Part shown: piece after piece, positions 1 to 60,229 of the stretch | How the letters are laid out: each line of letters opens with the position of its first letter | Numbering within the stretch: the first letter of the stretch is position 1 | Source of the DNA: Armatimonadota bacterium | GTDB taxonomy: Bacteria > Armatimonadota > UBA5829 | Direction of reading: 5' to 3' | Length of the DNA stretch: 60,229 nucleotides | NCBI GenBank assembly: GCA_039679645.1 | Contig: JBDKUO010000024.1 | Location: 1 to 60,229, forward strand | Made by a program: the position numbers and the translations under genes | Notes under the pieces: generated by a model | What the model saw: only the letters and a program-made list of their open reading frames with translations | Told to the model about the DNA's origin: nothing | Databases searched by the model: none

Positions 1-2
1 TG

Positions 3-104
3 CGCTGGAAGAGGCACGGAATCGAGACAATCGCACATTTGCGCTCTGCAGTGCTTAATAAAAGAACTGGCAATATATTAGAGGCTGCCAAAATTGCAGC
101 GTGA
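3..104 (+). CDS. C-terminal end of an unidentified protein (partial)
   Basis: An open frame runs in from the window edge and stops with TGA at 102-104, giving 33 residues that begin RWKRHGIETIAHL and end EAAKIAA. It is the only one of the three plus frames open this far. The GIETIAHLR pattern faintly recalls the C-termini of some transposases (ISKra4-like), but that is a weak impression. About 100 bases with no gene separate it from the next start. Confidence 0.3.
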   Translation, partial: RWKRHGIETIAHLRSAVLNKRTGNILEAAKIAA

Positions 105-202
105 TTCCGTAAATCTGACATGCACCCAGATTCAGCTTGAGAGTTCATTTACACAATGCTATGATATATCACCAGTCGAGTATACACATTAAGAGGTATG
201 TA

Positions 203-1015
203 ATGATTTCCAAGTGCATTCGAGTCAGCGCCTTGCTGGGTAGTATTTTCCTCTCGACATCCAGTTGGGCAATTAAAGTTCCAGTCACGCAATACGCAAA
301 TGTATCGCCGCTTCCGGGAGGCTGCATAGCACTCAACCAGGACGGCAAGCCTGATGGCCGCGGCGCAATGCAGATAAATATTCCTGTAGCTTATACGCCG
401 GGCAATGGCTATGCTAGCCTGGGTGCTTTCAGCGGAGAGCATTTGAATGCTTACTATAGTGACAAAGAGCAAAATGGCACAGGCGTGCTTGCGTTCGGCT
501 TCGGAGGTTGGCCAAAGCTTTACGCGTCGGCCATGGCTGTGAGTAGTTGGATTGCGGATGACAGCAAGTCCGTGAGTTTTCAGCTCCAGTGCATTAAGGA
601 AACCGATAAGGTGCCTGCAGTTGCGGTTGGTGTTCAGGACCTGTTGAATAAAGAATGGAAGCAGTTTAGGCAAAAGATGAATACCAAAGTCGGGTATTAT
701 GCCGTCGCCACTAAACAGTTCGATATTGATAACAAATCTATTTATACTACACTCGGCTACGGTGCAGGCAAGTTTTTAAACAGGCCTTTTGTGGGTCTTT
801 CGTACCCTATCAATGACCACTTGAGCATCGCAAGTGAATATGACGGCTATCAGATTAATGGTGCGCTGGGATGGAGGCCATTAGGTAGATACAGTTCATG
901 GACAGTCGCAGCAGGCTTTAATGGCAAATGCGGTCCATTCTTTGGTGGATGTGCAACAGGCACAATGAATAGCGCGTGGTCGGTTCCGATAGGGCTCTAC
1001 CTGATTTATAAGTAG
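203..1015 (+). CDS. Secreted beta-rich protein of unknown function (possible outer-membrane barrel)
   Basis: A 270-residue protein with an N-terminal signal peptide (MISKCIRVSALLGSIFLS, predicted cleavage after SSWA). I chose ATG 203 over an in-frame start at 137 because AAGAGG at 191-196 sits 6 bases upstream and because the signal peptide then begins at residue 1. The mature part alternates hydrophobic and polar residues with many Gly and aromatics (GYYAVATKQF, TLGYGAGKFL, ALGWRPLGRY) and ends with aromatic YLIYK, which fits an outer-membrane beta barrel. Four Cys lie in the mature chain, two of them in the loop CGPFFGGC. It abuts the sugar transferase tail to tail at the edge of the polysaccharide locus, so a role in export or surface display is possible. 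No family was recognised with certainty. Confidence 0.6.
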   Translation: MISKCIRVSALLGSIFLSTSSWAIKVPVTQYANVSPLPGGCIALNQDGKPDGRGAMQINIPVAYTPGNGYASLGAFSGEHLNAYYSDKEQNGTGVLAFGFGGWPKLYASAMAVSSWIADDSKSVSFQLQCIKETDKVPAVAVGVQDLLNKEWKQFRQKMNTKVGYYAVATKQFDIDNKSIYTTLGYGAGKFLNRPFVGLSYPINDHLSIASEYDGYQINGALGWRPLGRYSSWTVAAGFNGKCGPFFGGCATGTMNSAWSVPIGLYLIYK

Positions 1016-1609
1016 TTACAAGATTCGCCTCAAGGTTTTCAAGATTATCCAGAAGTCGCTCAAGACAGACGAATGCAGTGCATAATCCAGATTGAGGCGT
1101 ATTTTTTCGGGCATCACTTCATTTATGTATGCAGATTCAGGGTCGGATGCCTGCGCAAGCACGGTGCTTTCATCCCTGTAGCGGATGGAAGCGGGGTCGG
1201 TGATGCCGGGCGGTATATCCAGCACTGCGCGCTGCTGTTGACTGTAAAGCTCAACATATCGCTTGACTTCCGGGCGAGGTCCCACCAGGCTCATCTCGCC
1301 CATAAATACATTAAATAGCTGCGGGAGCTCATCAAGCTTGCTCTTGCGCAGAAACCTTCCAGCGCGCGTGATACGAGTGTCTTTACCGACCGTAAGCTGC
1401 ATGCCGATCTTCTCCGCATCCACGACCATCGTCCGAAACTTCCACATCCCGAACGGTTTGCCGTGCAGCCCGATGCGCTCCTGGCGAAAGAAGACCGGCC
1501 CCTTGTCATCCAATTTGATAATGATTGCTGTGACAAGTAAGACCGGCCACAGCACAATCAGTCCCGCGCTGGTGAAGCAAAGATCGAATAGTCTTTTTCC
1601 GGCTCTCAT
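1016..1609 (-). CDS. Initiating sugar transferase (undecaprenyl-phosphate phosphoglycosyltransferase)
   Basis: A 197-residue bacterial sugar transferase of the short monotopic type. It would move a sugar-1-phosphate from a nucleotide sugar to undecaprenyl phosphate at the inner membrane, the first step of repeat-unit assembly. Seen: one hydrophobic N-terminal re-entrant segment (about residues 10-31), the WKFRTM motif near residue 57, and [20 protein letters not shown] near 93-112, all family hallmarks. It lacks the extra N-terminal membrane domain of WcaJ/WbaP-size proteins, so it is PglC-like in length. Its start overlaps the aminotransferase stop by 4 bases (ATGA), which points to translational coupling as the last gene of the minus-strand operon. 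The donor sugar cannot be read from sequence. Confidence 0.9.
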
Positions 1610-2769
1610 GCAAGAATCTCACGGACCGCGTTAACAACTCTCTCGGTATCTGCATCGCTCATACGAGTGTAGATCGGCAGGCTGACGGCGTGCTCATAAC
1701 ACTCAACTGCGCATGGATAATCCTCAGCTTTAAGATTATAGTATTTACTCCAATATGGATGGATATTGAGCGGGATGTAGTGCACGCTCGTGCCGATGCC
1801 GCGCTTGGTCATTTCCTGAATGAAATCATTGCGGGAAATGGGCGCATCATCGGTCAACCTGATGACGTAAAGATGCCATGCATGCATTTCGCCCTCTGGA
1901 GCTTTTTGTGGCAATATCAAAGGCAGATCAGCAAATCTTTCGTTATACACCTCGGCAATTGCTTCGCGGGAAGCCCTGAATTTATATACTTTGGTAAGCT
2001 GGTGTATTCCAATAGCTGCCGCTATATCGGTCATATTATACTTGAAGCCTGGAGCCACAACTTCATAGTACCAAGACGGCTTATCGGAATTATATCTGTT
2101 AAACACGTCGCGGTCGATTCCATGCAGGCGCATCATACGGCAGCGATCGGCTTTGTCTTTATCTCGCAGCACGATCATTCCGCCCTCGCCGGTCGCCAGA
2201 GGTTTTGTAGCATAAAAGCTGAACACTACCGCATCACTTTCGATTGCGCCAATCAATTTGCCTTTGAAAGTCGTCGGAATGGCATGAGCCGCGTCTTCGA
2301 CTACTTTCAGATTGTGCCTGTGGGCAATATCGTATATGGCATCCATATCACATGCCAGCCCACCGACATGCACCGGTAAAATCATCTTGGTGCGCGGGGT
2401 AATTGCAGCTTCGATCTTAGCAGGATCGATAATAAGTGTCTTGGGATCGATATCTACAAACACAGGGTCTGCTCCAAGATATCTTATGACCTCGGCTGTG
2501 GCGGTAAATGTGTAAGGAGTAGTAATTACCTCATCGCCTGCAGTTATTCCCAGGGATTCGAGCGCAAGATGCAGACCTGCCGTAGCCGAGTTTACCGCGA
2601 TGGTTTCTACATCTCCTCCCAGGAAGGTCGCGAAATCCTGCTCAAACCGGCGCGTTTTGGGTCCGGTGGTAAGCCAGCCGGAGCGCATCGAATCGACGAC
2701 TTCCGCTATTTCCTCCTCACCTATATCAGGCAGTGCAAATGGTAAAAAAGTGTTTACATATGAACTCAT
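1606..2769 (-). CDS. DegT/DnrJ/EryC1-family sugar aminotransferase
   Basis: A PLP-dependent aminotransferase of 387 residues that would transfer an amino group to a keto-sugar nucleotide, making an amino-deoxy sugar for the surface polysaccharide. Seen: [17 protein letters not shown] at the N-terminus, VEDAAHA for cofactor binding, the PLP lysine in [14 protein letters not shown], and a C-terminal [12 protein letters not shown] segment, all typical of the DegT fold. I chose ATG 2769 because AGGAA lies about 6 bases upstream and the family N-terminus ([14 protein letters not shown]) then starts at once. A longer frame to 2826 would run into the methyltransferase. It lies 2 bases after the methyltransferase stop and overlaps the sugar transferase. 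Its partner dehydratase is not in the window. Confidence 0.9.
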
Positions 2770-2771
2770 AA

Positions 2772-3467
2772 CTATTCCTGTTTCTCTATCCAGCACAATA
2801 CGTGTGTTCGCAGTAATGGAATGCAATTGAATAAACTATATAGCCAAGGGTGTACAGCAGTAACTCGGCGGTTGATCGGTGGAGCAAGCGTTACGCGCCA
2901 CGACGATATCTTGCCGTCGGGAAAGAGTTCTCTGATCCGTCTTAACGGAACTCCCCGCACATCGGGATTATTGGGGTTATTCATTACAAAATCGTACCAC
3001 AATACGCCGCCCCCAGGCTTTGTAAGCGACCACATTTTATCGGCCAGCCTTTGCTGAAACTGATTGTCCAGAATTGAAGTGAAAACTGTCGATTGCAATA
3101 CGATATCAAACGATTCGCGTTCCAGGTCAAGTGCGGTTGCGTCCCCGCAGATTACTCTGGTTGCGTTTGGAAGTCTGTTTCTCGCAGTATTTGCACGTTC
3201 TTCGAGCAGTTCATTTGCAATAAGATTTTCAGGCTTGAAGCCAATGCTGATTAAATAAAGAAGATTTGTACCTGTCCCACAGCCAACTTCCAGAACTCTT
3301 TTACTTTCAACAGGCGCAATACCGTAATTGTTGATCCATCTTATTATAGCCCGCTCTTTTTCCTGAGTACTTAGACAGACATCTATGCGTGTTGGAATGT
3401 ACAACGAAGACGTTTCTGCTTGCTTTCGACGGGAGTACCTTTCTCGAACTCTATCTACTTCGCTCAT
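2772..3467 (-). CDS. Class I SAM-dependent methyltransferase in polysaccharide operon
   Basis: A 231-residue Rossmann-fold methyltransferase. Motif I is [14 protein letters not shown] near residue 60, followed by an acidic motif II region ([10 protein letters not shown]), a GDATAL segment and [13 protein letters not shown] (post motif). The substrate is not evident. Placed between a glycosyltransferase and a sugar aminotransferase, it most likely methylates a sugar or a lipid-linked intermediate. The C-terminal third ([20 protein letters not shown]) resembles the small Methyltransf_11 proteins often found in such loci. The start codon shares one base with the upstream glycosyltransferase stop, so the genes are in one transcript. 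Confidence 0.85.
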
Positions 3468-4693
3468 TACACAAATGCCTCCAGGAAACGCTTGGCCAAG
3501 ATCGAATAGTCGTGAGATTTAAGCACATATTCATGTCCGCGCGCCCCCATTCGACTGCGCTCTTCGGGGTTCATCTTCATAAGAGTTAAAACCGCATCGG
3601 CAATATCCTTCTGACTGCCCGTGGATATCGATATGCCACACCCACTCTCGCTCACCATATCATTACCTGCATCTATCGACTGCACCACGGGCTTTGCAGC
3701 CATCATGTAATCCATAAGTTTATTCGGACTGATGCCAAACCTGAAAAGAGACTTGTGAGCCAGGCCAATGTACAATACATCCATCTTGCTCAGCAAGCTC
3801 GGAATTGATGCCTTCGGTACAGCGGGCAAAAACCTTACATTATTAAGACGCATGTTGCTCGCGGTTTTTATAAGTTTCTCTTTATCAGGCCCTTGCCCGA
3901 CTAAAATAAAAACAGCATTTGACCCTTCTGTCAGAGCGGCTGCTTCCATGAGGCGTTCGAGTGCATTAGCCGGCCCGTGAGCTCCCGCATAACAAACAAG
4001 AAACCTGCCCTCGCCTTGCAGCGCATCCAGAATATCTTTTTGCTCCTGTGGGATGGTCTGCTTGCTTTCCAGCCACTCGCTTGTATCGATCCCATTCGGC
4101 ACATAGCAAAACTTACCTTCTGCCAGGCCATGTTTGAGCATATGGCTCTCTGCAAGCGGCAACATAGATACCACTCTATCGCAGTGCTTGTATGCATAGT
4201 TCTCTGCCCACTGCATCAGCATGATAAACGGATGCCATTTGGACATTCCACCTATCTCCATAGGTGATAGCGGCCACAGGTCGTGGACTTCATATATCAA
4301 CTTGGCAGAGGCAAGCCGGGCAATTTTGCTGGCTGGATAATTGTCCAGGGGATATGTAGATGAGGCTATGACCACATCCGGCTTGATCGTCCGTGCAAGT
4401 TCGATTCTACGAAGAAGCAGTTGATTGGTAAAACTGAGCATGTTCTTTACACGCCCAACGCCATTCCCCGAATACGCTGGAGTCTTAAGCCAGATATAAT
4501 GGACTCCCTCGATTACCTCATGAGTCATATTGCCTTTGATCTGTGGATTACAGGTGCGAACATGCGAGTTTGAAGCAGCAATTATTGTTACTTCATGTCC
4601 AAGCCTTACCCATTCGCGAGCCATATAGAATGGTCGATATTCCATGCCATGCTTTATTGAGCCGGCGTAGTGGTTGATGAGTAAAATTTTCAT
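3467..4693 (-). CDS. Glycosyltransferase family 4 (WbuB-like)
   Basis: A 408-residue GT-B fold glycosyltransferase. The N-terminal domain has the WbuB-type opening MKILLINHYAGS and GMEYRPFYMAREW. The C-terminal donor-binding domain has CYAGAHGPAN, FILVGQGPDKE and FGISPNKLMDYMMAAKPVV, where the acidic residue expected in the EX7E region is replaced by a D/Y context. It would add a sugar from a nucleotide donor to the lipid-linked chain in the cytoplasm. I prefer ATG 4693 to the TTG at 4702: the family start is at MKILLI, although neither start has a strong Shine-Dalgarno site. It is the first gene of the minus-strand polysaccharide operon. Confidence 0.88.
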   Translation of the reverse strand: MKILLINHYAGSIKHGMEYRPFYMAREWVRLGHEVTIIAASNSHVRTCNPQIKGNMTHEVIEGVHYIWLKTPAYSGNGVGRVKNMLSFTNQLLLRRIELARTIKPDVVIASSTYPLDNYPASKIARLASAKLIYEVHDLWPLSPMEIGGMSKWHPFIMLMQWAENYAYKHCDRVVSMLPLAESHMLKHGLAEGKFCYVPNGIDTSEWLESKQTIPQEQKDILDALQGEGRFLVCYAGAHGPANALERLMEAAALTEGSNAVFILVGQGPDKEKLIKTASNMRLNNVRFLPAVPKASIPSLLSKMDVLYIGLAHKSLFRFGISPNKLMDYMMAAKPVVQSIDAGNDMVSESGCGISISTGSQKDIADAVLTLMKMNPEERSRMGARGHEYVLKSHDYSILAKRFLEAFV

Positions 4694-4827
4694 ATGATTC
4701 AAATATGCGCGGCAGCAGTTGAAAGAACTCTCTCATAGAAATGCACCGTTTAATCCACACATGCAGACCATTTATAGCGTTTCTTAAAGAATCCCCGTCC
4801 GTTCGGCGCGGCACCTTGCACGTTGGT

Positions 4828-4858
4828 ATTTTAGCATAACCGTCTGTTTGGTGTCCAA
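4828..4858 (-). promoter_or_regulatory. Candidate promoter of the minus-strand polysaccharide operon
   Basis: On the minus strand TTGGAC (4858-4853) is followed after 19 bases by an extended -10, TGCTAAAAT (hexamer 4833-4828). The spacer is long but the TGn extension compensates. It would give a leader of about 130 bases before the glycosyltransferase at 4693. No experimental support. Confidence 0.4.
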
Positions 4859-4910
4859 CACTGGGGCGTTTTGAATTGCGCTGAACATGAAACGCTAAAT
4901 CAGACAGACG
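4841..4910. repeat. Inverted repeat and nested hairpins between the divergent polysaccharide promoters
   Basis: CGTCTGT (4841-4847) pairs with ACAGACG (4904-4910). Inside lie a small GTGT/ACAC hairpin and a GCGTTT/AAACGC hairpin, so the folded form is a three-way junction. It sits between the minus-strand -10 (4828) and the plus-strand -35 (4934). It could be a shared operator or a leader structure in the minus transcript. Confidence 0.4.
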
Positions 4911-4933
4911 CCCTCGACAAACGCCAAATCGAG

Positions 4934-4962
4934 TTGACATGCCTACAGTGTCCTGATAGAAT
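4934..4962 (+). promoter_or_regulatory. Strong sigma-70-type promoter for the wzz-wecC-wzx-wzy operon
   Basis: TTGACA (4934-4939, perfect -35), a 17-base spacer, then TAGAAT (4957-4962, one mismatch to TATAAT). Transcription would begin near 4969. That leaves only about 12 bases before a TTG at 4981, which favours the ATG at 5056 as the wzz start. Confidence 0.75.
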
Positions 4963-5055
4963 GACGTAGGTAGGCAGGCTTTGACAAAACAGGTTCAAGT
5001 TATTCAAACCGAAGCCGGTCTAATATGCCAAGGGCACGGATGGTTTTACGCAATT

Positions 5056-6192
5056 ATGAGCACTGATGCCGCGGTTCGTCGCGACTCTCTTCAGGACGAT
5101 CCTGAGGTTGATCTTCGAGAGCAAGTTAGGAAGTGGCGCGCCAGGTGGAAGCTGCTTCTGGCTTTCATATTAGGTGGCATGGCACTTGCTTTTATCTATA
5201 CAAAGATGCAGCCCAACATATATGAGTCAAAAGCTAGCCTCTACGTGAAGTCGACCTCAAGTACAGCAGGTCTGTTGGCAGATTTACCAATAGGACTCAG
5301 CCAAGGTTCCAGCGGTTCGGGATATATCATTGCGCTTCTCAAAAGTGAAACAATGTACAGGCGTGTGATAGTCCAGTTGAATCTCCTCCAGAGTCATGCG
5401 TTTGCCGACAGAAGGGTTTGTAACATACCTTCCGCCGTAGAGGAGCTTTCTCGCTCGGCAATGGTCCACGAAGAAAAGGATGGTACGATCAGTCTGATTG
5501 TTCGTTCACGAAGTCCAGAATTGTCGGCAAAAATCGCAAATGCCATGGTAGGCAATCTCGGTACGATGGTCATTACGGTCTCGAAAAAGAAGACCGATTT
5601 TATCCAAGGCAAGATGACCGGCACACTGCGCGATTTGGAGAAAGCCGAAAACGATCTTATGATCTTCCAAAAGCGTAACAGCATAGCCTCGATAGATGAT
5701 CAAACGAAGGCTATGATTACAGAGTTGAGCGAGCTCGATAGCAAGCTGGTCGAACTGGACGTGCAGCAACAGGACATAAGGAGCCAACTCGCCAATTCCG
5801 GTGACCTGAATGATTTGGTTGGTCTTGAAGTTGAGTTAAAGTCTTTGGAATCGAGTCGCAGTTTTCTGGAGAATAAACGAACCGATCTGCAAAAAAAACT
5901 GGAAACGCTGCCGCAGATGGGGCTGGAATATATGCGATTGCAGCGTCGCGTTGCCTCGCTGACCAAAACCTATGAACTGCTGTTGCAGCAATATGAGATG
6001 GAGTCCATCTCCCAGCGCGGTGAAGACGGCGATTACCAGATAATAGATAAGGCTCACCCCAACAAGCAAAAAGTCGCTCCAAGCGCGGCCAGAAATGCCG
6101 TATTGGGTGGTATGATCGGTTTGATGGTTTCCATGGGATTGGCAAGTTTTATGTCGAACCCAAAAGGCGCATATAAGAAGCGTCATGCCTGA
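5056..6192 (+). CDS. Wzz/GumC-type polysaccharide chain-length determinant
   Basis: A 378-residue inner-membrane co-polymerase that would set chain length together with Wzy. Membrane segment 1 is about residues 34-51 (LLLAFILGGMALAFIYT), then the Wzz domain (MQPNIYESKASLYV), a long periplasmic coiled coil (residues about 150-310, with LRDLEKAENDLMIFQKRN and LVELDVQQQDIRSQL), and a C-terminal segment preceded by AHPNKQKVAPS (the Pro-rich Wzz signature) and AVLGGMIGLMVSMGLA. There is no C-terminal tyrosine kinase. An in-frame TTG at 4981 would add 25 residues but lies only about 12 bases after the predicted transcription start, so I chose ATG 5056. First gene of the plus operon. Confidence 0.85.
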   Translation: MSTDAAVRRDSLQDDPEVDLREQVRKWRARWKLLLAFILGGMALAFIYTKMQPNIYESKASLYVKSTSSTAGLLADLPIGLSQGSSGSGYIIALLKSETMYRRVIVQLNLLQSHAFADRRVCNIPSAVEELSRSAMVHEEKDGTISLIVRSRSPELSAKIANAMVGNLGTMVITVSKKKTDFIQGKMTGTLRDLEKAENDLMIFQKRNSIASIDDQTKAMITELSELDSKLVELDVQQQDIRSQLANSGDLNDLVGLEVELKSLESSRSFLENKRTDLQKKLETLPQMGLEYMRLQRRVASLTKTYELLLQQYEMESISQRGEDGDYQIIDKAHPNKQKVAPSAARNAVLGGMIGLMVSMGLASFMSNPKGAYKKRHA

Positions 6193-6328
6193 AGACCATG
6201 CTTTACCACGATAGATGACGGGGCTCCGGTCCCGACTTCTGCACATTCGGAACCAAACAACTATAGACATAAATGAGCGACGGCAGTCCTTAGCTGTCCG
6301 ATTTCAGCTATTTTTGTGGGAGGGTAAA

Positions 6329-7639
6329 ATGGAAAAAGTTGGTGCCACTTTGGCAGAGTGCGATAAGCGCGCAACCGAAACCGGCTTGCTGCGAGTATGT
6401 GTAGTTGGACTTGGATATATTGGTCTTCCCTTAGCCACAGTTTTAACTGCAAACAATATTGATGTCTACGGAGCCGACGTTTCCAGAGAAGTGGTAGCCA
6501 ATCTTAACTTGGGTCAGACTCACTGCGTTGAACCCGGACTGGATGAAATGCTGGAAAAAGCTGTTTCCAGCGGACGTTTTCGCGCGTTTGAGCAGCCGGC
6601 GGAAGCTGATGTTTTTGTGATTGCTGTCCCAACACCGATAACAAAAGAAAAGGAGCCGGACGTCACTTGCGTTATCTCGGCTGCGGAATCTATCGCTCCT
6701 CGTCTCGTGGCCGGCAATCTTATAATAATCGAGTCCACTTGCCCCGTAATGACAACAGAGGTGGTTAAGGACCGTCTGAGCAAGCTCAGGCCTGATCTTG
6801 AATTTCCAAAGCGAGATGAAGCGGGGCATCCTGACCAGGTGAGCATAGCTTATTGCCCTGAAAGGGTGCTGCCTGGTCGTATATTTCTGGAACTGGTCGA
6901 AAATGATAGAGTCGTAGGCGGTCTTGATGAGCTTTCCACCCGGTTGGGCGTAGCTTTTTATGAAAGATTCATTCATGGCAATGTATTGCCTACCGATGCG
7001 CGCACTGCCGAAATGTGCAAGTTAGCTGAGAATGCCTACAGGGATGTAAACATTGCTTTTGCCAACGAACTGTCGCTGGTATGCGAGCGTTTTGCGATAA
7101 ATCCGTTCAAGCTTATAGAGCTTTCTAATCGGCATCCCCGTGTAAACATACTCCAACCCGGACCTGGTGTAGGTGGCCACTGCATTGCAATAGACCCATG
7201 GTTTATTGTGGATTCGGCGCCTGATCTTGCTAATCTGATCAGAACATCTCGCCAGGTAAACGATTCAATGCCCGGCAGAGTTGTCGAGCGCGTTCTGAAA
7301 GCGGCAAAAGAGTTTTCCAACCCGACAATTGCGTGCCTTGGTCTTGCGTTCAAACCCGATGTGGATGATCTAAGAGAGAGTCCGGCGGTTGAGATTACAA
7401 GAGAACTGGCGCAGATGGGTATGGGCCGAATCCTTGCCGTTGAGCCGAATGTCAACGTCCTGCCAAGCATACTGCAAGAACAACCGGTTGAACTAGTCGA
7501 TATTAACAATGCGCTGGAAGCTGCGGATGTGGTGGTGCTTCTGGTAAACCATAGACAATTCCTTAGCTTGGATCCCCACTGCCTGTGTGGCAAAAAAATC
7601 ATTGATACGCGGGGCGCTTGGCGGTCTGCTTACGAGTAG
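6329..7639 (+). CDS. wecC: UDP-N-acetyl-D-mannosamine dehydrogenase
   Basis: A 436-residue UDP-sugar dehydrogenase that would oxidise UDP-ManNAc to UDP-ManNAc uronate with two NAD+. The NAD site is VVGLGYIGLPLA. The WecC-type signatures VAVPTP-like IAVPTPI, IESTCPV, IAYCPERVLPG, RTAEMCKLAENAYRDVNIAF, and the catalytic-Cys region NILQPGPGVGGHCIAIDPWF are all present and close to E. coli WecC. The C-terminal UDP-binding domain has ACLGLAFKPDVDDLRESPA. ATG 6329 was chosen because GGGAGGG (6318-6324) lies 5 bases upstream; the frame opens earlier without such a site. The 2-epimerase WecB that supplies its substrate is not in the window. It implies an acidic amino-sugar in the polysaccharide. Confidence 0.9.
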   Translation: MEKVGATLAECDKRATETGLLRVCVVGLGYIGLPLATVLTANNIDVYGADVSREVVANLNLGQTHCVEPGLDEMLEKAVSSGRFRAFEQPAEADVFVIAVPTPITKEKEPDVTCVISAAESIAPRLVAGNLIIIESTCPVMTTEVVKDRLSKLRPDLEFPKRDEAGHPDQVSIAYCPERVLPGRIFLELVENDRVVGGLDELSTRLGVAFYERFIHGNVLPTDARTAEMCKLAENAYRDVNIAFANELSLVCERFAINPFKLIELSNRHPRVNILQPGPGVGGHCIAIDPWFIVDSAPDLANLIRTSRQVNDSMPGRVVERVLKAAKEFSNPTIACLGLAFKPDVDDLRESPAVEITRELAQMGMGRILAVEPNVNVLPSILQEQPVELVDINNALEAADVVVLLVNHRQFLSLDPHCLCGKKIIDTRGAWRSAYE

Positions 7640-7649
7640 GAGATGTGCA

Positions 7650-8945
7650 TTGATTGAACATGCCGCCGCATCGTCCCCGGATGGATGCTTTATAGCAGAG
7701 GTCCGATCCACAGTGGATCGCCTGCTCGAAACCCTGAAATCCGTCGATGGCTACGGTTATGATACCTATGACTACAGAGTAGGTAAGTTATATGAGAGCT
7801 TGTTTCATGCACGTAAGACAAGCCTATTGTGCGAGGCTTTAATCAGATGCTTCTATGCAGTCGAGATAATAGCCCCTATCGCATTTCGCAGGCTCAGAGG
7901 GATTAAACCGCATTGGGACCCTATGGGTAACAGCTACCGCGCCGGCGCTCATATGTCGCTCTATCTGGTCGATGGTGACCGAAAACATCTGGACGAAGCC
8001 CGAGCTATTCTAGACAGGATCGTTACATGCGCTGTGGGAAATTCGCCCGCCAGGGGCTTTGCGCTCGGATTCAAGTGCATTACAGGTTCGGGCAAGCTCT
8101 GGCGAACGGATGTCCCGGTCTCGCACTATTCTCTTAGAGTCGCACGTAAGTTGCTGATGTGGGAACGTATCAATAGAGATGACCGCTATGCCGAAATGCT
8201 CGACGAAGTGATACGGTTCCTTACAGAAGCACTGGCCTGGGTTGAGCACGAGGGTATGCTGGGTGTCGGCTACACTCCCGATGATCCACTTCAGGTTATT
8301 AATATTTGGGCGGATGTGGCATCGCTGCTTGCAAGCTGGGATGTGTTGCGCGGGACTCAGGTCCACAAAGAGAAGGCGCTGCGGCTGGCAAGAGGGGTGC
8401 TGGCGCATCAGCAGGATGACGGCACTTGGCCATATTTCGCAAGTTGGATGAATATCCCAGGTAGGGTGGATAACTCCCATACGTCTATGGTTCTTGGCGC
8501 ACTTGCGGACATCGCGGTCTGTTACCCGAACGATATACGCCATGAAGTGGTCGCGGCGCTTGAGAAGGGCACGCGTATATGGCTAAATATGTTCTTTGAT
8601 GAAAATACGGGCAAGTATTGGCATTTGCCGGGTATTAAGCATCAGTGTCATGCTGTTGCCTTTGGTGACGCCCTATATGCGATCACTAGGCTCGTTCGAC
8701 CCGATTTGGGACTTTCAGCCGAGCTTGTCGAGCGGCTGGGGCGTTTAGCGGACAAGATGGTCGTGTGGTCGCTGCGAGAGATGAGGCTGCCCAACGGCCG
8801 GTTCTGCGAAAGAAAACTGCCGTATCGCCGCTACAGCGTCCGGAGTGTCAGATCTTTTGATGGGCTAATTGCAGACGCCTTGGCGCTCTACTGGGCAAGG
8901 ATGCAGGGGCATGAGGGGATTTACAGCAAGTTATGGACGGTCTAG
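7650..8945 (+). CDS. Predicted alpha/alpha-toroid protein of the polysaccharide locus
   Basis: A 431-residue soluble protein with repeated helical hairpins and conserved-looking patches (HWDPMGNSYRAGAHMSLY, RTDVPVSHYSLRVARKLL, DDGTWPYFASW, RVDNSHTSMVLGALA, KYWHLPGIKHQCHAVAFGDA). This pattern fits six-hairpin glycosidase-like or C5-epimerase-like folds, but I could not name a family. The start is TTG 7650, with AGGAG at 7638-7642 overlapping the wecC stop and a 7-base spacing. An upstream in-frame GTG at 7587 would lie inside wecC. Lying between WecC and Wzx, it may modify or trim the repeat unit. No signal peptide is seen, so it should act in the cytoplasm. Confidence 0.6.
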   Translation: MIEHAAASSPDGCFIAEVRSTVDRLLETLKSVDGYGYDTYDYRVGKLYESLFHARKTSLLCEALIRCFYAVEIIAPIAFRRLRGIKPHWDPMGNSYRAGAHMSLYLVDGDRKHLDEARAILDRIVTCAVGNSPARGFALGFKCITGSGKLWRTDVPVSHYSLRVARKLLMWERINRDDRYAEMLDEVIRFLTEALAWVEHEGMLGVGYTPDDPLQVINIWADVASLLASWDVLRGTQVHKEKALRLARGVLAHQQDDGTWPYFASWMNIPGRVDNSHTSMVLGALADIAVCYPNDIRHEVVAALEKGTRIWLNMFFDENTGKYWHLPGIKHQCHAVAFGDALYAITRLVRPDLGLSAELVERLGRLADKMVVWSLREMRLPNGRFCERKLPYRRYSVRSVRSFDGLIADALALYWARMQGHEGIYSKLWTV

Positions 8946-10489
8946 ATTCCGCTCCTGATATAATATCAAGTAAAGAGACCGCGAGCAAACAGCCTTCATT
9001 TCGCCGCAGCGCAGTATTGACCGGTTTGACACAAGGGTCGGTGGCTGTGGCAACACTGCTGCACTACTGGCTGATTCGCTGGCATTGGAGCGTAGACGAT
9101 CTCGGCGGATACACACAGCTCATGCGCGTGCGCGGTATACTGCAATGGGTTGTGCTGCTTCAACTGCCGATTGCACTGGCGCGCGAGCTGGGAGCTTCTC
9201 TGTCGGACTCCTCACAGGAAAGCCGCAGATCGCTGACATGGACTGGGCTAAGCCTCGGCACATTGCTGGTCGCTGTTTTTAGCTTGGCAATGGTTGCTTT
9301 TCCCCGCCAAAGCGCTTATCTGATGTTTGGCAACGCACACATGCAAGCATGGGTTTTGCCGTTTGTATGGCTATTGTCAGGTAATGCTCTTTGTTCACTG
9401 ATTGGAAGCGCCGCGCGCGGACTGATGTCATTCCACATCACCAACTTGGTTCAGTTCGTATCAGCGGTGATTGTTCCCACAGTATTGCTGTTGACCGCAG
9501 GGCATTACAGCATGCAGTTTGTGGTCGGGGCAATAGGAGTGCTTTCCACAATGACGGCTGTGGTGTTCACGGTTGTCCTTTGGCAGACACGTCAAGAAGA
9601 TGCAGCGCCTCTCTTTGCATGCGCAAGAGAACAATGGCGTATTGCAAAACAACTGCTTATGTTTGGAGTCCCAAGACTTTCCACCCTTGTGTGCGTAGCA
9701 TTGCTCAACCTTGCAGTTCCCTGGCTGATTTCCAAGAATGGAGATTTGCATCTGCTTGCAGCGGCGAACACGTTGCTGGGCGTCATTTCATCCATTACAA
9801 TTGTGGTAGCTCCATTGGGTTTTGTCCTTCTGCCGCATCTCAGTAACTTGCTTACTAATGGTCATCGCTCGGAAGCAGGGCGAATTATGAGCATTACTAT
9901 GGAGTTTTCGTTGGTAATAGGAGGACTAGGATCTCTGGCAGCCATGGGACTGCTTCAGATTGCGCTGCATGCCTGGCTGGGATCTGAAGTGGCCAGTTAT
10001 ACCCCAATGGTGATAGCATGCGCCATAGCGCTGCCCGGATCACTTGTCCTTGAGATGCTTCGGAGTCCGCTTGACGCCGCATCACGTGTACCGTGGAACA
10101 GTGTGATGTACGGCTCTGGAGCTATTGCTTCACTTGCTGCTTTCTTTTGCCTTAGAGACGTCGGTTTCTCATTGAGCGTCTCGGCTGCATGGTCTCTCGG
10201 AATAGGATACATCGTATCGGCTCTGGTGGGAAGTCTGATCGGCTATCGGTGCTACGACATGGAGTTTAGCGCCAAGCGAGTATTACCGGCACTTGCCGTT
10301 TGGTGCGCTGGGACGGCTATTCTCATTCCTATGCATTATAATCATTCTTTAGCGCTCCAAGCCATAGTCACAGCCGTGTTTATGACAGCGTATGTAGGCG
10401 TGATTTTTGTAACAAGACCTCCATGGCTCGAACGACTTCTTCCAGGGCGAATTGCACTCCGCCTTTATCCGGGAGGAGCAAAACAATGA
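8933..10489 (+). CDS. Wzx-type lipid-linked oligosaccharide flippase
   Basis: A 518-residue polytopic membrane protein of the MOP (polysaccharide biosynthesis) superfamily that would flip undecaprenyl-linked repeat units to the periplasm. It opens with FRRSAVLTGLTQGSVAVATLLHYWLIRW and has about 12-14 hydrophobic segments, with the paired TM pattern of Wzx/MurJ proteins (VPRLSTLVCVALLNLAVPWL, VVAPLGFVLLPHLSNLLTNG, the latter a typical segment-8 motif). It overlaps the upstream gene by 13 bases and the polymerase by 4, so the block is tightly coupled. The assignment to Wzx rather than another MOP exporter rests on the neighbours Wzz and the polymerase. Confidence 0.82.
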   Translation: MDGLDSAPDIISSKETASKQPSFRRSAVLTGLTQGSVAVATLLHYWLIRWHWSVDDLGGYTQLMRVRGILQWVVLLQLPIALARELGASLSDSSQESRRSLTWTGLSLGTLLVAVFSLAMVAFPRQSAYLMFGNAHMQAWVLPFVWLLSGNALCSLIGSAARGLMSFHITNLVQFVSAVIVPTVLLLTAGHYSMQFVVGAIGVLSTMTAVVFTVVLWQTRQEDAAPLFACAREQWRIAKQLLMFGVPRLSTLVCVALLNLAVPWLISKNGDLHLLAAANTLLGVISSITIVVAPLGFVLLPHLSNLLTNGHRSEAGRIMSITMEFSLVIGGLGSLAAMGLLQIALHAWLGSEVASYTPMVIACAIALPGSLVLEMLRSPLDAASRVPWNSVMYGSGAIASLAAFFCLRDVGFSLSVSAAWSLGIGYIVSALVGSLIGYRCYDMEFSAKRVLPALAVWCAGTAILIPMHYNHSLALQAIVTAVFMTAYVGVIFVTRPPWLERLLPGRIALRLYPGGAKQ

Positions 10490-11832
10490 AAGTCCGTCGC
10501 AGCAGGCTGCTGATTATCCTGGGGTCGCTTGCGTACGTCTTGCTGCTGCAGTGGATATATCCCAACGTCATAGCGCCAATCTATTCAGATGTAGGAATGA
10601 TATACACCAGGTTGCATACCTGGGAGTATATTCTTCAAACCGTTTTAGGAATAATCCCCGCCTTTTGGATGCCCGCTGAGATGAAGAAACCGTCTCAATA
10701 TCAGTGGTGGCTGCTCTACTTGACCGTGATAGTTCCAACTTGCATTCTTCCTTACCATGTTACTCTGCTGCCGCATGACATGATAACTTTTTATGTGTTT
10801 CTGATAATTGTATGTTTCGCGTTTATGTGCAGAATATCGTATTTGCCTCCGCTGAAGCTGCCGTTGCTGAGAATTTCCCGGTTCTATTTCGTGTTGGCTG
10901 TAGTGGGGTTTACAGCAGCCACTTATGGCATACTTATAGCTTATCTGGGAGTGCGCACCATGATACCGGGATTTGCCGAGGTGAGCGGCCTGAGACAGGA
11001 ATTCAAATCTATAGGGCTACCTGGTGCGGTGATTTACCTGTACTGGTGGCAGGGGACCGTTGTTAACCCATTGATAACTACACTCGGGTTGGTCAATCGC
11101 AAAATATTGCTGGTTATTCTAGGTACGTTGCTGCAATTCGAGCTGTTTGCGCTTACCAGTCTACGAGGGTTCGGTGTATCTGCAATGCTGCTCTTGGGTA
11201 TGGGTGTGCTCATTTTACGCACGCGCAGACAAATGGGGGTTGCTTTTCTTTACGCATTATTCGGTGCCACGGCTGTCATGGTTATCTGGCATGCAATCAG
11301 TCCTTCTGCATTTGGTCCGCTTTTGTTTCTCAAACGTTGGATACTTAATGCAGGTCAGTTGTCGGGCTATTATCTGGAGTTTTTTACAAACCACGTTCCC
11401 GCGCACCTGCAACACTCAAGCTCACTGCTTGAATGGCTTTTTCCCGGCCCTTATGATTTGCCAAAAGGCCAGGTTATAGGAAGAGCCTATTTCCTTAGAT
11501 TTCCAACGGGAGATTACACGAATGCCACCGCGCACATCTGGGCTGATTCCTATGCATCATTCGGATATTTCGGTGTGGTGTGGGCATCTGCTGTTGCTGC
11601 GTTTATCATGTGGATAGTCGACAGCGCTTTCAGGCATACGGATCGAAGAATTGCGCTTATGCTAATGTGTGTTGTGGCACTTGCCTATGCGGGGCAGGGA
11701 GTTCATACGAGCCTTCTCACTGGGGGAATTGTTCCGATGGTATGCGTGGGTTTGACATCACCCTTTGGCTCCTTGCAGAAATTGAAATTCAATGATTTGC
11801 CGGACGAAAACGGCGAAAAGTGGGAGCTTTGA
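10486..11832 (+). CDS. Wzy-like polysaccharide polymerase
   Basis: A 448-residue membrane protein with about 10-12 hydrophobic segments and a large periplasmic loop late in the chain (about residues 275-365, with VPAHLQHSSSLLEWLFPGP and FPTGDYTNATAHIWADSYA). Such a loop with a His/Arg-rich and aromatic content is usual for Wzy polymerases, whose sequences are poorly conserved. ATG 10486 overlaps the flippase stop (ATGA), with GGGAGGAG about 8 bases upstream. A longer frame from 10423 would sit inside wzx. The assignment is from topology plus position between Wzx and a glycosyltransferase. Confidence 0.7.
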   Translation: MKVRRSRLLIILGSLAYVLLLQWIYPNVIAPIYSDVGMIYTRLHTWEYILQTVLGIIPAFWMPAEMKKPSQYQWWLLYLTVIVPTCILPYHVTLLPHDMITFYVFLIIVCFAFMCRISYLPPLKLPLLRISRFYFVLAVVGFTAATYGILIAYLGVRTMIPGFAEVSGLRQEFKSIGLPGAVIYLYWWQGTVVNPLITTLGLVNRKILLVILGTLLQFELFALTSLRGFGVSAMLLLGMGVLILRTRRQMGVAFLYALFGATAVMVIWHAISPSAFGPLLFLKRWILNAGQLSGYYLEFFTNHVPAHLQHSSSLLEWLFPGPYDLPKGQVIGRAYFLRFPTGDYTNATAHIWADSYASFGYFGVVWASAVAAFIMWIVDSAFRHTDRRIALMLMCVVALAYAGQGVHTSLLTGGIVPMVCVGLTSPFGSLQKLKFNDLPDENGEKWEL

Positions 11833-12950
11833 TGATGCGGATAGTACACATGACTTCTGTACACGCACCCTACGATGTGCGTATATTTCATAAGGAATGC
11901 AAGACACTTGCCGCAGCGGGCCACGATGTCACATATATTGTGTCGGGGCCATGCGATGAGCAACGAGACGGTGTAAAGTTTTTGTCAGTGCCGCTTCCTT
12001 CAAACCGAAAAGAGAGGATGCTCAAAACAACTCGTGAGGTCTATCGGGCTGCAATGAAACTGGATGCGGATGTTTATCACTTTCACGATTCAGAACTCAT
12101 CCCTACAGGCTGGCTCCTGAAGGCCAGGGGAAAGCGGGTCATATATGACGTGCATGAAGAACTTGCATCGGATATCTTATATAAGGATTGGGTGCCTGCA
12201 TGGGTCCGTCCCGGACTGGCTCTGGGGGCGACAGTGGTGCAACATATATCATCTTGGGTATTTGACGGCATAATCGCTTCGCGGCCAGCTCTTGCCGAGA
12301 GTTTTTCTAAAAGGAAGACCACGCTTGTAAACAACTTCCCTATTCTCGGAGAATTGGTAAAAGCGGAGTGTGTGCCGTTCAGAGACAGACCCGGAATTGC
12401 CGCATATGTAGGAGGGCTAACTGCTGAGCGAGGGATTCCGGAAATTATTGAAGCTTTAGGTAAACTGCCCGACGATATCGATTTTGAAGTTCACATCGCG
12501 GGAGAGTTTTATCCTGCAGCGCTTGAGGAGCGAGTTCGTAGCATGCCCGGCTGGAAGCGGGTTCGAATGCTTGGCTGGCAATCACGAGAGCAGGTTGCCG
12601 ATCTGCTGAACCGTGCCCGTTTCGGTCTGATTATGTTTCTCCCCATAGCCAACCATGTGCGGAGCTTTCCTACTAAGATGTTCGAATATATGTCCGCAGG
12701 ACTACCAATATTGGCTTCCGACATGGATTTGTGGCGCGAGATAGTCGAAAAGCCCGGTTTTGGAAAAGTTGTTAATCCAAAAGATACCGACGCGCTTGCG
12801 AATATGTTCCGATGGATGCTTGAGCATGAAAGCGAGTGCGAAGAAATGGGCAGATGCGGTTGTGAAGCAGTGCAGCGCGAATACAATTGGGACGTAGACG
12901 CAAAAAAACTACTTGCACTCTATGATAAACTCGGCGCAAAAAAGCGCTGA
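11832..12950 (+). CDS. Glycosyltransferase family 4
   Basis: A 372-residue GT-B glycosyltransferase. The N-terminal domain shows MMRIVHMTSVHAPYDVRIF and a VYHFHDSELIP segment. The C-terminal domain shows AAYVGGLTAERGIPEIIEAL, VHIAGEF and SFPTKMFEYMSAGLPILASD, the standard donor-site motif with the glutamate in FEYMSAG. It would act in the cytoplasm on the lipid-linked repeat unit. The first of two ATGs (11832) overlaps the polymerase stop by one base, with GTGGGAG 5 bases upstream. Last gene of the plus-strand polysaccharide operon. The donor sugar is not determinable. Confidence 0.88.
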   Translation: MMRIVHMTSVHAPYDVRIFHKECKTLAAAGHDVTYIVSGPCDEQRDGVKFLSVPLPSNRKERMLKTTREVYRAAMKLDADVYHFHDSELIPTGWLLKARGKRVIYDVHEELASDILYKDWVPAWVRPGLALGATVVQHISSWVFDGIIASRPALAESFSKRKTTLVNNFPILGELVKAECVPFRDRPGIAAYVGGLTAERGIPEIIEALGKLPDDIDFEVHIAGEFYPAALEERVRSMPGWKRVRMLGWQSREQVADLLNRARFGLIMFLPIANHVRSFPTKMFEYMSAGLPILASDMDLWREIVEKPGFGKVVNPKDTDALANMFRWMLEHESECEEMGRCGCEAVQREYNWDVDAKKLLALYDKLGAKKR

Positions 12951-12986
12951 TATCTGCTGTGATTTGCCATGCTGATTCTACCGCAC

Positions 12987-13015
12987 TTGACCATTGCTTT
13001 CCGATCTGATATGAT
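12987..13015 (+). promoter_or_regulatory. Promoter of secG
   Basis: TTGACC (12987-12992), a 17-base spacer, then TATGAT (13010-13015). Predicted transcription start near 13022, giving a leader of about 55 bases. Confidence 0.65.
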
Positions 13016-13076
13016 TTTGAATGTCAAGGGCAGGATGTTATTAGTCCGGCCTACAAAACCGAGGTGAATCAACATC

Positions 13077-13307
13077 ATGTTGAAGGGTATATTTATCGCT
13101 CTACAAGTGATCAGCGCTTTAGCGCTTATAGCTATCGTAATGTCTCAGGCAACTAAAAGCGAGGGCTTGAGCGGCACTATCGGTGGAAAGACCGAATCTG
13201 CGTTTCATGGAAAACCGGGCATCGAGGAAAGACTTGAAGAACTCACCAAATGGTCCGCTATCAGTTTTATGGTGTTGAGCGCGATCGTTATGTATGTTGT
13301 TCGGTGA
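13077..13307 (+). CDS. secG: Preprotein translocase subunit SecG
   Basis: A 76-residue inner-membrane protein, the small accessory subunit of SecYEG. Two membrane segments flank a cytoplasmic loop: about residues 5-22 (IFIALQVISALALIAIVM) and 58-75 (WSAISFMVLSAIVMYVV). The loop carries the SecG signature SEGLSGTIGG. The spacing and size match bacterial SecG. CGAGGTGA lies upstream of the ATG. It is monocistronic, with its own promoter before it and a strong terminator behind it. Confidence 0.92.
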   Translation: MLKGIFIALQVISALALIAIVMSQATKSEGLSGTIGGKTESAFHGKPGIEERLEELTKWSAISFMVLSAIVMYVVR

Positions 13308-13329
13308 TATTTATTACACTATAAAGCCA

Positions 13330-13369
13330 AATCGCCCGCCAATCTGAATAAGATTGCGGGCGATTTTTT
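13330..13369 (+). terminator. Intrinsic terminator of secG
   Basis: A 15-bp stem (AATCGCCCG..CAATCT pairing with AGATTGCGGGCGATT, one bulged C) with a short loop, followed by TTTTTT. It may also slow the converging small gene at 13383. Confidence 0.9.
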
Positions 13370-13382
13370 GTGACAATGCTTA

Positions 13383-13565
13383 TTAGGCAGCACGCTTGAG
13401 CTGATCTATAGATTGAGCTTTATGCGGACACTGGCTGCACTCTGTAAGCGAGCAGTCAAAACACTCTTCACGCTCCGGCTCTTTCGCCGTTGAGATGAGA
13501 TATACATACAGCGCTACGCTGCCGATTATCCAACCAGAAAGAATTGCAATCCACATTCTTGCCAT
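13383..13565 (-). CDS. Small single-pass membrane protein with a Cys cluster
   Basis: A 60-residue frame (MARMWIAILSG..) with one membrane helix (about residues 5-25, IAILSGWIIGSVALYVYLIS) and a soluble tail holding C-x2-C-x4-C-x2-C-x-H (CFDCSLTECSQCPH), a pattern suited to zinc or a redox metal. GGAGG touches the first ATG directly (no spacing), but it lies 9 bases before the second ATG at 13556, so the true product may be the 57-residue form starting MWIAIL. It faces secG tail to tail and stands alone. No family recognised. Confidence 0.55.
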   Translation of the reverse strand: MARMWIAILSGWIIGSVALYVYLISTAKEPEREECFDCSLTECSQCPHKAQSIDQLKRAA

Positions 13566-13688
13566 CCTCCATACTTATTATTGGCGGCGTGGGCAAAATC
13601 CTCAGATGGTATCATATATCTTTGCCTTACGCTTGTTTTATTAAGCAAATAATACATACGCTACATGTCAAGCTCCGCTTCTTCACAC

Positions 13689-13717
13689 TTGCTTAAGGCA
13701 GGTTCATAGGATATAAT
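13689..13717 (+). promoter_or_regulatory. Candidate promoter of trpB2
   Basis: TTGCTT (13689-13694), a 17-base spacer, then a perfect TATAAT (13712-13717). Predicted start near 13724 and a leader of about 70 bases. The -35 is weak. Confidence 0.5.
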
Positions 13718-13792
13718 GTGAGTCAGCAGTTGCAATCCCTTGCGTTTAGAGAGCGGTATCTTACCTCAAACTTCTAAAACCGGAGGTTCATA

Positions 13793-15109
13793 ATGGAACA
13801 ACGTCAGTTCGTCCTCTCGCAACGAGATATGCCGACGCAGTGGTATAACATTTCCGCAGACCTAGACCAAACTCCGCCGCCGCTTCATCCCGCCACAAAC
13901 CAGCCCTGCAAACCTGAAGACCTGGCGCCAATATTTCCGATGGGCGTCATTGAACAGGAGATGAGCACGCAAAGGTGGATAGATATCCCCGAGCCCGTGC
14001 TTGAAAAGCTGGCTCTCTGGCGTCCATCGCCTTTATACAGGGCGATATTTCTTGAAGAAGCGCTTGGCACGCCTGCGAAGATATACTACAAATATGAAGG
14101 CGCAAGCCCAGCCGGAAGTCATAAGCTCAATACGGCAATAGCTCAAGCTTACTACAACAAACTTGAAGGCACGAAACGGATCGCCACCGAGACAGGTGCG
14201 GGACAGTGGGGAAGCGCATTGTCTATGGCGTGCAGTTTCTTCGGGATAGGCTGCACGGTATATATGGTCCGCTGCAGCTTTACACAGAAGCCTTATCGTA
14301 AGTCGCTGATGCATGTTTATGGGGCTGAGGTCTACCCAAGCCCTAGCGAACAAACCAACTTCGGCAGAAAAATCCTCTCCAAAGACCCTGACTGTCCGGG
14401 AAGCCTTGGGATTGCGATCAGTGAAGCGCTTGAAGATACGGTGACACATGATAACGTTAAATATTCGCTGGGCAGCGTGCTGAACCATGTCGTTCTGCAT
14501 CAGAGCGCTATCGGACTGGAATCGAAGAAGCAGATGGAGATGGCAGGAGTATATCCCGATGTCGTGATCGGATGCGTGGGCGGCGGGAGCAACTTCGGCG
14601 GGATTGTGGTGCCGTTTATGGCCGACAAGATAGCCGGCAAAAATGTAAGAGCGACGGCCGTCGAACCAAAGGCTTGCCCTACCCTGACAGAAGGCCCTTA
14701 CAAATATGACTTCGGCGACACGGCTCAAATGACTCCTCTGCTCAAAATGCACTCACTGGGCGCGGACTTCATTCCGCCCGCGATTCATGCCGGGGGGCTC
14801 AGATACCATGGTATGGCTCCGCTGGTAAGTCTTCTGAAGGACAAAGGCTTGATCGACGCTGTGGCGCTCGATCAGGTGGATGTGTTTGAGGCAGCCGTGC
14901 TGTTTGCCAGGACTGAGGGCATCATTCCTGCGCCGGAATCCGCTCATGCTATCTGCGAAGCCATAAATGAAGCGAATCGAGCGAAGGAAGCCGGCAAGCA
15001 AACCGTTATCCTCTTCAACTTGAGCGGTCACGGGTTCCTTGACCTGGGCGCATATGACAACTACTTCCAGGACAAGATTCAAAGCACTGCTGCATGTAAC
15101 AATGGATAG
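13793..15109 (+). CDS. trpB: Tryptophan synthase beta chain, long TrpB2 type
   Basis: A 438-residue PLP enzyme that condenses indole with serine. The PLP lysine is K111 in [13 protein letters not shown], with [15 protein letters not shown], the phosphate-binding [10 protein letters not shown], and a C-terminal [12 protein letters not shown]. The extra N-terminal region ([21 protein letters not shown]) and the length mark it as TrpB2, the paralogue usually not paired with TrpA. No trpA or other trp gene is near, which fits a stand-alone indole-salvage role. CCGGAGGT precedes the ATG. Confidence 0.9.
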
Positions 15110-15139
15110 CCGATAATCATCGTTCTACGGAGCATTGAT

Positions 15140-15165
15140 GGTCGGAGGCAATCCTGCCTCCGACC
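15140..15165 (+). terminator. Hairpin after trpB2 (weak terminator)
   Basis: An 11-bp perfect stem, GGTCGGAGGCA with TGCCTCCGACC, and an ATCC loop. It is followed only by TATATTATT, so it is a weak intrinsic terminator or a 3'-end stabiliser. Confidence 0.5.
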
Positions 15166-15184
15166 TATATTATTGCCCGCACAG

Positions 15185-15210
15185 CGTCCGGGGTTAGAAT
15201 TCCCCGGACG
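15185..15210. repeat. Second hairpin between trpB2 and ribF
   Basis: CGTCCGGGG (15185-15193) pairs perfectly with CCCCGGACG (15202-15210) around an 8-base loop. No U-run follows. With the hairpin 20 bases upstream it forms a tandem pair. Confidence 0.5.
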
Positions 15211-15351
15211 ATCAGGATGCTCGGGGGGATTCCTGTTTGCGGACCTTACTTGCCTGTTTGCCCACTATTATCTAAAATAGATAATGGAAATTGTGTATTG
15301 TGGCGGCATATGAGCTCTCCACTCTCCACTCTCAGCTATTTTGAGGGGCGA

Positions 15352-16302
15352 ATGAGCATTATATACGGTTTGGACAATGTAAGGAGTGAGCAGCATGGGC
15401 GTGCGGTTGCAATAGGGGTATTCGACGGCGTCCACTGGGGCCATCGGGCAATCTTTGAGCGGCTGGTACAAGTGGCAGGCGAGCGTGGAATTAGGAGCGC
15501 TGCGCTAACATTCGACAAACACCCTGCTGAAATTCTTGCGCCCACTCGCGCCCCGCAATATATAAACAGCCTCGACCAAAGGATAGAACTCATAGAAGCC
15601 CTGGGAGTCGAGGAGGTAATAGTAGCGGAGTTTGACCACAGACTCGCGAACCTGACGCGTGAAGACTTTGTCGACTCAATACTCCTGGAAAAGCTGCATA
15701 CTAAACAGGTTGTGGTTGGCTCGAATTTCAGATTCGGCAAAGACCGCGCGGGTGATATTCGTTACCTTAACGAGATTTCGGAAGATATTGGTATCGGAAT
15801 CACTGCGGTTTCCGCCGTAATTGTTGACGGAGGACCTGCAAGCAGCACTCGCATTCGCGCGTTCATATCTCGGGGCGACATGGAGGAGGCTGCGAAACTC
15901 CTCGGCAGACGGTTTGCGCTGCGCGGCGATGTGGTTAAAGGAGAACAGATCGGTCGCACACTCGGCTTCCCGACAGCCAACATAAGAACAGCCCCGCGTC
16001 AAATTATCCCCGCACGCGGTGTATATGCAGTTGAATCATCTATTTCTAATACCACTTACAGTGGAGTATGTAATATTGGCCGCAGGCCGACATTCGGCGG
16101 CGACACCACCACTATTGAAGTGCATTTTTCCGACTTCATTGGTGACCTCTATGGAAAAAAACTGGATATAGCCTTCTGCCGACGCCTGCGCGATGAGATG
16201 ACTTTTGAAAGCCCAGAAAAACTGGTAGAACAGATCAGAATAGATATAGAGAAAGCCAGTGGGACGTCAATAACAGAATTTGACACTACCCATCTCCGCT
16301 GA
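15352..16302 (+). CDS. ribF: Bifunctional riboflavin kinase / FAD synthetase
   Basis: A 316-residue enzyme that makes FMN from riboflavin and then FAD. The N-terminal adenylyltransferase half has GVFDGVHWGHRAIF (HxGH nucleotide site) and STRIRAFISRGD. The C-terminal kinase half has LGFPTANI (PTAN motif) and GVCNIGRRPTFGG. The start is ATG 15352, with GAGGGG 4 bases upstream. The open frame extends back to 15217 but that part (rich in Cys and Pro, overlapping a hairpin region) does not look coding. No FMN riboswitch was found in the 240 bases upstream. Confidence 0.92.
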   Translation: MSIIYGLDNVRSEQHGRAVAIGVFDGVHWGHRAIFERLVQVAGERGIRSAALTFDKHPAEILAPTRAPQYINSLDQRIELIEALGVEEVIVAEFDHRLANLTREDFVDSILLEKLHTKQVVVGSNFRFGKDRAGDIRYLNEISEDIGIGITAVSAVIVDGGPASSTRIRAFISRGDMEEAAKLLGRRFALRGDVVKGEQIGRTLGFPTANIRTAPRQIIPARGVYAVESSISNTTYSGVCNIGRRPTFGGDTTTIEVHFSDFIGDLYGKKLDIAFCRRLRDEMTFESPEKLVEQIRIDIEKASGTSITEFDTTHLR

Positions 16303-16342
16303 TATACTCACTTTACGCATGCTTGCAAAAGGAGGACGTGAA

Positions 16343-16450
16343 ATGAATATGGCGCTGTCTTTAGCCGGAATCAATAACGCCGCTGATTTTGTGCACACTA
16401 CCCTGCGCACAAATAGTAGCGCACGTCCCCCGGAGCAGCGGCTTATTTAG
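16343..16450 (+). CDS. 35-residue leader-type ORF upstream of an attenuator-like terminator
   Basis: A short frame (MNMALSLAGINNAADF..EQRLI) with a near-perfect Shine-Dalgarno site, AAAGGAGG (16328-16335), 7 bases before ATG. It stops at 16448-16450, just 25 bases before a strong terminator, and its own last third (16428-16442) can pair with the 5' arm and loop of that terminator. There is no run of one codon type; Arg, Pro and Thr occur near the end (TTLRTNSSARPPEQR). It may be a leader peptide controlling the downstream methyltransferase, or an independent small protein. Confidence 0.55.
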   Translation: MNMALSLAGINNAADFVHTTLRTNSSARPPEQRLI

Positions 16451-16495
16451 TAATAAACATCTAAACCAGCAATTCAAAGGCCGCTTCTTCCGGGG
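16428..16495 (+). promoter_or_regulatory. Possible anti-terminator pairing
   Basis: CCCCGGA (16428-16434) is complementary to TCCGGGG (16489-16495) and GCGGC (16438-16442) to GCCGC (16480-16484). Together they form a 12-14 bp interrupted helix that would consume the 5' arm of the terminator at 16476-16509. Confidence 0.45.
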
Positions 16496-16509
16496 AAGCG
16501 GCCTTTTTT
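16476..16509 (+). terminator. Strong intrinsic terminator before the methyltransferase gene
   Basis: AAAGGCCGCTTC (16476-16487) pairs perfectly over 12 bp with GAAGCGGCCTTT (16495-16506) around the 7-base loop TTCCGGG, followed by a run of T. It lies between the 35-residue ORF and the methyltransferase start at 16541. Confidence 0.92.
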
Positions 16510-16540
16510 TGATCAACCAAAAGCAGAGGAGAAGACAAAA

Positions 16541-17323
16541 ATGTATCTGTACGATGAAGTGCATGCAGCCTACTACGATCTCACCTCGACCGGCCTCGTG
16601 GGTGATGTGGAGTTCTATGTCGATGAGGCAACTAGGACCGGCGGTCCGGTTCTTGAACTCGGCGCAGGGACCGGAAGGACTCTCATCCCGATAGCTGAAG
16701 CCGGAGTTGAGATTGTAGGGCTGGATAACTCCTCCGCAATGCTTGCGGTTGCGCGCGAGAAGATATCGGCTCTTTCTGAGCAGGCGCAAAGCAGGATCAG
16801 GTTAGTCGAGGGAGATATGCGAAGCTTTTCACTGGATCAGAAGTTTAAGCTCGTGACGATTCCATTCCGAGCGTTTCAGCACATACTTACCCCTGAAGAC
16901 CAGCGCGCAGCCTTGAAGTGCATTCGTGAGCATATGGTGGATAATGGCAAGCTTATATTTAATACATTCGATGTGCGTTTCCATACTGTTGCCGAACACA
17001 TGGGCACCCTTGGCGGCGCGGTAAAGAAGCTTAAAGAGTTTTCACATCCGGACACGGGCAATCGTGTAATTGTTTGGGACACCCGCAGCTATGATGTCGA
17101 AAATCAACTGGTTGAGCAGGATTTCATATATGAAGAACTCGACGCACAAGGCAAGGCAGTGGATAGGATCTACAACAAATTGTCTCTCCGCTGGGCTTAT
17201 AGGTATGAAATGCAATACCTGCTTGAACTCTGTGGGTTCAAAGTTGAAGCTTTATATGGCGACTGTATGCGCGGGACGTTTAAATATGGAGGTGAGCAGG
17301 TATGGATTGTGAGAAAGAGCTGA
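16541..17323 (+). CDS. Class I SAM-dependent methyltransferase
   Basis: A 260-residue methyltransferase. Motif I is VLELGAGTGRTLIPIAEAG, followed by IVGLDNSSAML (motif II) and LVEGDMRSFSLDQKF. The remainder, with VDRIYNKLSLRWAYRYEM and LLELCGFKVEALYGD, matches the Methyltransf_25 kind whose substrate is usually unknown. GCAGAGGAGAAG provides a Shine-Dalgarno site. It follows the terminator by 31 bases and overlaps the acetyltransferase gene by 22 bases, so expression of both would depend on read-through or an unseen promoter. Confidence 0.82.
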   Translation: MYLYDEVHAAYYDLTSTGLVGDVEFYVDEATRTGGPVLELGAGTGRTLIPIAEAGVEIVGLDNSSAMLAVAREKISALSEQAQSRIRLVEGDMRSFSLDQKFKLVTIPFRAFQHILTPEDQRAALKCIREHMVDNGKLIFNTFDVRFHTVAEHMGTLGGAVKKLKEFSHPDTGNRVIVWDTRSYDVENQLVEQDFIYEELDAQGKAVDRIYNKLSLRWAYRYEMQYLLELCGFKVEALYGDCMRGTFKYGGEQVWIVRKS

Positions 17324-17820
17324 GGGATGTTGTATCTATCAGGCGGATCGCACAATCGGAGATAGATGAAAGCGCACGGGTAATCCGCGAGAGCTTCGCA
17401 ACCGTGGCACTGGAATTCGGCATCACTGAGGAGAACTGCCCCACACATCCGGCTTTCATTACACGGATTTCGCTTGATGAAATGCTAAGATCGGGGATAG
17501 AGCTGCATGGATTATTTATCTATGGGTGCCAGGTAGGAGCAGTCACGATAGAAAATGTCGGCGAAAATGCCTATTACCTCGGCAAATTAGCGATTTTGCC
17601 CGATTTCAGACGTCGTGGTTTGGGTGATATTCTTGTCGGGTTTGCAATTGACAACGTGAAAGCGCGAGGCGCAACTCTGCTCAAACTCGCAACAGTTGAT
17701 AAGGCTACCAGGCTTAAGAATTGGTATAAGGGCTTTGGTTTTGTTGAGACGGGCACTAAGAAATTCGATCATATGCCGTTTACTGTATGTTTTATGCAGA
17801 AAAGACTGACTGAGGAATAG
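17302..17820 (+). CDS. GNAT-family N-acetyltransferase
   Basis: A 172-residue acetyl-CoA-dependent acetyltransferase. The acetyl-CoA site is LAILPDFRRRGLGDILVGFA (the R-x-x-G-x-G loop), followed by a LKLATVDKATRLKNWYKGFGF C-terminal segment with the usual F-GF turn, seen here as NWYKGFGFVETGT. TGGAGGTGAG lies within the end of the methyltransferase gene upstream of the ATG, so the two are translationally coupled. The substrate is unknown; pairing with a methyltransferase suggests small-molecule modification. Confidence 0.8.
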   Translation: MDCEKELRDVVSIRRIAQSEIDESARVIRESFATVALEFGITEENCPTHPAFITRISLDEMLRSGIELHGLFIYGCQVGAVTIENVGENAYYLGKLAILPDFRRRGLGDILVGFAIDNVKARGATLLKLATVDKATRLKNWYKGFGFVETGTKKFDHMPFTVCFMQKRLTEE

Positions 17821-17880
17821 TTTATCAAATTGCCGGGTGTCTTCTATATTGCATCAGAGGCGTGATTCAGACTAGGCCTC

Positions 17881-18020
17881 TAGAAGGAGGTGGGTGAATT
17901 GATTAAAAGCCTATCACCCGCCCCGGGAGCAGGGCGCCGGTAGTGGCTACCCGGAAAATTGCTCTTTAGGCCGCCGGAGCCGCACAGCCCCGGCGGCTAG
18001 AAAAAATTATAAAAATTTTT
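17881..18020 (+). other. Structured intergenic RNA-like region
   Basis: Three hairpins follow one another: GGGTGA with TCACCC (about 17893-17928), a nested hairpin with outer GAGCA/TGCTC and inner CCGGTAG/CTACCCGG, and GCCGCCGG (17970-17977) with CCGGCGGC (17990-17997). An A-tract and a T-tract follow. It matches no riboswitch or housekeeping RNA I recognise. The 530-base gap between 17820 and 18351 is otherwise filled by two tiny ORFs and one promoter. Confidence 0.4.
17899..17943 (+). CDS. 14-codon ORF with strong ribosome site
   Basis: TTG start with AAGGAGGT at 17884-17891, encoding MIKSLSPAPGAGRR. It lies inside the structured region, so it may be a leader peptide or chance. Too short to judge on composition. 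Confidence 0.25.
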   Translation: MIKSLSPAPGAGRR

Positions 18021-18049
18021 TGCTGCATCTTTAGCAAACCTGCTATAAT
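18020..18049 (+). promoter_or_regulatory. Extended -10 promoter upstream of the small ORF and sigma gene
   Basis: TGCTATAAT (hexamer 18044-18049) is a perfect -10 with a TGn extension. TTGCTG (18020-18025) stands 18 bases upstream. Predicted start near 18056, after which GATGGTGG (18066-18073) and CCGCCATC can form a leader hairpin. Confidence 0.6.
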
Positions 18050-18103
18050 GTGCGATAATGCTAATGATGGTGGGCAATTAACCGCCATCTGAGGATAATA
18101 ACT

Positions 18104-18235
18104 ATGAGCTATTTAATCTACCGAAAGGAGGCACAATTGATGATGCGCATGTTTACTAATTACATGTCGCACTGCCCGATTGTCGTCGGCAGTACGCACC
18201 AGAAGCCTCGTTTCGGCAGCAAGTGGAAGTTCTGA
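18104..18235 (+). CDS. Small basic protein of 31-43 residues
   Basis: An in-frame ATG at 18104 (GAGGA 8 bases upstream) gives 43 residues; a second ATG at 18140 has the better site AAAGGAGG and gives 31 residues (MMRMFTNYMSHCPIVVG..). The C-terminus is strongly basic (HQKPRFGSKWKF). It follows an extended -10 promoter and precedes the sigma factor gene by about 145 bases. No family recognised. It could be a real small protein or a leader peptide. Confidence 0.5.
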   Translation: MSYLIYRKEAQLMMRMFTNYMSHCPIVVGSTHQKPRFGSKWKF

Positions 18236-18380
18236 GAAGGTTCGTTTAGTTTCCTTCCAGGCTCTTACCTGGAGGAAAAATACCCCTCCTTAGTCTCTTC
18301 CAGACGCTGCCGAGCGATGGCACTATCGCTGTACCTGTAAGTTCCTGTTCTTGATTTACGTTTGGAGGAGACACCCCAAG
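18236..18380 (+). other. Leader with alternative hairpins before the sigma factor
   Basis: TTCCTTCCAGG can pair with CCTGGAGGAA (about 18251-18277). The same GGAGG can instead pair with the CCTCC a few bases later, so the two folds exclude each other. AGCGAT/ATCGCT forms a further 6-bp hairpin near 18315-18332. The sigma gene ribosome site GGAGGAG is at 18364-18370. Confidence 0.35.
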
Positions 18381-18908
18381 ATGAACGCCTGTATATCACG
18401 GGCGCGCGAGGGTGACCAGTTAGCAAAGAGAAAGCTGGTCGAGGCCCTGCGCCCTAGAATAGCAAAAATGGCCGCATATTATGGTCGCATATGTTCGGAA
18501 GACCCTGATGATCTGCTGCAGGAGGCATGGCTGGGCCTGCTGGAGGCTCTTCCTGAGATCGACCTGAGGATCGGGACTCCTGAGCAGTATCTGATCGCCC
18601 GCGCAAGGTGGAAGCTGTTGGATGCGGTAAAGCGCGCCAAAGTGCGCCGGTGCAGTTCGCTTGAGGATGCCCCGGTCGAAACCATAGCCTCAGAGAGCGA
18701 CACGGCGATGTCATTCGCTTGTGTTTCTGAGTTTGTGGGGGAGTTGAAGGCAACCCAGCGCGAGGTGCTCGACTGCCTGCTTGCGGGGCTCACGTGGCGT
18801 GAGGCTGGTGAAAAGCTGGGATGCGCATCCGCTAACATTGCTTATCACGTGCGTCAGATCAGGCGGCGATATGAGGAATGGTCAGAGGAACCGGCATGCA
18901 TGATATAA
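18381..18908 (+). CDS. Sigma-70 family RNA polymerase sigma factor (ECF-like size)
   Basis: A 175-residue protein with sigma region 2 (about residues 10-90, with DPDDLLQEAWLGLLEALPEI and RARWKLLDAVKRAKVRR) and a sigma region 4 helix-turn-helix (about 128-165, LKATQREVLDCLLAGLTWRE then AGEKLGCASANIAYHVRQI). This two-domain layout and length fit ECF-type sigma factors. ATG 18381 was chosen with GGAGGAG about 10 bases upstream. No anti-sigma gene is adjacent. Its stop overlaps the start region of the acetyltransferase. It is preceded by an unusual structured leader with small ORFs, so its level may be controlled after initiation. Confidence 0.8.
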   Translation: MNACISRAREGDQLAKRKLVEALRPRIAKMAAYYGRICSEDPDDLLQEAWLGLLEALPEIDLRIGTPEQYLIARARWKLLDAVKRAKVRRCSSLEDAPVETIASESDTAMSFACVSEFVGELKATQREVLDCLLAGLTWREAGEKLGCASANIAYHVRQIRRRYEEWSEEPACMI

Positions 18909-19396
18909 TCAACTCGATGGATTATATAATACGCCAGGCGAAAATTGACGATTTCGATCAGCTCTCGGAAGTCTTTCGAGAACTCGACCACCTTCATGCG
19001 GATGCGCTTCCGCAGGTGTTTTACAGGCTGGATGAACAGGTCAGGTCTCGTGAAAGCATCGAGAATGCAATCGAGTCCGACAACTTGATCATCCTGGTGG
19101 CTGAGTGCAACGGGCAAATTGTCGGGTTAATTAATGCAGCAAATAGAGAAAGCCCTGCTTTTCCGGGGATGGTTCGCCGTAAATACACCTGGATCGAAAA
19201 TATAGGCATAAAGAGTGAGTTTCGAGGGATGGGGATCGGTCGAGCATTAATGAAATGCGTAGAAGATTGGTCCCTTGAACTCGGGTGCGACCGGTGTGAA
19301 CTCAATGTATGGGAGTTCAACACCGGTGCAATTGACTTTTATGAAGAGCTTGGCTATGAACCCGCCAGCAGGCGGATGTGGAAAAAGCTCAAGTAA
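18896..19396 (+). CDS. GNAT-family N-acetyltransferase
   Basis: A 166-residue acetyltransferase with the usual opening MDYIIRQAKIDDFDQLSEVF, the central VAECNGQIVGLINA, the acetyl-CoA loop FRGMGIGRALM and the ending LNVWEFNTGAIDFYEELGYE. Two starts are credible. ATG 18896 has GAGGAA 6 bases upstream and overlaps the sigma gene. ATG 18917 matches the family start better; a TATAAT at 18904-18909 would place transcription at that A, making a leaderless message. Sequence alone does not settle this. Cotranscription with the sigma factor is likely. Confidence 0.82.
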   Translation: MHDIINSMDYIIRQAKIDDFDQLSEVFRELDHLHADALPQVFYRLDEQVRSRESIENAIESDNLIILVAECNGQIVGLINAANRESPAFPGMVRRKYTWIENIGIKSEFRGMGIGRALMKCVEDWSLELGCDRCELNVWEFNTGAIDFYEELGYEPASRRMWKKLK

Positions 19397-19421
19397 TCAG
19401 CCGGGCTATTAGTGATTATGA

Positions 19422-20366
19422 CTATGGCTCTCTGTACGGCGCGGTCTCCTGCCATCTGCCTAAAGCTCTTGCGGTGATGTCTACATATAGGTAACCGTAT
19501 TCTTCGGCAGGCTCTATCTGATTGGCGAACTGCCAGTCGTTCCACGTGGAGACCATTATAATCTCAGGATTAGTCTGCTTTGCATGATCTAATTCCTTCA
19601 GATAGTATCTGCCATCTTCCCGTTCCTCTCGGGCGGAGTGCTCACGGACATCTTCCAGGGTCCTGCCTGCTTCTTTGCGAACATACTTCGACAGATAGGC
19701 GTCTTCAAGATAGGAGTCATAGCCCGGAGATGCGCACATAAAGTCTTTGCGAGCCGTCTGCGGGAAAGGCTGTATATAGCTCCAGTCATCGGTATAGAAC
19801 GGGCGGATACGCCTTAGCTCAAAATAGTCCGTATACTCTTTGCGCTTCTCGATCTCGACCAGTCCCGGCGCTTCACCGTTCAGGTAGCAGACCACAAGCG
19901 GTTTACCGTGATATCGATAGTAATATGAGTCTTCACACATATGCTCGCGCATATAGTCCAGAGCAAACTCCAGTTCTTCCAGAGTCGGGTCGGAGACATA
20001 GTGTTCCAGGTATATAAAAAGCTGCAGCCGACGTGATTCATTTTCCTGATGAGCAAGCATGTCCATTAACATAGCAAGCGCGCGGTCTTTTGCAAAATCG
20101 GTAGGGTTCCATTGAGTCACAGGAAACACATCATAGACTATTGCATCGATCCCTGCTCTGCGAATATAATGCAACTGCTGCGCAAGAACCTCCGGGTCAT
20201 CACTCTTGTAGTAACCGTGCAATGGGTGATGCTCGCCGTTAAACTCGCGTATGTTGTTCCAGTCGCGCGGGTCCAACTGATAATGCCCGGAAAACCATAG
20301 GGCTAGTGTGCCGCCATAGCGCGGCGCGTTCTCAGGTATTGACTCTATTAAGTTCATTTCAGCCAT
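19422..20366 (-). CDS. GH99-like / WbsX-type TIM-barrel protein
   Basis: A 314-residue protein with the features of the GH99-like (WbsX) domain: ALWFSGHYQLDPRDWNNIRE at the start, HYIRRAGIDAIVYDVFPV (a strand with acidic residues), LFIYLEHYVSDPTLEEL, KPLVVCYLNGEAPG and MVSTWNDWQFANQIEP. This family includes endo-mannosidase-like glycosidases and proteins of surface polysaccharide loci. No signal peptide is seen, so a cytoplasmic role or non-classical export is implied. The start at 20366 overlaps the upstream gene by 8 bases; a second ATG at 20357 is equally possible. Confidence 0.65.
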   Translation of the reverse strand: MAEMNLIESIPENAPRYGGTLALWFSGHYQLDPRDWNNIREFNGEHHPLHGYYKSDDPEVLAQQLHYIRRAGIDAIVYDVFPVTQWNPTDFAKDRALAMLMDMLAHQENESRRLQLFIYLEHYVSDPTLEELEFALDYMREHMCEDSYYYRYHGKPLVVCYLNGEAPGLVEIEKRKEYTDYFELRRIRPFYTDDWSYIQPFPQTARKDFMCASPGYDSYLEDAYLSKYVRKEAGRTLEDVREHSAREEREDGRYYLKELDHAKQTNPEIIMVSTWNDWQFANQIEPAEEYGYLYVDITARALGRWQETAPYREP

Positions 20367-20925
20367 CCAAGTCGTCCGGTGCCTTTCCGTTCGGCTCCGA
20401 TTGTTTTGCTTGTCGGCTCTTGGTAATGTCACGAATTATCTCATAGCATCTTGTGGCTGCTCCGACTAAGTTAGCTGCGGTAGATACTTGAGGGGTGACC
20501 GCATTTTCGACCGCTTTAGTAACGCCGGTAACGCTGCCGCTTACCTGGTCGACTGTGGACTCTGTTTTGTTCATAATCGAGCCGATTGTGGAGTTGACCT
20601 GTCCGGCAACACTGCCCACTGTATCGTCCACCCTTGCCGCTATCGAGTCTATTTTTGAGCTGACCTCATCCGTCGTGCTCTCGAGCCTGGTCATTATGGA
20701 ATCCACTTTGGCGCTGACTTCATCTACTGTGTCTCGGGCTTGCTCAGATATTGCCTTCGCCTGGTTGATAATCGGCTGTACCTTGGCCATGGCTTCGTCC
20801 GCCTTGCGATTGATCGTATTCTTGATCATAATAATTCCTACAGCCAGTGCGGCAGCAGTCAGCAATACTATTGCAGTAGTGATAATCTGGCAAATTGCTA
20901 TCGCAACGAGAGTCCATTCGGGCAT
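20359..20925 (-). CDS. Membrane-anchored coiled-coil protein (DUF948-like)
   Basis: A 188-residue protein with one N-terminal membrane helix (about residues 7-34, VAIAICQIITTAIVLLTAAA) and a long helical region (about 45-150) built from degenerate 11-residue units such as VDEVSAKVDSIMTRLESTT and TDEVSSKIDSIAARVDDTV, then VTGVTKAVENAV. This resembles apolipoprotein-like or DUF948 proteins. The last 30 residues are polar. GGAGGGA is 8 bases before the ATG. It overlaps the GH99-like gene, so the two are probably one operon. Confidence 0.75.
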   Translation of the reverse strand: MPEWTLVAIAICQIITTAIVLLTAAALAVGIIMIKNTINRKADEAMAKVQPIINQAKAISEQARDTVDEVSAKVDSIMTRLESTTDEVSSKIDSIAARVDDTVGSVAGQVNSTIGSIMNKTESTVDQVSGSVTGVTKAVENAVTPQVSTAANLVGAATRCYEIIRDITKSRQAKQSEPNGKAPDDLDG

Positions 20926-21038
20926 TGTCGTTCCCTCCTTCGTATTAGCTGAGAGCTTCGAGTTACTCAGCGCTCAGTTATGCGGAACGTATTAGGATTA
21001 TATGGTCGCAAGCTTTCTTCCTGCATCAGAGTTTTGGC

Positions 21039-22301
21039 CTATCGGGTCTGAGCCTGAATCCATTCATCCCACAAAGTCGACTGCGCAAGGTTTAGCATAC
21101 CGTATCTGACATCATATCTTACTGCGGCAGGCATGTAAACTGCCAGCCCGTGCGCATTAGGAGTATCCGAATTGTGAGCTTCGGCAATCACCGCATTGCC
21201 TATCGCCTGTTCCAGTTCATTATACGCGTCATCAGCAGATGCACCAATGGCCTGGGTGCATCTATAAGCGTAATCGAGTAAATCCAGGCTGTCCCTGTCG
21301 CTGCTTCCATTGCACAGAGAATAGTTAAGCGCGTTATCGCGAGCAGCGGCAAGCTGATATGCATACGCAGATGAATGCGATCTCAAAATATCCGCGAAGC
21401 CGCTTGCAGCGTCGGCCACCGATGCTATTTGTCTCAAGTCCACCGCCGACTGAATTATACCTTGATAAGACGGATATTCCTTAGCATACTCGTTCACAAT
21501 AACTCTGCACAAGTTTTGTGGTGTTGTGGAAGCTCCCATTCTGTTTAGTATCGCAGAGTAATCATATCCGGGAGAAGGCTCCGGCGCGGGTGAACCGACC
21601 ATATATGCTGCTGAGTCTTTAAGCTCATACGCAACTTCGAGCTGCTGCATAAGGCAGGCGTCAAATGCCACCACGTCCATATTCACATCAGCCAGAGCAA
21701 GCGGAATATCGGTTACGTTCATCCCGCTGGAGTTTGTCTCGTCCGAAACTACATACTTATATTGAGATATTGCGCTGTTAAGCCGAATAGTCCAGCCGGA
21801 GCCATGATCCCATATTACCAGGCAATAGTGGTCGGCAGGAAACTTGCTTACACCCCAGTCCACAAAATCTTTTAGTGTGTGCCAGTCACCCATGTCCTGT
21901 TCACCAAGCGCGGGGTTATCAAGCCTGACGGAGTGCATGGTAGATGTGTTGCCGTCCCTTGTAATCAGATAACGGCGGGTATCGGTCCAGTCACCGTTTG
22001 TGGAATCATAGCCCGGCGTTCGGTCCATCTGGACAATCACCCGCACGTTCTTTGTCGAGCCGACCATCTCCATCTGGTTAAAATTGTTAATCCCGGCGCT
22101 TTCCAGGTCATTGTCCGCATCAAGATATATCAGAACGGTCCATGCGCCGTGCTGCTCGGCTTCCTGCTCAGTATAGATAAGGTCCGCCGGTGTGGCTGCC
22201 GAGGCGCCCGCCGAGCCGCCGCCCCCGCCGCAGCCGCTCAAGACGGCAGCAAGTAGAGGAAGCGCCAGTAATAATAGAAAATAACGACTCGTTGAATGCA
22301 T
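21039..22301 (-). CDS. Clostripain-type (C11) cysteine peptidase lipoprotein
   Basis: A 420-residue lipoprotein: signal peptide with lipobox LSGC (Cys24), followed by a Gly/Ser/Ala linker. The C11 domain has WTVLIYLDADNDLESAGIN at its start, the catalytic His in LVIWDHGSGW, and the catalytic Cys in VVAFDACLMQQLEVAYELKD. The segment VGSPAPEPSPGYDYSAIL is also family-typical. Clostripain-like enzymes cleave after basic residues. It is anchored at the membrane surface, so it should act outside the cytoplasm. It lies 11 bases after the HD-domain gene on the same strand. Confidence 0.88.
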   Translation of the reverse strand: MHSTSRYFLLLLALPLLAAVLSGCGGGGGSAGASAATPADLIYTEQEAEQHGAWTVLIYLDADNDLESAGINNFNQMEMVGSTKNVRVIVQMDRTPGYDSTNGDWTDTRRYLITRDGNTSTMHSVRLDNPALGEQDMGDWHTLKDFVDWGVSKFPADHYCLVIWDHGSGWTIRLNSAISQYKYVVSDETNSSGMNVTDIPLALADVNMDVVAFDACLMQQLEVAYELKDSAAYMVGSPAPEPSPGYDYSAILNRMGASTTPQNLCRVIVNEYAKEYPSYQGIIQSAVDLRQIASVADAASGFADILRSHSSAYAYQLAAARDNALNYSLCNGSSDRDSLDLLDYAYRCTQAIGASADDAYNELEQAIGNAVIAEAHNSDTPNAHGLAVYMPAAVRYDVRYGMLNLAQSTLWDEWIQAQTR

Positions 22302-22312
22302 CCTACCAATGA

Positions 22313-22807
22313 TTATGGCAGATTCTCAGGCGGTTGCAAACCATTTTTTATTCCCAGTTCTGCGAAAATCGCATTGAGCCTTTCAAGATGTGAATTATTC
22401 ACTTCAAGAGATGTATTATAAAGATGATGTTGTAACACATCAGCATCTTTCAGAAGTTCGCAGATATCGGTATCAATTTTACCTTTGTTGCTGTGACAGG
22501 CTATTGCGTCACAAATAACAGATATTTCTTTTTCTGTAAAATCACCCGATTCCCGGAGAAGATGCTCGGCCTCCGTTGCTCCGAGGTGAGCGTGGTCTGC
22601 TGGTTTTCCCGTTTTGTATGCCCAAATGTCATGAAGCATACCGGCTGCTGTACAAATTTCCGGGTCTATACCGCGTTTGAGTGCAAGCATCGCGCATACT
22701 GTTGCCACACCGTAGAGATGTACGAATCCACAGCGGCTTTCTTCAAGATCAGGTTGCGCTCGCACAATATTGTCTATGGTTGCTCGAAGATACTCAAGTC
22801 TATTCAT
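22313..22807 (-). CDS. HD-domain phosphohydrolase
   Basis: A 164-residue HD-superfamily protein. The metal ligands appear as HLYGVATVCAMLALKRG (first His), AGMLHDIWAYKTG (HD pair) and ICDAIACHSNKG (His) with LLKDADVLQHHL (last Asp). The order matches small HDIG/YfbR-type hydrolases that act on nucleotides or other phosphates. ATG 22807 overlaps the methyltransferase stop and has CAGGAGCG upstream. Substrate unknown. Confidence 0.8.
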   Translation of the reverse strand: MNRLEYLRATIDNIVRAQPDLEESRCGFVHLYGVATVCAMLALKRGIDPEICTAAGMLHDIWAYKTGKPADHAHLGATEAEHLLRESGDFTEKEISVICDAIACHSNKGKIDTDICELLKDADVLQHHLYNTSLEVNNSHLERLNAIFAELGIKNGLQPPENLP

Positions 22808-23477
22808 CCATCGCTCCTGATACATTCCCGGTCCATGCTATGTGGGTGACGGGTAGTTCACCGCAGGCTGCCTGGCCTGCCACTATTAGTCCGGCATCCG
22901 TAAGCGCTTTAGCGACATTGTAAGCCGGCTGATTTTTTGAGTAACTGCCGTATGCTCCAACAATTAACACACCATCGGGATTTACATAGTGTCGAAGTAA
23001 CCTGAACAAGTAATCTCTGATAAACGGTTCGGGCACATTGTCTGAAAGCGTATACACATAATCGAATTTTCGCGGCGGAACCCAATCCCAGGCGTTAGCC
23101 GTCCAGAAATGATCCCCGTGGTTCGGAAACCTTTCTTTTGCCAAGGCTATCAAATTAGCGCCAATGTCTACGCCATAGGCTTCGATTGTGATGCCTTTTG
23201 CCTTTGCCCAGTCCACAAGGCATTCGAGGAGGTATCCATTGGCACATCCGACATCCAGGAAATCGCCGTCTTTTTCTACTGCGTTAAGGATGATTTCTCG
23301 CTCACTTTTCCACTGCGCTTTGCCGCCATAAAAACCGGATTGCTTGATAGGGTCAGAGTGAGAGAGATATGCCTCTTGCAGGCGCCGGATATTGTTGAGA
23401 AACTGATTGGGAAGTTTTTTCCTCATAGCATGCAATAGTTCTGCATCCGGTAGAGATGTCCCTTCAGTGCGAACCAA
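22800..23477 (-). CDS. Class I SAM-dependent methyltransferase
   Basis: A 225-residue methyltransferase with motif I FLDVGCANGYLLECLVDW, an acidic motif II (AYGVDIGANLIALAKERF), and ANAWDWVPPRKFDYVYTL. It overlaps the HD-domain gene by 8 bases. Its start is uncertain: the frame opens with TTG 23477, 8 bases after the STAS-kinase stop and without a clear ribosome site. An alternative ATG at 23426 also lacks one. The substrate is unknown. It is the third gene of the operon that begins with the PP2C phosphatase. Confidence 0.75.
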   Translation of the reverse strand: MVRTEGTSLPDAELLHAMRKKLPNQFLNNIRRLQEAYLSHSDPIKQSGFYGGKAQWKSEREIILNAVEKDGDFLDVGCANGYLLECLVDWAKAKGITIEAYGVDIGANLIALAKERFPNHGDHFWTANAWDWVPPRKFDYVYTLSDNVPEPFIRDYLFRLLRHYVNPDGVLIVGAYGSYSKNQPAYNVAKALTDAGLIVAGQAACGELPVTHIAWTGNVSGAMDE

Positions 23478-23484
23478 GAAATAC

Positions 23485-24282
23485 TTAAGACCGTGCCAGT
23501 GCAGGTTTATTCACATGCTTAATGAGTCTTACGGTAGTGGTGCCGTCGAATTTGAATGTCACCTCATCCACCAGCATACGCATCATGTAGATACCCATGC
23601 CGCCTTCAAGCAGTGAGTTCGGCTTGTGCTCTGGAATAGTATCCGGAAGAAAACCCGCTCCGGGGTCTGTGATATCTATAGAAAGCCCTTGCGGACCGGC
23701 GACGCACTTTATTGATATTCGAAGCTCAGGATTGCACAGGCAGCCGTGTCTTATGGCATTCGCTATTGCCTCTCCAACGGCGATGAGTATATCCTGCGCC
23801 TCACTCCGGCTGAACGGCATGGATTCGACAACGTTCTCTATGCGGCTGCGGGCAATACCGGCTGTCTGCGGACATGCCGGAATGCTGAAGTCGCTGATGT
23901 GCCAAAATCCTCTGTCGTCATCGGTCGATTCCGGCCCGCCGCTTACAGGCATATCATTGACGGCTGAGTTAAAGTAGACTGCGGCTCCGCACATGGTCAG
24001 GACTCTGCTTACTTGTTCACTTGCTCCTATCAATTCAATGGCGGCTCCCCTGTCAACGGCTTTGTAGGCACACTGAATGAGCGCAGAGATACCGCTGGTG
24101 TCCATATAATGCACGTCACCCAGGTCCGCTTTCACAAGTTGATGGCCTGCAGACAGACACCGTTCAAAAGCTTCGGACATGCGCTCTCTGTTGTGAAAGC
24201 CGACCTGGCCGGTGAGTTTTACCGTAGGCGGATTTTCTATACTTACGTCCACTTTAAGATCGGGTATTGCGCATGTCATCAA
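23485..24282 (-). CDS. STAS domain fused to an RsbW-like HATPase (partner-switching protein)
   Basis: A 265-residue fusion. Residues about 1-110 are a STAS anti-sigma-antagonist domain with the phosphorylatable serine in YMDTSGISALI. Residues about 130-262 are an RsbW-type serine kinase with N-box EAIANAIRHG, G1-like DITDPGAGF and GGMGIYMMRMLVDEV. In the RsbVW scheme the kinase binds a sigma factor or its own antagonist, and phosphorylation of the STAS serine frees the kinase. Here both halves are one chain. It overlaps the PP2C phosphatase by 4 bases, so substrate and phosphatase are coupled. The target is not evident and no sigma gene is adjacent. Confidence 0.88.
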   Translation of the reverse strand: MMTCAIPDLKVDVSIENPPTVKLTGQVGFHNRERMSEAFERCLSAGHQLVKADLGDVHYMDTSGISALIQCAYKAVDRGAAIELIGASEQVSRVLTMCGAAVYFNSAVNDMPVSGGPESTDDDRGFWHISDFSIPACPQTAGIARSRIENVVESMPFSRSEAQDILIAVGEAIANAIRHGCLCNPELRISIKCVAGPQGLSIDITDPGAGFLPDTIPEHKPNSLLEGGMGIYMMRMLVDEVTFKFDGTTTVRLIKHVNKPALARS

Positions 24283-26006
24283 ACTTGCTCCTCGCCTTTT
24301 GTCTTGATTAACAGCATTGCTGCGTCATCACTAAGTTTGCCGCCCGATAACACAGCCGCCCGGTCAAGGATATGATCGCATATATCCCGAACCGATTCAT
24401 CCGCTTTATCTTCGATTATAGCCAATACGGCTTCGTGCCCGAGTCTGTCGCAGCCATGTCCCGCATCCGTTATTCCGTCTGTGTAAAAAAGCACGATGTC
24501 TCCTGCCGAAAGACTGATCGCATGTTCAAGATAATGCGCTTCGCCGAGCAGACCGAGAGCGGGCCCCGTGACATCCAGAGTCGTCGCGAATCCGGCCCTG
24601 CGGCTATGAAAGATCGGTTGTTCATGGCCGGCGTTTGCATATATGAGTCTATGCTTTTGCTCATCGATCACAGCATATACAAGCGTAACAAAAACCTCTG
24701 GAGGTGTGCAGGATGCCAGAGCTTTATTGAGCCTCATCAGGACACCGGCGGGGTCGTTCTCTCGAAGCGCATATGCCCTGAGCATATACTTGGTCATGGC
24801 GGTGTATACGGCTGCTTTGAGCCCCTTTCCCGATACATCCGCCATAACCACTCCGTATTGCCCTTTGCCTAAGGTGAAAACATCGTAGAAGTCTCCTCCA
24901 ACAAGTTCTTCGTCAAGGGCTGGCAGATAATGCTGGGCAATCTCGAAACCTTGTATCTCGGGCAGTTCATAAGGCACAAAGCTCCTCTGCAGTTTGTCTG
25001 CTATGTAATGCTCCCTTTGATAAATCTCTTGTATCCGCTTTCTTGCTGACTCCTGCTCGGTGATGTCTGTAGCTGCTACCAGGACGCCGGTGATGCTTTC
25101 ATCGCTGTCTCGAAGCGGAACGCTGTTTACAAGAAACGTTCTCATGCCACTGTCAGGACTCTGCCAGTGAATTGTCTCATCACTGCATGCCTGACCACTG
25201 ATCGAGCGAGCCAACGGATGGCTGTCAGGTTTTATGTGATTGCCGCTGTCATCAAATAAGCTGCAGGCACATTTAGGGCTAAATGCGTTATGTTCGTATA
25301 ACTGCTTTGCCGCCGAGTTGTGAAGTGCAACATTGCATTCTGCGTCATATACCAGTAATGGCACCGGTACTGCTTCGAGCAAGGTTATAAGCCGGGACTT
25401 TTCCATCTCGATCTCAGCAGCTCTTTTTTCAGCCAGCTCAGCCAGTTCCTGTAGTCTGTTGCGAGCGTTCACATCATCGCTTACATCCAGCGCGAGCACG
25501 GCCATGGCATTTATGGGACCGTTTTCGGAAGGTATTTTAAGATGAACAATGCTTCCGCTCCAGAATTTTGGACCTTGTGCAAATCCGTCGTATCGAAAAT
25601 TTCGGACTCGGATCGATTTTCCATTTTCGCGAGCATGGCGGAGCAATTTCATAAGGCCGGACTCTTCGGCCATCGGCAGCGCTTCATTCAATCTTTCACC
25701 CAGCGGCAGGGTCTTTTCACTGTAAAACCTGAAATATGTCCTGTTGCCGCCGAGTATTTTGAACTCTGAATCAACCAGAATAACGCCTGCCGGCAGATTT
25801 TCTATCAGGCAGCGCAATGATCTCTGCTGCTCGGAAAGCTCGACGAGCATTTTCTCCATCTGCAAGTGCAATTGCCTGTCCTTGGCACTGGAAAGGGGCA
25901 TCAGGCTTTCAATTTCACCTTCAAAATGAGATCCACGATTAATCCCTTCAGTCGCGCTTGCAACCAATTCGTCCATGATTTTAGTTGTTATGCGCTTCTT
26001 AGTCAT
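24279..26006 (-). CDS. PAS-PAS-PP2C (SpoIIE/RsbU-type) serine phosphatase
   Basis: A 575-residue cytoplasmic sensor phosphatase. It has an N-terminal coiled-coil segment (about 40-70), PAS 1 (about 65-190, ENLPAGVILVDSEFKILG), a linker coiled coil, PAS 2 (about 208-325, EAVPVPLLVYDAECNVALH) and a PP2C domain (about 350-570). Metal-binding motifs of the phosphatase are present: ELVGGDFYDVF, VVMADVSGKGLKAAV, LFYTDGITDAG and SDDAAMLLI. It should dephosphorylate the STAS serine of the next gene in response to a signal bound by the PAS domains. No membrane segments are seen. It is the first gene of the operon. Confidence 0.92.
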   Translation of the reverse strand: MTKKRITTKIMDELVASATEGINRGSHFEGEIESLMPLSSAKDRQLHLQMEKMLVELSEQQRSLRCLIENLPAGVILVDSEFKILGGNRTYFRFYSEKTLPLGERLNEALPMAEESGLMKLLRHARENGKSIRVRNFRYDGFAQGPKFWSGSIVHLKIPSENGPINAMAVLALDVSDDVNARNRLQELAELAEKRAAEIEMEKSRLITLLEAVPVPLLVYDAECNVALHNSAAKQLYEHNAFSPKCACSLFDDSGNHIKPDSHPLARSISGQACSDETIHWQSPDSGMRTFLVNSVPLRDSDESITGVLVAATDITEQESARKRIQEIYQREHYIADKLQRSFVPYELPEIQGFEIAQHYLPALDEELVGGDFYDVFTLGKGQYGVVMADVSGKGLKAAVYTAMTKYMLRAYALRENDPAGVLMRLNKALASCTPPEVFVTLVYAVIDEQKHRLIYANAGHEQPIFHSRRAGFATTLDVTGPALGLLGEAHYLEHAISLSAGDIVLFYTDGITDAGHGCDRLGHEAVLAIIEDKADESVRDICDHILDRAAVLSGGKLSDDAAMLLIKTKGEEQV

Positions 26007-26299
26007 TGAGCATTTCCCTGAAAGCTTGAGGTATAGAAGTGATTGATGAGGCTGTTCGGAACGATGTCAAGCGTGTTGCAGTGATATTGAACCATACAAG
26101 TTCTAGCACGCGTATTAAATAACAAAGCCCGGCTGACACAACTTGCTCTCCCTAAGCCAGATTTGGGGATGTGACTGCAGCTTTGCCGTCACGACTGCGT
26201 CATTACTGCTTCGCAAATACGAGAGTAAATTATCACAGCAAATCGGAAAAGTCAACCGTTATTTGCGCATGGGATTCGACAAATTACTGGTTTTGTAAT

Positions 26300-26329
26300 G
26301 GAACATATGCGGGGCGGGCATCGTATAAT
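26300..26329 (+). promoter_or_regulatory. Promoter of small-RNA unit 1 (ECF-like GGAACA-N16-CGTATA)
   Basis: GGAACA (26300-26305), 16 bases, then CGTATAAT (26322-26329). The AAC-type -35 with N16 and a CGTA -10 fits ECF sigma promoters. The -10 also reads as TATAAT for a housekeeping factor. The same arrangement recurs 133 bases downstream. Confidence 0.6.
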
Positions 26330-26334
26330 AAATA

Positions 26335-26394
26335 GCAAACCTTCCCACCCTCTTTTCTCACCCCGGTCCACCCAGGACCGGGGTCACTTTTTTT
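26335..26394 (+). ncRNA. Small RNA, tandem unit 1
   Basis: About 60 nt. The predicted 5' end reads GCAAACCUUCCCACCCUC, a pyrimidine-rich single strand with CCC and CCUC motifs complementary to ribosome-binding sites. A 10-bp perfect stem (ACCCCGGTCC, 26360-26369, with GGACCGGGGT, 26375-26384) has an ACCCA loop and is followed by CAC and seven T. There is no ORF. Unit 2 repeats it with compensatory stem changes, which supports a functional RNA. Class unknown. Confidence 0.7.
26360..26394 (+). terminator. Terminator of small-RNA unit 1
   Basis: 10-bp stem, ACCCA loop, then TTTTTTT at 26388-26394. Confidence 0.88.
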
Positions 26395-26432
26395 GTGCTG
26401 AAAATGACTTCACTCCTTTTTTGTCATAAAGT

Positions 26433-26462
26433 GGAACAAATGTGGCGTGAGTATCGTATATA
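26433..26462 (+). promoter_or_regulatory. Promoter of small-RNA unit 2 (ECF-like GGAACA-N16-CGTATA)
   Basis: GGAACA (26433-26438), 16 bases, then CGTATA (26455-26460), aligned with unit 1 without gaps at an offset of 133 bases. Here the hexamer aligned to the unit 1 -10 is TATATA, so the CGTA core is better conserved than TATAAT. Confidence 0.6.
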
Positions 26463-26467
26463 TAATA

Positions 26468-26528
26468 GCAAACCTTCCCACCCTCTTTTCTCGCCTCCGG
26501 TCCACCCAGGATCGGAGGTAATTTTTTT
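26468..26528 (+). ncRNA. Small RNA, tandem unit 2
   Basis: The 5' single-stranded part is identical to unit 1 for at least 25 bases (starting GCAAACCTTCCCACCCTC). The terminator stem differs: CCTCCGGTCC (26494-26503) with GGATCGGAGG (26509-26518). Two base pairs differ from unit 1 on both sides (A-T to C-G, C-G to T-A), so pairing is kept while sequence changes; one G-U wobble is present. The ACCCA loop and U-run are kept. Confidence 0.7.
26494..26528 (+). terminator. Terminator of small-RNA unit 2
   Basis: 10-bp stem, ACCCA loop, TAA, then TTTTTTT at 26522-26528. It also separates the sRNA from the converging ABC permease gene, whose stop is at 26542. Confidence 0.88.
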
Positions 26529-26541
26529 GTCTGCCGACACA

Positions 26542-28206
26542 TCAACTGGATGTAGGATCGAATCTGCGGAAAATCAGACCGGAGACTGCGACGCCTGCGG
26601 CCCCCAGTGCGAGATTGCCGATAGATGTGGTGATAGCGGCGGTATAGTAGGAAGTTTTGAAGACATAAATGCAGATAAGCGCCAGGACGATTGTAGGCAA
26701 GACCGCAATCGAGACCAGCAGGAATGAAAACAGACCGCTGATGTAGTTTTGCGCGGTATCACGCGCATCGGGGTAGGCCAGGCCGGATATATTTGTAAGT
26801 GAGACATTAGCAAATCCCAAAAAGGGAGCGCCCAAAGCGCATGCGAGGAGTGTCTCGCCCCGAGTCTGTGGAATGATCGCCCACATTGCTGCGGAGAACA
26901 CAAGCACACCGGCGGTCAGATAAATTACTGAGTTCACTGTTTGCGCCAGCATTATTTTCCAAGCCGCTATCGGCATTGACTTCAAGATATTTGCGTGCTT
27001 TAACTCAGTCCTTACCTCATTTGGAGCCATCAGTGACAGAAGCCAGACTACGTAAAGGAGCACGACAGGCAAATACGGCAAAATCTCCCCGATTTGTCCC
27101 GAGGCGACCTGTCTTATTATATAGACCATTACAACAGGCACAACAAGCATCATTCCAAGCTGACTTTTGGAGACTCTGTATCGAAGCAGCAGGCTCTTCC
27201 ACAGCAGTGCGGTAGCTCCGGCGCCAAACGGCGGTATGTCCAGGCCGGATAGGCGTTTTGTCCCCTTTTCCCGCAAGGCCGCCATTCGGACACCTGCAAA
27301 GTCACCCTGGCGCATCGCCAGCTTCCTGCGCGCCATTCTCGCGCTTATTCCCAGAGAAGGCTCGTATATGTTTTCTTTTCGAGACATCAACAGCGCGAAG
27401 CTGCCGATTGCAAGTGCCCATAATTGAACGAACAGCCTCCACTCTTCCGAGGTCATGCCCGTAAGCGGCGCCAGAAGCAGAGCGGTGCACCAGCGCACCG
27501 GCGCAAAGAAAAAGCTGATTACCGGCGAGTTTGTTGCCCATAATATGCTTGCATAACTGCTGCCTGTTGCGAAATACTGGAATAGGCCATACGCGATTGC
27601 CGATATTGGGCCGACGAAGAGAATGACCTTGATAATTAGGCCTGCCTGTCTGAGCTTCTCAAAGCCGAAAGTGAAAATGATATTAATGGTATGCGCAATA
27701 TTGATGACAGTGACCAGCAGTACAGTCAATCCGACGATGCTTACCAGCCCCAACGGCATCATCCGAACGCCAAGCGCCTGATATACAGGCCCGCCTATTA
27801 TAAAATAGAGGAATGTTACATAGAAGCCGTTCTTGAGGTAGTCCTTGATAAGCTGGATCAGCAGAACATGTCTGCGGCTGACCGGGGTTGGAAATAGAAA
27901 GTCGATGTGGGCAATCGAGAAGATGAGAGCGCCCGAGCTAAAGGAATTGTAGATAACCATCATGCATCCAACGCTCAGGACAATGAAGAGGATCGCTTCA
28001 ACTACCTCCGGCTGAATTGCCTGCAAGGCATCAAAGTCCGGTTGTCTCGGCCTGACTCCGCTCGAGAACACGACCAGCCCCTGAATCATCATCGACACAA
28101 CGTAAGCAGCCATCAACAGAAACGGAATCAGCCTTTTGGGGCTGCGGATGGAGTTCTTTATCGAGTTGACAAACTGTCTCAGCTCAAGGTATAGCAGGGG
28201 TCTCAA
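26542..28206 (-). CDS. ABC exporter permease
   Basis: A 554-residue integral membrane protein of the putative ABC exporter type, with about 10-12 hydrophobic segments in two halves. It opens MRPLLYLELRQFVNSIK; a cytoplasmic middle stretch (SLGISARMARRKLAMRQGD) separates the halves; and the second half begins ALLWKSLLLRYRVSKSQLG, a repeat of the N-terminal pattern. It contains PTPVSRRHVLLIQLIKDYL, a typical coupling element after a membrane pair. The substrate is unknown. Its start lies inside the ATPase gene (23-base overlap), so ATPase and permease form one transport operon. Confidence 0.78.
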   Translation of the reverse strand: MRPLLYLELRQFVNSIKNSIRSPKRLIPFLLMAAYVVSMMIQGLVVFSSGVRPRQPDFDALQAIQPEVVEAILFIVLSVGCMMVIYNSFSSGALIFSIAHIDFLFPTPVSRRHVLLIQLIKDYLKNGFYVTFLYFIIGGPVYQALGVRMMPLGLVSIVGLTVLLVTVINIAHTINIIFTFGFEKLRQAGLIIKVILFVGPISAIAYGLFQYFATGSSYASILWATNSPVISFFFAPVRWCTALLLAPLTGMTSEEWRLFVQLWALAIGSFALLMSRKENIYEPSLGISARMARRKLAMRQGDFAGVRMAALREKGTKRLSGLDIPPFGAGATALLWKSLLLRYRVSKSQLGMMLVVPVVMVYIIRQVASGQIGEILPYLPVVLLYVVWLLSLMAPNEVRTELKHANILKSMPIAAWKIMLAQTVNSVIYLTAGVLVFSAAMWAIIPQTRGETLLACALGAPFLGFANVSLTNISGLAYPDARDTAQNYISGLFSFLLVSIAVLPTIVLALICIYVFKTSYYTAAITTSIGNLALGAAGVAVSGLIFRRFDPTSS

Positions 28207-28936
28207 GGGTTTGCTTCTCCTCGGTCAAACTCAGGAACACATCCTCGAGCGTAGCGTCATTGCCCATTTTGGCCCGCTCATGCAGGGTTTTGAGGTCTCC
28301 CTCAGCGAGTATGTTGCCCTCGCGTATTATTATTATCCTGTCGCACAGGTGCTCAGCCGTATCGAGCATATGTGTGCTGATGAGTATCGATTTGCCTGCA
28401 TCTCTGGCATCCGCGATCATCTCTTTTAGTTCGTGGACACCCTTTGGGTCGATCCCGATAAGCGGCTCATCAAGGAGTATCACGCGGGCATCGTGAATAA
28501 AGGCGCATGCAATCGCCAGTTTTTGCTTCATGCCCTTGGAGAGGCTCAACACCAGATCATTGCGCTTTTCATAGAGATCGAAACGCCTCATCAAATGCTC
28601 GGCGCGCGTCTCGAAACTCTCCATTGTCTGATACGCCATTGCGATGAACCTGAGATGTTCGGTTACGGTGAGCATCTCGTAGGGGGTGGGGACCTCCGGC
28701 ACGAACGCAATCCGCCGCTTGACCTCCTGCTCATTGTGCTCCAGGTCGATACCGTCAACCTCTATTATGCCTTCGGACGGTTGGACAATACCCGTAATGC
28801 ATCGCAAGATTGTGGTCTTTCCGGCGCCGTTCGGGCCGAGCAGACCGACAATCTCGCCGTCAGCCACGTCGAACCAAAGGCCGTCTACAGCAAGTGTCTT
28901 CTTATAGTATTTGACTAGATTGGATACTCTAAGCAC
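28184..28936 (-). CDS. ABC transporter ATP-binding protein
   Basis: A 250-residue ATPase that powers the permease encoded next. Walker A is GLLGPNGAGKTTIL, the Q-loop lies in IAFVPEVPTPYEML (with V in place of the usual Q), the signature is LSLSKGMKQKLAIA (SKGM in place of SGGQ), Walker B is VILLDEPLIGIDP, and the H-loop is ILISTHMLD. The SKGM signature is common in exporter ATPases of the CcmA/Yhaq group. Cytoplasmic. Confidence 0.92.
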   Translation of the reverse strand: MLRVSNLVKYYKKTLAVDGLWFDVADGEIVGLLGPNGAGKTTILRCITGIVQPSEGIIEVDGIDLEHNEQEVKRRIAFVPEVPTPYEMLTVTEHLRFIAMAYQTMESFETRAEHLMRRFDLYEKRNDLVLSLSKGMKQKLAIACAFIHDARVILLDEPLIGIDPKGVHELKEMIADARDAGKSILISTHMLDTAEHLCDRIIIIREGNILAEGDLKTLHERAKMGNDATLEDVFLSLTEEKQTLETPAIP

Positions 28937-29025
28937 GAGCTCTGCTCCAATATGGCGGTCTTGTATTACTTAGAATGAGTATTACCCGTCCGGTGTTCCC
29001 GGCATATACAATTGAGTGTGCTTGC

Positions 29026-29050
29026 AAATACAAAATATAAAATACTAAAT
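29026..29050. repeat. AT-rich 25-base repeat, copy A
   Basis: A 25-base A/T-rich element directly after the hemB stop. It begins AAATACAAAATAT and ends ACTAAAT, and matches copy B (30107-30131) at 24 of 25 positions. Confidence 0.5.
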
Positions 29051-29051
29051 C

Positions 29052-30020
29052 TCAAATTGTTCTCGCGAAGTCCTTGGCCGAGTACGTAATGATAAGGTCA
29101 GCTCCCGCGCGCTTGATTGATGTAAGGATTTCGGACACGATTCTGCGCTCGTCTATATATCCGGCCTGCGCAGCAGCTTTAACCATACAGTACTCACCTG
29201 AGACGTTATAGGCAGCCACCGGCACGTCAAACGACGCCCGCGCGTCACTTATAATGTCGAGGTAAGAGAGCGCCGGCTTAACCATCACAATATCCGCTCC
29301 CTCTTCCACATCCAGCGCGATCTCCTTAAGAGCCTCGCGGCGGTTCGGAGGGTCCATCTGATAGCTTGCACGATTTCCGAACTGAGGCGCGCATCCAGCC
29401 GCGTCTCTGAATGGGCCATAGAACGCCGACGCAAACTTTGCCGAATAGGCCATAATCGACGTGTTGATAAAGCCCCGGTCGTCCAATGCTTCGCGGATAG
29501 CCATTACCCTGCCGTCCATCATATCCGACGGCGCGACCATATCCGCACCGGCTTCGGCATGGGAGACGGCCGTCCGCGCTATCAGTTCGAGTGTCTCGTC
29601 GTTTTGCACTTCGCCGTCTCGCACTATCCCGCAGTGGCCGTGTGAGGTGTATTCGCATAAACAGACATCGGTGATTACTACCAGTTCGGGGACTTCACGC
29701 TTCAGAGTCGATACTGCCCGCTGTACTATGCCGTCCCTCGCGTATGCTTCTGACGCAAATTCGTCTTTACTGGCGGGCAGCCCGAACAGGAGCACTGCGG
29801 GAATACCTAAGTCGCGCACTGATTTTGCTTCATCGACCAGGGCATCCACGCTGAAGTGATATATACCCGGCATCGACGGGACCTGCAGTTTAACATCCAG
29901 CCCATGAGCGACAAAGAGTGGATATATCAAATCGTCAACGCAGACGGATACCTCGCGTACCATTCTGCGCAGAGTATCGGATGCGCGCAGTCTTCTCATT
30001 CGGTTTATGGGAAAGGACAT
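29052..30020 (-). CDS. hemB: Delta-aminolevulinic acid dehydratase (porphobilinogen synthase)
   Basis: A 322-residue enzyme that joins two aminolevulinate molecules into porphobilinogen in tetrapyrrole synthesis. The Schiff-base lysine is in [14 protein letters not shown] and the second active-site lysine in [17 protein letters not shown]-x-C-x7-C zinc site ([14 protein letters not shown]) is present, so this is a zinc-type enzyme. Full length compared with the family. It stands alone on the minus strand, not in a hem cluster. Confidence 0.95.
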
Positions 30021-30065
30021 ATTTGACCTCTAATTGCCTCAAGCATCATTATACTACATCGGATG

Positions 30066-30091
30066 AAAAAAGCCGGAGCCCAAGCCCCGGC
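30066..30091 (-). terminator. Terminator downstream of the LeuB-family gene
   Basis: On the minus strand GCCGGGGC pairs with GCTCCGGC (8 bp with one G-U) around a 4-base loop, followed by TTTTTT (30071-30066). Confidence 0.75.
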
Positions 30092-30106
30092 CAACCACGA
30101 AATACA

Positions 30107-30131
30107 AAATACAAAATATCAAATACTAAAT
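30107..30131. repeat. AT-rich 25-base repeat, copy B
   Basis: Overlaps the stop codon (30126-30128) of the LeuB-family gene and lies between it and its terminator. It is 24/25 identical to copy A near the hemB stop. An extra partial unit (AAATACAAAATAC) precedes it. Confidence 0.5.
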
Positions 30132-31190
30132 GGAAGCGTCTGCGACGAACTGGGCTACCATATCTCCGACTTCGGTGGTGGAGTAGCCCATCTTGCCTGC
30201 GCTCATGCTCTTGAGCTTATTGCCTGTGACGTAGGCAATGGCCTTGTCGATAATATCAGCGGCCTTCGACTCGCCGAGAGTCTCCAGCATCATCTGAACC
30301 GCGCCGATTGCGGCAAGCGGATTGATAACATTCATACCCGTATACTTAGGCGCCGAACCGCCGATGGGCTCGAACATGGAGACGCCTTCGGGGTTGATGT
30401 TGCCGCCGGCGGCAATGCCCATTCCGCCCTGGGTCATCGCGCCAAGGTCAGTGATGATATCGCCGAACATGTTGTCTGTGACGATTACATCGAACCACTC
30501 GGGATTCTTGACCATCCACATGGTGGTTGCGTCCACGTGGGCGTAGTCTGTGGTGATATCGGAATACTCCTTGGCAACTTCATTAAATGCCCGGTCCCAA
30601 AGATCAAAAGCATATGTCAGGACGTTTGTCTTGCCGCAGAGTGTGAGTTTTTTATCCTTGTTGCGCTTTCGGGTATACTCGAAAGCATAGCGGATGCATC
30701 TCTCGACACCCTTACGAGTGTTGATCGACTCCTGCACGGCCACTTCGTCGGGTGTGCCCTTTTTGAGGACGCCGCCCGCGCCCGTATACAGGCCCTCGGT
30801 GTTCTCGCGCACGACTACATAGTCTATATCCGCCGGTCCTTTGTCCTTCAAAGGCGTTTCGACGCCGGGATAGAGCTTAACGGGGCGTAGGTTGATATAC
30901 TGGTCCAGCCCGAACCTGAGAGCGAGGAGAATTCCCTTTTCAAGTATGCCCGGCTTTACATCCGGGTGACCGATTGCGCCCAGGTAGATGGCATTGTATT
31001 TTTTCATCTCGTCGATTGCGGAGGCGGGTAGAACCTCGCCGGTACGTATATATCGGTCGCCGCCCCAATCGTAGCCGACTGTCTCATATTTGAAACCGAC
31101 CTTATGGCTTGCGGCCTCCAGAACTTTTAATCCCTCTCTGACGACTTCCGGGCCGGTCCCGTCACCGCCGAGGACAGCTATCTTATACAT
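30126..31190 (-). CDS. leuB: 3-isopropylmalate / isocitrate dehydrogenase family enzyme
   Basis: A 354-residue NAD-linked decarboxylating dehydrogenase. It starts [20 protein letters not shown], has a substrate arginine region ([17 protein letters not shown]), [15 protein letters not shown], the catalytic Lys/Asp regions [16 protein letters not shown] and [20 protein letters not shown], and the cofactor segment [19 protein letters not shown]. The family covers LeuB, homoisocitrate, tartrate/malate and NAD-isocitrate dehydrogenases, so the substrate is not certain. No leuC/leuD genes are in the window. ATG 31190 was chosen with CAGGAGGAAA 6 bases upstream; the frame opens 45 bases earlier. Confidence 0.8.
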
Positions 31191-31378
31191 GCAATTTCCT
31201 CCTGCATTGGTATCGTAAACATGGGTCACAACCAACTCTGACAGTACTTAGTCGACGCTGCGGTCAATTCCTTCCCGACTTACGCGCGCATGTCGCATTT
31301 TGAGGCAAGACAGGAGATCTGTTGCGGAGATGGGCGTATCGGCCTGCCCGAAAGCAAGCCGATACATAATAAATATGG

Positions 31379-32356
31379 CTATTTCTTGGCCTTAGGAGCA
31401 ACCCTCTGTGGAGTCGGCATCGCCATAGGAGTTTCAGGCGGGTTATTTATGGTGCCTGCTACATCCTTTAGATACGGGATGTCGATAGTGATCTTGGCGG
31501 CTTTCTTCTTGTCATTTAGAGCCTGGGTGAACTTGGGGTCCATCTGCGACTTCTGCAGCGCCGCCGCATCCTCAACCTCATCCTTTACATCTTTCAGGGT
31601 CAAGTTGGCTTTCGGCTGCTCCTGTGTCACCTTCATTACAGCGTAGTTGGTCGGCATGCCTGTCTGCCCGAACGAAAAGACCTCGCTTACTTCGCCGACT
31701 TTGGTGTTTTTGGCAGCGTCGGTAAGCTCTTTGGGCATTCCCTGCTGGCCTTCGGCTATCCAAATCTCAATAGGACCGCCGCCCATAGAAAAACGCTTGT
31801 CGGAATACTCTGCTGCGGCGTCATCAAAGCTCATACCGCCCTTAACTGCCTTGGCAGCATCCTCGATCTTTTTTTTGTCGGGGTTAATAATCAGCGCCAC
31901 ATACTTGCGCGGACCGTGAATATAGCGCTGTTTCATCATCTCGTAAGCTGACTTCAATTCGCTGTCGCTTACCTTGGAAACTTTTTTGGCAAGATTTATT
32001 CGCGCCTGCATAGCGGTCAGCTCGGATTTGATCGCATCTTCGCCAAGGAGCTTTACCTGGCGGTCATATACTCCATCGCGTTTCAGGATTTCAATCTGCT
32101 TGTTTATCTGGTCCTGTGTCGGAGGGACATTTTCATCCTTGGCCCATTTCAGAATGATATTTTGTTCAATCAGGCTTGACAGCACATCTCGACCCGCTCT
32201 TCGGCTGGTCATGTCCAGATACTGCGAAGCAGGTATGCCCTGGCCGTTGACGGTGGCGACGGTAGCGGGGACATTAGCGACTTTACAACTTTTTCCACAG
32301 CCGGTGAGTATTACAGCGACACCGGCAGCGGCTACCCAAATGGCGGCTTTTTTCAT
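31379..32356 (-). CDS. PpiC/SurA-type peptidyl-prolyl isomerase lipoprotein
   Basis: A 325-residue lipoprotein with signal peptide and lipobox LTGC (Cys20). A SurA-N-like helical region (about 35-150, VATVNGQGIPASQYLDMTSR and LIEQNIILKWAKDENVPP) is followed by a parvulin rotamase domain (about 155-265, YVALIINPDKKKIEDAAKAV, GMSFDDAAAEYSDKRFSMGG, KVGEVSEVFSFGQTG). The C-terminus is Pro/Lys rich. It should be a membrane-anchored chaperone or foldase outside the cytoplasm, helping exported proteins fold. AAGGAG lies rather far (14 bases) from the ATG. Confidence 0.88.
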   Translation of the reverse strand: MKKAAIWVAAAGVAVILTGCGKSCKVANVPATVATVNGQGIPASQYLDMTSRRAGRDVLSSLIEQNIILKWAKDENVPPTQDQINKQIEILKRDGVYDRQVKLLGEDAIKSELTAMQARINLAKKVSKVSDSELKSAYEMMKQRYIHGPRKYVALIINPDKKKIEDAAKAVKGGMSFDDAAAEYSDKRFSMGGGPIEIWIAEGQQGMPKELTDAAKNTKVGEVSEVFSFGQTGMPTNYAVMKVTQEQPKANLTLKDVKDEVEDAAALQKSQMDPKFTQALNDKKKAAKITIDIPYLKDVAGTINNPPETPMAMPTPQRVAPKAKK

Positions 32357-32482
32357 TGTGTTTGCGTTATCTCCTTGTTCTTGCGGATTTAATGATTAAG
32401 TTCAAACGTAGTATTAGTGAGATCAAGTCAATATTCCTGCCTGCTTAAAAAAACTACCCGGAGCGGCCCAGGTTCAAACTAT

Positions 32483-33430
32483 TTATATATAGTCTACTCT
32501 GGTCCTTTCTCTGCTGGAAAGGAATTTGTCGATTGCAAGCGCCGCGACTACCCCTTCTCCCGCGGCGATTATGGCCTGTTTAGGATGTAGACATGTGACA
32601 TCGCCGACTGCATAAACGCCGGGCAAATTTGTGGCAAAATTGCAATCTACATCGACACAGCCTTCCGCCAGCAGTTTCAATGAACCGCCGAGAAAATCGG
32701 TTATAGGAGCTGTCCCCGATAAAAGCATAAATACTCCCTCAAGAGGCAGCAGCGATTCCAATCCGGCCTTGTCGGTGACGATGATGCCCGTTACAGCCTG
32801 TTCGCCCACGATCTGCTTGACTTTAAGCCCGACGTGAGTGACAACATTGGGCGTTGACATGATCTCATCCAGCAGTTCGGAGGTCCCCCTAAGGCGGCTC
32901 ATCGGCGTAATCAAATGTACGACTTGTGCAAACCGCGAAAGGAACAAAGCCTCCTCCATTACGACTTCGTTTTGGCCGACCACAGCAGCCGCTCTGTCTT
33001 TGAAGAACGCCGCGTCGCAAGTGACGCAGTAGCTGACTCCTCTGCCGAGAAAATCGTCCTCGCCGTCGATTTTTTCATGCCTGCCGAGCGAACCGGTTGC
33101 GATAACGGCCGTGCGACCGTGATACGTGCCTGCCGGAGTGTAGAATGTCTTTGTCTCAGAGATCAGATCGACCGCCATCACAGCATTTTTGGAGTAATTG
33201 GCGCCGAAGTTCGTCGCCTGGTCTCGAATCGTGTCCAGCAGGTCCGAGCCGGCCACCGGCCCCCTTACTCCCGGATAATTCTCGATTTTCGCGGTTGAAG
33301 CCAGCGCACCTGCGCCTGGGGCGCGGTCCAGCACCAGCGTGTTGAGCTTTGCGCGCGCCGTATACAGAGCGCATGATAGTCCGGCCGGACCGCCGCCGAT
33401 AATGACCACATCGTATGCATCGTCGCTCAT
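32483..33430 (-). CDS. Thioredoxin-reductase-like flavoprotein with degenerate NADPH motifs
   Basis: A 315-residue protein of the TrxB fold: FAD site VVIIGGGPAGLSCALYTAR, the redox pair in GVSYCVTCDAAFF, and the C-terminal FAD motif GVYAVGDVTCLHPKQ (GD segment). The second Rossmann motif, normally GGGxSA, reads VVGQNEVVMEEALFL, and the HRRxxxR motif that binds the NADPH phosphate is replaced by LITPMSRLRG. It may therefore use another electron donor, as do the ferredoxin-linked flavin thioredoxin reductases, or be a paralogue with a different role. No thioredoxin gene is adjacent. Confidence 0.82.
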   Translation of the reverse strand: MSDDAYDVVIIGGGPAGLSCALYTARAKLNTLVLDRAPGAGALASTAKIENYPGVRGPVAGSDLLDTIRDQATNFGANYSKNAVMAVDLISETKTFYTPAGTYHGRTAVIATGSLGRHEKIDGEDDFLGRGVSYCVTCDAAFFKDRAAAVVGQNEVVMEEALFLSRFAQVVHLITPMSRLRGTSELLDEIMSTPNVVTHVGLKVKQIVGEQAVTGIIVTDKAGLESLLPLEGVFMLLSGTAPITDFLGGSLKLLAEGCVDVDCNFATNLPGVYAVGDVTCLHPKQAIIAAGEGVVAALAIDKFLSSRERTRVDYI

Positions 33431-33465
33431 AGTTATGAGTATACCCTTATCCTGCTGCCGTACAC

Positions 33466-33495
33466 AAAAGCGGCGAGTGGATTATCCACTCGCCG
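33466..33495 (-). terminator. Terminator of the large glycosidase-like gene
   Basis: CGGCGAGTGGAT (33471-33482) pairs perfectly with ATCCACTCGCCG (33484-33495), followed on the minus strand by CTTTTG. The U-run is short. Confidence 0.6.
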
Positions 33496-33521
33496 ACAAA
33501 AACTAAAACATACTGTTCTTA

Positions 33522-35693
33522 TTACCACTTAAGGGTGATGATACGTTCTCCCGGACGGCATTGCAGCAGCGTGACATAATAAACCCCGTCTCTGACTTCC
33601 TGAGAAACCGTGCACGATTTACCGTCCACTATAATCTCTTTCGGCGAACTGCGCAGAACAAACACTGTCTTTTGTCCGGCGAGCAGTTCTATTTCCGCTC
33701 TGCCGGAGCCGTCGACGAGCTTTCGCATGCACCCAGCGCCTTGCACATCGTAGAATTTTGATCTTCGTCCTACTACTCTATAGAGCTTGAACGAGTGCGG
33801 TGCAATCGTAATCTGGGGGTCACCGTCTGCAAGCAAGCGCTCTTCCTGCACATCCCATAAGTTTGCTCGACCTGGCCTGCCAACGGCATGCCCTTCACTA
33901 TCCGATATATTGGTCACGATCAGATAGTTGGAGGCGTTTACATTCCAGAGTATTCCTTCACTGCATGAATCAATCAGCAGATTGGAAGCGCTTACCTCTC
34001 GAAGCACATATTTGACCGCATTCTCCGCCATAGAGGCAGTCTCCGGTGAAAGTCCGAAACCGCAAAAGACGGCAAGTGTAGAACGGTCGCGCCACTCGGC
34101 TACCACCGGCACTTTTGTACCTTCCGCGTCCACTTCATACAAAACACTTGCGCGTGAACCAAAGATGCGGCGAATATCGGCAACCTGCTTCACTTTCAGC
34201 GGCTCATCACCCAGGAAAGCCGAACGCCGGACTCGTGAAACGTCATTGAGCTCGACAGGTTCATCAAAGGCGATGGTCATGTCCTCTTCCTGCCTGAGCC
34301 CTATCAGTTCCAGTATTCCAGGCTGGGAGAGCGCACATGGCTGTGTGCCCGGCAGACTGGGGTCTGCGTTGAAACCCTTACCCGAACCGAAAGCAATGGC
34401 AGCTCGCTTTTCCGAGCTTTGCCACCAGTTTCTTATTACAAGCATCTGCTCTACACTCATGGGAAAGTGTTCTTCAAAGATAAGCACCTGGACCTCTGGA
34501 TGCTCCTCAAGGTCCTTGTCAAGGGTGTCCGCGTGGAACGTGAGCATCGGAATATGGGCATCAATTGCCATCTGCTTTGCCAGGGCCATATAGTGCGAAA
34601 ATACACCTTCGTATGTCAGGGGCTCGACATGCCTGGTGCCGGAGTAGGAAAAAACAAAAGCCACCGGCGATTTGGGATACCCGAGTCTTCTGGCTGCGCT
34701 TGCTGCAGGTTTTAATACCTTCATGTGGGCGTCGTCCTTACCGGAACGCTCACCATGCCAGGGTGTGCCGAATCCGCATGGAGCCGCCGCAAGAGATGAA
34801 AGCATGGTGTCTGTGTAGATATCAATAGGAACAAGCTCCGGGGAACCTGTGCGATCTTCTACAAGACTGTCTAGAGCGATAACATCCTTTCCAAGCGCAT
34901 GAGAGAGCATTTCAATATAACCGAGTTTGCCGGAGGCTGATGTTTCATCGCCGGTACGCATCAAGCCTCTTGTCCCTGCTACCAAAAAATCAAGGCCGTC
35001 AATTTTCGCGATCCTGCCAATATTGCATGACGCGTTAAACGCGCTGTCGGGAGGATTTTGGGCAGGGATAAAGGACAAGTGAATTACGCCCGCTTTTTTT
35101 ACGCCCACTGACTTGGCGTGCGCCACCAAATCAGCGCAAAACTCTTCAACAACTCGCGCCTTCGCATCCTGAACCATCAGGTATTCGGCGTTTTCTTCTC
35201 GCGAGAGCGGGTATTTCACATTCGGATATTCTGCAGCAAATTTCGCATAGAACCGATCATTGGAACCGGGAATGTCGACCTTAAAAAGAGGTTCATCGAA
35301 GACAACATAGTCAAAGCCATATTGCTTTACAAACAGCGAGGTCAACTCTTTGAGATAGTCTTTCCATGCATCGGATGCAAACGAGGCGTAAAAACCGTTT
35401 TCTTTGCATTTGATGGGATTGTTGTCGGCATCATACTGAGCTTCTTCGATTCCGACCCTGTCAGCCGCACAGATTGTGGATTGTATCTGCACACAGGCGG
35501 GATAACCGCGCTTATGAGCTTCGGTGACAAATCCAGTGTATGAATCCTTGAGCACGCCGACAACTTCGTCATAGGGATAAGCGTCAAAAGCGCAATAGGC
35601 AATCTCAAATCCCCATCTCTCGAGGTCATCGAAATACCTCAGCCTTTGATCGGCATCCGCCACTTGTTGCGGTCGTACCGGCAATGCATTCAT
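33522..35693 (-). CDS. Large multidomain glycosidase-like protein
   Basis: A 723-residue protein without a signal peptide. Residues about 1-340 look like a TIM barrel with candidate acidic residues in DYVVFDEPLFKVDIPG (after a beta strand) and KKAGVIHLSFIPAQN. Residues about 350-480 resemble a beta-galactosidase trimerisation/GATase-like domain (MLTFHADTLDKDLEEHPEVQ and VLIFEEHFPMSVEQM). The C-terminal third is beta-rich (LWDVQEERLLADGDPQITIA). This layout fits GH42-like or related glycosidases, but no family is certain. I chose ATG 35693; an in-frame TTG at 35771 lies upstream of a predicted -10 and is unlikely. Confidence 0.55.
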   Translation of the reverse strand: MNALPVRPQQVADADQRLRYFDDLERWGFEIAYCAFDAYPYDEVVGVLKDSYTGFVTEAHKRGYPACVQIQSTICAADRVGIEEAQYDADNNPIKCKENGFYASFASDAWKDYLKELTSLFVKQYGFDYVVFDEPLFKVDIPGSNDRFYAKFAAEYPNVKYPLSREENAEYLMVQDAKARVVEEFCADLVAHAKSVGVKKAGVIHLSFIPAQNPPDSAFNASCNIGRIAKIDGLDFLVAGTRGLMRTGDETSASGKLGYIEMLSHALGKDVIALDSLVEDRTGSPELVPIDIYTDTMLSSLAAAPCGFGTPWHGERSGKDDAHMKVLKPAASAARRLGYPKSPVAFVFSYSGTRHVEPLTYEGVFSHYMALAKQMAIDAHIPMLTFHADTLDKDLEEHPEVQVLIFEEHFPMSVEQMLVIRNWWQSSEKRAAIAFGSGKGFNADPSLPGTQPCALSQPGILELIGLRQEEDMTIAFDEPVELNDVSRVRRSAFLGDEPLKVKQVADIRRIFGSRASVLYEVDAEGTKVPVVAEWRDRSTLAVFCGFGLSPETASMAENAVKYVLREVSASNLLIDSCSEGILWNVNASNYLIVTNISDSEGHAVGRPGRANLWDVQEERLLADGDPQITIAPHSFKLYRVVGRRSKFYDVQGAGCMRKLVDGSGRAEIELLAGQKTVFVLRSSPKEIIVDGKSCTVSQEVRDGVYYVTLLQCRPGERIITLKW

Positions 35694-35744
35694 GACCAGC
35701 CCCCCCGGAGTTAAATACCACGCACTCCATTGTAGCGAAACAGG

Positions 35745-35771
35745 ATTATACCATCTCGCCCTTACTGACAA
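35745..35771 (-). promoter_or_regulatory. Candidate promoter of the glycosidase-like gene
   Basis: On the minus strand TTGTCA (35771-35766), 15 bases, then TATAAT (35750-35745). The spacer is short for sigma-70. Predicted start near 35738, 45 bases before the chosen ATG. Confidence 0.4.
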
Positions 35772-36255
35772 AAACTGACGTAAGATATATGTGTGTGCTT
35801 CTAACGCCTTGTTGACAACTCAGACTAATTTTGTCGATAACTTGCTCTGCAAGCCCAAGGCTATTAATAATTATACACTATAGCAACCGTTAAGTCTATA
35901 TTGCCGGCTACAAAAGCTCATCTTGAGGCATTGTCATGGTCTGTTCGCGAATGCCAGGACGCAACCTGTATTCCTTACACAAATACTCAAAAGCGCAAAA
36001 TATTATCCGCGCATCAATTGCAGATGTTGCCTACTTGACGACATGTGTGACTGCATATACAATGCCATACATGCTGCAGCGGCAATAATCGCCGATACTT
36101 CCCTTTGTGAGGGTGCATAGCCAAACACCCTGCCATGAGGCATATTAAGCATCAATGTATTATGCGTCTGAGTCACGCATTTGTCAATGGGTTAATTGCT
36201 AATTAGCGGTTTTTGTCTCAGCTTCCGCAAACTATTGTTTATCAGGTCCATCTAA
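35772..36255. other. Intergenic region with no supported gene
   Basis: The 630 bases between the glycosidase-like gene and hcp contain only one frame of note (35923-36120, Cys/Ala-rich, no ribosome site), which I do not accept. The last 150 bases hold two operator-like palindromes described separately. I see nothing else here. Confidence 0.5.
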
Positions 36256-36269
36256 TTTGACTTGTCAAA
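36256..36269. promoter_or_regulatory. Palindrome upstream of hcp (CRP/FNR-like half-sites)
   Basis: TTTGAC (36256-36261), TT, GTCAAA (36264-36269). TTGAC/GTCAA half-sites recall binding sites of CRP/FNR-family regulators that control hcp, but the 2-base spacing is shorter than usual. Confidence 0.4.
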
Positions 36270-36290
36270 CAATATAAGCCAGAGAATATA

Positions 36291-36308
36291 TTTGATAATC
36301 TGATCAAA
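36291..36308. promoter_or_regulatory. Second FNR-like palindrome upstream of hcp
   Basis: TTTGAT (36291-36296), six bases, ATCAAA (36303-36308), followed by another GTCAAA half-site. FNR sites are TTGAT-N4-ATCAA; here the spacer between these half-sites is 6. Confidence 0.4.
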
Positions 36309-36405
36309 GTCAAATAAATATCGGGCTGATAACGGTAAAATACCGCTGTCCTGGGTCGCAATATTGGGCATCCAGCTTTCAACATATAATATGAGGAGAA
36401 TGCGA

Positions 36406-38058
36406 ATGAACATGTTTTGCTACCAATGCGAACAAACAGCAATGGGGACGGGGTGCACTGTTCGTGGTGTGTGCGGCAAAGACGCTGCAACTGCCGCGCT
36501 TCAAGACCTGCTCGTATACGCTTCAAAAGGTATCTCAATGTATGCTTTCAGAGCTGATCGACTCGGCGCAAAAGACCGCCGTATAGACGTTTTCATCATC
36601 CAGGCGCTGTTTGCTACAGTCACAAATGTAGATTTTGATCCTGAGCGCCTGAAAGATATGCTCATCAAGGCCGGAAGGATAAAGGATAAAGCCAAAAAGC
36701 TATATGAGGATGCCACTGCAAAGGCGGGCAAAATCCCCGACTTACTTACAGGACCTGCGTCGTGGGTTCCCAAAGATGATATCGACGGACTTGTCGCGCG
36801 GGGCACCCAGATCGGAATACCTTCGAGAAAGAATGCGCTTGGCGAAGATATTACCGGTCTGCAGGAACTTGTGACATACGGCCTCAAGGGCGCCGCCGCT
36901 TATGCCGACCATGCGCAGATCTTAGGCAAGGAAGATGATGCCGTATATGCCAAGTTCCATGAATACCTAAATCTGCTCACCAAGGCTGAGCCTACTGTTG
37001 ACGAGCTGGTTGCAGCGAGCCTGGGGGTGGGCGAACTGAACCTGCGAGTTATGGAGCTTCTCGACGAAGCCAACACCGACGCATACGGCCATCCAGAGCC
37101 GACTGCCGTGCGCATAGAGCCGGTTAAGGGCAAGGCGATTGTGGTTTCAGGTCATGACCTCAAGGACCTATACCTGCTGCTTAAGCAGACTGAAGGCAAG
37201 GGGATTAATATCTATACGCATGGGGAGATGCTCCCGGCTCTCGCATATCCCAAGCTCAAAGCGTTCAAACATCTGGTGGGCAACTACGGCGGCGCTTGGC
37301 AGGACCAGGTAAAGGAGTTTGACGCGTTTCCCGGCGCGATCTTGATGACCACAAACTGTATTCAGAGGCCCAGAGAGACCTATAAGGGCAGGATTTTCAC
37401 GACCGGCCTTGTCGCGATGCCGGGAGTTGGACACATCGGCGAAGATAAAGATTTCACTCCCGTGATTGACGCCGCTCTGGCCGCTGATGGTTTTACGGAG
37501 GACGGACCCGACAAAACAATCATGGTCGGTTTTGGGCGAAATGCTGTAATGGGAGTCGCTGAAAAAGTGATCGATGCGGTAAAAAGCGGCGTCATAAGGC
37601 ATCTCTTCCTTATTGGCGGATGCGACGGCGCAAAACCGGGACGAAACTACTACACCGAGTTCGCGCAGCAGGTGCCGAAAGACTGCGTGATCCTGACGCT
37701 GGCCTGCGGTAAATACAGGTTCAACAAACTCGACTTCGGCAGCATAGACGGCATACCAAGGCTCCTGGATGTCGGCCAGTGCAACGATGCTTATTCTGCC
37801 ATAAAGATTGCTATGTCACTTGCCGAGGCGTTCGGCTGCAGTGTAAACGATCTGCCGCTCTCGATGATCCTCTCTTGGTACGAACAGAAAGCATGCGCAA
37901 TACTGCTTACGCTTTTGCATCTTGGGATAAAGAATATCAAGCTCGGTCCCAGCCTGCCGGCATTCGTTACACCGCCGATCCTCAATGCTCTCGTTGAGAA
38001 CTTTAATATAGCTCCAATAAGCACACCCGAAGCAGATCTTGCCGCGGCCTTGACATAG
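36406..38058 (+). CDS. hcp: Hydroxylamine reductase (hybrid-cluster protein)
   Basis: A 550-residue iron-sulfur protein linked to NO or hydroxylamine detoxification under low oxygen. The N-terminal cluster cysteines are C5, C8, C17 and C23 (FCYQCEQTAMGTGC then VRGVCGK), a C-x2-C-x8-C-x5-C pattern. Hybrid-cluster ligands are visible in YTHGEMLPAL (His/Glu), MTTNCIQRP (Cys), GGCDGAKPGRNYY (Cys), LTLACGKYRFN (Cys) and LSWYEQKACAIL (Glu). ATG 36406 has GAGGAG 7 bases upstream. Palindromes upstream suggest control by a CRP/FNR-type regulator. No partner reductase (hcr) is adjacent. It suggests an anaerobic or microaerobic life. Confidence 0.95.
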   Translation: MNMFCYQCEQTAMGTGCTVRGVCGKDAATAALQDLLVYASKGISMYAFRADRLGAKDRRIDVFIIQALFATVTNVDFDPERLKDMLIKAGRIKDKAKKLYEDATAKAGKIPDLLTGPASWVPKDDIDGLVARGTQIGIPSRKNALGEDITGLQELVTYGLKGAAAYADHAQILGKEDDAVYAKFHEYLNLLTKAEPTVDELVAASLGVGELNLRVMELLDEANTDAYGHPEPTAVRIEPVKGKAIVVSGHDLKDLYLLLKQTEGKGINIYTHGEMLPALAYPKLKAFKHLVGNYGGAWQDQVKEFDAFPGAILMTTNCIQRPRETYKGRIFTTGLVAMPGVGHIGEDKDFTPVIDAALAADGFTEDGPDKTIMVGFGRNAVMGVAEKVIDAVKSGVIRHLFLIGGCDGAKPGRNYYTEFAQQVPKDCVILTLACGKYRFNKLDFGSIDGIPRLLDVGQCNDAYSAIKIAMSLAEAFGCSVNDLPLSMILSWYEQKACAILLTLLHLGIKNIKLGPSLPAFVTPPILNALVENFNIAPISTPEADLAAALT

Positions 38059-38069
38059 CAAGCATATAA

Positions 38070-38099
38070 ATGGGGCACAGCGCTTCTACTGTGCCCCAT
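38070..38099 (+). terminator. Hairpin after hcp
   Basis: ATGGGGCACAG (38070-38080) pairs with CTGTGCCCCAT (38089-38099), 11 bp, with an 8-base loop. No U-run follows, so it may stabilise the 3' end rather than terminate. Confidence 0.45.
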
Positions 38100-38208
38100 C
38101 AGCACAAAATCCGTGAATTCACGTCTGGAGGCAAGAAATCACCTATAGCAAGTCCCCTTTATCCCCAATAATACTAATAGGTGCGTCCGCGCATTACGAG
38201 GATAACGG

Positions 38209-39624
38209 ATGACTGAAAATCGATACGCATTGACTTTGAAATACCGCCTGATCTTCTACTTGTGTGGCTTTTTATTTGCTACGATGTCATACATTGTCGG
38301 AGTTTGGGCATATGGCGCGGAATCGGCCGACTGGGGTAATCCGGAAGTCTATCGTATGCTGCTGGACAATCTGCAGGTAAACTTTCAAAGTCACTACCTC
38401 ACATTTTTCTCCTGGCAGATCATCTGCATAAGCATTGCGGGCATTATTGGGCATCTCTTTGATATGGAGGTATACCACAGGCGCAATGCCGAGCAGCGCG
38501 CCAATGTGGATGGCCTGACCGATATCTTCAACCACCGCTATTTTCAGGAGAGGCTATCGACTGAGATCGAAAGGGCAAATCGCTATAGTCGTCCTCTCTC
38601 TCTGATTATGTTCGACCTGGATAACTTCAAAACATACAACGATACCTGGGGCCATCAGGAAGGCGATAAACTGCTTAAGTGGTTCGCAGATATATGCGCA
38701 GGCTGTGTCAGAAACATAGACATACTTGCCCGATACGGCGGCGAGGAGTTTGTTATTATTCTTCCCGAAACCGAGCCTGCAGATGCGCTTGATGTGGCTG
38801 AAAGAATCAGGAAGACGACCGCCAAGCGCAGCAAGAGCGTATTCGGCAAGAACAAGCAGATGACTGTCAGCGCGGGTATAGCCGGTTATCCCTCTCAGGG
38901 GCAAAGCCATCATCAACTCGTTCTGAACGCAGACGCGGCGCTATATTATGCCAAGCAGCAGGGCAAGAACCGCTGTTATGTATATCGAGAGGAATTCCAC
39001 TGCTCCTATCGGGCTAAACCCTGCCATGTTAAACCGCTCTTGGACGATGACGACACAAGCGCAATCGAAGCGCTTGCTGCAATGGCGGATGCCAAAGACA
39101 GCCACAGCCGTGGACATTCTTTCTCGGTGATGAGCTTGTCGGTTGCGCTGGCAGAATCAATAGAAATGTCGGCTGAAGAGATCAACAACCTAAAAATAGC
39201 AGCGCTGCTGCATGATATCGGCCGTATAGCTACGCCCGAGGCAATACTGGAAAAGTCCGAACCTCTCGAAGTCGACGAATGGAAGCAGATCGAAAACCAG
39301 CCGAGGCTGGGCTCCTGCATACTCAAGCGTATGCAGCAGATGAGCTCGATTGTACCTGCAGTCAAGCACCATCACGAGCGCTACGACGGCAAAGGCTACC
39401 CGGCAAAGCTCGCAGGCAAGAATATTCCGCTGCTCGCCCGCATTATTGCGATCACCGAGTCGTTTGATGCCATGACCAACAATCGGTCTTACAGGCAGGC
39501 TATGACCGTCGAGGATGCCGTCAGCGAGCTGAAAAACTGTGCGGGTACGCAGTTTGACCCGGACCTAGTGAAAGCGTTTGTGGAGGTCATCGAAAAACGT
39601 GGATATAAGAAGCAGGCTGCTTAA
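38209..39624 (+). CDS. Membrane-bound GGDEF / HD-GYP protein
   Basis: A 471-residue protein with two N-terminal membrane helices (about 13-35 and 62-82), then a GGDEF domain (about 98-260) with an intact GGEEF active site and an RxxD inhibitory site five residues before it (RNIDILARYGGEEF), then an HD-GYP domain (about 280-465) with GHSFSVMSLS, LHDIGRIATP and HHERYDGKGYP. It can in principle make cyclic di-GMP (GGDEF) and break it down (HD-GYP). The extracytoplasmic loop between the helices (about 26 residues) is too short for a large ligand domain. It could set polysaccharide or motility output. Confidence 0.92.
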   Translation: MTENRYALTLKYRLIFYLCGFLFATMSYIVGVWAYGAESADWGNPEVYRMLLDNLQVNFQSHYLTFFSWQIICISIAGIIGHLFDMEVYHRRNAEQRANVDGLTDIFNHRYFQERLSTEIERANRYSRPLSLIMFDLDNFKTYNDTWGHQEGDKLLKWFADICAGCVRNIDILARYGGEEFVIILPETEPADALDVAERIRKTTAKRSKSVFGKNKQMTVSAGIAGYPSQGQSHHQLVLNADAALYYAKQQGKNRCYVYREEFHCSYRAKPCHVKPLLDDDDTSAIEALAAMADAKDSHSRGHSFSVMSLSVALAESIEMSAEEINNLKIAALLHDIGRIATPEAILEKSEPLEVDEWKQIENQPRLGSCILKRMQQMSSIVPAVKHHHERYDGKGYPAKLAGKNIPLLARIIAITESFDAMTNNRSYRQAMTVEDAVSELKNCAGTQFDPDLVKAFVEVIEKRGYKKQAA

Positions 39625-39626
39625 GT

Positions 39627-39956
39627 CTATCTAATGAAGTAAGCGTGGTTGACGCCGTAAAATGAGACTGCGTAGATACCGATGTACGCCAGCACAGTGA
39701 AATTGCCGACAGCACTTACAAAAGCGGGATTTCTGTGGCGTCTATACCATTCCATAACAGCGACGTAAGCCCCCAGTGTGGCAACCTTTACAAAAATAAA
39801 GAGCATTAACCCCGTTTTCAGCACTGCAGCCATAATGGGGTTGACCTCAATCACGCAGCCGGTTGCCAGCCAAAATACTGTTGTAATCAAGTCCAGCAAA
39901 CCCACAATTAACACTGCCGCATTGACAGGCATTATCTTTACTCTTAAAGCATCCAT
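39627..39956 (-). CDS. Small polytopic membrane protein (DUF5658-like)
   Basis: A 109-residue protein with three membrane helices (about 10-30, 40-64, 80-103) and the motif GLLDLITTVFWLATGCVIEV then NPIMAAVL, which matches the DUF5658 pattern (DLxTT..G..E.NP). ATG 39956 is preferred to TTG 39962; neither has a strong ribosome site. It ends 2 bases from the GGDEF/HD-GYP stop, tail to tail. Function unknown. Confidence 0.7.
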   Translation of the reverse strand: MDALRVKIMPVNAAVLIVGLLDLITTVFWLATGCVIEVNPIMAAVLKTGLMLFIFVKVATLGAYVAVMEWYRRHRNPAFVSAVGNFTVLAYIGIYAVSFYGVNHAYFIR

Positions 39957-40017
39957 ATTCAAAGGATATCACAATGCATGCCTATATTCCACTGGCAAAT
40001 CTACCGGGTTGAGCCAT

Positions 40018-40050
40018 AAAAAAGACCCGCCGATCACATGGACCGGCGGG
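40018..40050 (-). terminator. Terminator downstream of hsp20
   Basis: On the minus strand CCCGCCG (40050-40044) pairs with CGGCGGG (40032-40026), then TCTTTTTT. It lies 130 bases after the hsp20 stop. Confidence 0.7.
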
Positions 40051-40177
40051 CCCGCTTGAAGCTTTATGGCTCCTGCGGGAACTTAAAGCACTCGAAAGGA
40101 GAAGAAAGATAGGTCTTCCGTCATTAACGGATTTCCCACTTCTACATTCCCACCTAGATCAAAAGGCAAACAACTTG

Positions 40178-40663
40178 TTATTGCGTCTCTTCGACTGCCA
40201 CTTTATGCTTTGCCATTTCTTCCGCTTTGGGCATAATGACCTCAAGAATGCCATGCTTGTAGCTGGCCTTCACCTCTTCCGGCTTTACCTCTGCCGGCAA
40301 TGAATAGCGGACATGAAATGCTCCGTAGCTTTGCTGGCGAACATGATACCTTTCACCGGGCTTTTCTTCCTCGGTCTTTCTCTCGCCGGAGATAGTGATT
40401 TCATCTCCGGTAACGTCTATATCTATCTCGTCCTTTGTCATTCCCGGAATCGTCGCCGAGAGTATGAGTTCCTTATCGGTCTCTTTCATATCGACCTCCG
40501 GTGTAAACTCACCTAGCTCTCTGAGCCACATTCTCGGAGGTCGAACCATCGGTACGCCGAAGAAGTTTCTAAACATCCGCTCCATGTCTCTAAATGTGTT
40601 CCACGGTTCCAATGTTTCAACTTCACTCGGCTCTCTTCTTGCAAGAGTCTTTTCGCGTGCCAT
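40178..40663 (-). CDS. Small heat-shock protein, Hsp20 / alpha-crystallin
   Basis: A 161-residue ATP-independent chaperone. The alpha-crystallin domain spans about residues 50-145: FTPEVDMKETDKELILSATI, MTKDEIDIDVTGDEITISGE, YGAFHVRYSLPAEV and KASYKHGILEVIMPK (the GIL motif of the last strand). An N-terminal arm has FRDMERMFRNFF and a short C-terminal tail follows. GAGGTGAT is 6 bases upstream of the ATG. No CIRCE element was found upstream. It stands alone. Confidence 0.93.
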   Translation of the reverse strand: MAREKTLARREPSEVETLEPWNTFRDMERMFRNFFGVPMVRPPRMWLRELGEFTPEVDMKETDKELILSATIPGMTKDEIDIDVTGDEITISGERKTEEEKPGERYHVRQQSYGAFHVRYSLPAEVKPEEVKASYKHGILEVIMPKAEEMAKHKVAVEETQ

Positions 40664-40773
40664 AACATATCACCTCTATCCTTTATTACGACACTATATA
40701 GATACCCAACATGCTGATGGTTCAAACACATGAAGTTGTATAATTGCAGTCTATTTATTTGATAGCATGGCGC

Positions 40774-43700
40774 TCAAGTTATAGGAAACCCGCCGTATTC
40801 TTCAATCGCCTTGTCTATATCTTCCATCAGGCGAATTGTATTGCCAAGCGCGGCGACAATACGCGCGTAATGAAGCAGATCGTCATATGAGAGTTTGCGA
40901 TCTTTGCGATCCTTGAGCCATTTCTGGCAGACCTGATATCCGCCGACATGGAAGCCCCAGACTTCCGGCGGCACATTCTCGAAATACTGCGTATCGTTTA
41001 TCCAGACTCTGCCGATTTGGGCTCCCTGCCCCGGTTCGGTATATCGAACACGCTCAACAACATCTGTCCCCGGCTGGTTATAGGCAGCCGGAGCTTTTCC
41101 GGTCTTGTCCATAAGATGCAGAGCAACCAGTTCTGCCCCCAATTCGCACAGCCGAATAAAGAGCGCCGGGTTGCTTGTCAGAGGCAGGCGCGGAAAGTCT
41201 ATTTTCAAGAACTGGGTGTAGCGCGCTCTGTATGTCGGCGAATGGAACACGGCATACATATAGTCGAACACGTCTTCAGGCCCGAATGTGCTTACGCGGT
41301 CTCCCTTGCCGTCAGGAATAAATGTCATGCCGAGCCGTTTTGAGAAATCGGCTATGAACTGATGCGAAAGATTGGGCCGCCTTCTGCCGGGAGAATTTGC
41401 ATACTCGTCCTCCCAGAGGGTGCCGTTAGACATACGGTCGGGATAAACATATAGAGGGAAGTGATAGTTAACCTCCTTGAGTGATACACTGTGAAGCTGA
41501 GTCAGGTCCCTCATGCAGAAAACATGCTCCCAGTCGCGTCCTATCTCCACAGAGCGAGTAGTGCTGATAGCAAGATTGCCTTCTCCGTTGAGCATATGGC
41601 GCATCACTTCATCACGTGGTCTACAATGGAATCCTCCAGAATGCCCTGTGTAATACGTATAACGGATATCAAATGGGCGATAATTAATGCGAACTAAATG
41701 TTTCCGCATGGGTCCACTCTCGACCACATCTTTTTGCGCAAGAGGCACTTTCCAGTCATGTGTATCCGCACCTAACGAGTAACGCCTGCGTGCCTGCTCG
41801 GCATCCATTGAAATAAAATCCTGCACAACCTGCCAGATATCATCCTCTGTCCAGCAAATCGAAAACGAATCACGAGCCGTTGCGATACCAAGACTGTTGA
41901 GCACATATATGCTTGGGATGCTCCAGCACTTTTCATATTCCTCACGCAGTTTGTCGTCTTGTGAAGCAAACATATGAAATGGCGCGGAGGGCGCGGTTTC
42001 AGTCCACTGCGTAGTTGGGATGCTGTTTTCTGACAGCCATTCATATTTCTCGTGCCGCTTTCCCCAAAGATCAAAATGCCTTACTTTGCACTCGTGCTTA
42101 CCCTTGTGAGGCCTCTTGACGAATATCCCTATAGCCACACCTTGTTGAATATCAAATACGTTTTCGTCCTTTGACCCGTCAGGGCAGTGCTCTTTCTTCT
42201 TGCTGTTGCCGTGTAGGTCCAAAACATATATATCATCAAACGTGTTCATCAGGCTTTGGCGCATGCCCCGGAAAGTCGGGTTGTCCAGATAGCCATGATT
42301 CGAGATATAGGCGAGAACGCCATGGCCTGTCTGCTCTATTCGCCACTGCGCAAAACGTATGAACTTTACATAGTCATCATTCAGCCACTTGGGGTTTTTC
42401 TCGCCCAGCGGCTTGCCGTCAACTTGAAAATAGCTCTCGGTCGGCTTGCCGGTAAGCGTGTCCTTGCCGTGCAGGAGGTCGTTTATCCACTGGCCCTTGT
42501 TCGCCGAATGGCCTGAATACGGCGGGTTTCCCAAAACTACCATCACCGGCACGTCTTTCTTTACCCTGCTTGCCGCGTTTGCTTCTTCAACAATAAACTG
42601 AGAGAACAGGCTGTGCCCGGCGTATTTTTCGGCCTCTTCAAGAGTGTTGGTGAGATAGACATGCAGCCTTTCGTCCGCCTCGAAATCGTAACCCGTTTCC
42701 TGGAGCTGCAGACCGAGCTTCATGTGCGTGACGGCATACGGAGCCATCAACAGTTCAAAACCGTGTACCCTCGGAAGCAGATGATCGCGCACATAACCCG
42801 ACCACATCCCCTGATTGCCCGCCAACGATTCATGTATTAGATCTATCACGCCATGCAGGAATGTTCCCGTGCCCGTCGCCGGGTCCAGTATCTGGACCTT
42901 GTGGACTTCGCGTTCCTTATCCCCATTCTTCAGCTTGACCTTTGCGGGATCGGCCAGCCCACCGGGCAGTTCGAAATCCGTTTTCAGTATATGATCGACG
43001 CTGCGCACTATATACGATACCACCGGCTCTGGAGTGTAATATACGCCTCTGGCTTCCCGCATTTTGGGGTCGTATTCCGCCAGAAAAGTCTCGTAGAAGT
43101 GAACTACCGGGTCTTCCTGTCGCGTGCGCTTACCGAAATCCTGAAGTATCCTCTCCATATCCGCATGGGCAAGCAGGTTCGCCACATCATCCACCGCCCA
43201 GGCTATCCTATCGTCAAGGTCATAACCGGCAATGTGCTGAAACATCTTGCGTAAAAAGGGGTTTGTTTTCGGAAGGTCATACGCCGCGTCTTGACGGGTA
43301 AAGTGCGCGCCATTGGACGTGTTGCATCGCGCTGCGAACAAACCGTAGCAGATCGTCTGCGCATACATATCAGCGAATTGTTCTTCGGTCAGGTCGTGGA
43401 GCAGAGTTTCGCGAAAACCGTCAAGCTGTGAATGGAGCGAGCCGCTATCGGACTCCCGAGACAAAGCCTTGGTAATGGTTTCACGGATCAGCCGGGCGAT
43501 ATGCGCCATTCGCTGGGCAAGTTCGCGAGGATTGGCCACTGTGGGAGTTTGAGTTTCAAGAAATGCCCTGACAATCTCAACAACTTGTTTGCTGCCATCG
43601 GGATCCTCACGGAGCTTACCATTTATATCGAATGTGGCAAGTCGTGCAGCGGCGCGCCGTTCCTTACCGACATACCACCGAAATTCCAGATAGTCTGTAA

Positions 43701-43992
43701 GAATGAGATTTCCGAGGCTTTCCTGATATCTGGAAAGCTGTTCACTTCGCTCGGCTTCATCCAACGACCTGCCGATGTCCTTGGTCTCAATGTAACCCAG
43801 CGGCGTGTGGCCCTTTGTGACAATCAAATCCGGTGCGCCGCAGTCGATGCGCCTGGGTTCATTTGTCGCCATAATGCCGGGATGAATGCTCTCGACAAAC
43901 GCCTTCAGAGCCGGACGATGAGTATGTTCGGTCGAATCGCCTCTAGCAAGGCTGTTGCCGACGGTATGCAAATAGTCGATAAGGACTGTCAT
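40774..43992 (-). CDS. Single-chain restriction-modification enzyme (type ISP/IIG-like N6-adenine methylase)
   Basis: A 1072-residue defence enzyme. The N-terminus holds a PD-(D/E)XK-like nuclease site (APDLIVTKGHTPLGYIETKD). The centre is an N6-adenine methylase with YYTPEPVVSYIVRSV, motif I LDPATGTGTFLHGV and motif IV VVLGNPPYSGHS. The C-terminus (FRPFDIRYTYYTG-like INYRPFDIRYTYY, LAISTTRSVEIG, FDYMYAVFHSPTYR) matches the LlaBIII-type specificity domain. There is no helicase domain, unlike full type ISP enzymes of about 1500 residues. I chose ATG 43992; the frame opens earlier at 44196 but overlaps the TauE gene. No partner genes are adjacent. It sits just outside the integrated element. 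Confidence 0.82.
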   Translation of the reverse strand: MTVLIDYLHTVGNSLARGDSTEHTHRPALKAFVESIHPGIMATNEPRRIDCGAPDLIVTKGHTPLGYIETKDIGRSLDEAERSEQLSRYQESLGNLILTDYLEFRWYVGKERRAAARLATFDINGKLREDPDGSKQVVEIVRAFLETQTPTVANPRELAQRMAHIARLIRETITKALSRESDSGSLHSQLDGFRETLLHDLTEEQFADMYAQTICYGLFAARCNTSNGAHFTRQDAAYDLPKTNPFLRKMFQHIAGYDLDDRIAWAVDDVANLLAHADMERILQDFGKRTRQEDPVVHFYETFLAEYDPKMREARGVYYTPEPVVSYIVRSVDHILKTDFELPGGLADPAKVKLKNGDKEREVHKVQILDPATGTGTFLHGVIDLIHESLAGNQGMWSGYVRDHLLPRVHGFELLMAPYAVTHMKLGLQLQETGYDFEADERLHVYLTNTLEEAEKYAGHSLFSQFIVEEANAASRVKKDVPVMVVLGNPPYSGHSANKGQWINDLLHGKDTLTGKPTESYFQVDGKPLGEKNPKWLNDDYVKFIRFAQWRIEQTGHGVLAYISNHGYLDNPTFRGMRQSLMNTFDDIYVLDLHGNSKKKEHCPDGSKDENVFDIQQGVAIGIFVKRPHKGKHECKVRHFDLWGKRHEKYEWLSENSIPTTQWTETAPSAPFHMFASQDDKLREEYEKCWSIPSIYVLNSLGIATARDSFSICWTEDDIWQVVQDFISMDAEQARRRYSLGADTHDWKVPLAQKDVVESGPMRKHLVRINYRPFDIRYTYYTGHSGGFHCRPRDEVMRHMLNGEGNLAISTTRSVEIGRDWEHVFCMRDLTQLHSVSLKEVNYHFPLYVYPDRMSNGTLWEDEYANSPGRRRPNLSHQFIADFSKRLGMTFIPDGKGDRVSTFGPEDVFDYMYAVFHSPTYRARYTQFLKIDFPRLPLTSNPALFIRLCELGAELVALHLMDKTGKAPAAYNQPGTDVVERVRYTEPGQGAQIGRVWINDTQYFENVPPEVWGFHVGGYQVCQKWLKDRKDRKLSYDDLLHYARIVAALGNTIRLMEDIDKAIEEYGGFPIT

Positions 43993-44171
43993 ATGCTCAA
44001 CTTCTACACTTAATGTATATTTTCCTGTCGAACTAAAAGCAATCGGGCTAAGGTTTCGAGCTTTTGAGCGCTGCGGGTTCGCGGAAGACTGATTGGCTCT
44101 ACCAATGAACAGCCTTTTGGAGTATTCTATAGTAGGCTTTAGGTCCATTGCGGCATAAGGGGTATGATAAA

Positions 44172-44534
44172 TTGGCAACTGTGCTATCTTTTTCAATTCT
44201 TGGGTTTTTGGCAGGGATATTAAGTGGGTTGATCGGCATTGGCGGAGCGACGCTGGTCATACCTGCTTTGGTTTATTTTTTCAAGTTTTCGCAGCACAAG
44301 GCTCAGGGTACTACTCTCGCAATGATGATTCCGCCTATAGGGTTTCTGGCGGCCTATGCGTATTATAAAGCCGGTCAAGTAGATATTAAAGTTGCCGCCA
44401 TCCTGGCAGTTGGTTTCTTTGTTGGCGGGTACCTTGGTGCGAGGCTCGCAACCGGGGTCCCGGATCATGTGCTGAAAAAAATGTTCGGAGTGTTCCTGCT
44501 GATTGTTTCGCTCAGGATGATAATCAGCAAGTAA
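44172..44534 (+). CDS. TauE/SafE-family membrane transporter (half-size)
   Basis: A 120-residue membrane protein with four helices and the family motif GFLAGILSGLIGIGGATLVIP and then HKAQGTTLAMMIPP, plus GYLGARLATGVPDHVLKKMF. Most TauE/SafE proteins have about 250 residues and two such halves, so this one must pair with itself or another half. Start chosen at TTG 44172 with AAGGGG 9 bases upstream; another TTG at 44148 is possible. The family exports sulfite or organosulfur anions; the substrate here is unknown. Confidence 0.8.
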   Translation: MATVLSFSILGFLAGILSGLIGIGGATLVIPALVYFFKFSQHKAQGTTLAMMIPPIGFLAAYAYYKAGQVDIKVAAILAVGFFVGGYLGARLATGVPDHVLKKMFGVFLLIVSLRMIISK

Positions 44535-44591
44535 GCATAACCTGGGAACCGGCCCGGCTGTCCAAGCGTATCTACAGAGGGCAAAAAAGTG

Positions 44592-44613
44592 GCCCGCCGA
44601 ATGTTCGACGGGC
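44592..44613 (+). repeat. Hairpin between the TauE gene and murJ
   Basis: GCCCG/CGGGC outer stem with inner CGAA/TTCG around a TG loop and one mismatch. No U-run follows. It may be a weak terminator or part of the murJ leader. Confidence 0.4.
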
Positions 44614-44720
44614 GAAGAATGTAACCACACACTCTTTCGAAGGAGAATCATTAAGACCTGTTGCATATGGTGTGCCAATCAGGCATGCCGGGCGATAATC
44701 AGGTTCTTATACCGGTATTT

Positions 44721-46646
44721 ATGGCGTCACACCAGTCTTTTAAGAAAGCCGCCGGGCTCATGCTCGTGGCGGTGCTGCTCAGCCGTTTTCTCGGTCTGAT
44801 CCGAGACATGATCATTGCGCATCAGTTCGGCCAGACAGGGCCGACGAGCGCATACATTTCCGCATTTAACCTGCCTGACCTGCTTTACTTTTTCCTTTCA
44901 AGTGGAGCTCTCTCGGCTGCGTTTATACCGGTCTTTACCGAACGCTTCAGCACCGGCAGGCAAAAAGAGGCATGGGAAATTTTCAGCATCATAGCCTGCT
45001 TTATGGGTATTGTCCTGGGCGGCGCTGTAATACTGTTTTGGATATTTGCGAAGCCGCTGGTATGTGTGCTGGCGGTCCCTGGGTTTGTAAAGCACCATCC
45101 CGAGCTTATTCCATTGACAACTCTCCTGACGCGCATCATTCTGCCATGCCAGCTATTCTTCTTCCTTGGCGGATTGATGATGGCATCGCTGCAGTCCAGG
45201 CAGGAGTTTCGCGCCACGGCAGCCGGGCCGGTGATCTACAACATCGGCATTATTTTCGGCGCTTTGGTGCTCAGCCATTGGTTCAACATTGCCGGTGTCG
45301 CTATAGGTACACTGATCGGCGCATTTGCAGGCAACATCGTTTATGCGTATTATTGGATGCGCAAGCTCGGGTTTGAGTTCCATCCCAGTTTGAACCTGCG
45401 GCATTCGGGCGTTATTAAGATTGCACAGCTTGCCCTGCCCGTGGTGTTTGGGCTGGGCCTTCCACAGATCGATGTTATTATCAACCGCTGGTTCGCCAGT
45501 TTCGTCTCTGCTTCGTCTCCGGCCGCGCTCAACAATGCCAATCGTCTGATGCAGGTGCCGCTCGGCATTTTTGCCCAGGCAGCAGGCACGGCTATACTTC
45601 CATTGCTTGCTACCTACGCCGCCAAGCATGCCTACGATGACATGCGCAGCGGCATAGCTTATGGAGTGCGCGCGATCATGGTCGAGAGCATTCCGTCGAT
45701 GATGTTTATGATAATAATGGCCGACCCACTGGTGCGCACGGTCTATATGTCCGGTAAGTTTGGACCCGCCAGCGTCGGCACGGCAGCAATACCGCTGATT
45801 TATTACTCTCTCGGGATATTTGCCTGGGCAGGCCAGGCGATTGTGGCACGCGGGTTCTTTGCGCTGCAGGATACAATTACACCAGTTGCAACAGGCACTG
45901 TCGCCACTATCATTTTTATACCGATCAACTACATTCTCATGCGTAAGATGGGAACCGGCGGTATTGCACTCGCCACTACTATAGCCGTCTCGCTGCATTT
46001 CTTTGCCTTGGTATGGTTCCTGCGCAAAAAGCTTCATGGGCTCGAAGGCGGCAGTATTCTGAAGACCGTCGGGCGCATTATTGTTGCCGCCGCAGTGATG
46101 GGTGTTGTATGTTTTGGGGTGCGCCTGGGCATGTCCCGATTGGTCGGCTCGTGGCAGCTTCAGGATGGCGATATAAGCAGGCCAGTCGCATTTGCTCGCA
46201 CACTTCAAGAGGGCAGCACACCAATGTCGGCGTATTTGTATTCCAAGCTGTCATCTGACGCAAAGCGCAACCTAAATACTGCCGATGGTCGCCTTGAGAT
46301 GATGCACGATCTGAATATGGTCATCAAGAGCGGCAGCGTTTCACCTCAAGATGCGAAGCTATCGCCCAAACAGAACAGGCGGAGTCTTGAGTCGGCGTAT
46401 CCGAGTTTTATAGTCAAGCGCCCAATCGGCCGTGTCGAAAGCAAGATGGGCTCTTTCCTGACCGTGCTGGCGGCTATGTTCATTGGCGGTGGGGTATATC
46501 TTGTGCTTCTCAGGCTGCTCAAGGTCAACGAACTCGACTACCTCTGGAGCGGCCTGCGGAAAAAGCTCTTCAAGCGACCGGGTGGTGGAGACAGCGGCGC
46601 GAGTGTGCAATCTCCCGAGCCGCTCACAGTCCAGGAACCTGACTAG
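44721..46646 (+). CDS. murJ: Lipid II flippase MurJ with an unusual C-terminal insertion
   Basis: A 641-residue MOP-family flippase that moves lipid II across the inner membrane for peptidoglycan synthesis. Typical features: FKKAAGLMLVAVLLSRFLGL then IRDMIIAHQFG at the start, NLPDLLYFFLSSGALSAAFI and PVFTERF, ALPVVFGLGLPQIDVIINRW, and LMQVPLGIFAQAAGTAILP. Between predicted helices 13 and 14 lies an insertion of about 100 hydrophilic residues (about 487-590, with YLYSKLSSDAKRNLNTADGR), which raises the length above the usual 510-560. A Lys/Arg-rich tail follows the last helix. The start is uncertain: ATG 44721 fits the family, but an earlier TTG at 44661 has AAGGAG upstream. Confidence 0.88.
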   Translation: MASHQSFKKAAGLMLVAVLLSRFLGLIRDMIIAHQFGQTGPTSAYISAFNLPDLLYFFLSSGALSAAFIPVFTERFSTGRQKEAWEIFSIIACFMGIVLGGAVILFWIFAKPLVCVLAVPGFVKHHPELIPLTTLLTRIILPCQLFFFLGGLMMASLQSRQEFRATAAGPVIYNIGIIFGALVLSHWFNIAGVAIGTLIGAFAGNIVYAYYWMRKLGFEFHPSLNLRHSGVIKIAQLALPVVFGLGLPQIDVIINRWFASFVSASSPAALNNANRLMQVPLGIFAQAAGTAILPLLATYAAKHAYDDMRSGIAYGVRAIMVESIPSMMFMIIMADPLVRTVYMSGKFGPASVGTAAIPLIYYSLGIFAWAGQAIVARGFFALQDTITPVATGTVATIIFIPINYILMRKMGTGGIALATTIAVSLHFFALVWFLRKKLHGLEGGSILKTVGRIIVAAAVMGVVCFGVRLGMSRLVGSWQLQDGDISRPVAFARTLQEGSTPMSAYLYSKLSSDAKRNLNTADGRLEMMHDLNMVIKSGSVSPQDAKLSPKQNRRSLESAYPSFIVKRPIGRVESKMGSFLTVLAAMFIGGGVYLVLLRLLKVNELDYLWSGLRKKLFKRPGGGDSGASVQSPEPLTVQEPD

Positions 46647-46649
46647 CTA

Positions 46650-46678
46650 TTGATCAACACTTCCTGTTTTGGTATAAT
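46650..46678 (+). promoter_or_regulatory. Promoter of tRNA-Glu
   Basis: TTGATC (46650-46655), a 17-base spacer, then a perfect TATAAT (46673-46678). Predicted start near 46685, 4 bases before the mature tRNA. Confidence 0.75.
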
Positions 46679-46688
46679 AACAAAGCGC

Positions 46689-46763
46689 GGTCCCATGGTG
46701 CATCGGTTAGCACACGGCTCTTTCAAGGCCGGGAGAGGGGTTCAACTCCCCTTGGGACCGCCA
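46689..46763 (+). tRNA. tRNA-Glu (TTC anticodon)
   Basis: A 75-base tRNA with encoded CCA. The acceptor stem GGTCCCA pairs with TGGGACC, followed by G and CCA. The D arm has TCGGTTAGC. The anticodon stem-loop is CGGCT, loop CTTTCAA, GGCCG, placing TTC at positions 34-36 (glutamate). The T arm is GGGGTTCAACTCCCC. Its 3' end forms the left boundary of the integrated element: the recombinase gene on the other strand overlaps bases 46742-46763. Confidence 0.95.
46742..46763. other. Attachment site of the integrated element (tRNA 3' end)
   Basis: The recombinase reading frame runs into the tRNA and stops there, so the tRNA tail is shared by host gene and element. The other junction would be expected past 60229 and was not found here. 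The exact crossover point cannot be set from one junction. Confidence 0.55.
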
Positions 46764-48424
46764 CCGATATGTATATTTGCGAGCGCTCGGGGGTCTATTA
46801 GGTTACCTTCGAGCGTTTTTGTTTCTGAATCTGCCTTTATTTCTACAACAAGCTTCTTCAAGATCGATCTTCTTTGTGCGAAATCCGTCGACACAGCCGC
46901 TTCAGTTACCTCGTCCCTAAATTGCCTGAGTCTGTCAATATCCACCTTGGCAGGCTTCTCGACATCATTTACTCGCCGCAGTCGCTCAAGTGATGCCGAT
47001 GTATCATTGATGCGCTGCTTCAGTTCATCACTGCTCTGAACGCTACCGGCAACATCGAGCAAATTCGAGAGTTGTTTTTCAAGACGCTTAGCTTCGCACT
47101 TTCGCTCGGCGGAGGTGTCTGTGAAAGCACTCCAATAATCATCGATCTGGCAATTCATTTCATCCGCCCATTGCTGAAGCTTTGTAGGATCGTCCGGCAT
47201 ACGGGCAAGTATCTTGCTGAATATTAAGTTCTCGATTGTGTCTCTTGGAATATTCCACGCTGGCCCACAATCCGCACCGCGTCGATAGAGATGTGAACCA
47301 CAGGCATAGTAATCTCCTGATTTACGCTTTATACCAGCATAGTTTGCACTACAGAGTTTACATTTCAACAGACCACCCGAAAGCGCAAAACGGGATTCTT
47401 CTCCTTTACGGCCAGGTTTGGGTTTGCTTCTGTTATCTACCATCTTTCTAATGTCGTCACACTCCTGTTCCGTGATGATGGCAGGGTGGGCATCCGGGAC
47501 AACGACCCATTCGGATGGATCGCGCTGCCGCCGATTATTGCGGTCCGTGCAGTCCTCGCGGTTCCAAAATGCGGTACCAGCATATTGATATAACCGCGTC
47601 CAGTCGCCAATGAGCCCCTGAACGGTTGTATGACTCCACGCCGCTCGCTTGCTCGGAGTAGGAACGCCTGCACTGGTTAGTTTGGCGGCTATCGTATCAT
47701 ATCCGAGGTGCTGCCCAAGTCGCCAGTCCAAGAGCATAGTTTTTGCCCATTGCCACACAGGCTTGCCTGCAACTATCGTGTCATCGAGAACCCAGATAGC
47801 CTTGTAGATGTCAGTATGTTTAGCTGATCTGCCGATCTTAAGCCGTTGCTTTTTGTATCCCCACTGCGCCCATCCGCCGTTCTTGTAGGCCCATCCGGTC
47901 TCAGGGTCCCGCTGCTCGAAGTTGGTTTTCATATTCGGAATGACGACGTTCCTCAGCTTGATAGAGAAGAGGCGGTTCAGCGACCAGGTGAGAGGCATCA
48001 TTATAGCGCCGGTCTCGCTATCCGGGTCGTAATAGCCCTCTTCAGCCGACTCTATGCGGACGCCGTGACGGAGGAGATCACGCTGGATAGTTTGGGCGTT
48101 ATCGCCGCGGCTGAACCTGTCATAACGCCATACGAGCACGACTGTTGTGTGCGGGTCGTCCTTGGCATCTCTAAGGAGTCTCTTCCATCCGACGCGCAGA
48201 TCGTCATCCTTGAAAGCCGATATACCAAGGTCCTCATACCACTGGACAATCTCATAGCCGCGTTCACGGGCGTATGCCTCAATCCGCTTGCGCTGTGTCT
48301 CGGGGCTGATGTTCTTTTCGGCGGAGCGCTCGTGGCTGACGCGTACGTAAGCCCGGGCGCGCTCTTGCTGGAGAGGCTCCTGGTTGTTTTTGTTATGTGA
48401 GTTGAGGAGATCGGATAGGGACAT
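46742..48424 (-). CDS. Large serine recombinase (integrase)
   Basis: A 560-residue site-specific recombinase. The resolvase domain (about 22-165) carries the catalytic serine S30 in RAYVRVSHERS and the arginines in VWRYDRFSRGDN. A recombinase DNA-binding domain follows (about 185-300), then a zinc ribbon (CKLCSANYAG and YYACGSHLYRRGADC) and a coiled coil (about 440-500) typical of large serine integrases. The last codons (GGGPKGS) are the complement of the tRNA-Glu 3' end. I chose ATG 48424 over an in-frame TTG at 48445; neither has a good ribosome site. It should carry out integration and, with a directionality factor, excision of the element. Confidence 0.9.
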   Translation of the reverse strand: MSLSDLLNSHNKNNQEPLQQERARAYVRVSHERSAEKNISPETQRKRIEAYARERGYEIVQWYEDLGISAFKDDDLRVGWKRLLRDAKDDPHTTVVLVWRYDRFSRGDNAQTIQRDLLRHGVRIESAEEGYYDPDSETGAIMMPLTWSLNRLFSIKLRNVVIPNMKTNFEQRDPETGWAYKNGGWAQWGYKKQRLKIGRSAKHTDIYKAIWVLDDTIVAGKPVWQWAKTMLLDWRLGQHLGYDTIAAKLTSAGVPTPSKRAAWSHTTVQGLIGDWTRLYQYAGTAFWNREDCTDRNNRRQRDPSEWVVVPDAHPAIITEQECDDIRKMVDNRSKPKPGRKGEESRFALSGGLLKCKLCSANYAGIKRKSGDYYACGSHLYRRGADCGPAWNIPRDTIENLIFSKILARMPDDPTKLQQWADEMNCQIDDYWSAFTDTSAERKCEAKRLEKQLSNLLDVAGSVQSSDELKQRINDTSASLERLRRVNDVEKPAKVDIDRLRQFRDEVTEAAVSTDFAQRRSILKKLVVEIKADSETKTLEGNLIDPRALANIHIGGGPKGS

Positions 48425-48454
48425 TTTTAGCGCGTCTGGATTCAAGTCAAGGTA

Positions 48455-48469
48455 TGACCATAAAGGTCA
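48455..48469. promoter_or_regulatory. Inverted repeat upstream of the recombinase gene
   Basis: TGACC (48455-48459), five bases, GGTCA (48465-48469). Operator-like position 30-45 bases upstream of the recombinase start. Confidence 0.4.
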
Positions 48470-48487
48470 CACCATGCAATATTTAGT

Positions 48488-48499
48488 GTGAATATTCAC
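48488..48499. promoter_or_regulatory. 12-base palindrome upstream of the recombinase gene
   Basis: GTGAATATTCAC is a perfect palindrome between the antitoxin stop (48513) and the recombinase start. Confidence 0.35.
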
Positions 48500-48512
48500 T
48501 TTCTCGGCGGTA

Positions 48513-48803
48513 TCACCCAATCGACACGTGTAATTTCTTGCCGAGACCTTTTGCCACTTTGTTTAGCAGGCCAATGGACGTGTTCTGCTGCCCGCGCTCT
48601 ATGCGACTGATGTTACTCTGCTTTGTTCCGACCTTTGCAGCCAGTTCTTCCTGGGTCATACCCCGTTCAAGTCTGGCTTTTATGAGTTGTCGAGCAACTT
48701 CATATTCCGGAGCCAGTTCTTCCAATGCGGTGGCGAACTCAGAATCTTCTTCGATTAACTGCTGTCTTATTTTTTTCCAGGGAACACTGGTGGGCTTGTT
48801 CAT
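48513..48803 (-). CDS. HigA-type XRE antitoxin
   Basis: A 96-residue protein with an N-terminal helical segment that probably touches the toxin and a C-terminal helix-turn-helix (about 55-90: LIKARLERGMTQEELAAKVG and TKQSNISRIERGQQNTS). It would neutralise the toxin encoded just before it and repress the operon. It overlaps the toxin stop by 4 bases. The toxin-first order is characteristic of the HigBA group. Confidence 0.85.
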   Translation of the reverse strand: MNKPTSVPWKKIRQQLIEEDSEFATALEELAPEYEVARQLIKARLERGMTQEELAAKVGTKQSNISRIERGQQNTSIGLLNKVAKGLGKKLHVSIG

Positions 48804-49162
48804 TTTTGTGTCCTCCGTATATAGTCGTCCATGTATTTCTTTGCGATATCCAATTCGTGAGTATCCAATTTCATATCTTTCTTTATATATCCATGGAGCA
48901 AAATGAAGCGATTGTGGACCGGTAGAAAGTAGAATATACGTGATATATCACTGGCAAACTTCGTTCTAAGCTCCCACAAACCTTTGTATTTTTCACCTTT
49001 AATAGCTTTAACGTAGGGCTCTCGCAAATGAGTTCCGAACTCTGCGAGCATGTCAACATCACGGACTGATTTTGCTCGGTGTTTGACGGGAAGTTTACGT
49101 TGAAATTCCAATACCGGAATTTTCCCATCTTCTTTTGCATAAAGCTCTACTTCCCAATCCAT
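48800..49162 (-). CDS. HigB/RelE-type toxin (Gp49-like)
   Basis: A 120-residue toxin of the phage-derived Gp49/HigB family, presumably a ribosome-dependent mRNA interferase. Family segments: VELYAKEDGKIPVLEFQRKL, LREPYVKAIKGEKYKGLWEL, RTKFASDISRIFYFLPVHNR and FILLHGYIKKDMKLDTHELD then IAKKYMDDY. ATG 49162 has GAGG 6 bases upstream. First gene of the pair, with a palindromic operator over its -10. Confidence 0.87.
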   Translation of the reverse strand: MDWEVELYAKEDGKIPVLEFQRKLPVKHRAKSVRDVDMLAEFGTHLREPYVKAIKGEKYKGLWELRTKFASDISRIFYFLPVHNRFILLHGYIKKDMKLDTHELDIAKKYMDDYIRRTQK

Positions 49163-49181
49163 TATATGCCTCACATTTGAT

Positions 49182-49200
49182 ATTATATCACATATGATAT
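49182..49200 (-). promoter_or_regulatory. Promoter/operator of the toxin-antitoxin pair
   Basis: A minus-strand TATAAT (49187-49182) overlaps the palindrome ATATCA-CATA-TGATAT (49185-49200). The arrangement suits repression by the antitoxin. Confidence 0.5.
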
Positions 49201-49297
49201 GTTTGTCAACTGCTCAATGAAATAAATCAGCTATTGTGTCACCATCCGAGCGCTGCTGAATTGTGCCTGTTCGTCTGCGTGGCATGATACTTCCTTA

Positions 49298-49987
49298 CTA
49301 TGGCTTGCAAACCTCGCAAGCTCGATATCCGTTCTTTGTAGCCTCTGCTCGGCTGATTGATGTAACCTTTGAGTCCCGGATCGTTCGGCAGTCCCGGCGG
49401 TGGTAACAATGGCCACTCTTGGCTATGTATACGGAGCCGACAACAGCCTGCTTTTTCGGCTGCTCAGTCGGCTCGTCAATACTCTTACCTCTGTGCTGCG
49501 CTCTGAACTCCCATGGCGGGATTGGCTCGCTCTTTGCCCACAGGCCGAGTTTTGCCGACTTCGCCGAAGCCTCGTTCCTTGGTAGCACCGTCGATTTTGG
49601 CGCGTATTCTTTCCACCACCAGGCCATACCCATGGCCACGAGCTTTTGGTTCAGGTTAATCCTGCCCGGCAGGATCACGACAGCCACAACGCGGTTATCC
49701 CTATCCTTGCTTACAGGTTCAACGGCAACCTGTTTATTCAGCGCCAGTTCGGATGTTGCCTTGGTGGCCTCGGAGCCGAATTCCTGACTCTTTTCCGGGC
49801 AATCTATGCCGAACAGGCGAACATGCTCGATTGTCTGGCCGCGCTGCACTTCTATTGTGTCACCGTCCAGAATACGCAGGACCGTGGCGGCGTAGGGGCG
49901 CGGAGCGCAGGGTGCGGGAGAGCAGCAGAATGGTAAAACGCAGAGGAATAGCATTCCTCTTGAAATATTACTGGTATGAATCGGCAT
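49298..49987 (-). CDS. Secreted SNase-like nuclease with a C-terminal Cys/His domain
   Basis: A 229-residue exported nuclease. Signal peptide: MPIHTSNISRG then MLFLCVLPFCC. The staphylococcal-nuclease domain (about 30-150) shows ATVLRILDGDTIEVQRG, EHVRLFGIDCPEKSQEFG and MAWWWKEYAPKS, with Arg and Glu in catalytic positions. The last 45 residues form a small Cys/His module (CYHRRDCRTI and GYRACEVCKP) often found on cell-surface nucleases. Start uncertain: 49987 gives a charged n-region, while 49954 has AAGAGGA touching the ATG. It overlaps the upstream gene by 20 bases. Confidence 0.82.
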   Translation of the reverse strand: MPIHTSNISRGMLFLCVLPFCCSPAPCAPRPYAATVLRILDGDTIEVQRGQTIEHVRLFGIDCPEKSQEFGSEATKATSELALNKQVAVEPVSKDRDNRVVAVVILPGRINLNQKLVAMGMAWWWKEYAPKSTVLPRNEASAKSAKLGLWAKSEPIPPWEFRAQHRGKSIDEPTEQPKKQAVVGSVYIAKSGHCYHRRDCRTIRDSKVTSISRAEATKNGYRACEVCKP

Positions 49988-50648
49988 CGCCTGATAATAA
50001 ACTCTCTGGGCTAGTATCCGAAAAGCGTAGATCATCAAGTTCCCAAGTATCTTTATTTTCCTTATAGGTAAGCCTGCACAAATAATAATTGCGTATCATT
50101 GCACCAAAGCTGTTTTCAGAGTTCACTTCCGAGATTACTATATAAGTGCCAGGGCCATCGTGATGCACAATAACGCCATCTGAATCACTATCTTCTTCAT
50201 AAGTTGGAAACTTAGCTGTTGAAGGAGATTTTAAGTTGCGTTCAACAAAGACCTGAGACATAATAAATGCATTTTCTTCGTTGTTTTTAGATTCACTACC
50301 AGTTGACGTAGACAAGAAAAGCCAAATCAATAATATCACTGTGCCTGCAATTATCCCCGAGCATACATTTCTTTTCAACGGAGAGACTTGACATTGTCCC
50401 GATTTTGTATTCATTTGCACCGTGGGTGTTGCAGGAGTCGAGCAAGTCTTTTGGTTGTTTTGTATGTTGACTTGTCCAGTATACTGACTTCCAGATTGCG
50501 TGCTTGCCAAGAACCAGCCTGGATATTGTGGATTCGTTTGTATGTTAATAATAGGTGAGGTGATAGCTTCTTGGCCATTCAGCAGGATATGGCATCTCTC
50601 GCCTACACGCGGGATTTCTAAAAACACAACCTCAATGAATTGACTCAC
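49968..50648 (-). CDS. Single-pass membrane protein of the mobile element, unknown function
   Basis: A 226-residue protein in three parts. An N-terminal beta-rich module (about 1-60, VVFLEIPRVGERCHILL, GQEAITSPIINIQTNPQYPG) resembles small SH3-like folds. A polar linker leads to one membrane helix (about 99-117, SGIIAGTVILLIWLFLS). The C-terminal domain (about 128-226) has the phrase LKSPSTAKFPTY and NSFGAMIRNYYLCRL, seen in many uncharacterised phage and lipoprotein sequences. Located just before the nuclease. Function unknown. Confidence 0.65.
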   Translation of the reverse strand: MSQFIEVVFLEIPRVGERCHILLNGQEAITSPIINIQTNPQYPGWFLASTQSGSQYTGQVNIQNNQKTCSTPATPTVQMNTKSGQCQVSPLKRNVCSGIIAGTVILLIWLFLSTSTGSESKNNEENAFIMSQVFVERNLKSPSTAKFPTYEEDSDSDGVIVHHDGPGTYIVISEVNSENSFGAMIRNYYLCRLTYKENKDTWELDDLRFSDTSPESLLSGDADSYQ

Positions 50649-50663
50649 CGTTCTCCTCCTGGT

Positions 50664-50693
50664 AGGAGAACCTGAAACTGCTGGGTTCTCAGT
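50664..50693 (-). repeat. Hairpin repeat of the lysogenic operon, copy 1
   Basis: GAGAACC pairs with GGTTCTC around a 10-base loop. It lies between the ImmA stop and the next minus-strand gene, 16 bases before its start, and shares most bases with copy 2 at 52249-52278. Confidence 0.55.
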
Positions 50694-51189
50694 AATGTGT
50701 TGGTATTAATCTTGGTTTGTATGCAAGCCCGAGTTCTTGCAATCTCCGCCGCATAGCAGATATGCTCACATCGAACCTGGCGGCTAATGTGCCGGTCTTA
50801 TCGTACCGGTCCGGGTGACCGAGGTCTGATGCCTGCTCGCGGACCATATCGGCGGGCATAAGCAGCTCTGTTGCAAATTGATCGCATAGCCGCTCCATCC
50901 ACCGTGGCAGATCGACAGTGTATTTGTGGCCGGTCGCCTGGCCGATGATATGATGCCCGATCTCGTGCGCCAAAGTAAAGCGTAGTCGTGATTGTGGGAT
51001 ATAGTTATTCAGCCCGATCACGCTGACTCCAGGAACATAGTAGCCCGGCACTTGCACACAGGATTCTATGCTCTCTATATTCAGGCCGAGGTGGTCACAA
51101 ACACAATGCAGATCACACGGAAGCTCAAGTCCTAAATGGCTCCACGCGCTCTGTGTCCACCGCCGGATTGTATACTCATCGACAAACAC
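50689..51189 (-). CDS. ImmA/IrrE-family metallopeptidase
   Basis: A 166-residue zinc protease with the HEXXH motif in RFTLAHEIGHHIIGQ and downstream ERLCDQFATELLMPADMV (third ligand region). In ICEBs1-type elements such proteases cleave the XRE repressor to induce excision. It is in the same minus-strand block as the XRE repressor at 52286, so the same job is likely here. The C-terminal part has a helix-turn-helix-like LAARFDVSISAMRRRLQELG. Cytoplasmic. Confidence 0.88.
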   Translation of the reverse strand: MFVDEYTIRRWTQSAWSHLGLELPCDLHCVCDHLGLNIESIESCVQVPGYYVPGVSVIGLNNYIPQSRLRFTLAHEIGHHIIGQATGHKYTVDLPRWMERLCDQFATELLMPADMVREQASDLGHPDRYDKTGTLAARFDVSISAMRRRLQELGLAYKPRLIPTHY

Positions 51190-51217
51190 TACCTACTGCC
51201 TACTACACTGACTTACA

Positions 51218-51244
51218 AAGGTACCGTCATCATGACGGTACCTT
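51218..51244. repeat. 27-base palindrome between ImmA and DinD genes
   Basis: AAGGTACCGTCAT (51218-51230) and ATGACGGTACCTT (51232-51244) are perfect inverted repeats around one base. No U-run follows on either strand. Confidence 0.6.
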
Positions 51245-51378
51245 GAGACTAAAAGCCTAACTGCTTAGCGATATATTCTTCGCCTGCTTTAGCAAACATA
51301 TCGTTCCAGCTTTTGAACCGCGTTGTCTTGAAAACGTGGTCGTCTAGTGTCGTATCAGGCAACGCCGCAAATACGGGG

Positions 51379-52230
51379 TTACTGATCTCCTGCGCTGGGC
51401 AATTTGCCAATTTGTTTTTCCAGTTTCTTAGTGCTTTCCTCCGGAGTCGGCAAGTCTTCGGGCATAGTGCCACCGAGTTCTTTGATGGTTTGGCGAACCT
51501 TACGGCCAACTTGGAAATGTGTGGTGTTTGCGTTTAACTTGCCCTTAACATTCTCCCTGCGTAGTTTTTCCTCCGTCTGTGTAGCACGAAACAGATTAGC
51601 TGCCAATTCAGTACTGCCCATATGATCAAGAATCTGTTGGCTTTTCTTCAGCCCTTTGTGCTGGTGAATGCCTTTGGCGTCAAGTCCGCCGTAGAGTCCT
51701 TTGTAACCATGATTCTGGAAAACTGCAAAATCCAGAGTGGTTTCTACGCCCGCCTGCTGAGCCGCCTCCACGAGTTGCTTGTTATGCTCTTTCAATTCAT
51801 TACGCAGGAATAGGCGCTTTTCATCCTCTTGAAGGCGTTGGAACGCTTCATCATCAGCAAGTTCCTGCCGCCTTGTTTGAATGGCAAAATATGCTTGCCC
51901 ATTGGCAATGATTGGTTTAGACGGATCGCCATTCTGGACAATGAGATAGCATGCATAACGAGTTAATGCTACATCAGCTATTTCGCGTTGGGTGCCTGAA
52001 CCAATATCAACCTTTTTGCTGAAGTCAGCAAAATGGTCTTCGACACGTTGTCCTGCATTTGCGCAGGCAGTCTTGGCCTTTGCAATAACTTGTTCGAAGT
52101 TCCGCCACTGGCTATAGTCGAGAGCAACCTGCAGATCGCGCGCAAGCCAATAATCAATGCCATTATGAGTAACCTGCTTCAGGCTTTCAAATGTCTGATA
52201 ATGCTTTTTCTCGATGTCTTTATTGCTCAA
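51379..52230 (-). CDS. dinD: DNA damage-inducible protein D (DinD-like)
   Basis: A 283-residue protein closely following E. coli DinD: ALDYSQWRNFEQVIAKAKTA, LTRYACYLIVQNGDPSKPII, QAYFAIQTRRQELADDEAFQ, HNKQLVEAAQQAGV, FQNHGYKGLYGGLDAKGI, DHMGSTELAANLFRATQTEE and RQTIKELGGTMPEDLPTP. DinD inhibits RecA filament functions in E. coli. In a mobile element it may temper the host SOS response. The start is TTG 52230 with GGGGA 6 bases upstream. Full length. A hairpin repeat lies just upstream. Confidence 0.9.
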   Translation of the reverse strand: MSNKDIEKKHYQTFESLKQVTHNGIDYWLARDLQVALDYSQWRNFEQVIAKAKTACANAGQRVEDHFADFSKKVDIGSGTQREIADVALTRYACYLIVQNGDPSKPIIANGQAYFAIQTRRQELADDEAFQRLQEDEKRLFLRNELKEHNKQLVEAAQQAGVETTLDFAVFQNHGYKGLYGGLDAKGIHQHKGLKKSQQILDHMGSTELAANLFRATQTEEKLRRENVKGKLNANTTHFQVGRKVRQTIKELGGTMPEDLPTPEESTKKLEKQIGKLPSAGDQ

Positions 52231-52248
52231 TAGTATTCCCCTATCTTT

Positions 52249-52278
52249 AGGAGAACCTATACTGCTCGGCTCTCAGTT
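52249..52278 (-). repeat. Hairpin repeat of the lysogenic operon, copy 2
   Basis: GAGAACC pairs with GGCTCTC (one mismatch) around a similar loop (TATACTGCTC). It lies between the repressor stop (52286) and the dinD start (52230). Its flanks (AGGAGAACCT, CTGCT, CTCAGT) match copy 1. Confidence 0.5.
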
Positions 52279-52285
52279 TGTTTTT

Positions 52286-52678
52286 TTAGTTCTGAAACTT
52301 CTTAGCGTATTTCTCCCGGATTCGCTCAAGCTCTTTTTCCACCTCGGCATCAACCATCTCTTTGGCTTTGCCTTGTAGATTTTGTGGCATATCGCGGAAA
52401 AGAACCTGACCAGCCGCTTTGACGGGATCGGATTCTTGCCAGTCTGGCGGGACCGGAAATCCTCCGGCCTCTAAACATTCAATAGCTTCTTCTCTAGGAA
52501 AATGTTCAAGAAAAGCAAGTGCTGTTGTGTATTGAGGGAGTTTGCCAGCAGTCCACTCAGAAATATATGTGCGCGTTACAGCACCACCTGTCTTGGTTTC
52601 TGCTCCACGTAATGTCAGTTTATGTTTGTTTAACAGCGAACGTATCGCGGCTCCCCATTTTTCGTTTGTTTGTGGCAT
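52286..52678 (-). CDS. Phage-type XRE repressor
   Basis: A 130-residue repressor with an N-terminal helix-turn-helix (about 8-50, WGAAIRSLLNKHKLTLRGAE then TKTGGAVTRTYISEWTAGKL) and a charged C-terminal helix (AKEMVDAEVEKELERIREKY). There is no LexA-type peptidase domain, so inactivation would need ImmA. ATG 52678 was chosen because AGAAGG is 7 bases upstream; the frame opens much further back. It faces the Cro-like gene across three related operator sites. Confidence 0.75.
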   Translation of the reverse strand: MPQTNEKWGAAIRSLLNKHKLTLRGAETKTGGAVTRTYISEWTAGKLPQYTTALAFLEHFPREEAIECLEAGGFPVPPDWQESDPVKAAGQVLFRDMPQNLQGKAKEMVDAEVEKELERIREKYAKKFQN

Positions 52679-52695
52679 ACGCATACCTTCTGTGA

Positions 52696-52710
52696 TGTCA
52701 ACTGTTGACA
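52696..52710. promoter_or_regulatory. Operator O1
   Basis: TGTCAACTGTTGACA is a perfect 15-base palindrome. It lies at the predicted transcription start of the repressor gene (minus-strand -10 TATAAT at 52715-52710), so it could mediate autoregulation. Confidence 0.65.
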
Positions 52711-52739
52711 TTATACATTCCATAAGTGCCTGAGAACAA
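52710..52739 (-). promoter_or_regulatory. Candidate repressor promoter
   Basis: Minus-strand TATAAT (52715-52710) with a poor -35 (TTGTTC at 52739-52734, 18-base spacer). Confidence 0.4.
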
Positions 52740-52759
52740 AAAATCCTAAAAAAATACGG

Positions 52760-52774
52760 CAACAACTGTTGACA
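52760..52774. promoter_or_regulatory. Operator O2
   Basis: CAACAACTGTTGACA matches O1 in 12 of 15 positions and overlaps the -35 of the rightward promoter. Confidence 0.6.
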
Positions 52775-52797
52775 CACATCAATAATGATGGTATAAC
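52769..52797 (+). promoter_or_regulatory. Rightward early promoter
   Basis: TTGACA (52769-52774), a 17-base spacer, then TATAAC (52792-52797). Predicted start near 52804. The -35 is inside operator O2. Confidence 0.75.
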
Positions 52798-52806
52798 TAT
52801 GAGTGG

Positions 52807-52821
52807 CAACAACAGTTGACA
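52807..52821. promoter_or_regulatory. Operator O3
   Basis: CAACAACAGTTGACA shares its flanks with O2 (GGCAACAAC before and CACA after) and lies just after the rightward transcription start. Confidence 0.55.
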
Positions 52822-52838
52822 CATCGGAGGAAGCGCTT

Positions 52839-53045
52839 ATGAATGGTTTCGATATTCTCAAGGCTCGCAAGCAAACAGGAGTTTCCCAGTCTGACCTTGC
52901 TGATGCTCTTGGTTTCCAAGGTGGCCGTGGCGGACTCACTGATATCGAAAACGGCAATATTGATGTCACTGCAGACTGGGCGCTAAAAGCAATAGCCCTT
53001 GTTCAGCATATTTCAGAACAGAAGAAAGTTAACCAAGCCGCCTAA
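52839..53045 (+). CDS. Cro-like XRE regulator
   Basis: A 68-residue DNA-binding protein with a helix-turn-helix covering most of its length (FDILKARKQTGVSQSDLADA then LGFQGGRGGLTDIENG). ATG 52839 has GGAGGA upstream at the usual distance; the 12 residues added by the longer frame overlap O3 and are unlikely. First gene of the rightward transcript and divergent to the repressor, as in lambda-type switches. Confidence 0.72.
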   Translation: MNGFDILKARKQTGVSQSDLADALGFQGGRGGLTDIENGNIDVTADWALKAIALVQHISEQKKVNQAA

Positions 53046-53178
53046 GAACGCAAAATGGCCCGGGCCTATTGCGGCTCCGAGCCTATAACTGCATCCAACA
53101 TTATGCTTAATTGTATAACATTTTGACTAAAAGCTCTACTGGTAGAAATACCAGGATTTTGATGTTGAGACTATAAAT

Positions 53179-53478
53179 ATGCGCAAACCGCTGAACCTAA
53201 CAATTGATTTTGTTGAACCCAAGCCGATCACGGTCACCAGCCGGATCACAGGCGAAACGCGCCAGGTGGAGCGGACGTTTCCCGATCTGGCTATCGACCT
53301 GGCGGGTGCGATCTGTCCGGAGATCGCGGCTCTGGTGGATGCCGTGCGCGATACGCCGTTCGCGCTTGCTCAGGCTCGCAGAGCGCTTGAAGAGGATATG
53401 GACCCGGCTGAGGTAGCGAAGCAGAGGGAGATCGCAAATCTGAGGCGGCGGCTGGCGGAATTGGAGGGAGTGGTATGA
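53179..53478 (+). CDS. Small phage-type protein, unknown
   Basis: A 99-residue protein. The first part (LNLTIDFVEPKPITVTSRIT then GETRQVERTFPDLAIDL) looks beta-rich; the last 30 residues (EVAKQREIANLRRRLAELEG) form a short coiled coil. There is no clear ribosome site. The stop overlaps the next small gene by 4 bases. Codon use resembles the flanking phage genes. No family recognised. Confidence 0.6.
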   Translation: MRKPLNLTIDFVEPKPITVTSRITGETRQVERTFPDLAIDLAGAICPEIAALVDAVRDTPFALAQARRALEEDMDPAEVAKQREIANLRRRLAELEGVV

Positions 53479-53600
53479 TAGGCGATTTTGTTTGTTTAGT
53501 TATCGGGGGTGTAGTCATAGCAGTTCCGCTGATAATTGCAGCTTATTTCGCGGACAAGGAGGCTCTTCGCGATGGAATCGATCTTTCATCTGATGATTAG
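53475..53600 (+). CDS. 41-residue membrane protein
   Basis: Starts with an ATG that overlaps the previous stop (ATGA) and has GGAGGGAG upstream. One membrane helix (about residues 5-25, FVCLVIGGVVIAVPLIIAA) and a charged tail ending DLSSDD. It overlaps the next small ORF by 29 bases in another frame. Function unknown. Confidence 0.6.
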   Translation: MIGDFVCLVIGGVVIAVPLIIAAYFADKEALRDGIDLSSDD

Positions 53601-53673
53601 GGCTGAAGCGATGTGGGCGCAGATGATATGGGAGTTAATAAAAGCAGCTAACAGCAGATGCTGGGGGGGGTGA
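53572..53673 (+). CDS. 33-residue ORF overlapping its neighbour
   Basis: Begins MESIFHLMIRAEAMWAQMIW with AAGGAGG about 8 bases before the ATG, inside the previous ORF in a different frame. Ends at 53673, just before the ribosome site (GGGGGGG) of the next gene. Rich in Met and Trp. Real translation is plausible but unproven. Confidence 0.4.
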   Translation: MESIFHLMIRAEAMWAQMIWELIKAANSRCWGG

Positions 53674-53679
53674 ACAAGA

Positions 53680-54075
53680 ATGAAGAATGCTAGGCAAGAC
53701 CAAAACTACTTCGATATGACAGAACCGCAACGAGCTGTCTATCACGCCAACGAGCGAAAAGAGTGTGCTAAGGCCGCTTTGAATGCCAACACGATTGTTG
53801 CAGAGTTAAACCGCACAATCTCTCGCAGAGAATCCGCAATAATGGCAGACGTCTGCGCTGAGCAAAATGGTGACGGCAAACCAGTGTATTCAAATGACGC
53901 TGCCCGCAAGGCTGAAAGGGATCGACGTATTGAGTCGGACGCGGTAATCGTTGCTGCTCGCGAAGAGCTTGAAAAGAAGCAATTGTTGGCTCAGGAAGCG
54001 AGTATAGATGCTGCTTATCACACCGATATGCTCAGGATATACTGCGCATTCGCACAGTCCACGGAGGTGGCGTGA
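53680..54075 (+). CDS. Phage-type helical protein, unknown
   Basis: A 131-residue largely alpha-helical protein (KNARQDQNYFDMTEPQRAVY, VAELNRTISRRESAIMADVC, DAVIVAAREELEKKQLLAQE) with coiled-coil character. It may be a structural or recombination accessory but no family is recognised. The stop overlaps the next start by one base. Part of the rightward early operon. Confidence 0.65.
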   Translation: MKNARQDQNYFDMTEPQRAVYHANERKECAKAALNANTIVAELNRTISRRESAIMADVCAEQNGDGKPVYSNDAARKAERDRRIESDAVIVAAREELEKKQLLAQEASIDAAYHTDMLRIYCAFAQSTEVA

Positions 54076-54422
54076 TGGCTCACTATGACCCCGATTTTCC
54101 TCTCGACGATGAAGCAGGCGAAATGCTGCCGGTTTTCATTCTTGCCAGTCGCCCGGGAGCACCAGTCACGATTAATCACCCAATGTATCGTCAGATTGTC
54201 GTATCGCAGGAAGAGGCATGGGATATCGCATTAGCGTTGGTTGCGACCGCCTCATCCGGGCGCACCATCGATCACCACGTGCGGAAATACGGCAACCAGA
54301 TTGTGCTCACAGTTGAGCGTGCCCGACAGGCATATACACCTGGTGAGGCGCTCACATTATCTCAACAGATCAGCGCAGCGTTACAGGTATATCGAAACCA
54401 ACATCTACAGGAGGTGGCGTGA
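54075..54422 (+). CDS. Phage-type protein, unknown
   Basis: A 115-residue protein starting MAHYDPDFPLDDEAGEMLPV, with VTINHPMYRQIVVSQEEAWD and IVLTVERARQAYTPGEALTL later. GGAGGTGG precedes the ATG, and the stop is followed within 2 bases by the next gene. No family recognised. Its acidic N-terminus and alternating later segment suggest a small alpha/beta fold. Confidence 0.6.
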   Translation: MAHYDPDFPLDDEAGEMLPVFILASRPGAPVTINHPMYRQIVVSQEEAWDIALALVATASSGRTIDHHVRKYGNQIVLTVERARQAYTPGEALTLSQQISAALQVYRNQHLQEVA

Positions 54423-54423
54423 A

Positions 54424-54630
54424 TTGAGTAACTTGACCAATATGCTTCAGCGTGAAGTGACGAAGCTCGAAGTTCGCATTATGAACAAGAAACAGCGGCT
54501 TGAACAGGACCAGGTTTCCTTGGAAGTCCTTGAGGCCGATCTTGTCCTCTGGAAAAACAAACTCAAGGAACTGGAAGCTGATGAGACCAAGCGTGCGGCT
54601 CGGATATCAGAAAATACCGAGGCGGCGTGA
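54424..54630 (+). CDS. Small coiled-coil protein
   Basis: A 68-residue protein starting at TTG 54424 with GGAGGTGG at 54410-54417. It is almost wholly helical, with heptads (LQREVTKLEVRIMNKKQRLE, DQVSLEVLEADLVLWKNKLK). A longer frame from 54241 overlaps the previous gene and is not used. Function unknown. Confidence 0.6.
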   Translation: MSNLTNMLQREVTKLEVRIMNKKQRLEQDQVSLEVLEADLVLWKNKLKELEADETKRAARISENTEAA

Positions 54631-54929
54631 TGATCATCACAGCGGTAGGTCCCAGACGAATCGAACGCACAGCCGATTCGGAGCGCATCATCCGAAGCGA
54701 TGAAGTGCTGTGGGCCTACACGCTCAAGCAAATCGATGCTACTCACTGGCTGGTGAGTCATCCCGTTGATGATGAGCGCAAATACATCGTCGACACTGAT
54801 CTTCTGGAGTGTTCCTGTATGGACTTCCTTTGTCGGATGGACTACGAACAGAAGCTGTGCAAGCACCTGATAGCGGTCCAGCGGCACATACGACTTGTGG
54901 GAGGGCTGATTGATGGCAGTCCGGCTTGA
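54630..54929 (+). CDS. SWIM zinc-finger protein
   Basis: A 99-residue protein with a SWIM-type zinc motif: LLECSCMDFLCRMDYEQ followed by KLCKHLIAVQRH gives C-x-C-x(n)-C-x-H. The N-terminal half is beta-rich (AYTLKQIDATHWLVSHPVDD). SWIM domains bind DNA or proteins and occur in recombination-linked factors. ATG 54630 overlaps the previous stop. It lies directly before the SSB-like gene, which fits a role in phage DNA metabolism. Confidence 0.75.
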   Translation: MIITAVGPRRIERTADSERIIRSDEVLWAYTLKQIDATHWLVSHPVDDERKYIVDTDLLECSCMDFLCRMDYEQKLCKHLIAVQRHIRLVGGLIDGSPA

Positions 54930-55605
54930 GACCCTGCAGTTTGGTTATGCCGAACTGCTTACGACTGACAGGCCCTGTCCGCACTGCGGGCAGCCTATGA
55001 AGCATTTGTATGACCCAGAATTAGGGCAGCCATATGCCCAATGTCAGAACCCAGAATGCGAATATCTCAGACAGCGAAGTCCGCTAATGGACAGATTAAA
55101 AGAGATCAGAAAAGGAGCTAAAGACATGCCGGTAATTACAGCGAAAGAAACACAGTTCGAGATGATCCCGGAGGCAAAGTATCTATTTCAGATTGTCGAC
55201 ATCGAATCGGACACAGGTCAATACGGACCGCAGTTCAAGATCAAGTGCGAAATCGTCAAGCCTGATGAGGTCGAGGATGTTGAAACAAAAGGCAAGTCGA
55301 TAAACGTGCTGACTTCTCAGAAAATCTCTGGCGGAGACAAGCCCTCCAACCTGTCAAAAGTGGTAACGGCTGCGTTTGGTCGCGAGATCGACTACGCAGG
55401 TGGAGAGCAGATAGACACTGACGATTTGATCGGTCGTCGATTCTTCGGTATGGTCGGACATGTGTCTAAAGGCGAGAAAACCTACGCCAACATACTTAGT
55501 TATTCGCCATACAAGAAGCAGTCTGTTATGCCGGTCGGCGGCGGTGAGTTCGCAGTCGGCGAGAGCAAGAGTAAAGACGATGACGATCCGTTCGAGGATG
55601 AATAG
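54913..55605 (+). CDS. Zinc-ribbon plus OB-like (SSB-type) phage protein
   Basis: A 230-residue protein. Residues about 20-52 form a zinc ribbon (RPCPHCGQPMKHLYD and AQCQNPECEYL) like those of topoisomerases. Residues about 72-200 resemble DUF669-type OB-fold proteins (EMIPEAKYLFQIVDIESDTG and QFKIKCEIVK). The tail (SKDDDDPFEDE) is acidic like that of SSB, which recruits partners. A second in-frame ATG at 55126 has AAAAGGAG upstream and would give the OB part alone (159 residues). So one gene may make two products. It should bind single-stranded DNA for the helicase-primase. Confidence 0.7.
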   Translation: MAVRLETLQFGYAELLTTDRPCPHCGQPMKHLYDPELGQPYAQCQNPECEYLRQRSPLMDRLKEIRKGAKDMPVITAKETQFEMIPEAKYLFQIVDIESDTGQYGPQFKIKCEIVKPDEVEDVETKGKSINVLTSQKISGGDKPSNLSKVVTAAFGREIDYAGGEQIDTDDLIGRRFFGMVGHVSKGEKTYANILSYSPYKKQSVMPVGGGEFAVGESKSKDDDDPFEDE

Positions 55606-55677
55606 GGTCAGCGAGGTGAGGCCCGGCCACAGTGGTCGGGCCATTATTTGCACCACGAAGCGGGGGAGCGTAAAACG

Positions 55678-56031
55678 ATGAGCGAATTCGAGTCACCAAA
55701 AGAACGCAGGGAGCGCCTGCGCAGAGAAGATCAACAGAGGCTGATCAAAATCTGGCAAGAGAGGTTTCCGGTAGGGGCACAAGTAGCTGTATCCGGCCAT
55801 TATCCGTCGTTCAAGACAATAACTGATATGTATGGGGGAAAAGCGAAAGTCGCCAGGCCGGATGACATTTACTTCCTACGGGGCAAGTTCGGGCGAATCG
55901 AAGCTGTGGTTTTCACATCTGGTGTCGGGTTGTGCATCACAGTGAATATGGACAAGCGAATCAAGGAGCTTGGCGGTATCAGGCAGGTGTCGTTCAAACC
56001 GGATCAGCTTCGAGTAGTAAGCGAGGATTAG
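55678..56031 (+). CDS. Phage-type protein, unknown
   Basis: A 117-residue protein with a charged helical N-terminus (MSEFESPKERRERLRREDQQ) and a beta-rich remainder (FPVGAQVAVSGHYPSFKTIT, GRIEAVVFTSGVGLCITVNM). The ATG at 55678 has GGGGGAG upstream. A short hairpin (GTGAGGCCCGGCCAC..GTGGTCGGGCCA type) lies in the 70 bases before it. No family recognised. Confidence 0.6.
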   Translation: MSEFESPKERRERLRREDQQRLIKIWQERFPVGAQVAVSGHYPSFKTITDMYGGKAKVARPDDIYFLRGKFGRIEAVVFTSGVGLCITVNMDKRIKELGGIRQVSFKPDQLRVVSED

Positions 56032-56035
56032 GAAT

Positions 56036-56440
56036 ATGAATATCTATCTTGCAGCAAGATACGGCAGGCGTAAAGAGCTGTGTGGCTATGCTGCACAATT
56101 GGCATTTGCGGGCCACCACATAACCAGCAGATGGCACTATGGCAAACACGAGATGACTGAGCCTGGCGCAGATCCGCAGCGCTTTGCAATGGAAGACTGC
56201 AATGATCTGTGGGCGGCAGATATGGTGATTTCATTTACCGAGGAACCGCGTTCCGGCCATTCTCGCGGTGGTAGGCACGTAGAGTTCGGAATGGCCGTCA
56301 TACTCGGCAAAAAGCTGTGTGTGGTCGGATATCGCGAGAATATCTTCCACTGCCTGCCGGAAGTCGCGTTTTTCCAGACCTGGAAAGACTGCCTTGAGAG
56401 CTTAACGAAGCATCGAGAAACGGCACGGACTGGAGCATGA
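56036..56440 (+). CDS. Nucleoside 2-deoxyribosyltransferase-like protein
   Basis: A 134-residue protein resembling phage proteins of the nucleoside deoxyribosyltransferase fold: it begins MNIYLAARYGRRKELCGYAA, then LAFAGHHITSRWHYG, the acidic catalytic region MEDCNDLWAADMVISFTEEP, and SRGGRHVEFGMAVILGKKLC. The His-Val-Glu-x-Gly segment is the usual active-site glutamate. Its role may be base exchange or nucleotide binding. Start 5 bases after the previous stop, with a weak ribosome site. Confidence 0.75.
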   Translation: MNIYLAARYGRRKELCGYAAQLAFAGHHITSRWHYGKHEMTEPGADPQRFAMEDCNDLWAADMVISFTEEPRSGHSRGGRHVEFGMAVILGKKLCVVGYRENIFHCLPEVAFFQTWKDCLESLTKHRETARTGA

Positions 56441-56601
56441 GACTCTCTGAAACACAACTTGAAGAGATTCAGCAACGCTATGAGCAAGGTGTTCGATGTG
56501 GTATATGGACTACCCTCAATTTGTTGTGGCTGATCCACAAAATACCTTTGCTCATAGCCGACCTGTTGGACAAGAATCGACAATATGTGATGTTTGACTA
56601 G
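56437..56601 (+). CDS. 54-residue phage-type protein
   Basis: ATG overlaps the previous stop (ATGA). The product MRLSETQLEEIQQRYEQGVR continues with a hydrophobic centre (TLNLLWLIHKIPLLIADLLD) and ends QYVMFD. The opening is common among small proteins of phage early regions. Function unknown. Confidence 0.55.
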   Translation: MRLSETQLEEIQQRYEQGVRCGIWTTLNLLWLIHKIPLLIADLLDKNRQYVMFD

Positions 56602-56651
56602 GCGGAATTCATTATAGCTTTTATGCAGATTCATGGGGAGTAGGCACAAGG

Positions 56652-59039
56652 ATGGCAGAATCGGTTTATCTGGCGGCACGGCGATATGCCGCAGCGGGGC
56701 TGTCGGTAATACCTCTAAAATTGGACGGCAGCAAGGCTCCCGCGGTTGCCTGGGATGCCTACAAAACAGAGATAGCCGACGACCGGACACTGCGCGGGTG
56801 GTTCTCGCTCGGCAACCACGGCATAGCAATCATCGGCGGCGCGGTATCCGGCAACCTGGAGAGGATTGACTTCGATCTGCCCGGTTCGTGCAAAGCCTGG
56901 GCGGATCTGGCCAAGGAATGCGGCTATGGCGAACTCATAGAGTCATTACCGCTTGTCCGCACGCCCAGGTCGAAGCAGTGCTACCACCTCTACTACAGGT
57001 GTGAATCTCCGGTCCAGGGGAACCAGCCGCTTGCCCGGTATCTCGACCCTGACGGCAAGGTAAAAGTCGCCATTGAGACAAGAGGGGAAGGGGGCTATAC
57101 CATAGCTCCCGGTTCTCCTGTCGAAGTCCACCCGACCGGCAATCCCTATATACTCGTGCGCGGCGATCTGTGCGATATTCCGGTTATAAGTGCTGATGAC
57201 CGTGAGGCTCTGCTTGAGATAGCGCGCTCATTCAACGAGTATAGGCCCGATGACAAGGTGGCTTCAGCGCGACCGGAACCGGAACGTGGAGGCACTCCTG
57301 GCGATGATTACAATGCCCGTGGTGACTGGCGGAATGTATTGCAAGGCCAGGGCTGGTCGCTGGTATGGGGCAAGGGTGAAGTCGAATACTGGCGGCGTCC
57401 AGGCAAATCCAAGGGTATATCCGCCACGTGGAACTACAAGGACTCTGAGGTATTCTACGTCTTCAGCACGAATGCCCCACCATTTGAGGCAGAGCGGTCG
57501 TATACGCCGTTTGGTATCTACACTACGATTTTGCACAGTGGCGACTACTCAGCCGCAGCTAAGGCGCTTTCCGGCGATGGCTACGGCACGCCTACTGCCT
57601 CTGCGACGGTTACACATACGCCGCGTCAAGAGGCAAAGCAGGTCAATGACGCTGATCTGGCATTCTTCGCTCAGACTGACCTCGGAAACGCCGAACGCTT
57701 CCTGGCCAGACATGGCGGCGATCTGCTTTATTGCCCGTCGTTCGGAAAGTGGTTCGTTTGGGACAAGATGCGATGGGCAGAAGATGAAACCGGAAAGGTC
57801 ATACAGCGTGCGGCTCTGACAGTTCGCAAAATGCTCGATGAGGCTCAAACACTCGTCGATGAGTCAGCTCAGAAGAGGCTTTTCAAATATGCCCGGGCAT
57901 CAGAATCAAATAACAAGATATATGCGATGCTCAATCTAGCTCGAGCCTGGCTCGGAATCAGTTCCGATGAATTGGACTCCGATCCGTGGCTACTTAACTG
58001 CAAGAACGGTATTCTGGACCTGCGCAATGGCGAGCTGCTCAAGCATCGGCAAGACAACTATATCACGAAGCTAGTGCCCTGGAATTACGATCCTGAAGCC
58101 GAATGCCCGGCATGGTTGGGGTTTCTTGATTCGATATTCCAGGGCAATCAGCACATCATCGACTACATCCAGCGCGCCGTGGGATATGCGCTGACCGGCG
58201 TGATCCGTGAGCAGTGCCTGTTCTTCCTTTACGGAGTTGGGTCAAACGGCAAGAGCACATTCCTGAATGTTATTCAGGACGTTCTGGGAGACTATGCCAA
58301 GGATACGCCGACTGAGTCGTTGATGGTAAAGCAAAACGACGGCATATCCAACGATATCGCCAGACTCAGGGGTGCACGCTTCGTAACTGCTGTAGAGGCC
58401 GAGGCTGATAAGCGTATGGCCGAGAGCCTCGTAAAGCGGCTTACCGGCGGCGACACCATCACAGCGCGCTTTATGCGGCAGGAGTTCTTCCAGTTCCGGG
58501 GCACGTTCAAGATATTCCTTGCGACCAACCATAAGCCGGGTGTCAGGGGCACTGACGACGGAATCTGGCGGCGTATCAAAATGATTCCGTTCCTTGTCCG
58601 TATACCCGACAGCGAGCAGGACGCTACGCTGCCTGACCGCCTGCGGGAAGAAGCCGAGGGTGTTCTTGCCTGGGCCGTGAGAGGCTGCCGGATTTGGCAA
58701 AAACAGGGGCTTGGAGAGCCGGAGGAGGTAACAGCCGCGACCGCAGAATATCGCGATGAAATGGACTTCCTGGGGCCGTTTGTCGCCGACCGGTGTATCT
58801 TGCAGGCGACTCAATCTGTTAAGGCGAGCGATCTATACAAAGAGTATCTCGACTACTGCGACGTCAACAAAGACAAGCCCCTCAGTAGCACCAAATTCGG
58901 GCGCATGATGATGGATAGACCCGGGATTAGAAAACAGCGTCACAGCTCTGGAAATGGTATCGAGTATTGGGGGATTGGGCTAGGAAAGCTAGGAGCTTGC
59001 CTAAGTTATGCGGAGCACAATGAATATGACGAAATATAG
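56652..59039 (+). CDS. PrimPol-D5 helicase fusion (phage replication protein)
   Basis: A 795-residue replication protein. The N-terminal bifunctional primase-polymerase domain (about 5-200) starts AARRYAAAGLSVIPLKLDGS and has the metal-binding RIDFDLPGS (DxD) and HLYYRCESP. A central region (about 345-480) belongs to the D5-N type (HGGDLLYCPSFGKWFVWDKM). The C-terminal superfamily 3 helicase (about 500-700) has Walker A YGVGSNGKSTFLNV and Walker B-like FVTAVEAEADKRM, with MRQEFFQFRGTFKIFLATNH. A winged C-terminal domain follows. It would start and drive replication of the element; a cluster of short repeats directly follows. Confidence 0.9.
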   Translation: MAESVYLAARRYAAAGLSVIPLKLDGSKAPAVAWDAYKTEIADDRTLRGWFSLGNHGIAIIGGAVSGNLERIDFDLPGSCKAWADLAKECGYGELIESLPLVRTPRSKQCYHLYYRCESPVQGNQPLARYLDPDGKVKVAIETRGEGGYTIAPGSPVEVHPTGNPYILVRGDLCDIPVISADDREALLEIARSFNEYRPDDKVASARPEPERGGTPGDDYNARGDWRNVLQGQGWSLVWGKGEVEYWRRPGKSKGISATWNYKDSEVFYVFSTNAPPFEAERSYTPFGIYTTILHSGDYSAAAKALSGDGYGTPTASATVTHTPRQEAKQVNDADLAFFAQTDLGNAERFLARHGGDLLYCPSFGKWFVWDKMRWAEDETGKVIQRAALTVRKMLDEAQTLVDESAQKRLFKYARASESNNKIYAMLNLARAWLGISSDELDSDPWLLNCKNGILDLRNGELLKHRQDNYITKLVPWNYDPEAECPAWLGFLDSIFQGNQHIIDYIQRAVGYALTGVIREQCLFFLYGVGSNGKSTFLNVIQDVLGDYAKDTPTESLMVKQNDGISNDIARLRGARFVTAVEAEADKRMAESLVKRLTGGDTITARFMRQEFFQFRGTFKIFLATNHKPGVRGTDDGIWRRIKMIPFLVRIPDSEQDATLPDRLREEAEGVLAWAVRGCRIWQKQGLGEPEEVTAATAEYRDEMDFLGPFVADRCILQATQSVKASDLYKEYLDYCDVNKDKPLSSTKFGRMMMDRPGIRKQRHSSGNGIEYWGIGLGKLGACLSYAEHNEYDEI

Positions 59040-59142
59040 AAATTGGCAGCAATCAGGCATTGCATTTAGCCGTTTATACCGAGCACTCAGACCCGTAAAA
59101 GTCTATAATTGTCTGAATATTGAAGATTCTGACGATACTCGA

Positions 59143-59290
59143 AACCCTACAGAAACTGTAGGGTTGTCACGCTCAACTGCAGGGTTCTGTAGGGTTGGTG
59201 TACTATGATTGTTACTTTTTTATTTAAGCTCAAATATGAGTAATGACGCTGATAATAGTCAAACCCTACAGAACTATACAGACCCTACAG
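59143..59290. repeat. Iteron-like cluster after the helicase gene (candidate replication origin)
   Basis: Six copies of AACCCTACAG (or its complement CTGTAGGGTT), allowing one mismatch: plus at 59143, minus at 59156, 59177 (CTGCAGGGTT) and 59187, plus at 59262 and 59281 (GACCCTACAG). The first two form an inverted repeat around a 3-base centre. An AT-rich stretch lies between the groups (59205-59250). This layout suits an initiator-bound origin. The 330 bases from 59040 to 59368 hold no accepted gene. Confidence 0.6.
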
Positions 59291-59368
59291 AATGGCAAAC
59301 ATTGTGATCAAATAACTAAATTAACACAGTATATTCTTTATGGCTTTAGAAAAGGAGAACCGGAACCG

Positions 59369-59812
59369 ATGGGACGATACTTAACAGGCTTACAAAAACG
59401 CGGATACAGCGTGCATCTATCGAACAGCAGAAAACTGATCGTGTCACCTAAACTGCCCGGCTATCTACACCGGCAGGTAGTCGATGCAAAAGAGAATATC
59501 ATCGCTGAACTGCTTGATTTGGAGGCTGTTCCAGAAGTGCCGTCTCCCGTTTCCTCAGGCCGATTCGACGGTTTATCAGAGGCAGAGCTGGACGAGATCG
59601 GAGCTGCTTATTCAAAGCTATTCCGCCATGCTGCCCTGCGCGGTTACTCAGCTACCCAGTATTGGGAACCGAATGACCGAAAGCCCGCGAGACCCTATGT
59701 TTACTTAGACTTCGGCAGGCTTACTCCTGCAGGCAGCAAGCAGCAAAAGCTCTATATCTGGCCGATAGAGGCTGCTGCGGACGGAGTTGACTACTGCTTG
59801 ATGCTGGATTAG
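59369..59812 (+). CDS. TubC-N-like domain phage protein
   Basis: A 147-residue protein. The first 50 residues (YLTGLQKRGYSVHLSNSRKL, VSPKLPGYLHRQVVDAKENI then IAELLDL) match the TubC N-terminal docking domain pattern found in many phage and mobile-element proteins. The C-terminal half (AAYSKLFRHAALRGYSATQY, YVYLDFGRLTPAGSKQQKLY) is unrecognised. AAAAGGAGAA precedes the ATG by about 11 bases. The frame extends upstream into the iteron region without a good start. Confidence 0.65.
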   Translation: MGRYLTGLQKRGYSVHLSNSRKLIVSPKLPGYLHRQVVDAKENIIAELLDLEAVPEVPSPVSSGRFDGLSEAELDEIGAAYSKLFRHAALRGYSATQYWEPNDRKPARPYVYLDFGRLTPAGSKQQKLYIWPIEAAADGVDYCLMLD

Positions 59813-59856
59813 TGGGACTTACAAAACAATACTGGACACCGAAAAAGGAGGAAGAA

Positions 59857-60051
59857 ATGATATCTGCAATCAATGGGGTCGTCATTATGACCGGTCGAGG
59901 TAAAACCGGTAAACGACATATCGTAATGCCGGGCGATATAAGCCTCTGCGGCCGGCAGCGCGGCTTTGTAGGCAAGCTGCGGCCACGAGGCGAGACGAAA
60001 GACGGACTGATGTGCAAGGTTTGCCTGCGCAAGGAAAGGGAGCTGATCTGA
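59857..60051 (+). CDS. Small Cys-containing phage protein
   Basis: A 64-residue basic protein (MISAINGVVIMTGRGKTGKR, HIVMPGDISLCGRQRGFVGK) with a Cys pair CKVC near the end and another Cys in SLCG, a possible zinc site. AAAGGAGGAAGAA precedes ATG 59857; the frame to 59812 adds residues without support. The stop overlaps the next start by one base. Confidence 0.6.
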   Translation: MISAINGVVIMTGRGKTGKRHIVMPGDISLCGRQRGFVGKLRPRGETKDGLMCKVCLRKERELI

Positions 60052-60103
60052 TGGCCAAATACGCTGAGGGAACTAACGTAAGCATTGATCAATCGCAATC
60101 TGA
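60051..60103 (+). pseudogene. Start of a phage gene cut by an insertion sequence
   Basis: The frame begins MAKYAEGTNVSIDQSQSE, a start that is well known in phage-type proteins of similar loci (MAKYAEGT..V). After about 18 residues the frame runs into sequence that looks like an insertion-sequence end and stops at 60138-60140. The rest of the gene, if present, lies beyond the insertion. Confidence 0.55.
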
Positions 60104-60229
60104 GAGGCTGTCTCAAATCCCATTAGCCTTATATACATAATCGACCATATTTGCGTATATTATCTGTGATCGCCAGATTGATACAATCAAACGTTTGATA
60201 TTAGCAAGATATTGCCTTGCATCGGCATT
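60104..60229. mobile_element. Left end of an insertion sequence (continues past the window)
   Basis: The sequence from GAGGCTGTCTCAAA (60104-60117) resembles terminal inverted repeats of several IS families. A minus-strand frame inside it stops 9 bases from this end, as transposase genes often do. The other end and any target duplication are outside the window, so the family is not fixed. Confidence 0.5.
60113..60229 (-). CDS. C-terminal end of a transposase (partial)
   Basis: A minus-strand frame open to the window edge gives 38 residues (NADARQYLANIKRLIVSIWR then SQIIYANMVDYVYKANGI) and stops with TGA at 60115-60113, right next to the presumed IS terminal repeat. The basic/aromatic composition and position fit a transposase C-terminus, but no family could be named. 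Confidence 0.45.
   Translation of the reverse strand, partial: NADARQYLANIKRLIVSIWRSQIIYANMVDYVYKANGI

Follow-up and report, generated by a model that had tools for sequence, protein, structure and literature searches.

What does a leader sense that carries a 35-codon open reading frame (ORF) and an intrinsic terminator in front of a methyltransferase gene and an acetyltransferase gene? The leader in question lies in a stretch of 60,229 nucleotides from an Armatimonadota bacterium (contig JBDKUO010000024.1 of assembly GCA_039679645.1), called the window in the following. A preliminary description of the locus had proposed translation-coupled attenuation, and had pointed to stalling of the ribosome by a drug or a metabolite as the possible signal.

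Judged from comparative sequence analysis, we consider it probable that the region 16280-16515 acts as an attenuator of the trp type, mediated by the ribosome and responding to the charging of tRNA-Thr, that it controls the methyltransferase-acetyltransferase operon, and that this arrangement arose from an older one (leader-thrS2-GNAT) by replacement of thrS2. The parts of this reading differ in strength. The identity of the leader as an attenuator is well supported by the comparisons, and so is, in the relatives, threonine as the inherited signal, which for the window itself is probable.

Transcription would start just before the leader. When Thr-tRNA is plentiful, the translating ribosome would reach the stop codon (16448-16450) and cover the antiterminator strand, whereupon the terminator would form and the transcript end near 16510. 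When Thr-tRNA is short, through threonine starvation or an inhibited threonyl-tRNA synthetase (ThrRS), the ribosome would stall at ACT ACC .. ACA (16397-16411), and strand 3 (16430-16442) would stay accessible and base-pair with the terminator 5' arm once this has been made, so that the polymerase could read into both genes. Such a switch would probably serve to protect the cell against a factor that reduces the charging of tRNA-Thr.

Elements of the leader and their conservation

The strong ribosome site and the 35-codon ORF that had been reported are present, with AGGAGG 7 bases upstream of the ATG (Table 1). The terminator with its U-run is also there, but its stem has 14 pairs and not 12. 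In agreement with the statement that the terminator precedes the methyltransferase gene with no clear promoter between them, the stretch 16510-16541 was free of promoter-like sites in the promoter scan; both operon genes thus seem to depend on read-through. Two elements had been missed in the preliminary description: the promoter-like site at 16280-16308, which stands directly upstream of the leader and is the best match of the 4-kb region, and the complementarity of the leader Shine-Dalgarno (SD) region at 16331-16340 to positions 16422-16431. The numbers of promoter-like sites (8 versus 4.8 expected) and of terminator-like sites (4 versus 3.8 expected) in the 4-kb region were not above chance; the significance of the leader parts comes from their conservation and not from these scans.

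Table 1. Features of the leader and the operon genes in the window (G003 and G004 are two genomes of the same genus).
Feature	Position	Strand	Remarks
Promoter-like site	16280..16308	+	TTGACA-17-TATACT, TG before -10 (extended -10), 11/12; overlaps ribF end
Leader SD region, GGAGGACGTG	16331..16340	+	Complementary to 16422-16431
Leader ORF, 35 codons, MNMALSLAGINNAADFVHTTLRTNSSARPPEQRLI	16343..16450	+	ORF listing, homologue comparison
Hairpin with tandem Thr codons in loop, candidate pause hairpin	16388..16413	+	Paired in three genomes
Tandem Thr codons ACT ACC	16397..16402	+	Third Thr codon ACA at 16409-16411
Anti-SD strand, CACGTCCCCC	16422..16431	+	Complementary to leader SD
Antiterminator strand (strand 3), CCGGAGCAGCGGC	16430..16442	+	At ORF end
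Intrinsic terminator	16476..16510	+	Stem 16476-16506, 14 pairs, then U-run
Strand 4, terminator 5' arm and loop	16479..16493	+	Also pairs with strand 3
Class I SAM-dependent methyltransferase, CorZ homologue	16541..17323	+	Own ribosome site; occupies the thrS2 place of relatives
GNAT acetyltransferase	17302..17820	+	Pfam; its orthologue follows thrS2 in G003 and G004

A nucleotide search of 291 Armatimonadota genomes gave full-length matches to the leader in the window genome and in two genomes of the same genus only (G004 and G003), with 75-78% identity to the leader of the window and E values of 1e-34 or better. Matches of any kind at E 0.1 were found in 27 genomes, and those in the other 24 were short. 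With a covariance model the same three leaders were recovered from the 291 genomes at E below 1e-47, and nothing else scored better than 4e-4; among 19 weaker rows five were inspected, four of which resemble terminators in unrelated places, while the fifth (L160, from G005) is a different leader-like ORF. This last locus, at about 1501-1605 on the minus strand, has a TTGACA promoter, a strong ribosome site and a mini-ORF ending in RGDRRG, followed by a terminator, and is reminiscent of the mini-ORF ending in PAPGAGRR.

Promoter, ORF and terminator are all kept in G004 and G003, where the promoter elements likewise stand upstream of the leader. The surroundings differ: the leader follows ribF in the window, and is found by argB in G004 and by cdsA in G003 (argB and cdsA were named from translations). 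It is absent downstream of ribF in the three same-family plus-strand loci that were read (L033, L039 and L041); this comparison comprised 19 ribF loci, including that of the window, and the distribution of the leader rests on the leader-wide searches instead. As an observation on ribF itself, the last ~10 residues of the window copy (16265-16302) are encoded by the leader promoter region, and the ribF of G004, the closest relative, ends differently. The differing ends suggest a recombination joint.

Alternative pairings of the leader RNA

The leader RNA (16315-16515, 201 bases) gave a more stable fold than 200 of 200 dinucleotide shuffles (z -3.99). As first described, the end of the ORF can pair in two blocks with the 5' arm and loop of the terminator (16430-16442 with 16479-16493), and when the last 48 bases of the window ORF were shuffled, 4 of 1000 dinucleotide shuffles paired equally well with the terminator arm. 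Antiterminator complementarity was found in five of five leaders from two phyla, namely the three above and two from Latescibacterota (L134 and G316); the numbers of shuffles as good, per 1000, were 4 for the window, 0 for G004, 0 for G003, 16 for L134 and 6 for G316. The antiterminator sequences differ between the two phyla. Within the genus, the alignment shows a paired change: CCGGA:UCCGG in the window and G003 corresponds to CCUGA:UCAGG in G004. Loss of the alternative pairing in homologues and an independent promoter at 16510-16541 had been named as results that could refute attenuation, and neither was found; ORF, antiterminator and terminator are retained together in four related leaders, which supports the translation-coupled attenuation originally suggested.

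The effect of ribosome position was predicted by masking folds. With a ribosome at the stop codon, the expected number of pairs between strands 3 and 4 was 0.00 in the window, 0.00 in G004, 0.01 in G003 and 0.29 in L134. With one ribosome stalled at the Thr codons and a second one initiating, the expected pairs were 11.0, 11.8 and 11.9 (of 13) in the window, G004 and G003, respectively, and 7.8 (of 9) in L134. A stalled ribosome alone was insufficient for the antiterminator in G004 (0.47 expected pairs). In G316 the stop-codon mask also abolished the antiterminator; under the stalled mask, however, the end of the ORF is paired in the minimum-energy fold with bases further upstream and not with the terminator arm, which speaks against the model in that leader. 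In the folds with no ribosome, strand 3 was predicted to pair with strand 4 in the window, G003 and L134; G004 was the exception. In equilibrium folding the full terminator was more stable in nearly every state, and the switch would therefore have to be kinetic.

Two further structures lie upstream. The stem formed by the SD and anti-SD strands has 9 pairs and is identical in all three genomes of the genus, hence no covariation is possible; it may block re-initiation after the first ribosome has passed. The hairpin that holds the Thr codons (16388-16413) is paired in the three genomes despite different sequence, with 2 pairs changed on both sides, and the count of covarying pairs on the three sequences was not beyond that of shuffles (112/500).

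Such a strong fold, together with the invariant SD:anti-SD stem, could also be expected of a riboswitch or of a leader bound by a protein, with no role for the ORF. We regard this as very improbable. No Rfam family was found in the leader at gathering score, the best sub-threshold ones being mostly terminator look-alikes, and a T-box riboswitch was missing from the matches at gathering score and from the permissive list as well. Furthermore, the alignment gaps within the ORF are multiples of three (12, 3 and 3 bases, versus 1-2 bases outside the ORF), and the Latescibacterota leaders, by inspection, have no such SD:anti-SD stem yet have kept a Thr-rich ORF. The differences by codon position (4,6,6 and 11,7,10) showed no third-base excess, and the leader peptide itself is thus not visibly selected.

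Threonine codons and a second threonyl-tRNA synthetase

The leader had been described as lacking a run of one amino acid. For the window sequence alone this is fair, as Thr is not enriched (3/34, p 0.21; Asn 4/34, p 0.025), but ACT ACC .. ACA is present and the leaders of the relatives are Thr-rich (13/64, p 7e-6, and 15/100, p 7e-5). Over the five leaders Thr is the most enriched residue (31/198, p 4.6e-9); in the Latescibacterota pair it is second to His by fold enrichment. ACT ACC is also found in G004, and ACT ACT ACC in G003. The Thr cluster begins 51 bases before the stop codon in the window, G004 and L134, and 54 bases before it in G003.

Since the window leader is down to 3 Thr codons, versus 6 and 7 in its relatives, shows no Thr enrichment and precedes an output gene no longer concerned with threonine, the attenuator could have been inherited and have lost its threonine specificity when thrS2 was replaced, so that read-through would now be low and constant, or would respond to slow translation in general. 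We find this unlikely, because the window leader retains the tandem ACT ACC, the third Thr codon, the surrounding hairpin, the antiterminator and a distance of 51 bases to the stop codon, and because two regulatory codons suffice for the function of E. coli trpL.

The gene that follows the leader in G003 and G004 encodes a second ThrRS of 483 residues (ThrRS2, gene thrS2), and a normal bacterial ThrRS is encoded elsewhere in both genomes. The window genome (G000), on the other hand, has the housekeeping ThrRS only, and the methyltransferase gene stands directly behind the leader instead. ThrRS2 matches PRK03991, which we take to be the archaeal-type ThrRS model, from 147 to 612 of 613, with the N-terminal domain missing. 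It is in this N-terminal domain that the special editing domain of archaeal ThrRS sits. Archaeal ThrRSs carry such an editing domain according to the available text of PMC4389257. The product of thrS2 would thus be an auxiliary, archaeal-type ThrRS without editing domain.

An alignment scan for ThrRS2 in 84,980 species genomes gave 14 loci, one of which is that of G003. Twelve of the other 13 are full-length archaeal-type enzymes and one, from Latescibacterota (L134), is truncated; a search of 64 Latescibacterota genomes added one more genome with a truncated ThrRS2 (G316), and in viral contigs no ThrRS2 was found. The leader ORF of L134 has 51 codons with 9 Thr and ends in ..HHMTSTTSHTSPPAVHPSET, and is followed by a terminator and then by thrS2. 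The leader ORF of G316 also has 51 codons (..HHHTMTSTHQTRRLAGALLE), with 6 Thr. The thrS2 gene of G316 (L149) is without about its first 122 codons in its contig, by deletion or as a pseudogene, or through an assembly error. The 12 full-length archaeal-type thrS loci have no Thr-rich upstream ORF, and the four truncated ones (two from Armatimonadota and two from Latescibacterota) all have one. The rule behind this count, at least 5 Thr and at least 12% in 122-400 bases upstream per locus, was applied to the 12 full-length loci and L134, and G316 (6/51) would fall narrowly below 12% by it.

As the leader precedes a ThrRS and is rich in Thr codons in the relatives, the ancestral signal was most likely uncharged tRNA-Thr and not a ribosome-stalling drug. 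The signal suggested in the preliminary description, stalling induced by a drug or metabolite as in erm- or cat-like leaders, could be placed for example at the R-P-P-E codons: RPPE(Q/K)R is retained in the three Armatimonadota leaders, and strand 3 would be freed by a ribosome halted well upstream. However, the RPPE codons coincide with the anti-SD and antiterminator strands, so that their conservation is explained by RNA pairing, and a ribosome stalled at them would cover strand 3 and favor termination. In addition to the Thr-rich leaders before ThrRS, a score of 20.9 bits with the Erm model (cut-off 212) shows that the methyltransferase is no Erm, and we hold drug-induced stalling to be quite improbable as the driver of read-through. 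Erm-type translation attenuation was rejected on the same score and on account of the terminator that intervenes between leader and methyltransferase.

Where the human enzyme has Q460 and A592, ThrRS2 has Met and Ser (from an alignment, positions counted by hand), as is typical of the archaeal enzymes, and the housekeeping ThrRSs of G000, G003 and G001 retain Gln and Ala at these borrelidin-contact positions. Exactly these Met and Ser changes are named in the available part of PMC4389257 as contributing to the resistance of archaeal ThrRS to borrelidin. The position of E. coli L489 was uninformative, with Asp in ThrRS2 but Glu in the housekeeping enzymes.

Another Thr-rich ORF, MYLVSQPTTNFTNTKTAIFSLRKGRVIDGEET, was observed in G003 (L064, 1705-1803), between the terminator and thrS2 and overlapping the thrS2 start. 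The window methyltransferase begins with the same ATGTATCT at the place of this second Thr-rich ORF.

The operon genes and known attenuators

The window and the G003 contig match at 67-77% identity in the leader (16328-16533) and again at 17365-18909, but not in the methyltransferase stretch. The simplest history would be that a leader-thrS2-GNAT arrangement came first and that an N-methyltransferase-like gene replaced thrS2 in the window lineage. The window GNAT is 58% identical to the GNAT of G003 and 54% to that of G004. The methyltransferase gene starts about 30 bases past the terminator and overlaps the GNAT gene. Homologues of the methyltransferase were found in 40 of the 41 genomes searched (best 38% identity, from another family), with no GNAT beside them at the six loci whose ORFs were listed. 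GNAT homologues at E 1e-10 occur in 15 of 291 genomes, and no ThrRS2 stands beside the 12 outside the window genome, G003 and G004. Defense-system models gave generic methyltransferase-domain matches only.

Among proteins of solved structure, the methyltransferase matches CorZ best, at near full length (PDB 9sot/9sov, 205 bits); CorZ belongs to a biarylitide RiPP pathway. The daptide methyltransferase model reached 116.6 bits, below its cut-off of 175. In the CorZ step of that pathway, according to the available text of PMC12951456, the cyclic peptide myxarylin is methylated at its N-terminus. With such homologues, the 35-residue ORF might be thought to be a RiPP precursor or small-protein gene with a terminator of its own, and the methyltransferase and acetyltransferase to be tailoring enzymes. 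This is extremely improbable: the same ORF stands before a ThrRS in the relatives, and the operon genes would be left without a promoter. A biarylitide cluster was rejected, as no cytochrome P450 is present in the genome and no MxYxH mini-ORF in the window.

Two more short ORFs were observed downstream of the operon. The first (17871-17966; TTG start, 17899-17943; LIKSLSPAPGAGRR) has a strong ribosome site and an SD region complementary to the codons after it, and MTKLTPAPGAGRR is seen by eye in G003. The first 96 bases of 17871-17966 are 96% identical in G004, far above the surroundings, though ~66 kb from the GNAT operon there. The other (18140-18235, MMRMFTNYMSHCPIVVGSTHQKPRFGSKWKF with AAAGGAGG) is conserved in G003 and G004 and lies upstream of a sigma-70-like gene (18380-18908); it could represent a further leader or encode a small protein.

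N-methyltransferases and acetyltransferases are both able to modify amines. The attenuator tuned to charged tRNA-Thr, combined with this gene pair, suggests that the methyltransferase and the GNAT may inactivate a compound which bears an amine and reduces Thr-tRNA charging. A broader reading, which we put forward tentatively and consider possible if somewhat unlikely, is that of a modular inducible defense cassette against ThrRS inhibitors, with a fixed Thr sensor, a fixed acetyltransferase and an exchangeable middle gene: a resistant archaeal-type ThrRS for target replacement, or an N-methyltransferase for modification of the inhibitor. The sensor of such a cassette would detect the damage (uncharged tRNA-Thr) and not the drug, and any payload that relieves the damage could be plugged in. 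Should the threonine response be real in the window genome, the exchange of genes would tell the purpose of the operon, the shared threat being low Thr-tRNA charging, against which some species replace the target and another modifies the small molecule; the leader could then serve as bait for natural ThrRS inhibitors and for enzymes that modify them.

Leader-peptide attenuators are best known from amino-acid biosynthesis in Proteobacteria and Actinobacteria. The ribosome-mediated attenuators of amino-acid operons of the E. coli trpL, hisL and thrL type share with the present leader a short ORF with regulatory codons, an antiterminator over the ORF end, a terminator and a single upstream promoter. 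Those attenuators, however, precede biosynthetic operons, whereas here a methyltransferase-acetyltransferase pair follows and, in the relatives, an auxiliary ThrRS; moreover, the leader SD here pairs with the strand adjoining the antiterminator. Vecchione and Sello are said to have described in 2010 that TrpRS1, the auxiliary indolmycin-resistant tryptophanyl enzyme of Streptomyces coelicolor, is under ribosome-mediated attenuation. In G003, G004 and L134 a second synthetase of inhibitor-resistant type likewise stands behind a leader with cognate codons, but with threonine for tryptophan, an archaeal-type enzyme and other phyla, and in the window the synthetase itself has been swapped out.

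In bacilli, histidine leader peptides precede hisS paralogues and hisZ (available text of PMC2965389), which similarly places a leader peptide before duplicated aminoacyl-tRNA synthetase genes outside Proteobacteria, but with histidine, in Firmicutes and with no swapped output gene. Before its own finding in Firmicutes, that article (2010) knew, in the same text, of no leader-peptide attenuators outside Proteobacteria and Actinobacteria. A second ThrRS that escapes inhibitors is known from ObaO, an extra, obafluorin-resistant ThrRS (PMC10619133), and from the borrelidin-resistant archaeal ThrRS (PMC4389257), and thrS2 resembles these with its archaeal-type Met and Ser; in contrast to our leaders, no leader-peptide control is described in the available parts of these two articles, and the window is without the enzyme. 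A literature search whose coverage leaves out most subscription journals gave no description of such a Thr attenuator, and none for Armatimonadota. Attenuators of this kind are known, while we are not aware of earlier examples with threonine, in these phyla or with a swapped output gene: in Armatimonadota and Latescibacterota an auxiliary ThrRS would be under leader-peptide attenuation, and one such leader would have been re-used, or kept, before an unrelated enzyme.

What the first reader, a model, noticed from the sequence alone, without database searches (positions are those of the whole stretch)
26298..26530. Two tandem small-RNA genes with covarying terminator stems and shared ECF-like promoters
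Two units 133 bases apart each hold a promoter-like GGAACA-N16-CGTATA, an identical leader of at least 25 bases rich in CCC and CCUC, and a terminator hairpin with an ACCCA loop and seven T. The stems differ at two base pairs in a way that keeps pairing (A-T to C-G, C-G to T-A). This is the signature of selection on RNA structure. The single-stranded C-rich leader could pair with GGAGG or GGGTGGG ribosome sites, so the RNAs may repress translation. Promoter spacing recalls ECF promoters (AAC -35, CGTA -10). They lie beside a PAS-PP2C/STAS-kinase module, so stress control is a reasonable guess. I recognise no described family.
Basis: partly seen in the sequence, partly recalled or inferred. Interest (0 to 1): 0.85.

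Follow-up and report, generated by a model that had tools for sequence, protein, structure and literature searches.

The report
Envelope-stress small RNAs in Armatimonadota
Two side-by-side genes make short regulatory RNAs of a previously undescribed family, found across one class of the little-studied bacterial phylum Armatimonadota, and their on-switch matches that of a conserved envelope-stress sigma factor, much as in the well-known stress RNAs of E. coli.

Summary
Both units exist at the stated positions: promoter GGAAC-N17-CGTA, a 29-nt identical block, a perfect terminator stem, seven T. They stand alone in an intergenic region; both neighbouring genes are on the opposite strand. A covariance model finds 1-8 copies in 20 of 28 genomes of the class (Armatimonadota) and no convincing copies elsewhere in the phylum. 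In 41 distinct copies the leader is nearly invariant, while all eight modelled stem pairs covary. Of these, 32 have GGAAC-CGT with a spacer of exactly 17, and six have sigma70-type promoters, so the RNA itself is what is conserved. Rfam has no match.

Better supported is an ECF sigma / zinc-finger anti-sigma / HtrA operon elsewhere in the genome. It is conserved across the class, and its own promoter is GGAAC-N17/18-CGTA in 22 of 24 genomes (2 of 277 control genes). Hfq is present. The C-rich 5' leader is most likely the target-pairing seed, but targets are unknown: the leader prefers ribosome sites no more than shuffled leaders do.

Verdict: a new RNA family doing a known kind of job. Transcription, sigma dependence and repression are all untested.

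The parts
26300..26327 (+). ECF-type promoter of sRNA 1: GGAAC (26300-26304), 17-bp spacer, CGTATA (26322-26327)
   Evidence: spacer is 17 in 32 of 32 ECF-type copies
26335..26394 (+). sRNA gene 1, about 60 nt; the 5' end is inferred from the distance to the -10 element, not mapped
   Evidence: fold; model match 26335-26395, 69.7 bits
26335..26359 (+). single-stranded C/U-rich leader GCAAACCTTCCCACCCTCTTTTCTC, the proposed pairing seed
   Evidence: nearly invariant from genus to class; unpaired in the fold
26360..26394 (+). intrinsic terminator: stem 26360-26369/26375-26384, loop ACCCA, T7 26388-26394
26433..26460 (+). ECF-type promoter of sRNA 2: GGAAC (26433-26437), 17-bp spacer, CGTATA (26455-26460)
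26468..26528 (+). sRNA gene 2, about 61 nt; the 5' end is inferred
   Evidence: fold; model match 26468-26530, 71.2 bits
26468..26492 (+). identical C/U-rich leader of sRNA 2
26493..26528 (+). intrinsic terminator 2: stem 26493-26503/26509-26519, loop ACCCA, T7 26522-26528
24279..26006 (-). neighbour, not part of the system: PAS-SpoIIE (PP2C) phosphatase gene, transcribed away from the sRNAs
   Evidence: neighbour kept only in G004
26542..28206 (-). neighbour, convergent: putative ABC exporter gene; shows that the RNAs are not leaders of a downstream gene
   Evidence: neighbour kept in the genus and in g4

Best explanation
The two units are tandem copies of a trans-acting small regulatory RNA family confined to one class of Armatimonadota. 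SHOWN BY SEQUENCE: a GGAAC-N17-CGT promoter, a near-invariant unstructured C/U-rich 5' leader of about 24 nt, and a covarying intrinsic terminator with a U tail; several copies per genome; Hfq encoded in the same genomes. INFERRED, STRONG: the promoter is read by an autoregulated ECF sigma factor of the RpoE/SigW type, encoded with a zinc-finger (RseA_N-like) anti-sigma and a DegP/HtrA protease, so the RNAs belong to an envelope-stress regulon. INFERRED, MODERATE: on stress the sigma is released, the RNAs accumulate, and the 5' leader pairs, probably with Hfq, with G/A-rich ribosome-binding regions of several mRNAs and blocks their translation. This would be the noncoding arm of the response, as for MicA, RybB and MicL in E. 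coli and FoxI and FoxJ in Fusobacterium. NOT SHOWN: transcription, the sigma link in the cell, Hfq binding, and any target.
For: Family: the model finds it in 20 of 28 class genomes, 1-8 copies each, E down to 1e-21; convincing matches stop at the class, and elsewhere in 291 phylum genomes the best score is 30 bits. Structure: 8 of 8 pairs covary, 99.1% of cells paired, 0/500 shuffles, and sliding the partners destroys it; folds z = -4.8 and -5.0. RNA as the unit of selection: 6 copies carry a sigma70-type TTGN3-N17/18-TATAAT promoter in front of the same leader and terminator. Stand-alone: both neighbours are on the opposite strand. Sigma link: ECF + zf-HC2/RseA_N anti-sigma + HtrA operon in the own genome; orthologous operon in 24 genomes; GGAAC-N17/18-CGTA 38-64 nt upstream of the ECF gene in 22 of 24 against 2 of 277 control genes within 200 nt and none of the 22 other own-genome ECF genes tested (one has GGAAC-N16-CGTC); GGAAC-N17-CGTC 66-159 nt upstream of HtrA in 9 of 24. 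NCBIfam's best matches for the ECF are SigW, SigE and RpoE, all below their cut-offs. Hfq in 24 of 28 genomes, own included. Own genome has two further sRNA-like genes with GGAAC-CGTA promoters and leaders carrying 9-11 nt of the 16S 3' tail.
Against: No expression data exist for these uncultured organisms. The leader's affinity for start regions is no better than that of composition-matched shuffles. No extended complementary target was found in five genomes beyond control level. Start regions of SLH/OmpM-like porin genes, the natural envelope targets, do not pair unusually well with this leader. The promoter motif is not enriched genome-wide, so the regulon looks small. Family f5 has the sigma operon and promoter but no clear copy of this RNA, and three of 41 copies have neither promoter type.
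Confidence: 0.72

Rival explanations
1. The RNAs are generic decoys of the ribosome: the leader imitates the 3' tail of 16S rRNA (CACCUCCUUUCU) and binds Shine-Dalgarno sequences broadly, lowering initiation on many mRNAs during stress rather than acting on a defined target set.
For: 16S tail is GGATCACCTCCTTTCTAAGG in nine class genomes. Leaders in family f4 share the exact 10-mer CCTCCTTTCT; the own-genome sRNA-B shares the 11-mer ACCTCCTTTCT; sRNA-C and the G006/G010 RNA share CCTCCTTTC. sRNA-B prefers start regions over all 20 shuffled leaders, f4 leaders over 19 of 20.
Against: The leader of the window's own family (f1) has CCCTCTTTTCT, breaks the match, and shows no start-region preference beyond composition. 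Its 5' half, GCAAACCUUCCCACC, is not tail-like yet is equally conserved, which points to specific targets.
Confidence: 0.12
2. The RNAs bind and titrate a C-rich-RNA-binding protein or sponge another RNA, so the leader is a protein-binding or sponge site rather than an mRNA seed.
For: Near-invariance of the leader, multicopy tandem organisation, and no extended mRNA complementarity are features shared with titrating RNAs.
Against: One leader copy per RNA rather than repeated motifs in loops; no candidate protein identified; the anatomy (5' seed, U-rich stretch, terminator with U tail) is that of Hfq-type mRNA-pairing sRNAs and Hfq is present.
Confidence: 0.09
3. The sRNAs are real, but a different ECF sigma factor, or the adjacent PAS-PP2C/STAS partner-switching module, controls them.
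For: The own genome has 34 sigma70 region-2 matches, an ECF gene lies in the window at 18351-18908, and related ECFs can share promoter preferences.
Against: Of 23 own ECF genes tested, only the C40 ECF has GGAAC-N17-CGTA upstream, and this is conserved in 22 of 24 orthologues. The PAS-SpoIIE neighbour is kept in only one other genome.
Confidence: 0.15
4. Not functional RNAs: a tandem duplication of a promoter-terminator cassette or a mobile or repeat element.
For: Two near-copies 133 bp apart in one intergenic region.
Against: Conservation across orders and families with diverged spacers, covarying stems, an unchanging 17-bp spacer, differing genomic neighbours and even differing promoter types.
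Confidence: 0.02

Closest known systems
FoxI and FoxJ, sigmaE-dependent sRNAs of Fusobacterium nucleatum (PMC11005410)
   Same: ECF sigmaE-type envelope-stress control outside Proteobacteria, promoter shared with the sigma gene itself, C-stretch seed, more than one sRNA per regulon
   Different: FoxJ is about 156 nt and its C-stretch is predicted in a loop; here the RNAs are about 60 nt with the C-rich stretch free at the 5' end, in tandem copies, and Hfq is encoded. No sequence homology was looked for beyond Rfam, which gave no match
MicA, RybB and MicL, sigmaE-dependent sRNAs of E. coli (PMC12249550)
   Same: Control inferred from an RpoE-RseA-type system; RybB-like layout of 5' seed, then terminator with U tail; several sRNAs in one regulon
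   Different: Unrelated sequences; outer-membrane-protein targets are proven there and unknown here; promoter -10 is CGTA/CGTC here rather than the TCTGA type (own knowledge)
LhrC1-5 of Listeria (PMC4132741)
   Same: Multicopy sRNAs, envelope-stress induced, CU-rich UCCC motifs that pair with ribosome-binding regions
   Different: Controlled by the LisRK two-component system; three CU-rich sites per RNA, partly in loops
GsrN of Caulobacter (PMC5869019)
   Same: ECF-controlled stress sRNA with a C-rich recognition element that is its most conserved part
   Different: General-stress sigmaT (EcfG) control, C-rich element in a loop, positive regulation of katG

Membership tests
Stand-alone trans-acting bacterial sRNA gene | Own promoter and own intrinsic terminator, no co-oriented downstream gene | tested here: met
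Stand-alone trans-acting bacterial sRNA gene | Sequence and structure conserved in relatives | tested here: met
   20 of 28 class genomes; covariation
Stand-alone trans-acting bacterial sRNA gene | A discrete transcript is made | not testable with these tools
   no transcriptome is held
sigmaE-type (ECF) envelope-stress sRNA | Promoter of the class read by the envelope-stress ECF sigma | tested here: met
   same GGAAC-N17/18-CGTA at the ECF gene itself in 22 of 24 genomes and at HtrA in 9 of 24; motif match only, not transcription
sigmaE-type (ECF) envelope-stress sRNA | The sigma sits with an anti-sigma factor and an envelope protease | tested here: met
sigmaE-type (ECF) envelope-stress sRNA | The ECF is an RpoE equivalog | tested here: not met
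   NCBIfam RpoE, SigW and SigE models match well but below their cut-offs: an RpoE/SigW-like ECF, not RpoE itself
sigmaE-type (ECF) envelope-stress sRNA | Represses outer-membrane-protein mRNAs | tested here: inconclusive
   SLH/OmpM-like start regions do not pair unusually with this leader; sRNA-C gives top-3% scores for two of three
Hfq-dependent sRNA | Hfq present in the organism | tested here: met
Hfq-dependent sRNA | Binds Hfq | not testable with these tools
   anatomy compatible only
Any described Rfam family | Covariance-model match | tested here: not met
Anti-Shine-Dalgarno sRNA | Leader prefers start regions beyond composition | tested here: not met
   window family (f1) 11 of 20 shuffles as good; f4 leader 1 of 20; sRNA-B 0 of 20

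The most novel reading that the evidence does not exclude
Armatimonadota have an envelope-stress regulon whose noncoding arm is a set of several unrelated sRNAs that all carry copies of the 16S rRNA 3' tail, so that the stress sigma factor throttles translation by mimicking the ribosome's own mRNA-recognition sequence.
Probability: 0.15. Interest if true: 0.8.

Novelty: new member of a known kind. Interest (0 to 1): 0.6.

Why it matters
I found no report of small RNAs or of an envelope-stress sigma regulon in Armatimonadota in the paper library. If right, this is an independent case, after Proteobacteria and Fusobacteriota, of an ECF envelope-stress sigma factor with a noncoding arm, in a third and distant lineage. 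It makes a concrete, testable case for how often this circuit has evolved. It also supplies a promoter consensus, a sigma candidate and an RNA family model for genomes that have no experimental annotation.

Tried and rejected
Rfam, gathering and E<=1 thresholds: no match. Stress-module adjacency as the explanation: neighbour not conserved. Leader as part of a downstream gene's 5' UTR: the downstream gene is convergent. Non-Armatimonadota hits of the promoter-plus-leader pattern (8 of 26): coding-looking DNA without terminators, about the number I expected by chance. Weak phylum hits (f11, f16, f32 and others): mostly ordinary terminators or 3' UTRs. Long antisense targets: none above control. 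Genome-wide regulon from the motif alone: not enriched over the reversed control. SLH/OmpM-like porins as targets of this leader: not supported. Error of mine: my script took an alignment row for the window, so those samples cover other contigs of the genome (400 kb) and exclude the window itself; the conclusions do not depend on it.

Full report
WHAT IS THERE. The window is contig C24 of a 3.41-Mb genome; named records of its relatives are Armatimonadota metagenome assemblies, among them UBA5829. Between two genes on the minus strand (24279-26006, PAS-SpoIIE phosphatase; 26542-28206, putative ABC exporter) lie two plus-strand units 133 bp apart. Each has GGAAC-N17-CGTATA, then about 8 nt further a leader GCAAACCUUCCCACCCUCUUUUCUC, a perfect stem with an ACCCA loop, and seven T. 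The identical block is 29 nt, whereas the promoter spacers agree at only 11 of 17 positions. Predicted folds leave the leader fully single-stranded. Because the downstream gene is convergent, these cannot be 5' leaders or attenuators of it.

IT IS A CONSERVED RNA FAMILY. A leader search with up to 3 mismatches hit 17 of 61 relatives; the reversed control matched in one genome, of another class. A covariance model from 26 units found 20 of 28 class genomes with 1-8 copies each. Over 291 genomes of the phylum nothing outside the class exceeded about 30 bits, and the weak hits I read were mostly ordinary terminators or 3' UTRs. Leaders differ at two or three positions between families f1 and f4, whose candidate sigma factors are only about 55% identical. 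The stem sequences diverge freely but pair: 99.1% of cells, changes on both sides at all 8 pairs, 0 of 500 shuffles, and sliding the partner by one column drops pairing to about 60%. That alignment was fitted to the model, so it leans towards the structure, but the size of the effect leaves no doubt that the terminator is real. Since a covarying terminator stem is expected of any intrinsic terminator, I regard the invariant leader as the more telling feature.

TWO PROMOTER CLASSES. Of 41 distinct leader-anchored copies, 32 carry GGAAC-CGT with a spacer of exactly 17 although 14-20 was allowed; six, all in family f4, carry TTGN3-N17/18-TATAAT-like promoters; three have neither. The same RNA thus persists under two kinds of control, which argues that the RNA and not the DNA arrangement is under selection.

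WHO DRIVES IT. The own genome has 34 sigma region-2 matches. I examined the upstream DNA of 23 ECF genes: only one has GGAAC-N17-CGTA. It encodes an ECF sigma factor (197 aa) followed by a zf-HC2/RseA_N-like anti-sigma and a Do-family HtrA/DegP protease, the layout of an envelope-stress operon. The operon is conserved in 24 genomes of the class, and 22 of the 24 have GGAAC-N17 or N18-CGTA 38-64 nt upstream of the ECF gene. In 277 control genes the motif (A or C at the last position) lies within 200 nt upstream in two. A second such promoter, GGAAC-N17-CGTC, stands before HtrA in nine genomes of family f1. ECF sigma factors that share a promoter with their own gene are the usual case, so this sigma is the best candidate for the sRNA promoters. 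The link is by motif only. The motif alone is not enriched in the whole genome, which suggests a small regulon or weaker sites elsewhere. The sigma operon is more widespread than this RNA: family f5 has the operon and its promoter, but only divergent sRNA-like hits.

HOW IT MIGHT WORK. Hfq is encoded in 24 of 28 genomes including this one. The anatomy (free 5' C-rich seed, U-rich stretch, terminator with U tail) is that of Hfq-type sRNAs (established knowledge). The most likely mechanism is therefore base pairing of the leader with G/A-rich ribosome-binding regions and repression. I could not show targets. Against 277 start regions the leader's preference over internal coding sequence was no greater than that of shuffled leaders, which means that composition alone explains it. 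No long complementary site exists in five genomes beyond control. SLH/OmpM-like genes, plausible envelope targets, are not special for this leader.

RELATED RNAs. The own genome has two further sRNA-like genes on contig C40 (L089 826-936 and 972-1087) with GGAAC-N17/18-CGTA promoters, CU-rich leaders and terminators, conserved in G004; G006 and G010 have another. Their leaders contain 9 to 11 nt identical to the 16S 3' tail, and family-f4 copies of the main family contain 10. This suggests that ribosome-site pairing is a shared theme. CU-rich sRNAs that bind Shine-Dalgarno sites will resemble the anti-Shine-Dalgarno for that reason alone, so I keep true mimicry as a rival (0.12) and as the most novel case.

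WHAT IS KNOWN. sigmaE-dependent sRNAs are established in Proteobacteria (MicA, RybB, MicL; PMC12249550) and in Fusobacterium (FoxI, FoxJ, with C-stretch seeds; PMC11005410). LhrC1-5 (PMC4132741) is the nearest multicopy, CU-rich, envelope-stress parallel and GsrN (PMC5869019) another ECF-driven, C-rich stress sRNA. Rfam has no match, and searches of the paper library found no Armatimonadota sRNA or ECF work; that library lacks most subscription papers. I rate this a new family of a known kind. The confidence of 0.72 covers the whole chain of family, sigma control and mRNA pairing; that these are real sRNA genes I would put near 0.97, and sigma control near 0.8.

Noticed in passing
L089 826-936 and 972-1087 (own genome, contig C40, about 4525-4640 and 4670-4790): Two more tandem sRNA-like genes with GGAAC-N17/18-CGTA promoters; leaders hold ACCTCCTTTCT and CCTCCTTTC, identical to the 16S rRNA 3' tail; orthologues in L090.
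   Followed up: partly
L106 905-1045 and L107: A further sRNA-like gene with promoter GGAAC-N17-CGTATAATA, leader TTCTCCTCCTTTCC and terminator in genomes G006 and G010.
   Followed up: partly
L216 8836-11660 (minus strand): ECF sigma / zf-HC2 anti-sigma / HtrA operon with GGAAC-N17-CGT promoters before the ECF gene and before HtrA; apparent envelope-stress operon of this class.
   Followed up: yes
L200, own contig C25 at 21638 (minus strand): Strong ECF-type promoter (matrix score 21.5) before a short cysteine-pair (CxC..CxxC) zinc-ribbon-like ORF and a terminator; may be another regulon member.
   Followed up: no
L209 (G047, family f11): CCTCCTTTCTTT directly before an intrinsic terminator, 10 nt identical to the 16S tail, outside the class; possibly an unrelated anti-Shine-Dalgarno sRNA.
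   Followed up: no
L204 and L205 (family f32): A leader-like CTTCCCACCCTCTCTC right after the stop codon of a possibly dockerin-like gene and before a terminator; chance or a 3'-UTR-derived form.
   Followed up: no
window 18351-18908: An ECF sigma gene between two GNAT acetyltransferase genes, without GGAAC-N17-CGTA upstream.
   Followed up: partly
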